DNA from: Glaciozyma antarctica PI12 | Lineage: Eukaryota > Basidiomycota > Microbotryomycetes > Kriegeriales > Camptobasidiaceae | DNA: 64,000 bases | Direction of reading: 5' to 3' | Assembly (NCBI GenBank): GCA_002917775.1 | Contig: KZ627148.1 | Coordinates: 1,279,431 to 1,343,430, forward strand | Part shown: positions 1 through 64,000 of the stretch, piece after piece | How positions within the stretch are numbered: the first letter of the stretch is position 1 | Layout: every line of letters begins with the position of its first letter | Made by a program: the position numbers and the translations under genes | The notes under the pieces: generated by a model | What the model was told of the DNA's origin: nothing | Databases searched by the model: none | What the model saw: only the letters and a program-made list of their open reading frames with translations

Positions 1-143
1 TCTTGAGCAACGCCGTCTTCCAGCTCCCGCCTCTGCAGTCCTCCTCGTCGATCGAAGAACCGCACGCGACCGCGGAGATGCCCCTGGACTTTGATGTGCA
101 ACTCTCGGCAAGTCCCTTCGCACGCACGCCCGAAATGAGCTAG
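1..143 (+). CDS. bZIP transcription factor, left copy, 3' end only
   Basis: The frame starting at position 3 encodes the same 46 or so C-terminal residues as the complete bZIP gene at 8507-9195, ending in ARTPEMS and a TAG at 141-143. Only the tail is visible; the DNA-binding region would lie before the window. The coding part is nearly identical to the right copy (one substitution seen), so duplication or gene conversion is recent. A spliced, longer C-terminus is possible: a phase-0 donor (GTGCAA at 96 or the GC-type GCAAGT at 108) could join to the acceptor ending at 195. That would continue in an open frame to the TGA at 547-549. Confidence 0.75.
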   Translation, partial: LSNAVFQLPPLQSSSSIEEPHATAEMPLDFDVQLSASPFARTPEMS

Positions 144-195
144 ATCCTAGTTTGATCCACCCTCCTCCTTTCTTACGCACCCCCCTCCCTTTCAG

Positions 196-549
196 CCTCT
201 CATTTCAGCTCCCAATCCAACTCAACCGAAAACAATAACCACACCCCACACACCACCACCATTCCACCTCCACTTCAACTTCCAGTTCCCCGGCCTCTCG
301 CAACCGCCCCTCACTTTCGACATGCCGTACAACCCCTCGGAACCCTCGATGCGATCAAGCTCTTTCGCCCCCTCACTTTCGCCCACGTCGACGGATCAAG
401 GAGCGCCGTTACCGGGAGGAGTGGACTGGTTGGCATCGTCGGAGCTGGGGACGAATGGGGTTCGCTCGGGGCGGGGGATGAGCGAGCTGGGCGGCGTGGG
501 TGGTGGGAGTGCTGCGGGCGTTGGTGCGTGGACTATGGCTGCGTTTTGA
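196..549 (+). CDS. Possible C-terminal exon of the left bZIP gene
   Basis: An open frame runs from a pyrimidine-rich CAG acceptor (193-195) to a TGA at 547-549. It encodes a Pro/Ser-rich stretch, an FQFPGLSQPPLTFD segment and a Gly-rich end (VDWLASSELG, then GGVGGG and WTMAAF). The acceptor is retained in the right arm despite many substitutions nearby, and the divergent patch has no indels, which suits coding sequence. An independent small ORF starting at ATG 322 (75 codons) is the other reading. In the right arm a 20-bp tandem duplication puts this frame out of register. RNA evidence is needed to choose between an exon, a separate small gene and 3' UTR. Confidence 0.4.
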   Translation, partial: PLISAPNPTQPKTITTPHTPPPFHLHFNFQFPGLSQPPLTFDMPYNPSEPSMRSSSFAPSLSPTSTDQGAPLPGGVDWLASSELGTNGVRSGRGMSELGGVGGGSAAGVGAWTMAAF

Positions 550-684
550 CTCGTAGGGTCGCCCGTTTTTTTCTCCAACACCCCTCTTGTCCTTCGTCGC
601 TGGCGTCGCGTTCCCCTCCTTTCTGTAGCTGCAGATTCTTCTGCTGATTACCTCTGGCTAGCTTGTATTCATGTAGATGTTTCG

Positions 685-1155
685 TACACCCTCGAAATGG
701 AGAGAAAAGAGAGATTTGAAAGGACTTGGGGGAGAAACTCGGAAACTCAAAGTAACTCCTGACTTTGAATTTACTTACCGCATTATCAAAAGACTACAAA
801 AGTTCGACCAGCGTTTCGCGGTTGGGCTTCGTTCCTTCCCCGACCACACCTCTGCGCTCCCTCTCTGCTCGCCACAGCGTGCCAGTCCTCAGTCGCAGCG
901 CTGCCCTCACGCACCGCCCAAAAGACTCCTGCTCGGCGCTCGCAGGCCATCACAAAGATGACTCACGGGCTTGAGTCCTCTCTCGCGCTCTCGTAACGGC
1001 CGCAGATTCTCCGCCCTCGGCCCAATCAGCGGCGAAGAGCGGTACGGCATTTGGAGGATAAGCGTCCAATCGAGCACTATCTCGCGCAGCTTTCTGCTAT
1101 CGCTCTTTCCCCCATTCTGTCTGCGAGCGTCCTCTTCTGCCTCAACAACTCAACG
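685..1155. other. Intergenic, upstream of permease
   Basis: No supported gene. Short overlapping open frames begin at the edge of the repeat arm but have no recognisable protein character. This segment presumably holds the promoter and 5' leader of the permease; no clear TATA element was picked out. Confidence 0.6.
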
Positions 1156-3618
1156 ATGAAATCAGAATCAAAGCACCAACTATCGGTGGATGAAGCAGCG
1201 CTTGCAGCGCTCGGGTATCGCCAGGAGTTTCGAAGAGTAAGAGGACACTTCTCGGCCTCCTTCTCCACTCTTGACGGTCCTGCCGCAGGAATTCAGCATG
1301 GTCTCGACGATAGCCTTCGCTTTCTCGATTATGGGAGTCGCTGCGAGCGTATCTTCGACGCTCTCCTTTGGTCTGGTGGTGAGCTCTTTCGCAGGAGGGT
1401 TAGCAACCACCGCTGATCTGAATCTGGCTTTTCAGGGCGGGGGACACGTCGGAATCGTGTTCGGCTGGCAAGTAGACACATCCGCAACGGGATTGAGCTC
1501 AGCTAACTCTCAGCTACGCAGGCTCATTCCTGGATTCTTCGTCCTGACCGTCGCATTGGGGCTGGCCGAACTTTGCAGTGGTGCGTTCCCAAGATCCTTT
1601 CTTACGGCCTCGCTGACTCCTTTCCGATTGCAGCGATGCCCACCAACGGTGGCGTGAGTCTTTCCGCTGAACTGAAGATTCGAGCCCGGGTTGATCTCCC
1701 CTCGCAGGTCTACTACTGGGCTCACGCGATGGCGCCAGCTGCATGGGGACCTTACGCAGCGTGGATCACTGGTCCGTCGCGCAAGTTCCTGTGCTCCCTG
1801 AACTTTAGCTGATGCTTGCAACAGGGTACGCGAACTTGACGGGCCAAATCGCCCTGGTGTGCTCGATCGAGTACGCTTGCGCTACCATGATATGTGTCGC
1901 TGTGAGCGCAGCGTCTCCGCTCAGTTTCGCAGAGCAAAGCTGAAGCAGGCGACTTCGACTAGCTGACGGTGGCGTCCGATTTCGAGGTCGAGTACTCGCT
2001 CGCTCAGCAATACGGAATCTTCCTCGCTCTGCTTTGTGCTCGTGAGTCGCTCGCTGTCGTGCGCGGTATCTCGAATGTATTCTTATCAGGCTTCTCTAGA
2101 TGTCTTCCTCTGCTCTTGCGCAACTCGGGTTATGGCTCGACTCAACATGCTTTACGTCGTAATCAAGTGAGTCCTGCGATTTCCAGGAAAGCTTTGCGTG
2201 AAGCTAACTCGCTCGCAGCCTCGGCACAACAATCGCAACGATCATTTGCTTCGCGGCGCTTCCTAAAGAGCACGTCTCCGCCGCGGTAGCTTTCACCAAG
2301 TTCGAGAATGGATCCTCGTGGAGCGGTGGGCTGTCTTTCCTTCTCGCGTTCACCGCACCGTGAGTCCAAATTTTCCGTAACTCACTCAGAATTCCTTCTG
2401 ACTCGATTTCGAACGCAGAATGTGGACGTTGACTGGCTGGGACGCGTAGGTTGACCGGAGCTTTCGCGCAGCACGAAACTGACCTTGCCCTTCGCACAGT
2501 GCAGCTCACGTCACAGAGGAGGTTCCAAACCCTGCAGTGGTTGGTCCCATCGCTATGGTCGTCGCCGTCGTCTCAACCTGGCTTCTCGGTTTCGCCATGC
2601 TCATCGCTACTTCGTTCGCGATTCTCGACGTCGGAGCTCTCCTTGAGACACCTCTCGCACTGCCTATGGCTCAGGTTAGTCTCCATTTATGGCACCAGCG
2701 AGTAACTTGCGCTGATTCTTGGTTCGCAGGTCTATTACGACGTCTTGGGCAAGCGAGGCATGCTTGCGATCTGGAGGTTCGTTTTTTTGCCTCTCCCGGA
2801 CGTCCGGCCGCTAAAATACATCGCGCAGCTTCGTCATTATCGTCCAGTTCGCAACTTGCGCCGCCCAGACAGCCGATGCTAGTAGAGTCGTCTTCGCATT
2901 CGCAAGAGACGGTGCCATTCCTGGCTCTCGCCTGTGGAAGCGAATCAGCCCGCGGACCCAGACGCCCATCTACGCGGTCGTATTCGTCGCGGTCTGCGCA
3001 GCGTTTTTGGGACTCCTCGGGCTCAACCAACAAGCTGGACTGGCGTTGTTTGCGGTCGCAGTCATCTCCCTTTACGTCTCGTACGCCGCCCCGATTCTAC
3101 TCCGCATCACTTCGGGTCGGAATGCACTCAAGCCTGTACGTACTTTTGCTCCAGCCCCTTCGGAATCCAGCTTGCTCATTAGCTCTTCGCGCAGGGCCCT
3201 TTCTCTCTCGGATCGTTTGGAATCCCCGTCGGCGCGGTCGCTGTCGCATGGGTTGTGAGTCGGTTTCCTCCTCCTTCAAATCGAACGCTCATCCCTAGTC
3301 ATACAGACCTTCATCCTCTTTATCCTCCTCTTCCCAGGAGAAGCAGTTCCGAGCGCGGCAGGCGTAAGTCCTTCGCACAAGCGGCGTCCTCGCTCCCGAG
3401 TCGCTGACCATCACTCGCAGATGAACTACGCCGTCGTCGTGCTGGCAACGATCCTCGGAGGAGCCACGCTCTATTGGATCGTCAGCGCGCGTCACTGGTT
3501 CAAGGGACCGATCAGCAACATCGTTGAGGACGCGCCGGTGGTGAGCGACGAGATCTCGGAGGAGAAGTTTGCGAAGGGTTCGGACAAGGCGTCGGTTGTC
3601 GTTAGGGAGGTGCAGTAG
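1156..3618 (+). CDS. GABA/amino-acid permease (APC superfamily)
   Basis: Multi-exon gene for a 12-TM amino acid/choline/GABA permease of the UGA4/HNM1/BAT1 type, importing GABA, polyamines, choline or amino acids across the plasma membrane. Start is MKSESKHQ, followed by the family signature LGYRQEFRREFS at the cytoplasmic N-terminus. Then come SIMGVAASVSSTL and GGHVGIVFGWQ (TM1-2), SAMPTNGGVYYWAH after splicing, TGYANLTGQIALVCS, TLTGWDAAAHVTEEV (the conserved amphipathic family motif), ATCAAQTADASRVVFAFARD and a C-terminal TM pair. It ends with a charged cytosolic tail. Roughly fifteen introns of about 50-65 nt interrupt it. It lies inside the inverted repeat, with a MATE transporter downstream. 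Substrate cannot be fixed from sequence; GABA or a polyamine is favoured by family and by the nearby agmatinase. Confidence 0.9.
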
Positions 3619-3757
3619 AGACTGAGGGGGAACTACTGGCTGGTAAAGACTTTGAGCAAAGGTGGACGTGCGAAGCGCGAAAGACGAGTCGAGGACTCCA
3701 CCCCCTAGTTTTGGTCGCGTCCCTCTTCTCCCAACGCCCCCTCTCGCCGCTTGCAAG

Positions 3758-4771
3758 ATGGAAGAAGCCTCGAGTCTCGCAGCAAACCTATCGGCCCAAT
3801 TCAAGGCTCTCCCTGTCCCCTCCGCCCTGGCCTACTACGCAGGACTCCTCGTCGCGTCCTCCCTCCTCACTCCCCCTCCTTCGTCCACCGCCCGCGACCC
3901 ACAAAAATCCCAGCAGCACCCCACCTCTGCCACCGCTCCCTCAGAACCCACCTCGCCTTCTGGAAGCTCGCCTCGAACCCAGCCGACCTCGCCAGCAACC
4001 ACTCCCGACGCGACGGTCACCTTTCAGCTGCACTTGGCGGCTGTCCGCGAGAGCCTCAGGACGAAGTGCTCCCTAGCTCTCCTGGAGCTCAACCCCTTGG
4101 CTATCGACGAGTGCCTCAAGGAGCTCCTTAGCAAGGAGAAATGTATGAGGGCTCTTGCAGACGCGCAGCTAGTCTACGCGACGCGCACGCAAGACGCACT
4201 GGAGGAGGCCGACCCCAGCGAGGAGGATGAGGAGGAATCTCTCAATATGTACGCGTACGGCTACGACGAAGTAAGCGAGGAGGACGCCCACTCCATCGAC
4301 TGCTCCTCCCCCGTCCTCCCAATCGTACCTCCCACCCCCTCCCTCTCCACCGAACCCCTCCGCCCGACGCGACTTTTCGCCCCCTTCCTCGTCCCTTTCG
4401 TCCCCTCCACCCTTTCCTCCCCCGGCGACCATCTCGACGTGCGTAAAGGAGGTGCGTCGCGCGTGGACGCGCCTGGGAAGCACGTCGTGCCTGAGCTCGT
4501 TGCCGCGGAAGGAAGCAGTAGTTCGAGGAGCTCTACGAGCGAAGATTTCGTGGAGGATATGGGGGACAAAGCTGGTGAGGAGGAGAAGGAAGGCGACGCT
4601 GTGAAGGAGGAGGAGCGAGAGGAGGAGGCGCGGTTGGAGGAGGCGGAGGAGGCTGAGGTACGACGTGGGAAGCGGAAGAGGAAGGGCGTTAAAGTGGAGG
4701 ATGCGGTAGAGAGGGAGGTGGAGGATGCGGGTGCGGGAGGTCGGAATGCGAAGCGGAGGGCGAGGAGATGA
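3758..4771 (+). CDS. Hypothetical acidic/basic-tailed protein
   Basis: Intronless frame of about 337 residues from the ATG at 3758; an in-frame ATG at 3662 would add 32 residues but lies only 44 bp after the permease stop. I do not recognise a family. The N-terminal third has a compact hydrophobic segment (LAYYAGLLVASSLL). A Pro/Ser/Thr-rich linker follows, then a charged helix-like block (LHLAAVRESLRTKCSLALLE through about residue 150), long Asp/Glu-rich stretches, and a basic end (RRGKRKRKGVK, NAKRRARR) that resembles a bipartite nuclear localisation signal. The acidic-plus-basic layout suits a nuclear or chromatin-associated protein, but function is unknown. It is short, disordered and probably lineage-restricted. 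Confidence 0.65.
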   Translation: MEEASSLAANLSAQFKALPVPSALAYYAGLLVASSLLTPPPSSTARDPQKSQQHPTSATAPSEPTSPSGSSPRTQPTSPATTPDATVTFQLHLAAVRESLRTKCSLALLELNPLAIDECLKELLSKEKCMRALADAQLVYATRTQDALEEADPSEEDEEESLNMYAYGYDEVSEEDAHSIDCSSPVLPIVPPTPSLSTEPLRPTRLFAPFLVPFVPSTLSSPGDHLDVRKGGASRVDAPGKHVVPELVAAEGSSSSRSSTSEDFVEDMGDKAGEEEKEGDAVKEEEREEEARLEEAEEAEVRRGKRKRKGVKVEDAVEREVEDAGAGGRNAKRRARR

Positions 4772-5910
4772 GCGAGGGGAGGGCGGTTGGCAGGCGGCCT
4801 GGTGCTGTCTTGGTGTTCTTAGTTCTTAGATATTCCCCTACTTGTATATCCATTGTTAACCCGCATCTTTTTCTGAGGAGGGAGGCGGCCTGACGAGGAG
4901 GCCCGCGAGATTGGTTGGTGCTGCTCTGGCGAGAATGTGGTGCTCCTAGCTGCTCCTTTCTCCTTCGCCCACGCTTTTTCTTCAGGTCCATCTTACGAAA
5001 TCTGGCTTGTTTGCCTTGTAGCGACATCACTTGCAAGCTCTGCAAACCTCCTTGCGAAGAAGCTGAAGCCGATTTTGCACCAGTTTGCGTCGATTGGATG
5101 TTTGGGCAAGCTCGGGCTGCGTAGTGAGGGTTTTCAGCTACTCTGCTGTCGTTTCCGACGTGACAAACGTTCTCAATGCCAGTCTTGAGGCCAACAGCCT
5201 CAAATACGAATCTCGCTCTCCCTCGCTCGCTCTGTGGGCGCTGACTTTAGCCAATGTCTTCCTCGCTCCAGTGGCCGCAGCACAAATCTTAGCGCATGCT
5301 CAAAGACCTTCCGCCATTTCTCTGCCGTAGCAGGCCCAACGCCACACCGTTTCAAAGCGAAATGTCGCTCATTCCTCAAATCTCGCTACTCGACCTGGTA
5401 CGCCCCGTGGGCCTTGAGGTAGCTTCTTACTTCCGTACTTTTCTGGCTGCTTTCGAACGAGTGTACAAGATAGCACTCCCGTTCTGGACGGAGATATTAC
5501 GGCATGTGGTGGCGCAGGGTGGTATCGCTGATACGCCCAAATGAGAAGCTCGCCCGATTCCTGTCGCCAAATTCTGCGCACGATCAGCAAAGGAGCAGAG
5601 CACACAGAAGGAGAGGAGGAGGAGCTCGCGCCGCGAGCTCAAGAAAATTAACTTGCTGTGTGGAGGCTTCAATCTATTTATTCAGGGATTATCAACGCCC
5701 TGTGCTTCCTCTCTCCGCTCCAGGACGTCCCAGTGCTCTCAATGAAAGAGAAAGCTTCGATTAATCTGGTGCTGCCACTTGACTCCACCTGAACGGCAGC
5801 GTGCCGCCGCCAAGTCGTCAAAAGTCAGCGATAACGACGTGCCGGCATCGACTCACTCCCGCTCTCTTCCTCGTCTTGCTCCTCTCTCACCACGCATACC
5901 ACCACCGATA
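4772..5910. other. 1.1-kb intergenic stretch, no supported gene
   Basis: Several 60-85-codon frames overlap here (for example around 4937-5188, 5085-5330 and 5296-5544). None shows a recognisable domain, and none extends through plausible splice sites into a longer product. GC content looks lower than in neighbouring genes. The last 150 bp is presumably the MATE promoter and leader. A decayed gene or a non-coding transcript cannot be excluded. Confidence 0.5.
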
Positions 5911-7850
5911 ATGGGCCCACACAAGAGTTCCACGCTCCGCTCTCACAACGAGCGATCACCTCTGCTCCGCTCCTCCCAACAGCCACCGATCTCATTTGCC
6001 ACCGAGCTCCTTTTTCTCTTCCGCACATCCACACCCGTGGCGCTCTCGTACGCCTTTCAGAACTCACTGGTAGGTTGAAGCGCGTGCGATAAAGTAAGAC
6101 GGACGAGCTGACGATCTCTCTCCCTGCAGCAAACCCTGTCAGTGGTCATCGTCGGGCATCTCGGACCAGCTCAGCTATCTGCCGCCGCATTCTCGTAGTA
6201 CGTTCTCCGTCACTCTTCTTAGAGGCCTCGAGTATTTATCGAACCTTTCTTCAGCATGCTCGCGATGTGTACGGCGTGGTGCGTCGCGTTGGGTGGATCC
6301 ACCGCCGTCGCAAGTCCAGCTCCCGATCCGCCGCTTGCCTTGCGCTGACGACTCTGTTCAGGACACCATCGCATCCGCCATCTACACCAGCAAGTCGGCG
6401 AAGAGAACGGACGTCGGCGTCGTACTTCAACGCTGCCTATTATGCCTCGGTCTTCTATATCTCCCCTTCGCATTGCTGTGGTGGTTCGTCGCTCCGGTCC
6501 TGCTGGCCCTAGGACAGACCCAGGAGCTTTCAGATAACTGCCAGGCGTTTCTACGGATTCTGAGCTTTGGAGCTCCTGGCTACATCGCCTTTGAGAGCGT
6601 CAAGAAGTTCCTCCAGGTCCAAGGTAAGCTCGCCGGCGTCTGCTCCTTCTCCCCCTCGCTGATGATTCTCCAGGAATCATGCACGCGTCGACACTGGTTC
6701 TCCTCTTCACCTCCCCCTTCAACGTCGCCCTTAATTATCTCCTCATCTACCACACTCGGCTGGGATTTCTCGGAGCTCCGGTCGCCACCTCCATCACGTA
6801 CTGGATCTCGTTCTTTCTTTTATGCAGTGAGTTGCTCTCCTCACTGTCCAGTTCAATAGCTGAGCCAGTCTTAAGTGTACTGCAAGTACGTTGACGGGAG
6901 TGCGTGCTGGGGTGGATGGGATCGTCGCTGCCTCGAGCGATGGGGAGCCTTCCTCAAGCTCGCGATCCCCGGAATCCTCCACGTCGGGACGGAGTGGTGC
7001 GTTCTCAACGAGTGTTACGCTTCTTCCCTGACACGCTTTTGTGCGGACTCTCAGGTGGGCATTCGAAATCGTCGCTCTCGCCGCAGGCCGACTCGGCGAC
7101 CTTCCTCTCTCCGCTCAGTCTGTGATCATGACCGTCGACCAAGTCCGTTCCTCCCTCATTCCTTCGTTCAGATTTTATACTCACTTTATCCCTGCAGATC
7201 CTAAACACCCTCCCTTTCGGAATTGGTGTCGCGACCTCAGCTCGTATCGGCAACCTCTTGGGCTCCCAATCCCCCTCTCACGCCCGACTCTCCTCTCATG
7301 CCTCCGTCGCGCTTTCGACAATCTTCGGGGGAGCAGTTCTGGTTGTCCTCATGGCGACGCGCGAGTCGTTCGGCTACCTCTTCAGCAGCGAGGAGGACGT
7401 GGTCCAGCTCGTTGCGGACGTCCTGCCTTACGTTGCTGCGTTCCAGATTGCGGACGGATGGGCTCAGAGGTTCCTTATTCCTGCCAAAACGTTGATGTTA
7501 CTGTGCTGACCTCGTCATTCTCCAGTTGCGGCGGAGTTCTGCGAGGAATGGGCAAGCAGCACGTCGGCGCTGCGGTCAACGTCGTCGCGTACTATCTCTT
7601 CGCTCTCCCCCTCGGAATCTGGTACGTCTTCTCACTTTGATTTATCCAGGACGCTTGCTGACCCCCCTTTCGCAGGCTCGCGTTCAATACTCGTCTCGGC
7701 CTCGCTGGGCTGTGGGTCGGCCAGTGCGCAGCCCTGTTCCTCGCTGGGATTGGGCAGTACGTTCTTGTAGCGTGTACTCGGTGGGAGGTGGAGGTGGAGA
7801 AGGCGGAGGAAAGACTAGAGGAATCGCCAGCTGTGCTGGTGACTGTGTAG
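5911..7850 (+). CDS. MATE family multidrug/metabolite efflux transporter
   Basis: Multi-exon gene for a MATE (DinF/NorM/ERC1-like) proton- or sodium-coupled exporter with 12 TM segments. It starts MGPHKSSTLRSHNERSPLL, a cytosolic N-terminus. Spliced landmarks are FRTSTPVALSYAFQNSLQTL, SVVIVGHLGPAQLSAAAF (TM2), a GGSTALDTIASAIYTSK loop equivalent to the family's DTLCGQAYGA motif, FLRILSFGAPGYIAFESVKK, and FNVALNYLLIYH. The second half begins LKLAIPGILHVGTEWWAFEI and includes FGIGVATSARIGNLLGS and QIADGWAQSCGGVLRGMGKQ. About ten short introns. It sits inside the inverted repeat, downstream of the permease. The substrate is unknown; MATE proteins in other eukaryotes export cationic compounds, agmatine among them. 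Confidence 0.92.
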
Positions 7851-7949
7851 CTAGCGCGTATAGAAGCATTAGATTCTCCCAGACTCGTCTCTCGCTCTCG
7901 CTCTCGCTCTCACTTTGCCGCTTCGTGCCTAAGCCGCTGCTGCTGCGAA

Positions 7950-8650
7950 CGAAACATCTATATAAACACAGCTAGCCAAGGAAGCGGTAAGCACAACTGC
8001 AGCTGCGAAAAAAAAAGAACGCGACGCCAGCGACGAAGGACAAGAGGGGTGTTGGAGAGAAAAACGGGCGACCCTACGAGTCAAAACGCAGCCATAGTCC
8101 ACGCACCAACGCCCGCAGCACTCCCACCACCCACGCCGCCCAGCTCGCTCATCCCCCGCCCCGAGCGAACCCCATTCGTCCCCAGTTCCGACGATGCCAA
8201 CCAGTCCACTCCTCCCGGTAACGGCGCTCCTTGATTCGTCGACGTGGGCGAAAGTGAGGGGGCGAAAGAGCTTGATCGCATCGAGGGTTCCGAGGGGTTG
8301 TAGAGGGTTCCGAGGGGTTGTAGGGCATGTCGAAAGTGAGGGGCGGTTGCGAGAGGCCGGGGAACTGGAAGTTGAAGTGGAGGTGGAAAGGAGGTGGTGC
8401 GAGGGGTGTGGGGAGTGATATCGGTTGAGGAGGGGTGGGAGCTGAACTGAGAAGCTGCAGGAGAGGGGAAGACGGAAGAAAGGAGGAGGGTGGATCAAAC
8501 TAGGATCTAGCTCATTTCGGGCGTGCGTGCGAAGGGACTTGCCGAGAGTTGCACATCAAAGTCGAGGGGCATCTCCGCGGTCGCGTGCGGTTCTTCGATC
8601 GACGAGGAGGACTGCAGAGGCGGGAGCTGGAAGACGGCGTTGCTCAAGAT
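7950..8650 (-). repeat. Right arm of large inverted repeat
   Basis: Reverse complement of 1-684. It holds the last 48 codons of the complete bZIP gene plus about 560 bp beyond its stop. Compared with the left arm it has an exact 20-bp tandem duplication at 8283-8322 and a divergent ungapped patch at about 8384-8485. A homopurine run near 8010 differs too. The side facing the MATE gene fades out at about 7950. The stretch between the MATE stop (7850) and the bZIP stop (8507) holds nothing else that I can support. Confidence 0.93.
8283..8322. repeat. 20-bp perfect tandem duplication in right arm
   Basis: The unit GAGGGTTCCGAGGGGTTGTA occurs twice back to back (8283-8302 and 8303-8322); the left arm has only one copy. 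Because 20 is not a multiple of three, the possible C-terminal bZIP exon is read in a different frame downstream in this copy. Confidence 0.95.
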
Positions 8651-9195
8651 TGCCGACGAGCTTGCAGTTGCAGTCGGGTCCTGGCCGTAGAAGTAGGCGC
8701 TCGCGTCCTGCGTTGGCATCTGTGGGAAATAAAGCGTACTAGGATCTAGCTGGAGAGGGGCAGAAAGGAATGCACTCGCCGATACGTCGTCGTCAAAGGG
8801 ACTCGTGCGGAGGCTGGCCTGGTAGGATTCGTAGGTGGAGGCGGGCGGCGAGGGTAGCGATGGAGGGGACGCCGTGGCTGATGCTTGGAGAGCTTCGATC
8901 TGCCCGTACAGGCAGTCGATCGTGCATCGCAAGTCGGCGTTCTCCTTGACGAGCGAGTCGACCTTGACGAGGAGAGCGCCATCGTCGAAGGAAGATGGAC
9001 TGCCGCGTTCGCTCTCGTAGGCCTGGATCTGCTCCTCGAGGCTCTTGATGTAGGCGGCCTTGCGCTCTCGGTGAGCCTTCTGCGCCTGTTGGAGGAGCGC
9101 GTGGGGTCAGCCCGTGCGTCTCTGGAGAGGGCGAGCGGAGGACGGACCTTGGCGTTACGGCTGCGCTCCTTCTCGGACACCTTTTCCAAAGGCAT
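8507..9195 (-). CDS. bZIP transcription factor (right copy)
   Basis: Nuclear DNA-binding regulator. The start ATG (9195) encodes MPLEKVSEKERSRNAK. A single intron (about 9098-9159) then joins to AQKAHRERKAAYIKSLEEQI, giving the fungal Yap/AP1-type basic region NAxAQxAxRERK directly at the N-terminus. Next comes a leucine-zipper-like heptad region (IQAYESER through LVKENADLRCTIDCLYGQIE), then a Ser/Pro/Ala-rich tail ending ARTPEMS. It is head-to-head with the agmatinase gene across about 560 bp. The leader holds a 22-codon upstream ORF and a probable intron acceptor (CACCAG) just before the start. A spliced C-terminal extension into the repeat arm is possible, but here it would be shifted by the 20-bp duplication. 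Confidence 0.85.
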
Positions 9196-9756
9196 TACGG
9201 CGGGTACGGCTGGTGGATAAGGGCACGGGGTCAGCAGCGGTCGCAAAGCTCTTATCGGAAAGGTGCGATGCCGTACAAGATCGGGCGAGGTGGGAAGCGG
9301 CGAAGGGGCGCGGTCGAGTGTGACTGCTGAGTTGGCGTAGGAGTAAGGCGCTTCTGCTTAAGAATCCCTGGAGGTCGTGCTGGAGGGGAGAAGGTTGAGG
9401 AGGAAGAGAGCGATGTTCGAAGTCATTACAGAAACAACTCTCACACTACAAAACTAATTCTTTGACTACAACAGTTTCTATTCGGCTAAAGCCCAGCTTG
9501 AAGAATCTCGGCCGCCTTCGGCTGTTCTCCTCCTGTGCTGACTGCTCCTGGGCTGACACCACGACGTACTGCTCTGACTGCTCTCGAGTCCAAGCTGCTT
9601 CTAAGACGATTCAAGCGGACTTTGTTCGACCTCGCGCGGTCACGATAACGCCCAGCGAGCCGCAATCAAGCGTACCAACGTAACGCTCTCCTCCCAGGCG
9701 AGGATGCTCGACCGATTACCTCTCTGCTTTCTCAACGACACCCCGAGCTCGACAGG
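9196..9756. promoter_or_regulatory. Divergent bZIP-agmatinase promoter region
   Basis: This 561-bp interval separates the bZIP start from the agmatinase start, so both genes are transcribed outward from it. It is relatively A+T-rich around 9425-9480. It contains the bZIP uORF and a likely 5'-leader intron acceptor. No specific bZIP site could be assigned with confidence. Confidence 0.6.
9358..9426 (-). promoter_or_regulatory. 22-codon upstream ORF in bZIP leader
   Basis: ATG at 9426 to TAA at 9358-9360 encodes MTSNIALFLLNLLPSSTTSR plus Asp-Ser. It contains no internal GT, so it cannot be a spliced first coding exon, and it sits about 160 bp upstream of the bZIP start. Fungal bZIP regulators (GCN4/CPC1, YAP2) are known for uORF-based translational control; whether this one acts that way is inference. 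Confidence 0.45.
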
Positions 9757-11720
9757 ATGAAGCCCATCACCTCGATCCCCCTTCTTCTGCTGTCTTCGGC
9801 CCTCGCAATCGCTTCTCCCTACTACGCCGAGCACAACCACATCGAGGAGCACGACCACGTCGGTCACTCTCACGGAGAGCAGATGCCGTTGGGATAGTAA
9901 GTCCTCGCATCAAGTACTGACGAGCATTCGGCTGACCTCGAGTGCGCAGCGTCAAGTTCCCGACTCAGTACTCCAAGTGCACCCCTCCGCTTCGCAAGCG
10001 AGTGACAACGCTGACACGCACTCGCAGGCCGATTTTCTACAAGGAAGGAGCTGGAGGTCATGAGCAGGGATCTTACATGCGCGGAGACGTTCCCGGTGAC
10101 GGAGAAACGACGGCCGACGCCATCTTTAGCGGGATTGGCACCTTCGCTCACTTGCCTTTCGTCTCGTGCTTCAAGAGTAACGAGACCTTTGACATTGCGT
10201 TCCTAGGGTGAGCTTACGTCACTTGCGGTGGTAGAGGATGGCGCTAAAGTACGCTCCTTCGCAGGCTTCCCTTTGACACTGGAACCTCTTACCGCCCTGG
10301 AGCTCGCTTCGGTCCCTCCGTTAGTCCTTCTCCCTCCGCCCGAGGATGATCGCTAATCTACATCGCACGTAGGGAATCCGTCAAGGATCTCGTCGCTTGA
10401 CGCTGTACGGCGGGTACAATGTGCCTCTCGCTGTGAACCCTTTTCGCTCATGGGCGAAGCTCGTTGATTGCGGCGACGTGTGAGTCATTTCTTCGGCCTT
10501 GCTCCCTCTTAAAGAAAGCTAACGAGCGCGCGCGCAGTCCCGTCACGCCCTACGATTCAGCGTTCGCGATCAAGCAGATGGAGATTGGCCACAAGGAGCT
10601 CATGCATCGTCCCGCGCACTCGGTCGCTCACGAGGTGAACGCCGACGGCAGCATGAACAAGGTCGTCGGTCTCGGAAAGACTGGTGCCGTTCATCCTCGC
10701 GTTATTTCCCTCGGAGGAGACCACACCGTCGTCCTTCCCATCCTGCGCTCGATCAACTCGGTCTACGGCCCCATCAGTGGTGAGCCCTCGCTCCTCCTCC
10801 TCCCTCGCTGGTCAGCGTTTCTGATGCTGCGTCCTCCAGTGATTCACTTTGACTCGCACCTGGACACCTGTGAGCTGTTCGAAACGCCTCGCTCGAGGAC
10901 TGAGCTGATTTCGGCGTTCCATCGCAGGGAAGCCCTCGGTCTTTGGTGGCTCGCCTTCTGAAGTCGCCTCGATCAACCACGGCACCTACTGTGAGCGTTC
11001 TCTGCTTCTCCGCTCTCTCAACATCGCTGACCACCAGCTGGCAGTCTACCACGCTGCTCAAGAAGGACTGGTCGCGAACGGCACGAGCATCCATGCTGGA
11101 ATTCGCACCACTCTCTCCGGCCCTTCGGACTACGACAAGTGCGTCGTCCTTTCTTTTACCTCGTCTACAGCCACTAACGCACTTGTCCTCAGCGACAAGG
11201 ACTGCGGATTCACTCTCATGGAGGCTCGCGCGATTGATTCGGTCGGTACCCAAGGCATTATCGACAAGATTCGCGCGACCGTTGGCGATACTCCAGTCTA
11301 CCTATGTGAGTGGATTCTCCAAGAGTTTTTGCGCCTTCGCTGACCCGCTGCTCTCCACAGCCATCGACATCGACGTCCTTGATCCTTCAGCGGCTCCCGC
11401 GACTGGAACGCCCGAGACTGGTGCGTCTTCTCCCCTCTCGCTCAGCTCACATCCCTAACGATCTGAACTTGGAGGTGGATGGTCCACTCGCGAGCTCCGC
11501 ACCATCATTCGAGGACTCGAAGGACTTCTCATCGTTGGTGCCGACGTCGTCGAGGTGAGCTTCGCAAGGTGCATTCCGTCGCGCGAGATGCTGATTCGGT
11601 ACTCTCCAGGTCGCCACGCCTTACGATTCGCAAGCTGAGCTCACCGTACTCGCTGCCGCCGACGTCCTGTACGAGGTCATGTCTCTCATGGTCCTCAAGG
11701 GACCCCTCGTGGCGCAGTGA
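9757..11720 (+). CDS. Agmatinase (ureohydrolase), probably secreted
   Basis: Hydrolyses agmatine to putrescine and urea, or a related guanidino compound. The ATG at 9757 opens a hydrophobic signal peptide (MKPITSIPLLLLSSALAIA), then a His-rich mature N-terminus (EHNHIEEHDHVGHSHG). The arginase/agmatinase fold follows: FSGIGTFAHLPFV, LPFDTGTSYRPGARFGPSGI and VNPFRSWAKLVDCGDV. Every expected Mn ligand motif is present: SLGGDHTVVLP, VIHFDSHLDTW (W codon formed by splicing) and LSIDIDVLDPSAAPATGTPE. The end is VLYEVMSLMVLKGPLVAQ. Roughly ten short introns. This matches the fungal extracellular/vacuolar agmatinase group more than cytosolic arginase. It is divergent from the bZIP gene; its last 19 codons are copied in a downstream tandem duplication. 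Confidence 0.9.
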
Positions 11721-12001
11721 CCCGAAAGCAAATTAGCCAGTCCCCGTATATCTCTTGCAAATCGTGTGTGCGCTTGCTGTAGTCTCTTCTGAAGCTTTTG
11801 AAAACAAACCTGAAACCAGCGTATGCCTCGGACATCCTGTACGAGGTCATGTCTCTCATGGTCCTCAAGGGACCCCTCGTGGCGCAGTGACCCGAAAGCA
11901 AATTAGCCAGTCCCCGTATATCTCTTGCAAATCGTGTGTGCGCTTGCTGTAGTCTCTTCTGAAGCTTTTGGAGACAAACCTGCGACCGGCGTATGTCTCG
12001 G
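11662..12001. repeat. 170-bp tandem duplication over agmatinase 3' end
   Basis: Two copies of a 170-bp unit lie side by side (about 11662-11831 and 11832-12001), differing at only a handful of positions. The first contains the last agmatinase codons, the stop and the start of the 3' UTR; the second repeats them as untranslated sequence. High identity indicates a recent event. Confidence 0.93.
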
Positions 12002-12251
12002 CCAGCGAACCCTTCACTTTCTCGATCCCCCCTCACAGCAATTCCTGGCTGAGATCCTCACGCCTGAACCGCTGCGCTGTCGTACCTCTCTCGCTTCCTC
12101 TCGCCGAGCACGACCTGAGCGATCGCACAGACGGCTCTTCCGCGCCCGTCGCCGTGAGCGCCACCATCGACTCCGCTGGAGATCCAAGCTGTGCGCTCGG
12201 AGAGACTGTGACAAGCAGGGAACTAGGGGAAGTGGTTTCTATTGCGAGGGC
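11721..12251. other. Agmatinase-CARNMT1 convergent spacer
   Basis: Intergenic stretch between two convergent genes. The first half is the second unit of the 170-bp duplication. The rest (about 12002-12251) contains small open frames on both strands without protein character, so no gene is called. Confidence 0.6.
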
Positions 12252-13881
12252 ATCAAGCCTTGGTCGCAGTCCAAAACGCCGCCGTGTACTCGTGCCGAAG
12301 AAGCGAGGCGGGGTTGGAGGTATAGCTAGTTTGGATATCGCGCTCATCCTGTCATAAAAAGTTTAGCCGAGTAGCAGTAGGGGAAGGGAGGACGCACGTG
12401 GATGATGAAACCGATTCGGCGAGCGAGGGATTTGACATCCTCGAGAGTGAGTTCGATCGAGCTCGAGCCGTCGGAGCTGTTCTCGAAATGCCACAACGTT
12501 GGTCCTGTTTGAGCATGAGGATAGATCGCGAGAGTGGAGGAAACAGGACGTACCGCAGTTGATCCACACTCCGCCGGGTTTGAGGATGCGGTAGATGGTT
12601 TCGAGGTAATGGACGATATTCCGAGCGGTGTCGATGAAGAAGCACGTCAAGACTGCGTCCCAGTAATCTAGCAGTGCGCGGTTAGCGAGCCCTGCTGAGG
12701 AGCGAGGAGTCTCGCTCACCCTTGTCGGACCCATAAACCTCGAGGAAGTCTCCAGCTGCGAACGAGAAGTCGCCGGGGCTGATAGAGATTTTGCTGGGGA
12801 GGACGTCGGGGACGAAAATTGGGGAGAGGAGGTCGGCTCTTGAGCGAACGTTGGAGAAAGAGTGGAGGTAGGGATGGATCGCGAATTGGTCCTTTTGAGT
12901 CGTGCTGCGGGCGAAGAAGTCAGCGCTGGACGCTTAAAGAGGGAGCAGATGGGCTTACTGGTTGAGGATGAATGAAGAGGCGATCAGCATGAATAGGGAG
13001 AACTCGTTCGCCTGGCAACTGAAGCCTGCGCAGCGCGAAGGTCAGCCGAATTCAGAGACGCGCGAAGAAAGCAAGATACCGTGCTGAACAACCTCCCAAG
13101 CGAGCCTTCCGAGTCCAGCACCAGGCACTAGGACCTGCACGTTCGAGCTGCAATTGGGAGTGAGCTCTCGCAGGGACGGAATGTAGGAGATGCGCGCACG
13201 TCTCTTCGGGGTTAAGGTCCTTGAAATGGGCTTGAAGGGAAGAAAGCATGGGGATATAGGTAGCGTCGCGCTCTTTCTTGCCCTGCGAGGATACTTCAGC
13301 GACCAGCCAGCAACACTTAGAGATTTGGTGAACGTACGGCCTCGCTCCAGTCTCGAGCGAACTGGCGAAGGGTGCTGCGAAGTCGCTTCATATGTTCGTC
13401 AGCTCGTAAGAACGCCATCATCAGGGTCGCTCTCACCTCGTGATCACCTTCAGTCGGAGCAGGTGCGCTCAGAGCGGCATCCTCGGAGGGCGTAAAAGGG
13501 TTCTGCTCGACCATCTGCCCCACGAATTGGTTCGTGATCATGAGGCGAGTGTCCACCTGGTTCCGAAAGACTATCAGCTACAGTCCTAAGTAGTGCGAGC
13601 GATGGGGGATGGCGCACTTCGGCGAGGAGTTGCGCGTAATCAGGAAGCAGAGCTTGCTGCGCCGCTGGGAGGGAGAAGAAGTCTCCTCTTCGGCGCTGGT
13701 TCGCACTGAGAGCTTGTCGCAGATAGCTGTCGAACGTAGCGACCACGGTGGCCTGGTGGTGAGACTCTGAGTCCGCCGGCGTAGGCTCCCCTCCAGGCAG
13801 TGCGAGGTCGTGAGGAGCGTGGTCTGCACCGCCGGAGTGAGAGTGACCGTGAGTTAGGCTGCCGTGGTGGTCGTGAGCCAT
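12252..13881 (-). CDS. CARNMT1: Carnosine N-methyltransferase homologue (N2227 family)
   Basis: SAM-dependent methyltransferase homologous to animal CARNMT1 and yeast YNL092W, which methylate histidine side chains or His-containing dipeptides. The ATG at 13881 opens a His-rich N-terminus ([18 protein letters not shown]). Further on: the SAM-binding loop [15 protein letters not shown], then [29 protein letters not shown] and [13 protein letters not shown]. Later come [39 protein letters not shown], and after a last intron [20 protein letters not shown] to the TGA at 12252-12254. Several short introns. It is convergent with agmatinase and divergent (317 bp) from the exonuclease gene. Identification is strong; substrate in this yeast is not known. 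Confidence 0.9.
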
Positions 13882-14198
13882 TCTAGAGTCAGGAGCAGTT
13901 CCTTCGAGAGGTTGAGGAGAACCAAGGGCGGTTCCCCTTTGTCCGAGGACGCCCCGCCCGGGCACAGGCCACAAAAGAGGAGACGCAACCTGGGTCGCGC
14001 AGACTCTCTCCCCTCTTCTCTCCAGCTCAAGGCAGCTCGTTTTATTAACTCAGGAGGAGACACAGGTTCGACTCGCCCAGCGGCACCACCCTCAGCCACC
14101 CTTCGAATCGCGACACCTTCCCACTTCGCTTCAGCATCTCGTCGCCCCTCGTCTTCTCTCCCCCGAAATCCAACCACCTCAAGCCAACCACTTCCCCG
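13882..14198. promoter_or_regulatory. Divergent CARNMT1-exonuclease spacer
   Basis: A 317-bp gap between two outward-transcribed genes, presumably a shared promoter. A long plus-strand open frame crosses it from 13864 but is not in the frame of the exonuclease N-terminus and looks non-coding. Confidence 0.55.
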
Positions 14199-17153
14199 AT
14201 GCGTTCAGTCCGCCTTCCCACCCTACGGTCCGTCTACGCACCTCCGGCCTCTCCGAGCAAGCGCCAGTCCTCCCCCTTACGTCAATCAACCACGAGCTTC
14301 GCGTACGAATGGCGCGCAGGAGACGCGATCCGATTCGCCAGCACCTCGGTGGGAACTTCGATGGAGATGGAGGAAGCGGAGAACGGGCGGGAGAGGCTGG
14401 CGGACGGGAAGGAGGGAGGAGGGGAGCATGCTGAGTGGCAGGTGGGAGACCCGATCGTCTTCGCATCGACGGCGTCGACCAAGGCGGCTGGAGGGATTGA
14501 GGGCAAGAGGGAAGCTCAGCCAAGCTCTTCTCAGTCAGCAGCAGGACACGGGTGAGCTCCTCAGTCTCCTCTCCCGGAACGCAGAGCTAACAACGCAACG
14601 CAGCACGACCCTCCACTCCTACTTCCCCTCCCTCCCTCGCTCTTCCCCTTCGCACAAGAGCACCAACACAGCAACCCTCGGCTCTCCACACCTCGCCAGA
14701 CCTCTCCGATCCACCTCCGCCGACTCCTGGCCTCTCTCTCACCGCTGGGATCCCCCGTCACCCTCCCCCTCGCGACGGAGCAGCGGCAGCACGGCACGAT
14801 TCTCTCTCAGTCGCTCGTATGCCGTCGTTGGGAGTCCAAGACTTTCACCTTCGCCGAGAGCATCGAACACGAGCGGAGCAGATTGGGACGAGGTGGAGGT
14901 CGGATCGCTCGGCGCGCAGGACGAGTGGGGCTTCGCTCGCGTCGAGATGGGCGTGAAAGCTGGCTCGCCTCAAGTTCGTCAATGGAATTTCGCGACAAGC
15001 TCAACGCTCGAGACGAAGCCGGCTGTCCAGCTGACGCAGATGGAGATTGATTCGCTACTCGACGGGATCGACTTTGGCGAGGATTTGGAGATGAGCGAGG
15101 ACGACTTCCAGAGCGCCACCGGCTCCCCTCTTCCCTCCTCTCCCCACGTCACTCTCCGCACGCGTCGCGGACCTCCCTCACCCCTTTCAGCCTCCTGCGA
15201 ACCCGACCTCTTCTCCCCCTCCCCCTCCTCCTCCTTCCGCTCTCCCACCCTCCCCTCCTCCCCATTCAAATCCTCCGCATCCAGTTTCGCCCTTTCCCCA
15301 CTCCGCCTCTCTTCTGCACCGCAACTTCACGCTTTTTCCACCTCCGCCGCGTCGTCCTCCAAGAACTCGTTCCTCGACACCATCTCCGCACTCGTCGATC
15401 GCGAACCCGCGGCAGCTGCGAAGCCGAAATCCAAGCTCAAGGCAAAGACGAAGATGAAGGCGAAGGTCATTGAGGTTGAGAGCGACGACGACGTCGTCGT
15501 TATCTCCGGCGGAGGAACGAAGGCATCGTTAGGGAGCGACAGCGAAGTCGAGATCCTTTCGAAGCCGACGCTGGTAAAAGCGAAGGCGAAGGCAGTCCCC
15601 GCCAAGTCGACCGCGACCAAAACCGCACCTGCGAAGAAGTCGTCGACCGAGGCCGCCGTCCCTTTGCCCGCGAAAGGAAGCTGGTTCACCAAACCCGCTT
15701 CCTTCACCAGCAACCCGCAACCCGCCCCTTCCGCTCCCACCCGCAAGTCCTCTCAACCTCAGCCTCCTCACGACAAGTCGTCGAAGACGTACAAATTCGG
15801 TTCGGGAGCGTACAAGAATGCGGTCAAGAGGGAGCGGGACGAGGCGAGGGAGAAGGATCTCAAGGGGAAGCACGAGCCGTTTAGGCATGAGCGGTGGCCT
15901 GCGAAACCGAGGTTGGTGTACACGGTGGATCCGGCCGAGGTGGAGAGGGAGCTGGCGGCGATGGAGGGGTGAGTACCGCGTTTCGTTGGGGGCGCTGTGT
16001 GCTGATGAGGGTGGGCGCAGACCGCTTGGGTTCGATTTGGAGTGGGAACCATCGAGGAGGAGGGGAGTGGAGAACAAGACTGCGCTGGCGCAGATCTGCG
16101 ACGAGAAGACGATCTTGCTCGTGCATATCGCGAAGATGCGAAGTGGGTTCCTGTCGTAGCTCCTCAGCTTTCTTCGCTTATTCAAACCCGCTTGCAGCTT
16201 TTCCTCCCGCGCTCAAGACGCTCATCGAGGATCCGAACCGAATCAAGCTCGGCGTCCAGATCGCAGGTGCGTCCCTCCTCCTCCCCTCCTTCCCCCAGAC
16301 ACTGACCAACCTCGAAACAGGTGACGCCAACAAGCTCAAACGCGACTTCCAACACGCTCCTGCCGGTCTTCTCGAACTCAACAACGTCGCGCGAACCGTC
16401 GATGCGGAAGCTTGGGTCAACAGGACTACCGTCGGCCTCGTTGGATTGCAGACGCTCGTAGGACGCTACTTGGACAAGTACCTCGAGAAAGGTGCGGTGC
16501 GGACTGGACACTGGGAGCGTGATCTCGATCAGGAGCAGCGGTACTGTGAGTCTTTCGTCCTTCGCTCCTCTCCTCATCCGCTGACGCTCTCTCAGACGCT
16601 GCGAACGACGTCTATTCCTCTCTCCAAGTCTTCCTCTGGTACGTCCCCTTCTCCTCGCAAAGCCAAAGCTAACCCTCCACGCAGCCTTCAAGAACGCGCC
16701 CCGCCCACGCTCGACCTCCTCGCCTGCGTCTCCCACAACCCCCGCACCGCCTCCTCCTGGCTAGGTTCCAGATCCAAAGCCCCCTTCGTCCTCCCCTTTT
16801 CTCCCTCCTCTTCGGCCAACCCTAACGCGACTCTCGCCCCTCGCGCGGCCGGACATCCTAGTCCGACGAAACGGCAGCGAGAGGTGTACGAGATGTGGCG
16901 AGGGGGAATGTCGGCGGAGGAAATTTCAAAAGCCCTCGATGGGGTACTGAAGCCGTTGAGCGTCGTGTGGAGCCTCCTGGCGTGCGTAGCGGGGGATCCG
17001 GGGTTGGAGGTGGATGATAAGACGCTTCTTGGAGCGGTGGATGAGGTTGAGGGAGGGTCGAAGTGGAGGATGGTGGAGGAGTATGCGGGGGTGTTGGAGG
17101 CGGCGGAGGAGCGGGTGAGGGTTGGGAAGGGAGCTGTGAAGGTGGTCGCGTAG
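14199..17153 (+). CDS. WRN-type 3'-5' exonuclease with C-terminal HTH-like region
   Basis: Predicted DEDDy-family exonuclease acting on DNA or RNA ends. The long N-terminus (about 590 residues) is Ser/Pro-rich, with two copies of a WxxGDxIxFAST motif (WRAGDAIRFASTS and WQVGDPIVFASTA). After it come MEIDSLLDGIDF, acidic and Lys-rich segments, and YKFGSGAYKNAVKRERDEA. The nuclease core follows: LGFDLEWEPSRRRG (motif I, DxE), RIKLGVQIAGDANKLKRDF (motif II), VGLQTLVGRYLDKYL and YAANDVYSSLQVF (YxxxD, motif III). The extra C-terminus has TKRQREVYEMWRGGMSAEEI and PLSVVWSLLACV, resembling the helix-turn-helix seen after RecQ/WRN cores. No helicase domain is present. About six introns; stop at 17151-17153. 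It could be a WRN-exonuclease orthologue or an unrelated DEDDy enzyme. Confidence 0.85.
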
Positions 17154-17301
17154 CGAGGTAGAGATTGCTTAGATCGGTTGATGTTGTATTTCGAACTCGC
17201 CCTGCTCAGATCTCTCTCACTCAGTCTCTCTGCGCATCGTCGAGTACTCAAGCCAGTCCATTATTAGGTGTAGACGACCAACTCTCTCAACAACGGAGCA
17301 C

Positions 17302-20300
17302 CTAATACTCCTCAAAAACGAAGCCCCTCCCACCCCCCCTTTCCGGCGCCCTCGCCCCCCTCGGCAGTCCTTTCGACCCCTCCACCCTCCCAGCACACTC
17401 CTGCACACTCTGCCTCCTCGAATCCTGCGCACGAAACTCCGTGAACCGACTATCCTCCAGCGGCTCATACGACCTTCCCTGTGTACTACGCGCAGGCGGA
17501 CGAGGTGCGACGCCAGCGAGAGCGGGATGACGGGGTACCTCGGCGCTCCTTCGTTCGGAGAAGGGGGAGGAATAGTCGGAGGGAGCGACGATGCGGGTAG
17601 GATCGTTTGAGTGCCTTCGAGAGCGAGAGGAGAGGGAGGGACGAGGGTCGTCGAAAGCGGTGTGGGCGAAATCCAGGCGATGAGGAGGAGGGAGGGAGAT
17701 GGGCCGAGGGGAGGAGGTCATGCGGGGGATGTTGATGGGGGTGGGGATCGTGTCGAGTGGCGTTGGAGCTTCGCGCGAAGAGCGAGAAGGCGTCGATTGG
17801 CGAGAGGGATTGGAGTGCGAGGGGACGGAGTGGCGGGGAGGTTCTGCTTGACGCAAAGAGTGTGGCGGTTGAAGGAGTTGGGGCTGAGGCGGTATCGTCG
17901 ACAGCGGCGCCGTCGCCATCCGACTCGAACGCGGTGCGAACCTCGCAGGTTCCTGCGACACCGTCGCCGCATTCCCTTCCCCCCTCTCAAGCTGATAAAA
18001 CCCCCGCTCTCCACCCTCCTTCCCTCCTCGACCTCTCAGCGAAGCCCACCACCCTCCCCTATCCTCCTTCGCCCCCCTAGGATCCCTCTCCCTCTCCCAC
18101 CTCCCCGCCTCCTCCTCCTCCTCCTCCAAGAACGGCTGACCCTGTCCCCTCCTCGATTCCCCCTCCATTGGCTCTTTCCACCTCGGGACCGACCGACCAT
18201 CGGCGCCAACCCTCCCTCGTTCAATCTTCTCGCCCTCCTCCCGATCCCTCAGCCGCACAAGATCCTTCTCCAAACTCCCTCGCTCGTCCTCGAAATCCTC
18301 GTCCTCCAATTCGACCCTCTTGCGCCCCAACGCGCTCTCGAAATGATCAATGATCATCCACGACGCCGGCGTTCTTCTTCGCGTCTCTCGAAAAAATGAA
18401 CTTGATCTCGTCCGCGAGCTCAATGAAGATATCGCGGATGTTGAATACGATCCAGAATGCTGGCCACTTGCGAGTCTGGTGCAGGAGCGGCGTTCCATCA
18501 GGCTTGGTCGTCGGTCGGCCATCTTTGAACGCAGGCTTGACGAGGCGGGACTGGTCTTTGAGGCTCTTGGCTTTCCGCTGTTCCCATGCGGTCCATTCGG
18601 AGAAAGTGCGAGGGATGGGGTCGGGGTAGGAGCAGGTTGAGGCGGTGGGAGAGTACGAGGGAGGGCGGAAGGGGTTGGCGAGGGCGCGGTAGGGGAGGTA
18701 TGTGAAGGCGCGGATGTGGAGAAAGGCTGTGGAAAAATGGTGTTAGTTGTGACAGGCGGTATGGGGTGGGAGACGTGCCGAAGCACATCATTTCGAAGCA
18801 GGAGAGGAGCGAGGAGATTCCGATGACGATCTGGCCGGCGGTCCTGCGATGAGAACGAGGTCAAGATCGAGAAAGGGTGATAGAAGGACTAGCGTACCAG
18901 TACTGACGATCTACGATGACCTGCAATGGAGGAGAATTGTGAGCGGTGGCGTTCAATCGCAAGCTCGCTCGAAACTCACCCCGAACGTCTCGAGAAGCCC
19001 GAGCATCACTTCCTGCGAGCGCGAGCGGGTGAGTGCAGGATCAGCGAGATTAAAACGATTTACTGACCTGCCAGAACATCAAGAAGATCACGGCCTTCAC
19101 CGCGAGGAACTTCAGGACAGGTCGATACGGAGCGAGCTCCTTCGTGAGCGGCATGTACAGCTGCATCTGTGACGAGAAATCGGTGAGATAACGCTCCTTC
19201 AGAATTAGAAGAAGACGTACGACGCAGTACATGGCTACCGTGACCGACAAGGATATGAGAATTGCAGTGTAGAGATGAACGAATCCTGGCGACCAGGACG
19301 TGAGGCAGTACACGCCGAGTGCTTCGCCGATAACCGCAGCCTGAGAGTTCGGTGGGGGTTCAGCATACCTCCAAAGCGTTACGAGAAGTAGAACGCACGA
19401 GAGTCGAAATTGGACGGATGCTGGGTTCGGTCAGCGAGGTTTTCGCGTCGCAGGCCAAGTCTTCATGAAGACTCACATCACGTATTGTCCGATACCGATA
19501 CGCATGAGCCATAGGAACGCCTGCGTCCGCCGTCAGCTCCCCAGCATCACCTTGAACCGAGCGACGTACCTCCCCCTCCCCCGGTCCTCCTCCCGCCGGC
19601 CTCCATTTCACCCAGCCGAACGGCCACATCCAGCGACCGATTTTGAGGTCTCGAAAGACTTCTCTCAACGCCGCTTGTCGCTCCTCCTCTGTTTCGTAGG
19701 GCTTTGGAACGGGATTGTCCTTGGTGGGAGGTGGGGAGGAGAGGTACGAGAGGAGGAGGTTGAAGAAGGCGAGGAGGATGAAAGCTGTTGGTGAGGTGGT
19801 TAGCTTCGTTCGTGTGGGGGCGCGGGACGAACCTTCGTAGCAGTCTCGACCGAGCTGGAAGTAGAGAGCGGACTCGTACCAGAAATACGCGCAGAACGAG
19901 GCGAGCGCGCTGTACAGAAGATGGTCAGGTTTCGGTTCCTTGCACGTAGCGTGCGACTTACTAGATGGGGACCATGAGAAGGATACGGACGATGTGGACT
20001 TGCTGAGCAGGGCAGTAGCTGATTCGAGAGACAGAGGAGGGTCAGCGCGCGATCAGAAGAGGAGGTCGGGACGAGGGGACTCACAAGAAGGAGAGGTGCT
20101 TGAGGATTAGCCATAGGGAAGCTCCAATCGCTACAAACGCGAAGATGCCGCAGATGATCCAGCCAACATCGTGCGCTGGAACAAGTCCCGAGAACGTTAG
20201 CTTCCCTCCACCGAGTCTCCTGCCCCCCGCGAGCTCACCTGCAAAATTGAGATCTCCGACACTGAATAAAGGAGTAGGATCTACTGCGCCCGTCGTGTGG

Positions 20301-20326
20301 ACTGGACAGCTCGAGTTGTGGCTCAT
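17302..20326 (-). CDS. TMEM184/OST-alpha family 7-TM protein
   Basis: Multi-pass membrane protein of the organic solute transporter alpha/TMEM184 (DUF300) family. It begins MSHNSSCPVHTTGAVDP, then TM1 (VGWIICGIFAFVAIGASLWL). Next: VHIVRILLMVPIYALASF with the acidic ESALYFQLGRDCYEAF segment, FLWLMRIGIGQYVMIRPIST, LYTAILISLSVTVAMYC, LAVKAVIFLMFWQEVMLGLL and ISSLLSCFEMMCFAFLHIRA. The last 400 or so residues are a cytosolic, charged and Pro/Ser/Arg-rich tail encoded by one long exon. Around ten introns. Fungal members are vacuolar or plasma-membrane proteins of unclear role; a transport function is inferred from the family only. It ends 148 bp from the convergent exonuclease gene. Confidence 0.9.
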
Positions 20327-20751
20327 CGAACGTGACGGGGGGGCTTGAACAGGGGCTAGGGCGGGGTGGGCCGGAAGGAGGATGGCGGTCGCGCCTGGGT
20401 GTTGAAGCTGTTGTGCGAGTGGTCGTCGTACGTTGAGAGTTGGTCTGAACTGGTTGGAGGGTGCAGAGGGAGTGGGAGGGTCGTGTGCTGTGGTGGAATG
20501 AGGGGAGGAGATGGTCTATTCGAGTCGTCGCGGTCGTGAGTCGTTAAAGGTCGTCAAGTTTCTCAAGGAGAGGATTCTGAGCTGCTCCTCGCCCTCTCTC
20601 TAGTGAGCAAAGGCTGAGCGAAGGTAGAACAAGGAGAGCGTCGTCGTCGTCGTCGAGAGTTGAGCTTGGGCCATAACTTGGTGACGCCCGGCTGTCGGCG
20701 AGCTTCAACTCTTCTCCTCCTCGACTCTCCTCTCTCTTGACCCCAGAGACC
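20327..20751. promoter_or_regulatory. Divergent TMEM184-HSDL2 spacer
   Basis: A 425-bp interval between two outward-facing genes; presumably both promoters. Short frames on the minus strand have no recognisable content. Confidence 0.55.
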
Positions 20752-22119
20752 ATGTCGTTCCTAGCCAAGAACCCAACCGTATTCGTGTGAGCCTGAAGCA
20801 CCTCTCGCCCCGCTCCTCCCTCGGCGACACCTCCCCCTCGAACGGCGCTGACTTCCACTCTCTAACAGGTCCGGAGGCTCACGAGGGATTGGACTAGCCG
20901 TCGCTCTGGCTCTAGCCCGTGCAGGCGCCAACGTGACGATCGCAGCCAAGACGTGCGCTTTCTCGCCGCTCCTACACCAGGTGCAAGCTAATGCGGGGTA
21001 AAGAGCAGCGCGACGGCTCATCCCAAGCTACCCGGGACGATTTACACGGCTGCAGCAGAGATCGAGAAGGCAGGAGGAAAGGCTTTGCCGCTTGTGGTGG
21101 ATATCCGGCATGCTGAACAGATTGAGGAGGTGCGTCCAGGCCTGGAGCGCGAGAGATGGGTCGGGGAGCTGATCAGTTGTCTCTCCAACGACAAGGCGAT
21201 GGAGAAGACTGCTGAGCAATTTGGCGGGATTGACATAGTTATCAACAACGCCTCCGCCATCTCGCTCACCGACTCGACCAAGACCTCCGTCAAGACGTAC
21301 GACTTGATGAACAACATCAACGCTCGCGGCACCTTCCTCGTCTCCAAGGTCCCTCCCTCCCGCTTCCGTTCCTCCCCTCGCTAACCTCCGATAAATCTAG
21401 TTTGCGATCCCGCACCTCCTCCGCTCAGCAGACGCAGGCCGTAACCCTCACATCCTCACCTTCGCACCTCCCCTCCTCGGCAACCTCACGCCCGAAGCCT
21501 TTGGGCCCGCAACCGCCTACGCCATCGCCAAAGTCGGCATGTCGCTCGCGACGCTTGGTCTCGCCGGTTCGTTCCTCTCCCTTTGCGAAAAAACCTCGCT
21601 GATGTACGAGCAGGCGAGTTGAAGGGCAAAGTCGGCGTCAACGCGCTGTGGCCTTTGACGTACATTTCGACCGAGGCGATACGACTCATTATGAGTGAGG
21701 AGGGGAGGGAGAAAGCGAGGGATCCGTCAATCATGGCGGATGCAGCGCTGGCGATGCTCAGCAAGCAGGCTTCGACGTACTCGTGCGTTCTCCCTCCCTT
21801 TCACAGTCGCACTCCTTGCTGATACTCGTTCTCGCACGCAGTGGGAATTTCGAGATCGACGAACTCTTCCTCCGAAAAGAGCTCAAGTGAGTCCTCCTCG
21901 CTATCGCTCCGAAAGCGAACTCACCCCCTCCCGCAGGTTCAACTCCGCCAAGCTCGCCACATACGGTTCCTGCCCGTTCGCCTCCCTCCAAGAAGACCTC
22001 TTCATCCCCTCCGTCCGTCCCTACCTCCCTCCCCTTTTCCTCACTAACCCCTCTCACAGTGGGTCCGCGACGAAGTCACCTCTCTCCGCTCCGCCGATCC
22101 CTCTTCACCAGGAACGTAG
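20752..22119 (+). CDS. HSDL2-like short-chain dehydrogenase/reductase
   Basis: Rossmann-fold oxidoreductase of the HSDL2 group, usually peroxisomal or mitochondrial and linked to fatty-acid metabolism. The start MSFLAKNPTVFV is spliced to the cofactor motif SGGSRGIGLAVALALARAG. Next come AAKTATAHPKLPGTIYTAAA (typical of HSDL2), GGKALPLVVDIR, GIDIVINNASAISL (NNAS motif) and NINARGTFLVSK. The catalytic region TAYAIAKVGMSLATLGLAGE holds YxxxK, followed by VNALWPLTYISTEA. The C-terminal exons are short and end RSADPSSPGT; no SCP2 sterol-carrier domain is attached, unlike animal HSDL2. About seven introns. Its stop is only 19 bp from that of the convergent CLPTM1 gene. Confidence 0.9.
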
Positions 22120-22138
22120 CTTGTATTCCCCAACCCGA

Positions 22139-24877
22139 TTAAATATCCTTCTTCGACTCCCCTCCTTCGATCGTCTTTCCCTCGCTCTCGGCGAGCAATC
22201 TCGCCGCTTCTTCCTCCGTGAGTTGCTGGCCTGCTCGAGAATCAGTTCCGCGAGCGACTTGGAGAGAGGAGGACGTGCCGTATTCGTTGACGCGCGTGTG
22301 GTCCACTTTGTAGATGTACATCTGGTACAGGAGGATGAGGAAGACGACGTCGTCTGCCATCGGGGGTTAGCAAGGGTTTGGGAGAGTGTGCGGGAGACGG
22401 ACCTCGGAAGCAGGCGAGTCGGTGGAGGATGGGCATCTTGATGACGAATGAGAAGAAGTCGCTGTGAGGGAGAGTCAGCGCGAGTTGGAAAGAGTAGAGC
22501 GGTGAGCGTACTCGACGATGGTGTTGAAGAACTGTGTCGGAGGGAACAGATCAGCGCGGCTCCGAGAGGTCGAAGAATGCTCGGAAGCTCACCTTGTAGG
22601 CTGCGAGGCGAACGCGAACACAAATGAGGTCAGCTTCCAGTCGTTCAGCCGGTTTAGCACCCAGCGACGCACTCAACGTCTTCATCGGCAAGTGCGCGAC
22701 ACTCTGCGAGCGCGGAGAGCGGAAGTCAGCACCGCATCGCGAGAGGGTCGTGAGAGAGCGAACCTTGAGCTTGTAGTTGATGATCAAGCCCGGGATCAGC
22801 TGGATGAAGCCAAACGCGCTGCGAGAGTCAAGTTAGTTGGCGCATCGAGGAAGTAGCCGTGGTCGCAGACGCACTAGACGAAGGACGTGAGAGTCGCTGA
22901 GAGCAACATCAGCGAAGGAACGAGATAAGGGTCGCAAAGCCGACTCACAGATGACGAACGAGTACCAGCTCCTGTGCTCGTTGTAGACCATCGAATAGAT
23001 GGTGTAACCAGCGAGCAAAGGGATCGTTCCATAGCTGACGTAGCGGAACGCAAGCTTGTCGTACTGCTGCGTCTTGAGCTCGTCCTCGCTGAGAACGTGC
23101 TTGTCCTTGATGTCGAGCGTGTACGGGTACCACGTCGTGGGCGATGGAACGACCTTGATATCGACGGCTTTGGTGATCTTCCACGCCTCGATGGCGAGTC
23201 CCATTCCTTGCCCTCCTAGGATCATCCACGAGGTGTTCTCGTTGTTGTCGAGGAGGTAGAGGAGGATTACGAGTTGGACTGGTGGCGAGGAGCGTTGTTC
23301 GTCAGCTTCGACAGCAGAATGCGATGGAGCGAGGCAGCTCACCGAAGCAGTTCGTGAGGATAGTGCGGACCGAAACGCCGACAAGCTGCTTCTTGTTGCG
23401 CCAATGCGTGATATCGCTAGTGAAAGCGAGCATTTCGAAGCTGCACTGGCGAGTCAGCGGGGGGCCAACGCGCATCCGGGCTTGGGCCTACAGCATGTGG
23501 AGGAGCGAGACGAGCACGGTCGTGATGAGGAGGATCGGGTTGCTGCGGTAATCAAGCGAGTCAGCAACGCTCTCCGTCCTTAACGAATCGTGCCTACGTC
23601 TCCGTCAGCATCCTCTTGACCTCGTCAAACTCGCTGCCAGATCCACCAGTCGACGCCGCTTGCTTGTTGAATGACTCTTCGAGACTCGCGTAGATCTGGA
23701 ACTTCATCATCGAGGTAGGGCTGAGGGTGATGCGGAGAGGGAGGCGACTGGGGAGAAAGGTTAGCGAGAGCGAGAGCGAGTAGGAGAGCGAACTCACGTC
23801 GTCGTCTCGTTGATCGGCATGTGGTGCTCCTTCAGCAGCCAAAAGTCGTTGACCCAGGTAACGGGAAAATGAAGCCCGTTGCCTTCCACAGTCCGCTCGC
23901 CGTCGTGCGCGATGCGAATAACTGCAGGAGGGCGTCAGTTCACGTTCGCTTGGGCTCAGTCTGCACCGAGCGCACTTTCGGCAATGTTGGGAGGGAGGGC
24001 GGAGTAGGCGACGATTCCAGGGTTCGTGACGATCTCGACGGAGACGTTGGGGTGGTAGTAGGAGATGATGGGCATGATCTCGTTCTTCTCGAGCGGCTCC
24101 TCCTCAACGACAGGCGTCGTCCCGTCTCCCTTAGCGAGGAGGTTCTTAACTTCGCGGATCCTGCGCTTCGGTGCATAGCGCGTGAGAGCCTTGCGAATGT
24201 GGAGGACGTCGTCGGGCTGGTACGAAGGGGAGGCGGGGTTGGGGGGAGACACCAGCCTCGGTGACGAAGATGTCGGCCCAGAGCGATGCGTTGTGCTGAA
24301 CCGCCTGCAGAACCCCATCGTCAGCTCCCTCCCTCAGCCCCAAGCTACGAGCCAACGAACCACGGGAACAATCCACTCCGTATCCCACTCCTCTCCCCAC
24401 TTGCCGTTGGCGTAATCCACTCCCTCCCAAGTTACCGACGGCAAGCTCTCGTCCCCAAAGTCGACGACTCCATCCTCCGCCATCGAAAGCCGAACAGAGA
24501 TGTCCTGCGAAGCTCCCATCAGCTTCAGGCGCCTTGAGAAGGGGAGGACCACGAACGAGCAGCGTCGAGGCAGGCCACAGCGATATGAGATTCAGCTTGG
24601 GCGCCTCTAACGCCGACGCAGCATTCATCACAGCGCCAGCTGCAGGCGTAGCTCCTTCGCCAGGTGTTGCTGAGACTGCAGGAGAACCGTCGGTAGGAGG
24701 AGTGAAGGTGGGTACCGCCGACTTGAAGGGCGAGTTGGGTCCCAGGAGGAACTGTATTCCCATGAAGATGGCGAAGGACTTGGCCATCGTGCGCACGGTT
24801 GGGTTGGCGAAGAAACCCTCTGCCTCGGGTGGGGCTGGCGCACCACCCGCTGCTGCTGCTGGGCGAGGAGCTGCCAT
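22139..24877 (-). CDS. CLPTM1: CLPTM1 homologue, multi-pass ER/plasma membrane protein
   Basis: Homologue of cleft lip and palate transmembrane protein 1; animal members act in the ER/Golgi on receptor and lipid trafficking. The start MAAPRPAAAAGGAPAPPEAE is followed by a TM (FAIFMGIQFLLGP). A large lumenal domain comes next: LNLISLWPASTLLVR, SQDISVRLSMAEDG, EWIVPVVQHNASLWADIFV and PIISYYHPNVSVEIVTNPGI. The C-terminal TM bundle includes YKVHERKVSSRT-like and LPFARWLHH-like minor frames overlaid on the true FVICETLTS..., and the end motif RDDVVFLILLYQMYIYKVDH plus TRVNEYG, typical of the family (DDVVFxxYLYQRWIY). About a dozen introns. The true frame of individual middle exons was read only approximately. 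Confidence 0.88.
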
Positions 24878-25128
24878 GCGAGTCCGAAGGATGGCGGGGT
24901 TAAGGAGGGCGCTGGGGCTGAAGGAGGGGAAGGCGGAGTGTCGTGGAGATCCAAGAGAGCAAAGGAGGAGGGAAGAGCCGACGTGGTGACATCGAAAGAG
25001 GGGAACGCGTTCCGCAGTCTTCGTGAGGTCGCTCTCGAACGTGCCTTCGACCGTTTTTGTTGATACGAGAACGACTGATGCAATTACTAGGTATGCTACG
25101 TGACTATCCCCCAAGACTCTCCGACAAA

Positions 25129-28100
25129 TCAGCTCTCCTTAGAAGAACCGACCGACCCCTCGGCCGTCGGGCCCTCCGCCTCCCTTGGTAAACTCCAGCC
25201 ATTCGACATTGACTGCGTATGAACGCGCTCCTGATCCGTCTGCGGTTCCACCGTCGACAGTCCCTCCGTTCTGCGCGCGCCCCGCGTGCGACTCGACATC
25301 GAGGCGTCGTCCTCGTCGATGAACGACATCGCCGCGTCGTCGCCTACTTTGACGAGGTCGCCAGGTAGGAGGACTGCGCGGTCGATGGCGATGGGTAGAC
25401 CACGGTGGCGTCCTCGAATCATGACGGCGATGAGAACGAGGCGCGACATGGGGCGGAGAGCGCCTGCGAGGGAGGTGTTTTTCTGCGAAGACGTCTTAGT
25501 TTGAGGAACGAGGAGGGGACAGAACGGCGCACCGTCGTAGTTCCGAGGGAGAGGCCGACAGTTCCGTACGCGCTGGAGATCTCAAACAGGATGGAGAAGA
25601 CTACAGGAGATGAAGGGGTGAGCCAAGTACGTGACGACCGACGGAAAGCTGGCTCGACGCACTGGTGATAGAAGGCGACTGCTCGTCGTTGATGTTCCCT
25701 CGCTCGATGATGCAAACTGTCAACAGAGCAATCAGCAACTTGAGACGGGAGCCATAGGACTTGGTGCACTTACTAATCCAAACAGCGAGCACGAGCCACC
25801 ACATGTCGAACGCGAGCTGCTTGCGAGCGTGGTAGGCGATGTACTGAGTCGGTGACGCCGACGGCTTGTTGAACCGCGCTTCCGCTTCATCTTCATCCTC
25901 GCTTTCGTTCTCGTCAAAGATGCCTGAACAGTGAGGCGTCAGCAAAGGGAACGGCGTGCAAGAGCGAGGAAGACGAACCCATGGACTTCTCCTCGTAAAC
26001 GTTTGTGCTTCGAATCGAGACGGCGATGGGGTAGATGGCGACGTACCTGCGGAAGCTCGTCAGCTTGAACGACATCGGACGGAGCGAGGTACTCACATCA
26101 TGACGCAGTAAAGGAGCTGAACGGCCGGCGCCAGGTTCGCCAGTCCAACGATGGCGAATCCCGCTGCTCGCACAGCAAACGACTGGAACAAGCCGTCGAT
26201 AATCCGCTGAGAAGGAGATTCGCTTCAGCAAAACGCGCAGAGGCCAGGACTGGCGACCGCACCGTTCCAACCGGGATCGCTTCGATCTCTGGGGTACCGA
26301 TGTCGAGGACGAGGAAGGCGACCCAATCGATGCAGTTGAGGACAACGAGAAGGAAAACGAGGAACCACGTCTGGTGGCTTGGGAAAAGGTAGATGAAGCA
26401 GCGGCGGGGATGGTCGAGGAGGAACTGCAGAGTCTCCTTCGTGCGAGACTGCTTCGGGACGATCTTTGAGAGCGTCCATCTGCGAGAACGTCAGCGAGCG
26501 AAGCTTCTTGCACTGAGGAAGCGGCCTACATCAGTAGACGAAGACTGAGCGGGGGCAGTCAGCTTCGGGATGAGGAGGGAGAAGCGAAAACACGCACAAG
26601 ACCGGGAACGCCGTGTTACCTCCCAAGATAAGCAGGCACATGACGATGATCAACCAGTAAGCCCTCTGAAACGGTACCATGGACGTGTCGATGAGACTGC
26701 GACAGCGAAAGGATCAGCCGGTTCCTCGACTTCGACCGTGGCGAGACTTCAACGCACCTCATTCCCAGGTTCGTGTACGCCGAGACGGCCTGGAAGAAGG
26801 AGAACCAGGTAGGGTTGACGCCAAGGACGGGATCCTCAAACAAGCTTCGGTAGGTCCCCGAGTGCGTGAGCCAAGGCGCGATGGCGAGGACGGCAATGAG
26901 CTGTGTGCAAGCCCAGTACGAGACGACGACGCGCAACAACACCGTAAGTGCCTGCGGCAGTCGTCAGCTCTCATCACGCCTGCGAGAATCGAAAGGACTC
27001 ACGCGGTACTCGACTCCACCTAGCTCCTCCTGCTGCGCGCTCGTGAGCCCGCGAAAGTGCGAGTTGCGGCCGACGGTCGCGTCGAAAGTGATGTAGCTGA
27101 CTGCCTTAGTGCGCTGGTCATTTCGGTTCAAAGGGATCCCCGTCTTGGTCGAAGCGAGGGTCGTAGATCGCTGGAACGTCTTGCTGTGTTCGAGGGGAAC
27201 GACTCCAGTGAGACGACGTCGTGCGAAGCCCGCCGCGGCGACGAGAGCTGCAAGAATGTGGCGTCAGGACAGCTCGAGGGAACGGCGAAGAGCGACGAAC
27301 GATTGGGGAATCCTCCGAAGCCGGTGGTCATCGCTTCGGGCTTGAACGTCTCGGTCCGCGTAAAGGTGCGGCTGTAAGGGTCGCGATTGCCCGAATGCAT
27401 GGTCGAGTGCGACATTCGACGGCCGGGGAAGTCTGCACAACTGAGTGAGTTCGTGTCGGAGAGGAGAGAAGGGGAGAGAAGCGCACCTGGATCGCCGATA
27501 CGAGCTGGGATACGTCGAAGGCGAAGCTCTTCCGGCTGATCGTCTCGGCGGTCGGTCGTTGGCGCTCTCGGAAAGTGGAGAGAGGTTGGACTTTGCGGCA
27601 TGTTGCGTTGATCTGCAAAGAAGCGATTAGCGAGGTACTCGAGACAGGGAGCGAGAGCCGACTGACCCATGGTCTGTGTGCGAGGAAGCGCGGGACCTCC
27701 AGCTCGCTGACCTGCGCTCCAAGGATCGCTACGCCCACGAGCACGCTGGTGGCGATTCGGTTTTGACGATTCGTCGATCTGAATCCTGTCCGTCCCGCAT
27801 GTCAGCCGTCGCACCTTCGCCACGAAAGTAGCCTCGACTCACGATGTCTTCCCAACTTCCTGCTCCTTGCCCTTCGCTGCAAGAATCGGGAAAGACCTAT
27901 CATCCTCCTCCGCATCGTCGATAGCGCAATCGTCAATCGGTTCCGCCGTGAGCTGCCCGGCATGGATCAACCCGCTCTCCTGCGCCGCCGCGACTGCCTC
28001 TCTCCCCTTCTCTTCGCTTTTCTCCTTCTCCTCTCTCAGCCACCCTCCCACATTCATCTCATTCACCCGCACCGGAACGTCCACCCTCCGCACCATGTCC

Positions 28101-29081
28101 GCACGCAGCTTCTCCCCCTTCTTCTTGGGCTTCTTCTTCTTCTCCCCGTCGCCTTCACGCGGAGTGCGAGTGCCTTCGGGGGTCGAGAGAGCGGTAGAGG
28201 GTTCGAAAGGAGTTGGGGATTGAACGGAGGGGTTGGTAGGACGTTGGACGGGGGCGCGACGTAAGGGGTTGAAACGATATGCTGGCTTGCCGGCCTGTGA
28301 GTTAGCTTGGCTAGGAGGTGGCAACTTAGGGAGAGAGCGAACTTCTTCAGCAGCGATGGCGTTCATGCGGTGTCGAGCTGCGGCAGAGTGCGAGACCTCG
28401 TGCTCGAGCTTGAGACGGAAGAAGTGCCTGAGAACGAGAGTGGTTAGCGGCTGAAAACGTGCTGCCTCAATGCTCTGATTACCTTCGAACAAGGATAATG
28501 AGTATGGATACGAAGCTCGTGGAGCCAATGGTCATGCAGAACTGATGGAGTACGCCTGATGAGCTGGTTCAAGGAAACGCAAAAAGCGGAAACTCACAAA
28601 GAGCATCACTTGCTGAAACATCGTCAACTCGCTCAGTACGACCGTATTGAGTCCTGCAGTGTCTGTGTTAGCTCCTCTGGTCCCCTCGTCTATCCTGCGC
28701 GCGTACCAACAACACATAGAGAGCTAGTGACCATGAAGAGGCAGTCGACCCATTCGTGCTTGATCGACCCGTTGGCGGCGTAGAAGACTCCGGAGAGGAT
28801 GAATGGCGCAATAGTAAAGAAGGTGAGATGGATCTAGGGCGTAGGAGTGTCAGCTCCCAAGGAATCTATCGCACTCCCATGCGCCCCTCACCCGGTAGAA
28901 GTTAAGGTGTTGGGCTGGTTCAGACGACAAGTCAGCTCTCCGACCAGCAGCATCTGTTTAGCCCTATCGACTTGCCAGACCATCCTTCGATCCTGGTGAA
29001 GAGGGACACGCTGAGGAAGGCAGGGCGGCGGAAAAGCTGGGTGCTCGGATGGCGATTGAGCGAGAGGCGTCGGCGCACCAT
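25129..29081 (-). CDS. TRK1: TRK-type high-affinity potassium transporter
   Basis: Plasma-membrane K+ uptake protein of the fungal TRK1/TRK2 family. The ATG at 29081 encodes MVRRRLSLNRHPSTQLFRRP. The first pore half follows: HLNFYRIHLTFFTIAPFILS, DCLFMVTSSLCVVGLNTVVL (selectivity-filter-like TSSLCVVGLNT) and MTIGSTSFVSILIILVRR. A long hydrophilic loop with Lys-rich and Ser-rich parts then precedes YRALTVLLRVVVSYWACTQL, SFFQAVSAYTNLGMSLIDTS (second filter) and LIIVMCLLILGGNTAFPVL. The last half has AYGTVGLSLGT and ends in a cytosolic tail with EGSVGSSKES. Around twenty introns, including one GC-AG intron at 28915-28975. Identification is strong; middle exon junctions are approximate. Confidence 0.9.
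28915..28975 (-). other. Probable GC-AG intron in TRK gene
   Basis: The frame from FTRIEGWS to AQHLNFYR is kept only if splicing uses the donor GCAAGT (5' end at 28975) and the acceptor CCAG (ending 28915), a 61-nt intron with a CTGAC branch site. The nearby GT gives a frame with an immediate stop. Confidence 0.6.
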
Positions 29082-29709
29082 CGTCGAAGCTGGGGTTATT
29101 GGAGTGTGATGGTGTCGAGCTGAGTAGGCACGGATGCCTAGGTGAAGTCTAAGAGGGGAGAGGCGGGGAGTGGTAGAGGGAGAGAGACGTAGGTACAGAG
29201 ACGTCAAGTACAGGCCAGGAAGAGGGGCTGGGAGAACGCCGTCTTCTTTCTCTCTCTCTCTCGTGGCTGCTTGGCTTCGCTTGTTCTGTCGTAAGATACG
29301 TTCGAATCTTCACCAGCCGACAAGGGCGCATCACCTTGCAGCGCAGCGAGCTCAAACCGACGCCCTCCCGCGAGTTTAACGCTCCTCGGCCTGGATTTCA
29401 GACACGTCGAGTCAGCCCTTCTCCTTTTTTGGGAAGCCGTAGCCATTTAAATAACGACAGGATCGATCGATCAAGGCAGAGCAGCAAGGAGGAAGAGCTC
29501 GACGAATTTGGCTCAGGGCCTGGGGCCTGGCCCAACACCGATTTACGGACTCCGCGATCGTCACCTCTCTCTCTCTCCCGCCTCCCAGCGACCACCGCCT
29601 CAACAAAACGCACCGCCAGCACTAGCCCACACACCACACGCTACACATCTACCCCACGCACTTCCCATCAGCCCTTTGACCCACCCCGATCCCCACCCTT
29701 CCTCTCTCA
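29082..29709. promoter_or_regulatory. Divergent TRK-SDR spacer
   Basis: A 628-bp interval between outward-facing genes, with pyrimidine tracts near 29245-29265 and 29565-29580. Overlapping small frames on both strands have no recognisable content; treated as promoters and leaders. Confidence 0.5.
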
Positions 29710-30836
29710 ATGTCGTCTCTCGCCCGCTCTCGCAACGTCGGTCTCGATCTCTCAGGCAAAATCGCTGCCGTAGCAGGCGGTACTCAAGTATGTCCTCTCC
29801 CACACGCTCCCGATGCGCGAGCTGACCCCTCGTTCTCAGGGGATCGGAGCGGCTACTTCTCTCCGCTTTGCGCAGGCTGGAGCTTCTGTGTACATCATTG
29901 GGAGGAACGCCGAGCTTGGGGAGAAGGTAGTGGAGCAGCTTAGGAGTGCGGGAGGGGAGGGAAAGACGTACGAGTTTATCAAGGCCGATTTGAGGTGAGC
30001 GTCTCCCTTGACCGAGCGACGGATGACGGAGCTGAGGTGGAGCTTGTAGTCTCGTGAGCGGGATCAAGGACGTTGCGGCTCAGCTGCAGGAGAAGACGGG
30101 CGCGCGCGGAATCGACTACCTCGTTCAAACTCAAGGTGCGCCCCTCCCCCTCCGCAACCCCCACACGCGCTGACGCTTCACGCAGGAGGACCTCCGAACG
30201 GCCGGTTCTCCCTCACGCCCGAAGGCCACGAAACGCACTTTGCTGTCCAGTGCCTCTCGCGATTCGGACTCGCGTACCTCCTCGCCAAATCCGGGACGCT
30301 CAAGGAGAGCATCGTCAGCGTCTGCGCGCCGGCGGGACCGAATGGCAAGGCTCCTGATTTGGACGACCTTGAGCTCATTCATGCGAAGGAGAAGGGCAAG
30401 TTTGGGCTGCTCGCGAGCGGAGGGAACGATTCAGCCATCATGGACGGCATCGTCGCCGTACGTCCTTCCTTCCCTTCTCTTCCTCCTTCCACTCATTCTC
30501 CCGATACAGCAATTCGCCGAGGCCTTTCCCAACCTTACCACGCACCACGTCTTCCCCGGCTTCGTCCACACCTCGGCCGCCGCGAACCAAGGCTTCATCT
30601 GGCCCATCCCTCTCCTCGCCCGTACCTTCGGCCCCCTCCTCGCTCGCACGATCGGCAACTTCCCCGAAACATACGCTGAGATTCCCGTCTATTTGGCGGC
30701 GAACAAGAAGAGCAGGGGGCTCGGACTCGAGTTCTCGAACCAGAGTCTGAAGAGCGTTGGTGCGCCCAAGTGGACGCAGGAGAACCCCGAGTTGAGGAGG
30801 AAGTTGTGGGAGAAGATGGCCAAGATGATTGAGTAG
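29710..30836 (+). CDS. SDR-fold protein lacking the usual catalytic Tyr-Lys
   Basis: Rossmann-fold protein related to fungal short-chain dehydrogenases. The start MSSLARSRNVGLDLSGKIA leads into the cofactor loop AAVAGGTQGIGAATSLRFAQ, completed by the first intron. Then come GASVYIIGRNAELGEK, IDYLVQTQGGPPNGRF (in place of NNAG) and THFAVQCLSRFGLAYLL. SIVSVCAPAGPNG occupies the usual catalytic-serine strand. Where a YxxxK motif is expected the sequence reads LASGGNDSAIMDGIVAQFAE, without Tyr or Lys. It then continues HHVFPGFVHTSAA and ends MAKMIE. Three or so introns. NAD(P) binding is likely; catalysis by the classical mechanism is doubtful. Fungal paralogues of this type are common and mostly uncharacterised. 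Confidence 0.85.
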
Positions 30837-31017
30837 TGCTTGAGAGGTTGTTGATGGAAAGCGACATTTGTACTCCCGAGAGGCTGTGCCTCAATCTCCT
30901 CTCTCGAACCCCCTCGCCGCGAAACGTTTCCGCTGCGAACGACGAACGTTTCCGTGGGAACCAGATTTTCGTATTGTGCACAAACTAAAGAACCTCCAGC
31001 TCAAAGGCATTCTATAT

Positions 31018-32438
31018 TCACGAGAGCTTGGCGCGGAGGAGCTCCTTGAGGGTGTCGGCATCCTCAGCGAACTGCACAGCGCATCAGCTCCGATTCCCTC
31101 CACCAGCGCGCGCGAGCGTACCTTCTTAATGCCCTCGTGGAGCTTGTCGAAAGCCATGGAGTCCTGTGGGAGAAGGAGAGGGTCAGCATGACGTACGCCG
31201 TGCGCTGAACGAGCACATGAACCTGGAGGAGAGCCCAGCGGAAGTCGGGCTCGTTGTCGACGTAGGTGACCTTGGGCTGGTCTCCGGAGGCAAGGGCTGC
31301 GAGAGACGTGTCAGTGGAGCTGGTGGGGAGCGGAGGAAGGAGACGAACCGAGCTCGGGGGAGAGGACGCGCTTGAGGGGCTCGTTGGTCTTGGAGAGCTG
31401 CTCGAGGAGAGCAGGGGCAATGGTGAGGAAGTCGCATCCGGCAAGGTTGGTGATCTCTCCAGTCTGTTCTCGGAGGAAGGCCGTCAGCTCCTGCGAAACG
31501 CGCAGAGAAAAGGAGGAACGCACGTTGCGGAAAGAAGCTCCCATGACGATCGTGTTGTAGCCGTGGATCTTGTAGTAGTTGTAGATCTTCTGCACGCTCA
31601 CGACTCCAGGGTCGGCGGCGCCATCGTACTTGCCGTCAGGCTTCTTGGCCTTGTACCAGTCGAGGATACGGCCGACGAAGGGGGAGATGAGGGTGACGCC
31701 AGCCTCGGCGCAGGCGACGGCCTGGGCAAAGCCGAAGAGGAGGGTGAGGTTGCAGTGGATCTGGTCGTCGCGCTCGAGCTCGCGGGCGGCCTGGATTCCC
31801 TCCCAGGTCGAGGCGATCTTGATGAGGATGCGGTCCTTGGGGATTCCGAGGTCGGCGTAAAGGGCGATGAGCTTCTTGGCCTGGTACGATACGTCGAATG
31901 TCAGTAAGATGTCGTGAAGACGACGGGAGGGACGAGCGCACCTTGGCCTTGGTGGCCTCCTTGTTGAAGGAGAGGGAAGCGTCGACCTCGGTCGAGACGC
32001 GTCCGGGAACGATGGCGAGGATCTCCTTGCCGAACTCGACGAGCTACGTTCAGTGAAGGAAAGAGGCGGGGGAAGATCAGCTCTGATCTGAGAGAGCTCC
32101 CGCTAGCCGTGCACTCACCAGACGGTCAATGGTGTTCTCGAGCTGGTTCTCGATGTCTCTGCGCAGGCGGAAACCAAGTCAGCTTGTGCCCTTTCCCTCA
32201 TCTGCCCTCCCTCGCTCTGGCAGAGACCCAGCGAGACCGGAACGTACCCTCCGGAGGCCTTGCCGTACGAAACCGCGGCGTCAACGACCTTGGCGTACTC
32301 GGGCTTCTTGACGGCGGCGAGGATCAGGGAAGGGTTGGTGGTAGCATCCTGGGGCTTGTAGACGGCGATGGACTCGAAGTCTCCAGAGTCGGAGACGACG
32401 GTGGTGAATTGCTTGAGCTGGTCGAGGACGGAGGACAT
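31018..32438 (-). CDS. TAL1: Transaldolase
   Basis: Cytosolic enzyme of the non-oxidative pentose phosphate pathway, moving a dihydroxyacetone unit from sedoheptulose-7-phosphate to glyceraldehyde-3-phosphate. It begins [20 protein letters not shown] and has the signatures [12 protein letters not shown] and [31 protein letters not shown] carries the Schiff-base lysine. [50 protein letters not shown] and [11 protein letters not shown] follow. The C-terminus is [17 protein letters not shown]. About seven short introns; length is normal for the family. It is preceded by a long (1.17 kb) upstream region shared with the divergent GTPase gene, reasonable for a strongly expressed metabolic gene. Confidence 0.97.
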
Positions 32439-33612
32439 GATTCTGAAACGCGGGTGAGGTGGGAGTTAGCGCTAGGACTTCGTTGGAGCGTCGAGTGTGA
32501 AGTGTAGGGGTGGCTGAGGGGCCTGGGTAGAAGCGGGAGAAAGGACTTACGGGATGAAGAACTGATTGGGGATGGCCGACCGGGTTGGGAGATGGGATTA
32601 CGGAGTGGGGTTGAACAGGGCAAGGTCAGCTGTGGGTTCCTCCTGTACGCCGTAGCTGCTGGCTTCAGATCAGGCGGGATCTCGACTCACGTTGTTTTTG
32701 GTGTTGTGGCGGGAGGAAGAGAGCCAAACTGCGGGCAGGGGGCGAAGTTGAGTCGATGACAGCACCGAAATCGTTCTCTCCTCTTCCATCTTTGTAAGGC
32801 CTTGCAAGACCTCTCCCACCCGTCAACGCTGCCGTACGAACTCGCCTAGAGGTGCTGCTCGAGCGCCTTGCTGCCCCAACAGAGGGACACATCGTGTGGG
32901 TTCAGCGTTCAACCGCGCCGGACCGTAGCGCCGGACTCTGCTCCTGTGGGGAGGGCACCGCGCTGGAGGACCTTTGATCTGCTCGCTTCAAGTCACCCGC
33001 GTTCCCCTACACAGAGGCGTTCTGTTCGAGGAGACGCGCGGGGAAGTACACTGCTCGCCGCTCAACGCACGTTCGTCCCTCTTTCTCCTTCAGTGGCTAC
33101 GCTCCTCTCTCGACTGTCAGCGTGCTGTCTACTGCACGGTCACATCTGCTTCAACTATGTAAGGCTGGCTCGTGGCGGAACGACACAGGAGGCTTCAAAC
33201 CTGGCCTTCGCACCGCTTTTCTCCCTTCGCTGCCTCCTCGCTCCAACAGTGTGGGCACAAAACAACTCGCTGTTCACGTTTAACCTAATCTCAGGCTCTC
33301 TCACACACTCTTCATCTCTTTGCTCGCTTCTCGGCGCCAGACCAGCACCGAATCGCTGCACATCACATCGCGGTGGTTCATCGCAAGCTCTCCCCCCATC
33401 CCTTATGTCTCGTGCCGAACTTCAGGGTCGCACTTTGAGCAGTGCCTGCCAGCATTGTGGCATAGCTCAGCTCAGCGAAATTCCCAGACTTTCCACCGGC
33501 GTCGTTGCGAAAGGCGAGTCAGCACACCTCGCCTCCCAGTTCTGAGCAGCTCACCGCGTTTCAGCTCACCTTTGATACACTCGATCTCTCTCCCTACGGC
33601 AATTGCAACAGC
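32439..33612. promoter_or_regulatory. 1.2-kb divergent transaldolase-GTPase spacer
   Basis: No supported gene. A plus-strand frame at 32868-33545 (225 codons) has irregular composition and no domain, so it was not called. The interval likely holds the transaldolase promoter and 5' leader (pyrimidine/GT-rich near 32580-32710, possibly with leader introns) and the promoter of the GTPBP1-like gene. Confidence 0.55.
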
Positions 33613-36564
33613 ATGCTCGAGTCAAGATCAGGGATTAAAGCGAAAGAGTCAAGGAGGGAAGGCCGGGGGCGACTGCAACTGCATACATCCATCGCTGCCA
33701 CTCCCTCCCAAGTCCCTTTCCGCGACCAGTCTCCAGCCCAACTCCAGCCCATCAATACCCACCCCACCACCTCGCCCAGCCTGTCTACCAAGATCCACAA
33801 GCGCTTCGAGAAGGAGGTGACCGCCGCCGTCCCAGCAGAGGGTGGCGCTCCTTCGTTCCGCGCCTTCCAGGAGACCCTCGAGGAACGAGTCCTCCTCGCC
33901 ACCAAAGCACGACAAGCAGCACACCACTCCATCGCCGTACCCGAGCTCGTCGTCGCGGCCGAGGAGCTCTCTCTTGCCCCAGCAGACGATGACGATGGAC
34001 GCACTCTCGAGGTGCGGCGCCGCCTCCTTGCGAATCGACCTCAGCCCGGACTGACGAACTGCTCAACCCCCACAGGATCGATTACTGAACCCCACGCCCA
34101 GCAGCTCTAGCGCCGTCGCCTCCCTCCTCGCCCGCACCATCGCGCTCCACCAAGGCGAGCTCCAGCTCCAACTAGGCTCACACAACCTCTCCGACAAGAC
34201 ACTCGTCTCCCTCCTCGACTCCCCCTCCCCCTCCACTCCTGCTCTGGCCGACTTTCTCCTCCCCGCCACCAAAGTCACTCAGCTCGTCTCCACACTCCGC
34301 AGCATCGGGGCTGAGATCCGAGCCGAGGTCAGCGTGTTATGGAACCCGTTTGACGAGGAGGGGACAATACGAGTGCTGGAGGTCAAGGGGTTGACGGAGT
34401 GCGAGAGTAGTAGGAACGACGAGGCGGTGGTGGAGAGGTGGAGAGGAAAGGCGTTGCGACTTCTCGTGCGACGAATCCCTCAGTCGGCGCAGGAGATCGT
34501 TGAGGCGCGTGTGGCAGTGGTTGGGAACGTCGTGAGTACCTTGCGCTATTTGTAGGAGGAGGAGAGAATGAGCTGACCGAGTCTCTGTGAAGGATGCCGG
34601 CAAATCGAGCCTTCTCGGCGGTGAGCTCGCGCTCGCAGTGCCCCTCGTCGTACGGAAGCTAATGATTTCCTGCTACAGTCCTCACCAAGGGTCGTCTGGA
34701 CGATGGTCGCGGTCGAGCTCGCGTCAGCCTTTTCCGCCACAAGCACGAGATCGAGAGCGGTCGCACTTCCTCGGTCGGAATGGAGCTCATGGGCTTCACA
34801 CCCGCCGGCCTCGAAGTCCTCCCCGAAGGCGCTCACGCTGTACTCGCGGAGAAGCTCGATGGTGATGCCGATGTACCACCGCAGGGATCGGTGCCTCGGA
34901 AGCAGCAGCTAAGCTGGGAGGAGATTTCGGCGAGGGCTTCCAAGGTCGTCAGCTTTGCGGATCTCGCGGGACACGAACGTTATCTCAAGACCACGTTGTT
35001 TGGCCTAACAGGTGAGCTGCTTCGTCTTCAGCTTCTGGAGGAGGCAGCTTCGGGCAATGCAGCTGACTCAACCTGATTTCGAACAGCTACAAGCCCCAAC
35101 TTCGTGCTGCTCATCGTCGGAGCCAACGCTGGCCTGATAGGCATGTCGAAAGGTGCGTTTCTATATTTCTCCAGAAGCGTTCGCTAATACAGACGCACAG
35201 AGCATCTCTCGGTCGCGCTTGCTCTCTCCGTTCCCGTCGTCTGCGTCGTCACCAAGGTATGTCCTCTGCTATTCTCCGGAGTGCTCCTGCTAAACCCCAC
35301 GCAGATTGACATGACCCCACCGAACGTGCTCGAGCAGACTCTCAAGCAGCTCGTTCGTCCTCTCCACCTCGCGCCTCGCACGTCTTCGCTGAGTTCCTCC
35401 ATTCCAGGTCAAAGTCCTGAAGTCTCCCGGCTGCAGGAAACAGCCTGTATTTGTCAAGGATATCGGAACCGCTTGCGAACTCGCCACTGGATTCGTCGCA
35501 GCCAAGTACGTCTCTCCCCCGCAGCCCGGCTTCGAGATCTCGCTGACGAAGGTACCCCCACAGAGCTTGCCCCATCTTCCTGGTCTCAAATGTCTCGGGC
35601 GAGTCGCTACCACTGCTCAAGACCTTCCTCAACGTCGTTCCAACCGGAGGAGCCGAGGGGAGCTACCCCGTCGACGACGACTTTGAGCTCTCCATCTCGG
35701 ACGTGTTCTCCGTCCCCTTCGTCGGTTCGTCTTACCGTTCGTACTATCGTGCATCTAACTTAATGCATACGTGCAGGCACCGTCGTCTCGGGCGTCATCC
35801 TCTCCGGGTACGTCGTCCTAATTTGCGACTCTTCCGAATTATCGACTGACGAATCGCTTCGCAGCTCTGTCTCGGTGGGAGATACAGTTCTTCTGGGACC
35901 CGACTCACTTGGTGCATTCGCGCCGACATCGATCAAGTCCATTCAGCGCAAGCGCGTCAACGTCCAGCACGCTGAAGCTGGCCAGTCGGTCTCGTTCGCA
36001 CTCAAGAGGATTAAGCGCGCTGCAGTCAGGAAAGGTGCGATTTCGATGGCGTGTACTATTACTTGTGCTGGCGCTGACGGTTTCGCATGACCAAGGGATG
36101 GTCGTGATTGAGAAGACTGAGGTTCCGCCCGTCGCAGTTCGGCGATTCGAGGGAGAGGTGCGTCGCTTCGCTCTATCGCTCTCTCGCGCAGGTATTTACC
36201 GCGCTTTTTAGACGCTCATTTTGTATCACAACACCACCATCGGAGTGAACTACCAAGCGATGCTGCACGTAGGAAGTGTTCGCCAGACGTAAGATCGCAG
36301 TTCCTCACCTCGCCAGAGCGAAGCTGACGTCTTCACAGCGTCCAGATCGAAGCCATCGTCGAGAAGCCTTGCATCCGCACTGGAGACAGGGCGACGTGCC
36401 AGTTCCGCTTCATCAAGCACGCGGAGCACGTCAAGGTCGGGGATCGCTGTGCGTCGTCCTCGTTTATTCCAGTCGCAACGAATGCTGACGATGCCTTGTT
36501 CCTCACAGTCCTGTTCCGCGAGGGAAGGACGAAGGCGCTTGGGATCGTTACGCGGCTTCTCTGA
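33613..36564 (+). CDS. GTPBP1/GTPBP2-like translational GTPase
   Basis: EF-Tu-related GTPase of the GTPBP1 family, implicated in mRNA surveillance and rescue of stalled ribosomes. The N-terminal region includes [20 protein letters not shown] and [16 protein letters not shown]. All GTPase motifs are visible: [17 protein letters not shown] (G1), [20 protein letters not shown] (G3) and VTKIDMTP (G4). Between them are [20 protein letters not shown] and [12 protein letters not shown], typical of GTPBP1. The beta-barrel domains follow ([40 protein letters not shown]), ending [11 protein letters not shown]. About ten introns. The start is uncertain: ATG 33613 ([13 protein letters not shown]) is the first reasonable one in frame, but a later start or an upstream exon is possible. 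Confidence 0.88.
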
Positions 36565-36808
36565 GTCGTCGTGGGAAGTGAGAGGGAGAGCTCCGAGGAG
36601 GGAGCTGGCTTTGAGAGCTGCACGCAGTGATTGTTTACCCTTTGTCTTTGCAAAACGTGTTTGTTGATCCCGTTCTGAGAAAGGAAGGAAGGAAGCAGCG
36701 AAATCGGAACCTAGGTCGAGGCAGCCTGAGCTTGGTGAGGGAGCCGTTTCTCGCCCGGAATCTCTCCCTTCTTCCTCTCCTACCGTCGTACCTCACACAG
36801 CACCCATT

Positions 36809-38095
36809 ATGGCCAAGTTCCTTGATCTCCCAGTCGAGGTGAGCTCCTCGACCCCGCTCGTATCTCAGCGCCCTCGGCGTTGACGCGCTCTCCTGCTCGC
36901 AGCTCATTCGCGACATCTTCGAGTTCGTCGGCTGGGAGCTGAACGCGTACAACCGCAGGGAGCGGCAGGGAGACCTGTGCTCGTTCGCGCTGGTGCGTCC
37001 TCTCCCCTTGTCCTTGCCTCGTCATGAGGAGCTTATCACCGGTGCAGGTTCACCCGTACTTCCTCCTCCCAGCCCAGCAGCTCCTGTATAAGGAGACGCT
37101 CATCCGCAACGCCGGCCGCGCCACTCTCCTCTCCAGAACCCTCTCGAGCCACACCGATCTCGCCTCTCTCGTCCAAGCGGTCGACGCCAGCTCCTCCCCC
37201 GATCGCGGCCCACCGTGGCCCCTCCTCGCCATCCTCCGACTCGTCACCCCCAGAGCGATTGCGTTGAGCCGGAACCTGTTTATGCACGAGGAGGGGTCGC
37301 CAGAGCTTCAGCAACACCTGCGGGAGCGGCGAGGCGTCGTCAAGTTCAGCTATGGCTTTGGTCCGGGGATGTCGACGTTCCAGGTCCATGAGATCCTGCA
37401 GGCGTGGACGACGCTGGAGGAGATTACCCTCGTCGGCCCAAGGATTTCGACTCGCCACACCGTCTCTCAGGCCCTCCTCGCCACGCCGACCTACTCCCTT
37501 CGCTCCCTATCCCTCCACCAAGTCGTCTTCAACCCCGAGGAGCTCTCCTGGATCATCGGCGCGACGAACGGGACCTTACGCGAGCTGGAGCTCACCAATG
37601 TCACGATGGACCCGAGGACAGCGGAAGAGCAAGTCGTCGAAGTCCTCTCGCCGCATCTTGCGAACCTCGAACGTCTAAAGCTCGTCGAGAATGGCTTTGG
37701 AATGGACGCAGGGCAACTCGTACGGCTGTCTGTCTACCCTTGCAACGCCAACAAGATCCTCGCCGCCTGCTCCCACCTACTCGACTTTACCCGTGAGTCG
37801 CCTCGCTCTCGCGTCGCAGCGCCCATCTGACGACGCATTCACAGTGGGATTCGATATCGACCGCTCACCCACAACCTTCCTCGAACCCCTCCTCCTTCCT
37901 CCCACGATTCGCTGCCTCGAGATTCGAGGGAGGTGGCTGCCCGAGCTCGTTCAGCTCCTCGGCATCCTCGAATCTAGCGACCGTCCGGTGGAGCTCGAAC
38001 AAGTCGTCGTCGTGAGCCCGTACCGCGCAGAATCAGTCCGGATGGACATAGCCTGTCGTTCGCGAGGGATCGACTTCGAGTTCAGGCGATGGTGA
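36809..38095 (+). CDS. F-box-like, leucine-rich protein
   Basis: The start MAKFLDLPVELIRDIFEFVG is an F-box-like motif split by an early intron. A second exon and intron follow, then ALVHPYFLLPAQQLLYKETL, the usual 'fungal F-box' layout. The rest has irregular leucine-rich repeat-like strands: LEEITLVGPRI, LRSLSLHQVVF, LRELELTNVTM, LERLKLVENGF and IRCLEIRGRWLP. Three or so introns. Such proteins are candidate substrate adaptors of SCF ubiquitin ligases; the target is unknown and family copies are numerous in basidiomycetes. It ends 52 bp from the convergent RRP9 gene. Confidence 0.75.
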
Positions 38096-38147
38096 AGCCC
38101 TTGGATAGAACGCGCGCAAGATCCGTGGATGATTCCTGCAATTCCAT

Positions 38148-40434
38148 TCACAACTCGGTCAACCTCCTCTCCTCCTCCTCTCCCGCCTTCCTCCCCTCCG
38201 CTCCAAGCGGAATAACCGCCACAATTGCTCCCTCCTTTCCCTCCTTGATCCTCATCCACCTCCCCAACCTCGGCTCCTTGCCGACAGCCGCTACGACGAC
38301 CAGACTCTTGGTCACGGCTTGTGCGGCGCCATCGCGCTGGGATTGAGGTTCGGCGGAACGGAGGGAGGGGGAGATGAGCTGGAGGGAGTTGATGTAGCCG
38401 AGGGCGGAGATGGTCGTGAGGGGGGAGAAGGAGCGGACGCGCTCGTCGATCTTCCAGAGGCGAATCACGCCGTCCCATGAGCCTGAGAGAATAGATGAGC
38501 CGAGGAACCACGGTGCAGGCCAACAAGAGACGTACCGGAAGCGAAAGTGTCGCCGTAGCTGAGGCAGGCGAGAGCGGTGATCCAGCGGGCAGTAGGAATG
38601 ATGCCCTCCGTCTCGGAGGCGTACTCGTTCACGCCATGTGCGAGCTGAACGGTCGAAATGGGCTTCTTCTTGGTAATCGTCCACAGGCAGATTGACCTGG
38701 CGAGCAAGTCATCAGCGAACGAGTGGCGCGCGGAAGCGAAACGAGAACGCACCCGCTGTACTCCAGGACTCAGGAAGGTCGTATCGTCGACCATGGCGAC
38801 GCAATCGACGCTTCCCTCGACGTACTTGAACTCTCCCCTCGGTCCCCGCTTTCGCTTTCCCGTCTGCTCCTCCTCCACAACTCCATCATCCTCCATCGCA
38901 CCATCCAAGACGTTCCTAATCCTGCTCGCGACTCCACCACGGAAGACGAGCTGGCTCTCCTCTGCCACTTTCCAGAACCGGATCGTCTTGTCGCGACCAC
39001 CGGCACTGACGGCAACTTCGGCGCGGAGGGCGGAGACGTGCTGGATGCAGTCTTGATGACCGAAGAGGGTTTCGATGTAGGAGAGGGTCGAGAGGTCGAA
39101 GAGCTTGATCGTGCGGTCGAAGGAGGAGGAATAAAGTTGGAGAGTGCCTTGGCGGAATGCGATGGACTGCAGAGAGGATTCGTGAGCTTCCCTTCGCAGC
39201 GCAGAGAAAGAGAGAACGTACGGCAACTTTGTCCTTGTGTCCTCCCAGTCCTCGGAGCCACTTTCCCCCCTCGCCCTCAACATCCCACACACCGATAACC
39301 TTGTCCTTCCCAGCACTCGCGAGCACCTTCCCATCGAAGCTGACCGCAAGTCCCAGCACCTCGTTCGTGTGCCCTCCCACCTCCTCGGCCTTCGACTTGC
39401 CCTTGCCCTTGCCCTCCTCCACCTTCTTCGCAATCTCTGGATTCCGCTTTGCCGACTCGGAAGGCTTCTTGGGGAAGTAGACAGCCTTGGCGATGCGTGT
39501 GGAGAGGGTCGAGGGGGCGGAGGAGGAGGAAGGGGCGGTGAGGACGCTGCGGAGGTCCCACTTGACGATGGAGCCGTCTTTGCTCGAGGTGTAGAGCCAG
39601 TGGCCGTCTTCAGAGGCGACGGCGGCGGTGACGGGACCGCGGTGGCCGTTGGAAGGGGTGTGGTGGATGCTGGAAGAAGGGATGGGGAGGAGGAGCTGCG
39701 ACGAAGAGGTGAGACCGGCTTTGCGAGAGTACGAGAGGTAGGCCTACAGAGTCTGCGACGTTGAGATGGAGCTTGCCGGTGTGTTCGAGCTGGGAGAAGA
39801 GACGTGAGCGAATGAGTCGGGCGAGAAGGGAGCAGGAGACTCACAACGTCCTGTTGCAGCCGCTCTGCGATGAGATCACGATCAAGGTCTGCAGCATCAA
39901 AGCCAGCGTCCTCTGCAATCCAAGCCAGTCCGTTAGCAGCCGCCTCCAGACGAAAACGCAGCAGCTCCGCTCACCTCGACTCGTGTCCTTCACCAGCGTT
40001 TGGAGGTACATCTGCGAGAGCCTTAGCCTCTTCTGCGCAGGCGTCTCGTTCTCGTCGTCCTCCTCCGAGCTGATCTCGAGCTCCTCCTCCTCCTCTCCCT
40101 CCCCATCATCCGAGTCGAATCCACCACCCCCATTCATCCCATCTCCCTCATCGAGCTCCTCATCCTCATCCGCTCTCCGCTTCCCCTTCCCTTCCCGTGC
40201 ATCTCCACCCTTCCCACCCCTACTAGCTCCCCTCCCTCTGCTCGCTCCACCCCTAGCTCCTCCTCGCGGCGCACCGCGACTCGAGCTGCCGCGAGCTCCT
40301 CCTCGCGATCCTCCTCGTCCTCCGCGATCTGAGCCACCTCGCCGAGGAGAGGATACGCCGTTACGCGCGCTGGGAGCGTCCTCGCGCTTCCGCTTGGTGA
40401 ACGGTCGGGGGTTGGTGAAGAAGGCGTCGCTCAT
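38148..40434 (-). CDS. RRP9: U3 snoRNP WD40 protein RRP9 (U3-55K)
   Basis: Nucleolar component of the box C/D U3 snoRNP in early 18S rRNA processing. The start MSDAFFTNPRPFTKRKRED leads into an arginine/glycine-rich stretch (repeated RGG, residues about 30-70), then an acidic region and AQKRLRLSQMYLQTLVKDT, a conserved RRP9 segment. WD40 blades follow: HRGPVTAAVASEDGHWLYTS, SKDGSIVKWDLRS, HTNEVLGLAVSFDGKVLASA, GKDKVIGVWDVEGE, SSSFDRTIKLFDLSTLSYIE, TLFGHQDCIQHVSALR and GGRDKTIRFWKV. Late motifs are ICLWTITKKKPISTVQLAHG and GSWDGVIRLWKI. About nine introns. The N-terminal RGG block is longer than I would expect from yeast RRP9. Confidence 0.93.
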
Positions 40435-40722
40435 GTCGGTTGGTGCGGCGACAGGCTTTGCTTTTCAGGTCGTTCCTGAGGGAGATGGGAGGGGCAGGCG
40501 GAGCTGGAGCGGGTGGTAGAGCTGTCTAGAGTGGTGGGCTGTTGGGCTGAGAGGTCGAGTCGTCCCTCGTGTGCTGTGTTCGAAGGAAGCAGGAGAAACA
40601 CTCGGCTCAAAAATTGCTCGCAGCGAAAAAAGCTCGGACCCTCAGCGCGACGACGACGACGACGAAAGCTCAATTAATATCTCTCGACGCTTCTCCTTGA
40701 CATGACAGTAGATTGAACAATT

Positions 40723-42106
40723 TCATTGGGAGACATCGGGATACACGTCAAAACGGCGTTGAACAGTCACTGGAATTCCGCCGCGCGCCTTGTTGATCTC
40801 GTCCATGTCTAACCAGCGTATGAGATCAGAACGAGTCCTCGCACAAGTGGAATCAAGCTCACCAATGTCAGCAAAGACGATCCCCTGCTTCTCATCCAGC
40901 TGCGCCGTAATCCGGCCCCTACGCGCGAAATCCATCGTAAGCTCAAGTCGCCTGCGAAGGCTCGCAGAGCACGCACATGGGATCTGTCACGCCAGAGAAT
41001 CCGTACGCCTTGTATCCATCTCCAGTCGTCGCGCGAGCTGGAGAGCACATCACGACGTAGAATTGGTTGTCGATCGCCCTTGCGAAAGGGAGCGGAATCA
41101 GCTTGCGAGCGACGCTGAGGAATTTATGCGAGTGGCCTACCTTGCGCGCTGGAGTAGATCCCAGTGTAGAGGTCCTGTAGTCGTGTTGAAGGCTCCAGGG
41201 TAGATCATCGCAACGCAGCCTGCGAACGCGCGTGAGCAGCCAGCAGTTCGGAACGCAGTTGAACGTACCTCGTCGAGCAGCAATCATCGCGAGCTCAGGG
41301 AATCGAACGTCGTAGCAGATACCCACGCCAATCTTGCCAAAGTCTGGTAGAAAGCACAGCAGGACAGCACGTCAGTCAAGTGCACCACCTGCGCGACTCA
41401 CCCGTCTCCACAATCGTAACCTCGTCCCCTCCCGTAAGAGAATCGCTCTCCCTGAACCTAATCCCTCCAGGGACATCGATATCAAACAGGTGCACCTTGC
41501 GATGCAGAGCCTTGAGCGCGCCGTCCGGAGAGAACGTCGGAGACGAGTTATAGATCTTGTCGTCGTGCGAGCGTTCCGGGATAGATCCTGCACGTCGTCA
41601 GCTCCGCCCATTCAACAGCTGCTGGGAAAGACGCACCACCGACTAGCCAGACGCCAGCCTCCTTCGCCGCCGCACTGAGCATCTTGATGCTCTCCGACTG
41701 ACTCGCCTCGATATCGTAGCTTCCCTTCCCCGCGTCGAAACCGATCGATTCGGCGTACAGAGGGAAGCTCACAGCCGCATAAGGGCTATTGAAAACCTCC
41801 TGCGCGAGCACCAGCCTCAGCGCGCCTCTCCAGAATGATAAGCGGACCACGCACCGGCAACACGACCATGTCGATCCTCCTCCCTCCATCCCCCTTGGCC
41901 GCTTCTGCAATCTTTACCCGCGCGCGCTCGAGGTTGGCAGCCTTGTCGGAGGTCACGCCGCCGAGCTGGATGAGCGCGACGCGGAAGGAGGAGCCGACAA
42001 CGCGGGGTGCTGAGGGGATTGAGTTCATGGTCGAGAGGGTGCGAGGGTGGGGGAGAGAGAGCCGTCGGAGTGGAGAGGTGATAGATCTGGAAAGGCGAGC
42101 TTGCAT
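40723..42106 (-). CDS. NIT2: Omega-amidase / nitrilase-like hydrolase (NIT2 type)
   Basis: Carbon-nitrogen hydrolase removing ammonia from alpha-ketoglutaramate or a similar amide. The catalytic triad is visible: Glu in [14 protein letters not shown] (formed by splicing), Lys in [18 protein letters not shown], Cys in [16 protein letters not shown]. Other family motifs are GVWLVGGSIPER and the end [18 protein letters not shown] resembles NIT2 (PECFNSPY) more than NIT1. The ATG at 42106 adds a 26-residue Arg/Ser-rich leader ([20 protein letters not shown]) that looks like a mitochondrial presequence; the ATG at 42028 ([10 protein letters not shown]) would give a cytosolic form. About six introns. 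Confidence 0.92.
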
Positions 42107-42291
42107 TCACGACGCGTTGGCGGGAGGGAGAGGGGCAGGAGGTGCGCCCGCGCCTACACGTCCTCTCTCCGCGGTCGTCTCAGGGAGGTCTCTCGCAGTT
42201 CGTTTGCGCCTCCTCTGCTCTTCTGGAAGACAACGACGACCCAATAAATATCCCAGCACACCCGCTAATCTAACTCAACAAGAAACGAACT

Positions 42292-45200
42292 CTACAAGGC
42301 ACTCCTCCTCCTCGCCCCCCTCGACTCCGGCAGTTCTCCCCAGTTCCCCGCCGGCACGATACTCTTCCTAATAAGCTCCACAACCCACCTCGGATCATAG
42401 TGCGGGATCTCAGCTGGCGGAGGCGAGTGCGTCGTCCTATCCCCCTCTTCCTTCGCAACCTCGCTCCTCCGAACCGGATCCAGCCGTTCCTCGCTCGGGA
42501 GCTCCTCCTGCGTCGAGCTCGGGTCGAATGGCGCGAGTTCGAGGAGTGCGAAGGAAGAATCCATAGTTGGCGAGCGAGCTGCGTCAAGGATCCCTCCGAT
42601 GGGTTTTCGTCCCAACGAATGCTGAGCGACGCACTCTGCTTGCGCCTGAAAGAGGGCGAAGGGAATGAAGTTGAGCGCGTCGCCTGGGAGTTCGATGGAC
42701 GAGGGAATGACGGCTTTGAGGAAGACCCCGTACGAGTCCTTGAGCCTTCCGTCCTCGAGGACGTTAGGGAGTCCGCGTTGCGTGAGGGGAATGAGAGTCG
42801 CGGAGATGATGAGGCGGGGAAGGAGGTACTCGACGCATTCGTGCGAAAGGAGGTTGTCGAGGAAGGGAAGGAGGAGTTGGATGAGGAAGGTGCGGGTTTC
42901 GGAGAGGTCGGAGGTGGGGCGAGGGTGGGTGAACGTGTCGGATTCGGCGTGGATGAGGTCGAGGAGGCTGAGACCGCCGAGTTCTCGCATTGCACGGGCG
43001 ACGGAGGAGAGAGTGGCGAAGGGGAGGAACTTGGGGCCTAAGGACGCGCGAAGGTCGGTCGTGTCGTTGACGAGGTTGGCGAGCTCGGCCATGGGGAGCG
43101 AGTGGTGCTGTCGCTCGTCGACGACGACTTGAAGTCCTTCGCCAGGTACGGCCTGCGTGATCCATAGGGTGAACAACAGTCACGGAAACCGAGAGAGCGA
43201 AGAGAACGCACCTGCAGAATGAGAAGCCCTCCATACAAGCGTCCTCGATCCAAACGCTGAGCGACACCGAACCGCGTAAAGCGGTAGACGTCGCGGAAGA
43301 AGTCGAAAACGCGAGCCGACGGCACCGCCAGCGCAGTCGCCGTAATCCTCGCCACCGCTCCAGGCTCCGCAAACTCGAACCCTCGTGCGAGGAGGGCATC
43401 TCGCTCGTCGTTCTTGATCCTCCGCGAGAGGACGAGCATCTGGCCTTGAGTGACGGTGAAGCGATCACCAGAGGTTGACGCGACCTGGAAGTGTCCCCTG
43501 CGGACGAAAGGAGAAGTCAGCGAGGCTGAGAAGAAAGGTGAGCGACCAGCCTCACGTCTTGAGGATGCCGTCGAAGAGAACACCGTTGACTCGAGTTGTC
43601 GAGACCGTGCCATCTTCCTGCGATCCACCAAGGTACCTCGAGAGGTAGAGGTTCGCCTCGTAAAACGCCAGCATCGCCAATCGACGCGATTCAGAAGCTG
43701 CGGACGTCATCCCAGGAGACTCGTTATCCTGCGACGTGGGCGAATCCAGGTAGTCGGTCCCGACGGAGAAGCCCCTCGGCGAATCGAAGAGGTCGTTCGA
43801 GCGTATCGAGCCCGTTTCCGTCGGCTCTTGCCAGCGCCAGGACGCCCGGAGGAACGCGATGAACGTTGAGTCGGCTCGGGAGAGCTTCTTCGTCGACGTG
43901 TGGAGGCCGGTCCTACGAATGCCGAAGAAAGCGAGGAGGGAGCTGGAGGTGCTGGGACGGGCGGAGTTGGGAGAGATTTCAGTGGATGGGAGCATGCCGT
44001 CTTCGTGCTGGATGAGGAGGTGGCCTTGCTCGTCAAAGAGGGCGACGGCGACGATCAGTCGATGGCGAGCGGCGTTTTGTCGAAGGACTCGTTGCTGGGC
44101 GAGGAAGCCCATGATGAGGAGAGTAAAGCAGCAAAACGGAACGACGATGCAGACGATAGCGACTGCGAAACAAGGAGCTCAGCTACGAACGGGTGGCCTG
44201 GAATGAAAGCCTCACTAATGAGAATGCGAGCTGTTTTTGCGGATCCGACCCTTGCGGCGTCCTCCACCACGTAGTACTGGGTCCCGAGCAGCGCCACTGT
44301 GAGACACTAGTCGTTAGTGTGGTCCTCCCCCGAACCAGGAGAACGTGCGTACCCCAGTGCATAAGATTGATGGCCAGCGCCAAAATAGCAGCAATCCCGC
44401 ATCGCTTGTACCAGCGGTGCTCGAGTTTGGGTCGCAGGACGACAAAAAGTAGATATAGTCCCAACGAGACGGCGCCTATCGCGACGGCAATGGACAGGAC
44501 AACGAGGTACGGCACGTTCGTCACTCGTGGTACGCTGTCGATGGAGAGTTGGCCGAGATAGTCTGGAATACGAAGAGGGTGAGCCAAGGCGCCACTGCGA
44601 GGGAGCACTTGCGACGCACGCATTGATACGATCCCTCCTCCGCAAACGAATCCGGCGCCGAGAATCATCCCCACTCCTCGCCCAGAGACCCTGGCGGGGC
44701 TCGTCCCAAACTCGCCTTCGTCGGCGTCCTCCTCCGAATCGGTGTTCACGTCGGAGTAGTCTTTCCGCTTCGCTGGCAAAGGTCGAGCAGCAGCAGCTCC
44801 TTCAAGTAAGTCCCTCGAGCTACTGCTGTAGGGCTTGTCCCTCGTCGCACCTCCCCACGCGCTGCGAGCACCGGTCTCTCCAGCGACTTTCTCCATCTCC
44901 ACCACCCCGGCTCCACCGTCCGCATACAGGCTCCGTCCCGCCTTGAAGGTCCGATTAGGCCACCAATGCGAATCGATTCGAAGCCCGATGAAGCTGAACG
45001 CCAGGGTCATCGAGCATATGCTCACTGCGAGGGACAGGAGGGTGAATCCGACCGAGTAGGAGAGGGCGAGGGAGTGGGAATGGGTGCCGTGAACGCCGTC
45101 GGTGCCGTGGGAGGGGTACCGGAGAGAGAGAGCCTGGTTTCCGACCTGCAAAACGGCGTGAGCTAGCGCAGGCGAGACGGAGTTCACTCGAACGAACCAA

Positions 45201-45464
45201 GTGCATTCTGAAAGCGAGCCGGAGGTCAGTCTTGCTCGTGCGCGGAACAGAGAGACGCAAGACTCACGCGAAAGTGGTGCTTCCAAAGGCAACGCCTCCC
45301 CCCAACAGCAGGCAGACGTTCAGCAACCCTGAGCGACCTGTCCTCCTTAGCAGCAGCTCCAGAGTCGTCCAGGCGCCTCCCCACGCCACGGCGAAGGCGA
45401 GGACGATGAACAACGGCGAGTAGGTGGGAATCAGTCGAACGTAGACTGGAGTCACGTCGGCCAT
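42292..45464 (-). CDS. MHYT-domain membrane protein
   Basis: Fungal relative of bacterial MHYT integral-membrane sensors, which are proposed to bind copper and diatomic gas. The start MADVTPVYVRLIPTYSP leads into TM1 and ELLLRRTGRSGLLNVCLLLG. Three metal-ligand motifs are seen: MHLVGNQALSL; SMHYLGQLSID (its His codon completed across an intron); and LMHWVALLGTQYYV. TM segments include VGFTLLSLAVSICSMTLAFS, YLVVLSIAVAIGAVSLGLYL and AIVCIVVPFCCFTLLIMGFL. The roughly 600-residue cytosolic half (DEQGHLLIQHEDGMLPSTEI, FLRASWRW, FAEPGAVARITATALAVP, FIPFALFQAQAECVAQHSLG) matches no catalytic output domain I recognise. About nine introns. It is divergent from an unrecognised membrane protein. Confidence 0.88.
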
Positions 45465-46020
45465 TGAGGCGTTGGCGAGGGGAAAAACCAGAGGGGCAAC
45501 TTAGGGAACTGGGGGAGCCGCGCCAAATTGAATATGTCAGAGTTTATAATGAATCAATTTAATCACTAGAAACGTGTCGATTGATCTCCGAGTGCTTCTT
45601 TCTTCGTCCACTCTCCCTACAACGCTTCCTGCTTGGGTGCGAGCCCGTTGTCAAGGTGTTATCCTCTAAGAGCGAACTGCTCTCCCGCCGAGACGCTCAG
45701 TAATCGCGCCCGCGGCTCATCATACGGAGGCGTCTGGGCCGCTGCTGCTCTGAGACCTTGGTCTCTTTTGATCCTCCCCCTTACAGCGCTCCTCGCGCCG
45801 GGAAACTCTCGGAGGGTTCTGATCGCACGGACTGCTTCCTTCGGCGCTGCAAGTTCCTGCTCCTTGCCGTTGACTTCTGCCGTTCACTTCCCCCACTGCT
45901 TCGTCCTCGCTCATACCGACGAGTCCCTTCCATCGCGGCACCCATCTCTGCAGGGGGCTCCACGCCAGACGCTCGCCCTTTACCCATCTCGATCGCTTCC
46001 AACAAACCTCAGCCTTAGGG
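45465..46020. promoter_or_regulatory. Divergent promoter between two membrane-protein genes
   Basis: A 556-bp interval. It contains the most A+T-rich stretch nearby (about 45526-45575, with TTTATAATGAATCAATTTAA), which could serve as a TATA-containing core promoter. The remainder is GC-rich with small frames on both strands that are not called. Confidence 0.5.
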
Positions 46021-47772
46021 ATGGCCGAAGAGCAGAGGTCACAGCTCCTTCTGCTGCTCGAGCTGCTGGGACCGACCGGCCTTCGTGCAGCACTCAAGCA
46101 ACAGCTCTTCCCTGATTTCCCAAAGTGTACGCCAACCCCCTCTGCGCGTCAGCCTGGCTAACAATTGACCTCAGCGTTCTACGTGCAGCTCGTCATTCTA
46201 TCAGCGCTCAGTATTGTGTAGGCCGATCGCGAGGTCTCTGGCCAGTACCGAAGGCTCGCGAAAGCACACAGAATGCTCCTAATTATCGTAGCCTCTCTCA
46301 TCATACGGTGGAAGCGGGGGAGCTTGTGGTTCTTCAGACAAGCGCACGGTGAGCTTCACAAACGTCGTCGGCTCGCTTCTCAATGCTGATGATTATGCTA
46401 CAGGATACATAGTGCCTCACTGGGCATGCTCCGTGTGCCTCTGTGCCATCGGTTTTTGCTTGAGTACGTCGAGCGGTCCGGAATTCCGGAAGCGGAACCG
46501 AGCTGACTTGCGATCAACAGCTATCCAGGTCGCCATTTACCAGACCATCAGCGCGATGAGCAACGCGACTGTTGCAGACGTTGTCTGGCGCATCATCCCA
46601 TGGTGCGTTCGCTCAATCAAAGCCCTCTCTCAAAACTGACCCGAGCCTCACAGGATTTTTGCATGGCTTTGCGGTGGTCTCGGTACGTTCCCCCTCAGCC
46701 CACGTACGAAAACAGCTCATCTCGCAAAACAGCGGCGTGGAATCTGGGTATTCTCTTCATTCTACAGCTCTACACGAAGGGCAAGAGTCCCTCAAGATTC
46801 GCTTCGCCGCGCATCGTCAACACCGGCGCAGTCCTGCTCGCAATCGCATTCCTCGCCTCCTCAATCGCCTCCACCGTCACCTCCCAGATCACCATCCAGA
46901 AGGTTCAAGCTTCATTCACAAGCATCGACCACGGTTTGCGCGAGGCGGGGGCGCAGGAAGCGCCGCTCGATGAGGCCGCTCTCGCGACGTTTCTTTCTCC
47001 TTCCCTGCATCAACGATTTCCTGTCGGCAACGATCGAAGTCGAAGGGCAGTGGCAGGCTACGATGTACATGTTTGTGGGTTGGAGCTCCTTCCTGCTCGT
47101 GGTGAGTCTTCCGCCTATCCATTTCGCAACACCTCTGATCTCGGAAGATAGCTCCTCGACACGATCGCGTGCTTTCAGTTCCGTGCGTTGAGCCGGGCTA
47201 TGCAGCCGACATGGGTTCACAACACTCCGAGCCTCCGACGCGCCTACATCGTCAGTTGGCGCTCTCCTCACTGCCGAATCCTCTCAAACTCACAATACCT
47301 CAACACACTACCTCGCAGAACCTCATCATGACCGTGTCGAGTTTCTCCCTCATCACACGCAAGGCTCTAATCTCCTCTCGGTATCGCCATTCCCAACACA
47401 ACTTCGCAGTGGTCTTCTTCGCGGCGTGTTTACACATCGCACGCAACACGAACGCCGCTTCTACCGACTCGCAAGTAGCTCAGATCGCCAATCTACTACC
47501 CATGTTCGCCCACTTCTCTCCACCCCACTCCTCACTAACAACCTCGTAACAGATACGCCGCATGCGTCGTCGGCATGCCCGTCGCGATCATCGTCCTCCT
47601 TTCCGCCCTCGAATGCACCGGTGGATCGTTCAGAAACGGAGAAGGGATCGGGGAGAGTACGGGAAAGACGACGAGGTTTGCGGGTGCGAGGATACTTGGG
47701 CGAAGTGGGCGGGAGGTGGAGCTGGATGAGCGGGATTCGGGCAAGGAGGGAGGGGTCGGAGGGGGAACGTAG
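46021..47772 (+). CDS. Unrecognised multi-pass membrane protein, possibly GPCR-like
   Basis: The ATG at 46021 gives MAEEQRSQLLLLLELLGPTG. Spliced exons then supply several hydrophobic helices: FYVQLVILSALSIVASLIIR, YIVPHWACSVCLCAIGFCL, WNLGILFILQLYTKG, VNTGAVLLAIAFLASSIAST, WQATMYMFVGWSSFLLV, IMTVSSFSLITRKALI and YAACVVGMPVAIIVLLSALE. About seven helices and a hydrophilic Gly/Arg/Glu-rich C-terminal tail ending GGVGGGT (TAG at 47770-47772) would suit a receptor-like topology. No family signature was recognised. About eight short introns. Exon junctions between about 46900 and 47060 are unresolved: the two flanking frames do not join through an obvious intron. Confidence 0.65.
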
Positions 47773-47960
47773 GGTGTGAATATACGGCTTTACTCTGGAC
47801 TCTTTAGAGGATATGGTGTCGTTGAGAAGCTCGCGGGAGATTCTGGCGGTACGGCGAAAGAGCGACTGGCTCTGCAAACGTTCGATCTTCCTCTCGCCGC
47901 AAACAGTGATGCGATAAATACTACTTGCATGCCAGGTACTGCGATGCTCGAAATGTTCGG

Positions 47961-50900
47961 TTATGCCATGATAAAGTCGTGCGAATCCCCTTCGCGGCTC
48001 ACCAGCCGCGCGTACTCCAGATCTGCGAAAGAATAGTTCAGCAACTGCTCCGTCGCAAAGAAAGCGGCACCACTCACACAGTCGGTATTGATACGCCGCC
48101 CTGCACGAAGCGACAAGTCAGCGTCTGTTCTCAAGAACGAGTGCGAGAGGTTGCTCACATGTCTACCTCGCGCCAGTGCTCCTCGGCCCACTTCTTCCCG
48201 TTCGATGCGATCTTCTTGGCCAGGGCGTCGTGCGATCCTCGACCGTCTGGAGCTCCGATGAAGAATGCAGCGACGTCGTGGAGGTCCGAGTAGTCGGTCT
48301 TGATCGGGACGTAGCTGCGAGCGAAGGCAGGTCAGCGGCTGAGAAGACGAAAGGGGGAGGGAGAAGCGCGTACTGATACCACTGGCGACGAGAAGAAAAG
48401 TCAGGAAGAGCTTCGAGGAGAAAGAATGGCGCGAACTCACGGGGATGATGCGCCTTGAGAACCATTCGGGGAAGATCGTAGACTTGAAGACGAGAGACCG
48501 CGAAAGCCTGCAGACGAGCAGCCGATCAGTAGGCGTTGCTCGCGGAGACGCAGAACGAGAGACTCACATGAGCCGGTGGAACTTGCCGCTCCAGCCGTTC
48601 CCATCGACGTCGAGCACATACTTGTACTTGTTGACCTCCTCCTTGACCATCTTGCGCTCGAACCGGAACTCGCCGCGCATAGTCTGGCACGTCCCGTCGC
48701 TTCGATCGCACTGCGTAGGAGCTCCCGAGAAGGCCACGTCAAAGTAGTGATCATTGATATCGGCGACGGAGCCTGAGAAGCGTCGAACGGCGTCCCCAGC
48801 TCGATCGTCTGCGAAGCGGACTTCTCGGTCGCCGACCTGGTCTCCCGTCACTGCGAGCGTGATCAGCGTTGCGCGGTAGAGGGGACAAAGAGGAACGTAC
48901 GAAGAACGAGTCGATCGCGATGCGCGGAACGCCAGGGGGTACCTTTCTCGCGGAACGTTCCTGACGAAGAACCGCGCCAGAGGACCTTGTCCTTCTTCTT
49001 CTCCCACAGCGGATCGACGCCAACCTCGGTGTAGTACTGCTCGAGTGGGATCGAGAGAAGATCGCTGTGCATCGACGTCTTGAACCACGAGAAGACGGGG
49101 TAAAGGAGGTAAGGTCGAGGTCCCTCCCTGCGACGCGAGCGTCAGCTAGCTAGACCGCACGAGCGGATTCTAGACGTACCACGCGGTGAAGCCGTTCTGG
49201 TACTGGATCTCGGGGTGGTTGCACATGTCCATCGCGGGGACGTGATCGGTCGAGACGAAGCTGGGACCGAAAGGACCTTGTCCGAGACCGACGCCGCTGG
49301 CGACTCGACGAGCGATGGCGTTGGACGCGCACAATCCTTGCCAGGGAAGATAGGCCGTGTTCTCGAAGACTGAGTCGGCCTGCTTCTTGTCGAGTACTGC
49401 GTCGATAGATTTAGCTTTCGAGCACCTACGCTGAGAGAGCGAAAAAGGACGCACAAAGACCGTGCCGAGCGTAATCACGATGCCTCGCTTTCGCCTCTCC
49501 CGAGACGGCGATGACGGGTCCGTCCCGACTCGAGAACGTGAGCGTCACGTCTGGCAGACTCTCGACGAACTCGCTCATGATATCCTGCGCGTCCTCGGCT
49601 CGAACGGAGAGCTTCTTGGGTCCGAACGCGCTGAGAGCGCCGTCCGTGACTCTGATCGAGAACGATTCGGCGTGGAGAGGGAGTTGAGGGTTCGTCGCGA
49701 TAGCTTGGGCGCGGAGAGCGAGTTCGGCGGCAGAGAGGGAGAAGAAGGGCTCGATGTCGTCGTAGATTTGGTCGTACTCGTCGACGAGGATAACGCGGTT
49801 CTGCATCGCGTAGCGCCACCTGTCAACGAGGGAGATCATCAGCGGCGAGTTCGTCAAAGCAAGACTTTCAAAAACGCACCACTGGTCGAAGCCGAGGGGA
49901 GGATTCCGACCGTAGCGACGCTTGTACTCGATGACGGCCTGCTCGAGCGTCTGGCTCTGCTGTCGCAGCATGACGTCCCACTTCTTCTCGGCGATCTTGA
50001 TGAGGTACGAGATGGGATGAACGCGGTCCGAAGCCGAACGCGTGGGCGGAGAGTCGGCAGCAGTTCTTCGCACGAGGGTCGACTCGGATCCTTCCGCATC
50101 GACGGGGAGGGGAGTTTCGAGGAGAGAGTCGCTGGAGGAAGGAAGGTCGGAAGAGTCGGAGAGTGGGAGGGCGTCGGGAGGGGAAGCGAGAGGCTCTGAT
50201 CCGGAATCGTCGAACTCGAGCGCTCGGTTGCGGATTCGGCGGTTTTGTCCTTGTCTTTGGACGCCTCGTCCTCGCGGCTGCGCAGGGAGCGGCTTGTTCC
50301 TATCGATCGGAGCTCCTCGTACGCCTCGTCCTTGAGGAGGTGGCTTGTCGACGACCTTGAGGGGAGCGACAGCGGCCTCCGGCTTCCGAGGTGCGGCGAA
50401 TTCGACTTCGATTTCGTCGATGAGGGCGAGCTCTTCCGGAGAGAGATGAGAACGCTCCTCCTCCGTGAGACCCCTAATCTCCTGCAGCAGGTCGTCGGTT
50501 TCAAAGTCGTCGTCGTCCATGTCCTCGACGACAGCCTTCTTCGGCGGTACCGGCGCCGCCCTTTCGACCTCCCTCCCGCCTGCAACTCCCCTACCCTTCC
50601 CCAGGACTGCCGCCGCCGGGACTGCCGCTCCTCTCCCAGGCATCGCTGCCGCAGGAAGTGGCGCTCCTCTCCCCCCAAGACCAGCAACACCTCTCCCCCT
50701 CCCAGGCTCTAAAACAGCCGGATCTTCCTTCCTCGCCGCCAACGCTTCGTCCGCCTCGTGTTTCCTCGCCCGCGCTTTGGCAGCTGCGATCTTGAGGTTG
50801 TCCTCGAGGATCATGTCGGCCGGCTTGCCTGGAATGAACGGTCTGCCCTCCCGCTCGGCTCGAATCATCGCAGCTGCGTTGGGTCCTAGCCGACGTCCAT

Positions 50901-51690
50901 CGGCTCCGCGGTCTATGACGGGAGGAGGGGCGACGGGACGGCGTACGGGAGCGGCGATGGGACGTTGGAGGGGTGCGGGGTTAGGGAGAAGGCGAGGAGG
51001 TTGGAGAGGTCGTTGGAGGGGAGCGGGAGGTGGGTTCGCGACGGGGAGGAGGTTGGAAGGGGTCGAGTCGAGTGAGACGACCTTTTTCTTGAATTGAGCG
51101 CCTGGGATGCTCCAGGGCGGCAGCTGGGGTTGGCCGTGCGCGTCTTGAAGAGGGGGAGGTGCGCGGATGAGGGGAGGGGAGAGGACCTTTTTGGAAGCTT
51201 TGGGGATGTTGACGTGGACGAGAGGTGCTGAGGCTGGGTAGTAGAGGTAGCCATCGAGTTCTGCAAAGTAGCTGGGAGAGTCGGAAGAGGAGATAGAGGA
51301 ACCCCACCAGCCGAGGATGTCGCGGTCGTCGTCCAAGACTTCCCTCCCGTTCCCTCGCCCTCTTACAGACTTTGCCACCTTCCCGTCTCCTCCGTCTACC
51401 TTGCGAATGCCATAGTCTTCGTCGTAGGGGTTGAGTGGAGGCGCGTCCGGCGGAAGGAACGAGTCCTTGCTCCAGTCGTACGCGTCTTCTCCCCGGTACG
51501 GCTCGCCGGCGTAGGTTGAAGTTGGAGCCGAGTGGAAGGGAGAGAAGTAGGCGCCGAGGAGGAAGACTGGGATGAGGAGGAGGGGGTGGATTCGCGTGCG
51601 CAGGAAGGGGAGACCCAGCACGCGTCGTCGAGGTCCAGTTTGGCGGGGGGAAGGAGAGACGGACCGGCGTGGACCCCGTCGTGGATTCAT
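47961..51690 (-). CDS. CAP10-type glycosyltransferase (GT90)
   Basis: Type II Golgi glycosyltransferase of the CAP10/GT90 group; Cryptococcus members transfer xylose to capsule polysaccharide and glycolipids. It starts MNPRRGPRRSVSPSPRQTGP, with one signal-anchor helix (IHPLLLIPVFLLGAYFSPF). A very long Pro/Ala/Gly/Asp-rich stem (to about residue 550) has repeated GRGRGVAG-like and PAPLQRP-like motifs. The GT90 domain carries FSIRVTDGALSAFGPKKLSV, PAMDMCNHPEIQYQNGFTAW, DKVLWRGSSSGTFREKGTPW, KYVLDVDGNGWSGKFHRL, SLVFKSTIFPEWFSRRIIP and DYSDLHDVAAFF. The end is ARLVSREGDSHDFIMA. A longer start at 51837 is possible. About ten introns, nearly all in the catalytic half. Confidence 0.9.
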
Positions 51691-52790
51691 TTCCCACCTA
51701 AGACTGCTGGGACAGTCCTCCTGGTGGCGTGCGGGGGGTGACGGAGGAGGAGAAGAGACGACCGCGTTTTGTCTCGAGCCTGAGGTGAACGAGGTTGAGC
51801 GATCCTCGCTCCCTCGCTCTTTGTCTCTCCCCTTCACGCAGAGGGTGCGGCAGGAGCTCTAGGCAGCCTCCGCTTTCGAGGAGTCCCCTCACAATCTGCG
51901 CTGAGGAGTCCTACCAGTGCTTCCTCTTCCTGCCGCTCTCCCGGCGCTAGCGCGCGTACCCTCCCCAACCTTATAGCCACAGCTGCTGCTGCCGTTCACC
52001 TGAAGAGAGCGCGTCTTCTCCACGAACTTCTGAATTCCAGGCCGTCTCGCGCCTCGACTGCTTCTCCCGAGCCTGCTGGGGAGACGTCGGGTGGTTGTTG
52101 CTCCACTGGCGCGCGGAAGACGCGTTCGCCGATACGTGCTTTCTCCTCTTCAAGTGGCACTGCTGCTCTGCAGTGAAGCATGTTGCCTATCTTTCCACTT
52201 GAATCGACGTGGACGCGACTGACGAGCGACGCGATCATCCACACATTCCCGCCGACTCGAAGGCGACGCGCAGGGACTGATCTCTGTGGTGGAATCTGTG
52301 CACCCGTTCCGCTTGGTTAATCTGCTCTCTGTACAGCTTGAGATCCCGTTCAGCACCGTCGATCAGCGGCCCCGAGTTCAGCCAGGCTCGCTCCTTTAGC
52401 AGCCTTGCGGAGCTCCGGATTCAACTTCACCACCAGCGAGCTTCTCACCACATATGACATTGCTTGTTCAGCACGATAGGCCGCCGCATCTCAGGAGCGA
52501 GGCGGTAGCTGGAGGATTGATCCAGCATTCCGCGACAACCTCCTCTCGATCGAGCTCGAGGCTCGCAGGCTGTTCGCGCTGCTCCTGCCTGCTCGAATCG
52601 CAAAGCTTGGCTGAACTTGAGAAACGCCAAACTTCTTACCGAGAAGAGCAAGGAGCTTTGGAGAGAGGACAGGCGCGGCAAACAGTCGCCTGCGCAGGTT
52701 TGGACCTCCTAAGCGAGGGAGCTTTCTTGCTGCTGATGTTACACCTTCAACAGCTACTTATCAAGCTCCCGCTACGTCGACGACAGCAGG
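51691..52790. other. 1.1-kb divergent spacer, no supported gene
   Basis: Between the outward-facing GT90 and NAD kinase genes. Small frames on both strands (for example near 52454-52942) lack protein character. I see no repeats, tRNA or strong core-promoter element here. Confidence 0.5.
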
Positions 52791-55700
52791 ATGCTCATAG
52801 GAAGCACTTTGGAAGGTCGAGCAGGAGATCCAATTTCCCTCGGCCTCGGAGTCGGTTCCCTCCCTCTTCCCTCACGCCACGACGACGCTACCCTCGAGGA
52901 AGACGCAGGCCAGCTCCTCGAGATACCTTACACTCCACTTGACAGCTCCCTCTTTTCCCCCTTGAGCCCACGGTCTTTCACTCCGCCGGTAAGTTCATCC
53001 TTCTCCAGTCGGCTTCCCCGGGATTGGTACTGGTCTTGTTGCTCACTCTTCCCCTCGCCAGGCGTCTCCGTTCCCAGTCGAAAGCCTCTCCGGCTCTACC
53101 AGCTTTACCAGCATCTCGCCCTCGTCCCTCTCCCGACCAACTCCGACACCTCCACCCTCCGCCGGCAGCAATCGACGACGGTCACGCCCTAATACGCCGC
53201 AACACCTTGTCCTCGGGAACACTTCAAGCTGGTCCAAAGTCGCCGGCGGCAGCCTCCCCACAGCCAGGACCTTCACCACCTCCCCCAGCTCCCTCACCGC
53301 CGTCCCCGACCTTTCCTCCTCTCCGGTCGACCACCCCTAAACGTCCCGCCTGGGTCCCCCCGCCTCTCGCCCCAACGCAAGTCGCGACATGCCCAACCCC
53401 TGGGAGCAGCAGCGTGCCCGTTCTCCTCTCGCCGAAGGCCCCGATCCGCTCTCAGCCGCCCGCCCATCTTTCCCAGGTCGTTCGGCTAGCCCACGTCCTC
53501 AAATCACTCACCGCAATATCTCCGACGCCCCTTCCTCCTCCTCCACTCCTCCTCCACATCTCATCTCCGCGCCGCAGCCGGTTAGGTCTCCGAGCTACTC
53601 GCACACGGTCGCGAGCCCGTGCTTCGTGCATAGCCATCTCGACCATTCGCTGAGCGATCTCGTCGAGCGGGACGCGGCGGCTGGAGGCACGAAGAAGCGG
53701 AAGGAGAAGAAGGAGAAGCCTCGAGTGGTTGGTCCGGGAGTGGCGGGGGGATTAGGGATGCATGGGCTTGTGGATGAGGAGGAGGAGAGCGAGACGGCGT
53801 CGGAGGGAGTCGGAGAGAGCGGGAGAGGGGAGTGACGAGGACGAGCAGCCAAGTTTGACGAGGCAGTTGGCTGAGACGGCGGTTTCGGTGCGGGAGATGA
53901 GCAAGCAGCTGGGTGAGTCCTCGCACTGGTGATTCGGGGGAGGATGGAGCTGACACCAGGTGCTCTTGCTCAGGTCGAGCTCGCGTCGTCTCCCATATCC
54001 AGTCGGTGATGATCATTACCAAGGCTCGAGACAATCATCTCATCCGGCTTACTCGAGAGCTGGCGTTGTGGATGATGCAGACGCCTCGCAATGGCCGGGA
54101 TCGCGGACTTGTGGTGTGCGTACCAGCTCTTCCACCCCTCGCAACATGCTCCTAACCTTCACTTCTCCCAGATATGTCGACTCTCAGCTCCGCAAGTCCA
54201 AGCGTTTCGACGCTGAAGGTCTCGAGCGTGACAACCCCGCCCTCTTCCGCCCTCTCGCTCGCCGCTACTCTCGCACCTCCTCCTCCGCCTCTCTCTCTGG
54301 CTCGGCGATATTTGACCCAGCGGCGAAGCGCACCGAACGCATGACTCCAATGAGCCAGTTGAACGACGCGTTCAAGCGAGCAGGCTCGATGGAGTACGAG
54401 AAGAAGCGCGAGACGGACGAGGGACAGCTGCGGTATTGGACGAACGAGATGTGCACCAAGAGTCCTCAGCTATTTGACTTTGTCGTTACGGTACGTCTCC
54501 CTCGTCTCTCCACCCTTGCGTACACTGATCTCAGCGTTGACGCAGCTCGGTGGTGACGGCACGGTTCTCTACGCGTCCTGGCTCTTCCAGCACGTCGTCC
54601 CTCCAGTCATTCCCTTCGCCCTCGGCTCACTCGGATTTCTCACCAACTTGTTCGTCCCCCAACGACGCTCTCGTCTTGCGGTTCGCTAATTTGCGCGCAG
54701 CGACTTCTCGACCTACCCCCACACGCTCAACAACGCGATCGACAACGGGATCCGCGTGAACCTCCGCATGCGATTCACCTGCACCGTCTACCGCGCCGTC
54801 GAAGGTGACAGCAAGAAGCGTCGAGCGATTCGGAGCGGCAAGACGGGCGAGATCTTCATGAAGAGTTTGACGAAGGCGGGGTGGGAGGCGATTGAGAGTG
54901 GGGGAGTGGATGCGGGGAGGGAGTCGGGTAGGCCGGCGAGCAAGGGGAAGGGAAAGGACAAGGAGATCAAGTGCTTCACGACGAGGCCGGTCGAGTCGTT
55001 TGAGGTCCTCAACGAATTGGTCGTGGATCGAGGACCGAGTCCTTACGTCTCGCTACTGGAACTCTTTGGTAAGCTACGCTCTTTGAAGGTTTCGTTTTGC
55101 TCGCTGACGCTGTGATCTTCATAGGCGACGAGCACCCTTTGACTACGGTACAAGCAGACGGTCTCACTGTCTCGACACCCACCGGTGAGTGATCAAGCTC
55201 CCAGGACGCCGCAACGATCAAACTGACCCTGACGACCTTTTTCGCAGGTTCAACCGCCTACTCAGTCAGTCCCACTTCTACCATTTACACTTCCTTCACC
55301 TTGACTGATCCTCGAACTTCTTCCAGCTCTCCGCCGGCGGCTCGCTTGTTCATCCCGAAATCCCCGCCCTCCTCATCACTCCCATCTGCCCTCACACCCT
55401 CTCCTTCCGACCCATGCTCCTCCCCGACAGCATGGAGCTCCGCATCTGCGTCCCGTACCATTCTAGGGCAACGGCATGGGCAAGCTTCGACGGCCGAGGG
55501 CGCGTTGAGCTGAAGCGTGAGTTGCATCGTCCATGGGCCGAGTTCGAACGTAGCTGAGCCCCCGAGGTTCGCAGAGGGAGATCACATCAAGGTCACTGCG
55601 TCGGTGTACCCCTTTCCGACCGTTTGTGCCGACAAGCAGTCGACGGACTGGTTTTCGTCCATCTCGAGAACTCTCAAATGGAACGAGCGGCAACGGCAGA

Positions 55701-56562
55701 AAAGCTTTGTCATTCTCGTGCGTTCAACTTGCTCGTACTAGAGCGTCGTACTGATATTTCTGGGATCACAGGAGGAAGAACGCAAAAAGCCTCGAGACGT
55801 CGACGACGACAGGCGAGCCGCCGAGAACGCGAACTCGCCCGACGGCGGCGCCGCAATCCGCTCCGAAGGATCAAACGTGGACTCTGACGACGACGAGGGG
55901 ACGGATGAGGATGAAGATGAGGATGAGGACGACGACGACTTTGGGGAGGAGGAGGAAGAGGAAGGCTTCGACATCGACGACCTCAGCTCGGACCAACACA
56001 CCAACTCGTCAAGCCCAGTCACCGCTCCTCACGATCCTTCAAGCGTACCACCACTCCTTTCACGCCTCTCTACCATGTCGAGCCCGTCCTCATCGACCCA
56101 GCACCCCCTCCGACACAACGGCGACCACTCGTCGAACTCGTCGACCGTCGACCTCCCCGATTCGCACGCAGACCGGTTCCACGATCGACCTCCCCGTCCT
56201 CCCCGTCTCTCGGCTCGGCATTCGCACAACGACTCGTCGGCGGTGTACGACCGTACTCCGATCTCTGCGCCGCCGCATATCAACTCGCATCGCTTGTCGG
56301 CGGCGACGATGAGGAGGAGGGAGAGGGGGGAGGAGGGGGATAGGGATCACATGCACGAGCAGCCGGTGAGCGCTAAGAAGGGGGTCAGGAGGAGTGGGAA
56401 GAGCTTGGAGAGGGGGGCGAGGGGGGAGAAGGAGGAGAGCATGAGTCGCGCGTTTGCGGTCGTCGGACTCGATAGCGATAGCTCTGTGGTGCGTTCATTT
56501 CTTTCGCTCTGCGTTCGTGATGGTGCTGATGGGTTCTACTGCAGAGCGATTCGGAGGCGTAG
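52791..56562 (+). CDS. NAD+ kinase
   Basis: ATP-NAD kinase making NADP+. The core is [18 protein letters not shown] (GGDGT motif) after [66 protein letters not shown] and [20 protein letters not shown]. The upstream segment [20 protein letters not shown] is typical of fungal NAD kinases. The N-terminus is a long Pro/Ser-rich disordered region. ATG 52791 ([13 protein letters not shown]) is chosen because a GTAAGT-CAG intron joins it onward; ATG 53389 ([13 protein letters not shown]) is the alternative. The C-terminus has a long Asp/Glu run followed by Ser/Arg-rich sequence ending SDSEA. The frame changes near 53.8 kb without an obvious intron, so that junction is unresolved. Confidence 0.85.
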
Positions 56563-56805
56563 CGAGCGCTGGGGAACTCTTCGGATAGCAAGTTGTAGGA
56601 CAGCATTTAGACCATTTTTTTCGCTCCGTTCAGTAGCCCTCGTAACTGCATTTCTCCTTCCCTGTCCTTGTTTGCGCAAAGAGTACGCCTGTTCTTTGAG
56701 AGGGGACTGAGCTGAGCGTCTTCGAGAACTTCCCGCGCGGAGATCCGGCGCATCTCAGTCGGCCTCCCCCTCTCTCGTCTCAAAGTCTCCCGTGGCGCTG
56801 TCACG

Positions 56806-58375
56806 ATGGCCTCCGTTTCTGAGCGCAGGTACGTCTCCCTCCCAGAAGCGCCTTGTCACGCACCTCGTTAACCCACGCGCCTCTCCTCCCAGCTCCGACC
56901 TGCCGACCACGTTCCCTCCCTCCTCTCACACCGACGCCAGCAACAACCTTGCCTCCACCACCATCAGCATAGGCAGCAAGGAGGACAGCTCTTCGTTCTT
57001 CAACTTTGCTGGAGGAACGTCGGCGGCGGCGGCAGGCGACCGGAAGAGGGACGATGGAGCGGCGCCGAACGAGGCGGAGAAGCCGCTCTGGTTGCGCTTG
57101 CCTGCTTGGGTACCGTGAGCTTCTCTGCACTGGGTTCGTGGGGGGTAGCGTTGAGCTGATGGCTGCTGTTCTTCTAGGATCTGCTGCTGGATTGGGACCT
57201 CCTCGTTTGTGATCCTCCAGAACAAACACATCCTCAGCGACCTGCACTTCAGCCACCCTGTTGTGCGTGCGGAGCGAACGCGTGGACAGAGCGAGAGCTG
57301 ATCGGCGTTCGTACAGGCTCTCACAACGATACATCTTCTGTTCCAAACGGTAGCCACGAGGGGATTGAGGCGGTACACCACCCTCGTGGACGGCGCGAAG
57401 GAGCTCGAGGTGACTGGTCAGTTTTGCAGACCTCTCTCTTGACTTGAGCTAACGAGCATCCTTTGCAGGCAAGATGAACCGCGATGTATTTATGCGCAAG
57501 ATCGTACCTGTTGCCGTTCTCTTTTCGCTGTCCCTCGTTCTTTCGAACTGGGTGTACCTTGAGCTCAGTGTTTCGTTCATTCAGATGGTACGTCTTCTTT
57601 ACTCCCTCCCTGCGAACAGTGACTGATTTCGTCTTTCGCAGATCAAGGCATTCACTCCCTGCTCCGTGCTCCGTTTCTCCTTCGCCGCCAAGCTCAAGGA
57701 ACCCTCACGAAAAGCTTTTGCGCTCGTGGCATTAATCTCACTTGGAGTCTCCATCGCTTCGTACGGTGAAATCGACTTCAAGCTCGTCGGTTTCCTTGTG
57801 CAAGTGCGCACTTTTGACCTTCCACCTCGCGCGCAGAAGCTGACAAGTTCCCACCTCGCAGGCTCTCGCTATTGCTATCGAGTCATGTCGCCTTATTCTC
57901 ATCCAGATCCTTCTGCAAGGAATGGGAATGGACCCCTTGACGTGAGCTCCTCGCCTGCGGCACCACCTACATTCCTCACCACAGGCTCGCAGGTCGCTCT
58001 CGTATTACGCTCCAGTGTGCTTATTTATCAACTGCATTATCCTCCTCCCCGTCGAGGGCTTCGCGCCTTTCTACGACGCCGTTCATCTCGTTGGGCTCCC
58101 GACGCTGTTCGGAAAGCAAGTCAACCACATTCCTCCCTCCCAGCAAGCGCTAACCCTCCCTCTCCAGCGCCTGCATGACGTTCGCGCTGAACCTGTCGTC
58201 GGTATGGCTCATTGGCAGCGCTTCCGGCTTGGTCCTCACCCTCGCCGGCGTCTTGAAGGACATTCTCCTCATCGCCGGATCCTGGTTGATCTTGGGATCC
58301 TCCATCACGGGAATTCAGATGTTTGGGTACGCGATCGCGCTGGCAGGGCTCGTGATCTTCAAGATGGGGTGGTAG
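56806..58375 (+). CDS. Triose-phosphate/nucleotide-sugar transporter family (SLC35-like)
   Basis: Multi-TM transporter of the TPT/drug-metabolite superfamily, typically exchanging nucleotide sugars or sugar phosphates across Golgi/ER membranes. Start MASVSERR is spliced to a Ser/Thr-rich cytosolic N-terminus, then LWLRLPAWV and ICCWIGTSSFVILQNKHIL (the family's NK motif in TM1). Others: FPVALTTIHLLFQTV-like exon, RKIVPVAVLFSLSLVLSNW, VSFIQMIKAFTPCSVL (highly typical), ISLGVSIASYGEIDFKLVGF, RLILIQILLQGMGMDPLTSL, SSVWLIGSASGLVLTLAGVL and KDILLIAGSWLILGSSITGI. The end is FGYAIALAGLVIFKMGW. About seven introns. Substrate cannot be told from the sequence. Confidence 0.92.
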
Positions 58376-58806
58376 TTGCGGTCGTCGAGGGTTATGTAGC
58401 TTCGAGGATATAATATACATTTTTCGCCTCTTTCTCGGCTCGCACAGAGAGTCGTGTAGATTCGGGGGAAGGAGAGAGCCTTCGAGAGCATCAGCTCCAG
58501 CTACACAGCCGACGAGGGAGATCCCGGTGAGATCTATGAGAGACGGAAGGGCTGGTCAATCCAACCTCGGCAGCGAGAAATTCGCTTCGCCGCGGCGGGC
58601 GGTGCGCTGGAGTTTTCAAACTGCTTTTCAAGCCTCGTTAAAAATGCTCACAATACGAGAAACCGCAGAGGTTGCCGGCGTGGAAGGAGAGTGAGGAGAG
58701 ACCAGGGTGGCAAGCGACCCTGGCGCTACGCCGTCGAGGTTTCCGCGTTTGCTCTCTCCCCTCTCTACAGTGATGGTACCAAATCCAACAGAGTTGCATG
58801 CCAATC
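58376..58806. other. Convergent spacer between TPT transporter and HBS1
   Basis: A 431-bp gap between two stops, so it holds both 3' UTRs. It contains an AT-rich GATATAATATACATTTTT segment near 58408-58425 that could act in polyadenylation of the transporter mRNA. Small frames were not called. Confidence 0.55.
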
Positions 58807-61800
58807 TCAGGGGAGAACCTCCAACACGATCCCAGCCGCTGCGAACCGCAGCGCATCAGCCACAGCTCGACTCGGAACCGAACCGCTCGACTCACCAATC
58901 GTCTCCCCACCCCGCCGGAACAGCACCCGACCCATACTCTTGTTCGCCGCAAAGGTCTCGAGAGGAATAGTCGAGCGTCTCGAAGCTCCCGAAGTGGGGG
59001 GTCGGAGCTGGACGTGAATGCGCGCCGAGGAGCCCTTCTTCAGCATCCTGGAGAGAGGACGAGTGAGCAACGCCGAGGAGCTGGAGAAAAGAACGAGGAC
59101 GCACCGAGGATTCGCCTTGATGACCGCTCCCGAAGTCTTGTCGAGCTCAGCGTCGAGGGTCGAGATGGTCGCAGGGATGTCCTTGCTGTGATGGAAGAGC
59201 TCAACGGCCGATCCGGCGGTGATGGGGTACTTGAGGTCGAAGACGATGATCTGGGCGGAGAAGGCCGAGACGACAGGGACGAGTTGATGAGGCGGGCAGA
59301 GGACTGAGCCGACGCTGCGCCGGGAGGTGGCGTCAGCAGGCGCCAGAAGCGGATGCAGAGGAAAGCGTACCTGAGCTGGAGAGGATCAATACCGGAAAGG
59401 AAGACGGTTACGTTGACGCCGGCGACGGCCCAGGGAACTGTCTCTCCATCGACTTCGAGAGCTGCGGGAGAACGGTCAGCGAAAGTTGCGAGAGATTTTG
59501 CGCAGGACTTACATCGAACGATACCGCTCTCGTCACCAGGCAAGACTGCTAGACGCTCGCCGACTTGAACGATACCACTCTCGATCCTCCCCGACACTGC
59601 AAGCCCCGACGACGTCGCGGTCTGCCCTCGGAAGACGTTCGAGACCGGTATCCGTAGAGGCGCGTCGAGAGCTCGTGGAGGGACGTCGAGGGCATCTGAA
59701 GCGTCAGAGAAGTCAGCAAAACGAGCGAGAAGGCGAGGAGAGAAAACGGAGGACGCACCGAGCTGCTCGACCAGTGTTGGCCCCTCGTACCAGCTGTTGA
59801 GGACCTCGTTCTTCCGCTCGACAAGGTTCTCGCCCGAAGTCGCGCCGACGGGGATGAAGGTGACTTTCGACGGGTGGAAGCCCGACTGAGTGAGGAACGG
59901 TCGCAACTGGGTCCGAATGTCCTCGAAGCGATATTGCGCCCAACCGACCTGCAGACACCCAGTCGTCAGCCTCCTCGTCCGCTGCGTGGTGGAACAAACG
60001 CACAGCATCAAGCTTGTTGACCGCCACAACGAGCTGCTGCACTCCCAAGCTCCGTACCAGGACCGCATGCTCCCTCGTCTGCCCATCGCCCTCAAACCCT
60101 CGTTCAAACGCCCCGCTCGCGCCATCGACAACCAGAACAGCCGTGTCGGCTTGCGCAGCGCCCGAGATCATGTTGGGGATGAAGTCGCGGTGACCCGGGG
60201 CGTCAATGAGCGTGAAGCGCTTGTGAGGCGTCTCGAAGCCGTCGATCGCGACGTCAATAGTCACTCCCCTGCGATGCTGCATCAGAACAAGGAGCACGCG
60301 AGGGTCAAGATAGGAGCGCACCGTTCCCGTTCTTCGTCCATCGCGTCGAAAGCCCATGCGTAGGCGAAGCTCCCCTTGCCCATCTTCTGACTCTGTCGCT
60401 GATTCGACTCCAACGCCCGATCCGACAAGACTCCCAGCTCGTGCAACACCCTCCCCATCAAGGTCGACTTCCCCGCATCGACATGCCCTGCGCAACACAG
60501 ACCATCAGCTCTCGCTCCTCCCACAATCCTCGAGCGGCGTACCAACGACCACCAAGCTCAAGACCGGCTTCTCGCCCTTCTCCTTCTCCCTCGCCGCCTC
60601 CAAAATTTTCTCCTTCGCAATGCTCACAACCGGTACCGCCACCCTCTGTTCCTCCTCCTCCTCCGCATTCCCTCGCACCAGCCCCATCCCTTCTAAATCC
60701 GCTCGAAGCTGCGAAACCGGTCCCGCGAGCGCTGGTGCCGACGTCAAGACTGGCGCCTTCTTGGGAGCCTTGGCCTTTGGTGCAGAGGGTGCGGGAGTGG
60801 AGGGTCGCGAGTTCTTAGCGGAGGGTGGGGCGGAGGATTTGGCTTGTTTTTGCTTTTCTGCGAGGGGGGTGCGCGTTGAGATGGGATTTGGAAGAAAAGG
60901 TGGGAGAGAGAGTCAGTACCTGAGCTGAGGAATGCAAAGGGACTTTGGTAGAGTCGTCCGCCTCGCTCATTTCCGTTTCGGAGCGACGCCAGCCAACGCG
61001 GTTCCCTTTCGGGCGAGAAGGACGACGTCGTCCGGGCTTGGAGAGGCGAACGCAGGGATTCCAGCGCTGGCGATTGCGCTATCCCGCGCGAGGGAGCCTT
61101 CAATGGAGAGAAGGACGGCGGGAGGGGGAGAGCGAGGGGAGAGCGTCGCGGCGAAGGGGGAGGGAGAGGCGCGGAGGGAAGGGAGAGTGGTGGGTGGAGG
61201 TGAGGAGGGGGGCAGGGAGGTGGGAGGAGCAGGAGGAGGAGTGACAGGCCGGGGGACGGGAGAAGGCGCGGCTTTGGTGGTGCGAGCGGCTTGCGAGGCG
61301 AGCATCTTGAGCTGGAGCTTCGAGAGCTTCTTCCCACCTGCCTCGGTCGCTGGTAGAGCTCCCGTCACTGGTGCCGCATCCTCTTGCTCGCTTGCTCGCT
61401 TCGCCTTGAGCTCCTGCTGCCGCCAGACGCGCCGCCTTCCCCGCCGCGACCTTGGCCGCCAACTTGCTCTGCGGAGCCGCCGCGGGTACAGCCGTAGGGA
61501 CAGCGAGGGTCGAAGGAGTAGAGTCGAGAGAGAGAGTGGATAGGGACGTCGGAAGGTCGCTTGGCGTGGGTTGTACGCTCGTCGTGGTCGTCCCCTCGAC
61601 GGCGCCAGAATCGCGATAGAGAGGCACAGAGAGGCTGGGATCGTACTCACCACCTGCACGTCCTCGAGCAGCTTCCTTCTTGTGTTGTTCCTCTGCAAGC
61701 TGCGTCAGCGCCTGGTCCCTCGCGTGCTCCGGCGCGCACAACTCACCGAGAAGGTAGGCGATGGAAGACTCGACGTCGAAGAAATAGTTCCAGAGGGCGT

Positions 61801-62160
61801 CCTTGATGTCGCGGTCTGTTATCGCAGTTGCAGAGCCGAGGACGCTGTGGATCGCAGACAAAGCGGACGCCATTTGAGCTGGAAGAGGGAGGTCGTGAGC
61901 CGGGACAGCTGGAGGGGAGATGATGACGGACCTTGCTGCTCGTCGTCCATGTCATCTGCAACGTAGTCGAGTCAGTGAGCTCCTACAGCGTGGCAACTGG
62001 CTCGAACTGACCGTAGTCCTCTCCTCCCGAGTCGATAGCCTGGTCGTCGAGCTCATCTTGAAACAAAGGGAAGTCAGCTGCTGGCCGGCTGGGAGAGGTC
62101 GGCTAAGACGAGTCGCTCACCGTCCAAGTCCAGGTTCTTGATGGCGCGATGGCGTGACAT
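58807..62160 (-). CDS. HBS1: Ribosome-rescue GTPase HBS1
   Basis: Partner of Dom34/Pelota in dissociating stalled ribosomes (no-go and non-stop decay). The N-terminus [20 protein letters not shown] closely fits HBS1. It is followed by the UBA-like Hbs1 N-domain ([33 protein letters not shown]) and a long Ala/Pro/Ser-rich linker. The GTPase: [20 protein letters not shown] (G1), [20 protein letters not shown] (G2), [20 protein letters not shown] (G3), [12 protein letters not shown] (G4) and VGATSGENL. The barrel domains include [20 protein letters not shown] and [15 protein letters not shown]; it ends GIVLEVLP. About nine introns. Divergent from THO2 across 159 bp. Confidence 0.95.
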
Positions 62161-62319
62161 TTGAAGGCGTTTAGAGAAGGAGAGGGAGTAGGGAGGAGCG
62201 AAGGGGAGGCGACGAGGGCGAGGTGACTTGGTCGCGAGCTGCTGGCTGGTGTCTTTCTCCCCCTCCCCACTTCCCTTCAAACTCTCCCAGCCTAGTTTGG
62301 CTTGTAAACTCTCCTGGGA
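62161..62319. promoter_or_regulatory. 159-bp bidirectional HBS1-THO2 promoter
   Basis: The start codons of the two divergent genes are separated by 159 bp, so both promoters and leaders must overlap. Contains purine-rich sequence on the plus strand (GGAGAGGGAGTAGGGAGG) just upstream of HBS1. No clear TATA element. Confidence 0.6.
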
Positions 62320-64000
62320 ATGAGTCAAGTCACTCTCCAGCAGGGGAAGGAGCTCGGCGCAGCTCTCCACGCCGACTTCTCCTCCTCACCACGAGTGTAC
62401 GTCTCCTCAAGCTCGCCTTGGTAACAGCCGCTCAACAAGGCTTCTCTCCACAGCACCGAACAACTGGTAGCGCTAGTAACGACAGCGCCCGCCTCCGCCC
62501 CCGCCCCTCTCGCCCTCTACTCCGCCATCCACTCCCTCCTCTTCCCACTCGTCTCCGCTACACCTCCGTCCGTCTCTCTCGTCGCCTCCTACTTCTCCGA
62601 CTCGCTCTTCCCCGCCCTACGTGCCGCGGACGACTCCGCAGACGACCCAGCACAGCGTGTCGCGGACGTCATCATCGATGCTGTGTGGCAGATCGACCAG
62701 GAGATTGAGAACGGCATGCTGCAGCACCACACGGCGGCATCGACCCCGGCGGCTGTTGTCGCGCCGAGTGGTGAGGAGATGGATGTGGATGGAGCCGCAG
62801 GGAGCAAGGACGCTGGAGCGAGTGGAGCAGAGGCGACTGCTAGTGTGGAGAGCGCCGCCGAGAAGGAGCTGCTCCGGCAGCAACACAACAAGAAGCTGGA
62901 GAGGGAAGGGCGCAAGCGCTTGGCTGAGCTCGTCAAGGTCTTTATTGTGCGTGCATTCGTACTTCGCGCGGAGAGGAGCGCCAGCTGATCATCCGTTGCA
63001 GGCCGCCAACATCCTCTCGGTTAACGCCTGCCTCGAGCGCCTCGAGACGACTTTCGTCGCTCTTGAACCTCTCGCTCTCATCATGGATCAGCCCAACTTT
63101 GCTCGACTAGAAATCCGGAGCCGGACAGCTCTCTAGTGCGCTTGCGTTCCTGGTTGAGCTCGTTGCTGGGAGCTAACGTCCTCCGCCCGCGCAGCTACAA
63201 GCAGCAGAAGTTCAACCTCCTCCGCGAAGAGTCAGAAGGATACTCGAAGCTCGTCGTTGAGCTCCTGTCGAATATGGGCCCGCCTCACTCGGTCACGAAC
63301 GCGCGGAGCCAGGAGAGCGAGTCGCAGCGTGTCCGGCGCGCGAAGCTCGTTGGCGACTCTGTCAAGAGCTTAATCGGTGCGTTCTTAAGCCTGCTTGCAC
63401 TTTCTAGGCTCGCTCACGTTTTGTTACCGACAGGCAACTTCAACCTCGACCCCGATCGCGCGCTCGACATCGTCCTCGACACATTCTCGGACCAGATCGT
63501 CCATCACCACCAGTTCTTCATCGACTTCCTCGCGCACTCGCCTTGGGCTCCGAAAAAGCCGTCGAACGGAACCTCGAAGGTGGATACGGAGATGGAGGTC
63601 GACGAGGCGGAGGGTGGCAAGGGCAAGGCGAAGGCGAAGGAGCCGCTCGTTGATGTCGGACTGGAGGGGGGCAGGGGAAGCTTCTTGATCGGGCAGATTC
63701 TGGGGTTCAAGTTTTCGTTTTACCAGGTACGCGAAGGCGCAAGGGCAGAAGTCGGAAGTCAAGCTGACGTTTTGGGCAATCTGCATAGAGCCACGGCCGA
63801 GAAGACTCCCGAGAAGCTCTACCTCATGACCGCCCTATTGATCTGGAACGGTTTCGTCAAGCTAGGGGACCTCTATCCTCATGTGCGTGTCCTCATCCTT
63901 GCATTTACGCCGACGGCCACTCGAGTCGGTGCCTTGCGCAGCTCTCTCCCGAAGACGACGTTTTCGCAAAAACCGAATCCGTCTACCGCGAAGCTCAGGC
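62320..64000 (+). CDS. THO2: THO complex subunit 2 (5' part, runs off window)
   Basis: Scaffold of the THO/TREX complex coupling transcription to nuclear mRNA export. The ATG at 62320 gives MSQVTLQQGKELGAALHADF, joined by an intron to TEQLVALVTTAPASAPAPLA. Then YSAIHSLLFPLVSATPPSVS, a Lys/Glu-rich stretch, VKVFIAANILSVNACLERLE, YKQQKFNLLREESEGYSKLV (the most diagnostic THOC2 motif), NFNLDPDRALDIVLDTFSDQ and EKTPEKLYLMTALLIWNGFV. Five or six introns are visible. The gene is open at the right edge, so only the N-terminal quarter or so is present. Confidence 0.93.

Follow-up and report, generated by a model that had tools for sequence, protein, structure and literature searches.

Does the cluster of transporter genes at the left end of this stretch of DNA (the window, 64,000 nucleotides, C3:1279431-1343430) lie between inverted gene copies that might flip it, and how would such copies have come about? 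Our sample was a single genome assembly (19.98 Mb in 18 contigs) with one orientation of the cassette available, and the comparisons of repeats, N runs, and homopolymers cover 284 kb of the same contig as the window.

A transporter cassette between inverted bZIP gene ends

A sequence-only reading of the locus had placed inverted arms at 1-684 and 7950-8650, and our alignment puts them at 1-685 and 7949-8649; in a genome search with 1-684, these were the only two places found (E 1.1e-278, 90% identity over 684 nt). The overall layout runs as unique flank, inverted copy, 7.3-kb cassette, copy, and unique flank, and the arms consist of the following parts.

1..685, plus strand: left arm, the 3' end of a bZIP gene copy with downstream sequence, beginning directly after 1,026 N
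7949..8649, minus strand: right arm, the inverted copy of 1-685
175..261, plus strand: arm island, with 23 of the 28 arm mismatches, separated from the N run by 174 nt
624..685, plus strand: inner arm edge, which contains indels and where identity drops to 48/57 at the ungapped positions
8283..8322, minus strand: 20-bp unit, two tandem copies in the right arm and one in the left

The remaining arm outside the island holds 5 mismatches in 526 nt and one 20-bp indel, and outside such islands the copies are about 99% alike. More specifically, the 20-bp indel and four bases set the stretch 262-613 apart from its right-arm counterpart, and for this reason it is not merely made up of right-arm reads. 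Moreover, the alignment score of the inner edge at 624-685 was reached by 0 of 2000 shuffles. Together, the differences in 262-613 and the homologous edge support a true inverted copying of the bZIP 3' region. Near-identical inverted repeats of protein genes are found at both ends of the segment, the left copy being unread in its middle. Homogenisation of the arms is hinted at, in the one strain seen, solely by the fall in identity from about 99% to 48/57 at the inner edge.

Between the arms, three genes make up the cassette, and these are followed by two neighbours.

1156..3618, plus strand: amino acid permease of 526 aa, hand-modelled with 17 exons
3758..4771, plus strand: single-exon frame, 337 aa, without a Pfam family above the cut-off
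5911..7850, plus strand: MATE exporter of 482 aa, hand-modelled with 10 exons
8507..9195, minus strand: right bZIP gene, hand-modelled with two exons, product of 208 aa
9757..11720, plus strand: agmatinase/arginase-family gene, hand-modelled with 12 exons, product of 450 aa (Arginase, E 2e-80)
11654..12001, plus strand: tandem repeat, a 178-nt match at 95%, with the last ~20 codons of the agmatinase gene, its stop, and 3' flank

Rather as expected from the sequence-only reading, Pfam identifies the outer two cassette genes as a permease (AA_permease_2, E 5.5e-59) and a MATE exporter (MatE, E 6.3e-56), and for the 337-aa protein between them the best Pfam match (A_thal_3526, E 0.022) falls under the cut-off. 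By DNA search, the cassette is found once in the genome, and C6 carries a MATE relative that is only distantly similar (31-52% identity). When 8600-12100 and the cassette were used as queries against the genome DNA, they matched themselves and the places flanking the N run only; no further copy of the repeat or cassette was found in this search, where zero matches are not proof of rarity. Apparent GC instead of GT intron starts were noticed at window positions 1468 (permease) and 6310 (MATE).

The absence of a transposase or integrase nearby, as claimed earlier, stands for the permease and MATE genes, which are not recombinases, and is left less certain by the familyless third gene; within the scope covered, which is the cassette genes with the adjoining bZIP and agmatinase, no recombinase was recognised by Pfam. 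Nor does the segment look like a transposon with terminal inverted repeats, as the cassette occurs once in the genome and no transposase was recognised among its three genes.

That both arms carry an inward-reading 3' end, and that it comes from one and the same bZIP gene, was likewise confirmed. The right bZIP gene matches bZIP_1 with E 3.6e-06 and 27.4 bits, just below the cut-off of 27.6, and its protein as a query found matches at these two places only in the genome (E <=0.001). Both bZIP ends encode the same protein up to the first in-frame stop, with one silent difference. One open frame with good codon usage before the 20-bp site suggests a further bZIP exon downstream of the first stop, but none stands out after the site, and six alternative splice choices give readings of 294 to 370 aa. 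Two alternative bZIP C-termini, as put forward by the sequence-only reading, are therefore possible but weakly grounded, in that the protein is identical up to the first stop and only the 20-bp duplication beyond it could alter the C-terminus, and then only if a further exon is used.

The N run and the sequence on either side of it

The agmatinase gene follows the right bZIP gene on its right-hand side and lies outside the right arm. More conspicuously, its 3' 329 nt recur beyond the 1,026 N that stand directly left of window base 1: the 329 bases left of this N run match window 11392-11720 in inverted orientation, with 89% identity, and end at the agmatinase stop codon. Because agmatinase sequence recurs in this way, the repeat unit comprises parts of a bZIP-agmatinase pair, and the earlier view of a repeat limited to bZIP 3' ends has to be given up for a larger one, whose left copy is interrupted by the N run. 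Both gene pieces flank the N run in the expected order and orientation. Between the matching points there are 2,742 bases in the right copy versus 1,026 N in the left, so the left copy may be shorter (an internal deletion) or the number of N may misstate the true gap. We take the N run to be an assembly gap, though N could also mark a withheld stretch. The missing left-copy sequence was found nowhere else by genome DNA search, the three matches being the query and two local ones, and here again zero matches are not proof of rarity. Distant agmatinase relatives are carried in pieces by C4, at 43-58% identity, and as a single piece by C5, at 33%. A gene left of the N run looks transporter-like by eye, but two reading-frame pieces from it were without a Pfam match.

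Counted from the N run, 29 of the 31 mismatches in the left agmatinase piece fall at 179-267, with the other 2 in 240 nt. Both flanks of the N run accordingly follow the same plan, in which 174 (bZIP side) and 178 nt (agmatinase side) with 1 and 2 mismatches are followed by 87 and 89 nt with 23 and 29, and then by near-identical sequence. From the island to the unique flank, the clean agmatinase sequence amounts to about 60 nt, and since this stretch is present twice in the right-hand tandem repeat, a false extension by the assembler is possible there. Support for the agmatinase copy, with its ~60 clean bases and an island-bearing stretch, is thus thinner than that for the bZIP copy.

The mismatches were compared with their surroundings in a neighbour test, which asks whether the mismatched left base equals a base adjoining the site in the right copy. 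The feature of interest is the following.

L004 8708-8796: left-of-N island, 89 bases, whose mismatches to the right copy equal the neighbouring base

In the left agmatinase piece, all 31 of 31 mismatches equal a neighbouring base, where 15.7 are expected (P 1.1e-10), and the reverse test on the same piece gave 10 versus 8.3 expected (P 0.3). For 28 of these 31, it is the following base in gene orientation, being the preceding base on the scaffold plus strand, that is copied; 12 equal the other neighbour and 9 equal both. As comparators, three alignments drawn from two further inverted repeats on this contig gave 43/119 (52.0 expected), 16/32 (14.0), and 21/38 (17.0). Furthermore, the fraction of bases that are the same as the previous one is highest in the left agmatinase island (0.50) when the 284 kb are cut into 270,916 overlapping windows of 95 nt free of N, and it rises to 0.41 right of the N run (60-nt windows). 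The 284 kb contain one further N run, beside which it is <=0.31, with no homopolymer rise.

We read the left-of-N island as base-calling error, with probably one or few reads behind it. Ordinary intron divergence was considered for this island and rejected, as the matching part of the right copy extends from an intron into coding sequence and the altered bases copy their neighbours. Sanger read ends can resemble preceding-base errors. For Illumina reads, erroneous bases are described as biased to the identity of the preceding base (PMC8002175), and the 28/31 mismatches that copy the preceding plus-strand base resemble the preceding-base or phasing errors in that account, though the platform used here may differ. 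More generally, looking for mismatches that copy the neighbouring base is a simple check, and it helps to tell evolved differences between repeats from base-calling error beside gaps.

In the arm, the neighbour test gave 15/28 versus 10.7 expected, which is non-significant (P 0.056). Possibly, the arm island at 175-261 is low-quality read sequence, or else an unconverted or diverged patch; it may be the same type of error as the left-of-N island, or true divergence. An assembly artefact in the left arm, named by the sequence-only reading as what would undo it, is borne out in part, given the clear error island left of the N run; the island right of it shows no significant signature.

Origin of the inverted repeat

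As the best reading, and one to which we give a slightly better than even chance, we propose an inverted duplication of the bZIP-agmatinase pair around the 7.3-kb cassette. Here, the pair would have been duplicated in inverted orientation, with at least both of its ends now lying on either side of the cassette. The N run would be a gap over the unread middle of the left copy, left as such presumably because this middle is nearly identical to the right copy, and the mismatches on its left side, perhaps on its right side too, would be read errors. The near-identical core next to the older-looking edge at 624-685 would reflect either gene conversion between the arms or a recent duplication. Geometrically, a crossover between the arms would invert the whole cassette, as had been pointed out from the letters alone, and homologous recombination could occasionally bring this about as a by-product; judged from this arrangement, cassette flipping is possible.

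Alternatively, the repeat may be the product and not the cause of an inversion. Staggered breaks, one of them with a long overhang over the bZIP-agmatinase region, would have inverted the cassette and left the pair copied at both ends, with the repeat a fixed scar of a past event. The order of flank, inverted copy, cassette, copy, and flank fits such an origin, as do the inverted copies found at both ends of the segment. The two other dispersed repeat pairs in the 284 kb are inverted as well, about 4.5 to 7 kb apart, although two pairs are too few for a rate, and their both being inverted, a small number in any case, fits either duplication or staggered breaks. In all, we regard this origin as rather unlikely. 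A partial assembly artefact would be another way to arrive at the same picture, with a short, old, and true copy (bZIP sequence from ~262 inward and ~60 nt of agmatinase) having been extended gapward with right-copy reads, so that the outer portions of the left copy would be absent from this place. While the mismatch plan shared by both N-run flanks and the base-calling signature of the left island, together with the other N run whose flanks lack a homopolymer rise, are in keeping with this, two gene pieces in the correct order and orientation are what a true copy predicts, and the stretch 262-613 departs from the right arm in its 20-bp indel and four bases. An artefact of this kind also appears improbable to us.

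Least of all do we expect a regulated inversion switch, in which the cassette flip would be a dedicated on/off control for the transporters or the bZIP protein, and we consider it very unlikely indeed. Its appeal lies in the geometry alone, with near-identical inverted arms around a cassette. However, no recombinase was recognised among the cassette genes, one of the three being without a family, and the bZIP protein ends are identical up to the first stop. Moreover, since each transporter gene lies wholly within the cassette, a flip would not obviously switch the transporters.

Likeness to known inversions and other repeats of the contig

Of known cases, the closest to the locus is the flip/flop region of Saccharomyces chromosome XIV, where 24 kb lie between 4.2-kb inverted repeats with two genes per copy (PMC9731477). 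According to its authors, those repeats are homogenised by gene conversion and the inversion is a by-product; in the passages of that paper on which we draw, crossing over is described and no dedicated recombinase is invoked (PMC9731477). Shared with the flip/flop region as so described is a near-identical inverted gene-pair repeat around a multi-gene segment. In contrast, the genes here are bZIP and agmatinase, the segment measures 7.3 kb, the left copy is incomplete, and one orientation is seen in one genome. With respect to staggered breaks, the published Drosophila inversions have duplicated pieces of a few hundred bp to 8 kb that can hold whole genes (PMC4965816). The locus resembles these cases, as far as that account describes them, in its inverted gene-bearing copies at both ends and in a size within the published range (PMC4965816), and differs in being fungal, in its small segment, and in resting on the gene order of a single genome.

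By analogy with Saccharomyces, the locus might be a basidiomycete-yeast counterpart of flip/flop, with a gene-pair repeat kept alike by gene conversion and repeatedly inverting a transporter cassette in natural populations, but we hold this to be doubtful. The arrangement as such is already known in other yeasts, and the locus is a possible further case. If the left copy is real, it would add a case, from a non-Saccharomyces fungus, in which an inverted repeat of two genes surrounds a small segment, and the homogenisation and flipping of such repeats can then be asked about outside Saccharomyces. A search of the literature on inverted-repeat inversion polymorphism in basidiomycetes, made by topic and not by locus name, gave none on this locus among the matches listed.

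Searched in six frames, the whole genome gave nothing for the aromatic ammonia-lyase family (PF00221), a result that would be unexpected for a Rhodotorula and speaks against that genus. Dispersed repeats in the 284 kb were sought by blastn (E 1e-10, low-complexity filter on). Besides the pair described above, only two dispersed pairs were found there, both inverted, and the only direct pair is a local tandem repeat. One of the two is an inverted gene repeat at C3:1078863-1080167 and 1084645-1085968 (L011-L012), 89% identical with patchy identity and 4.5 kb apart; the one long frame scanned there (L012 5230-6420) had zero Pfam matches. The other, at C3:1097148-1097830 and 1103422-1104170, is an inverted repeat with 79-82% identity in its longer pieces and about 6 kb between the copies.
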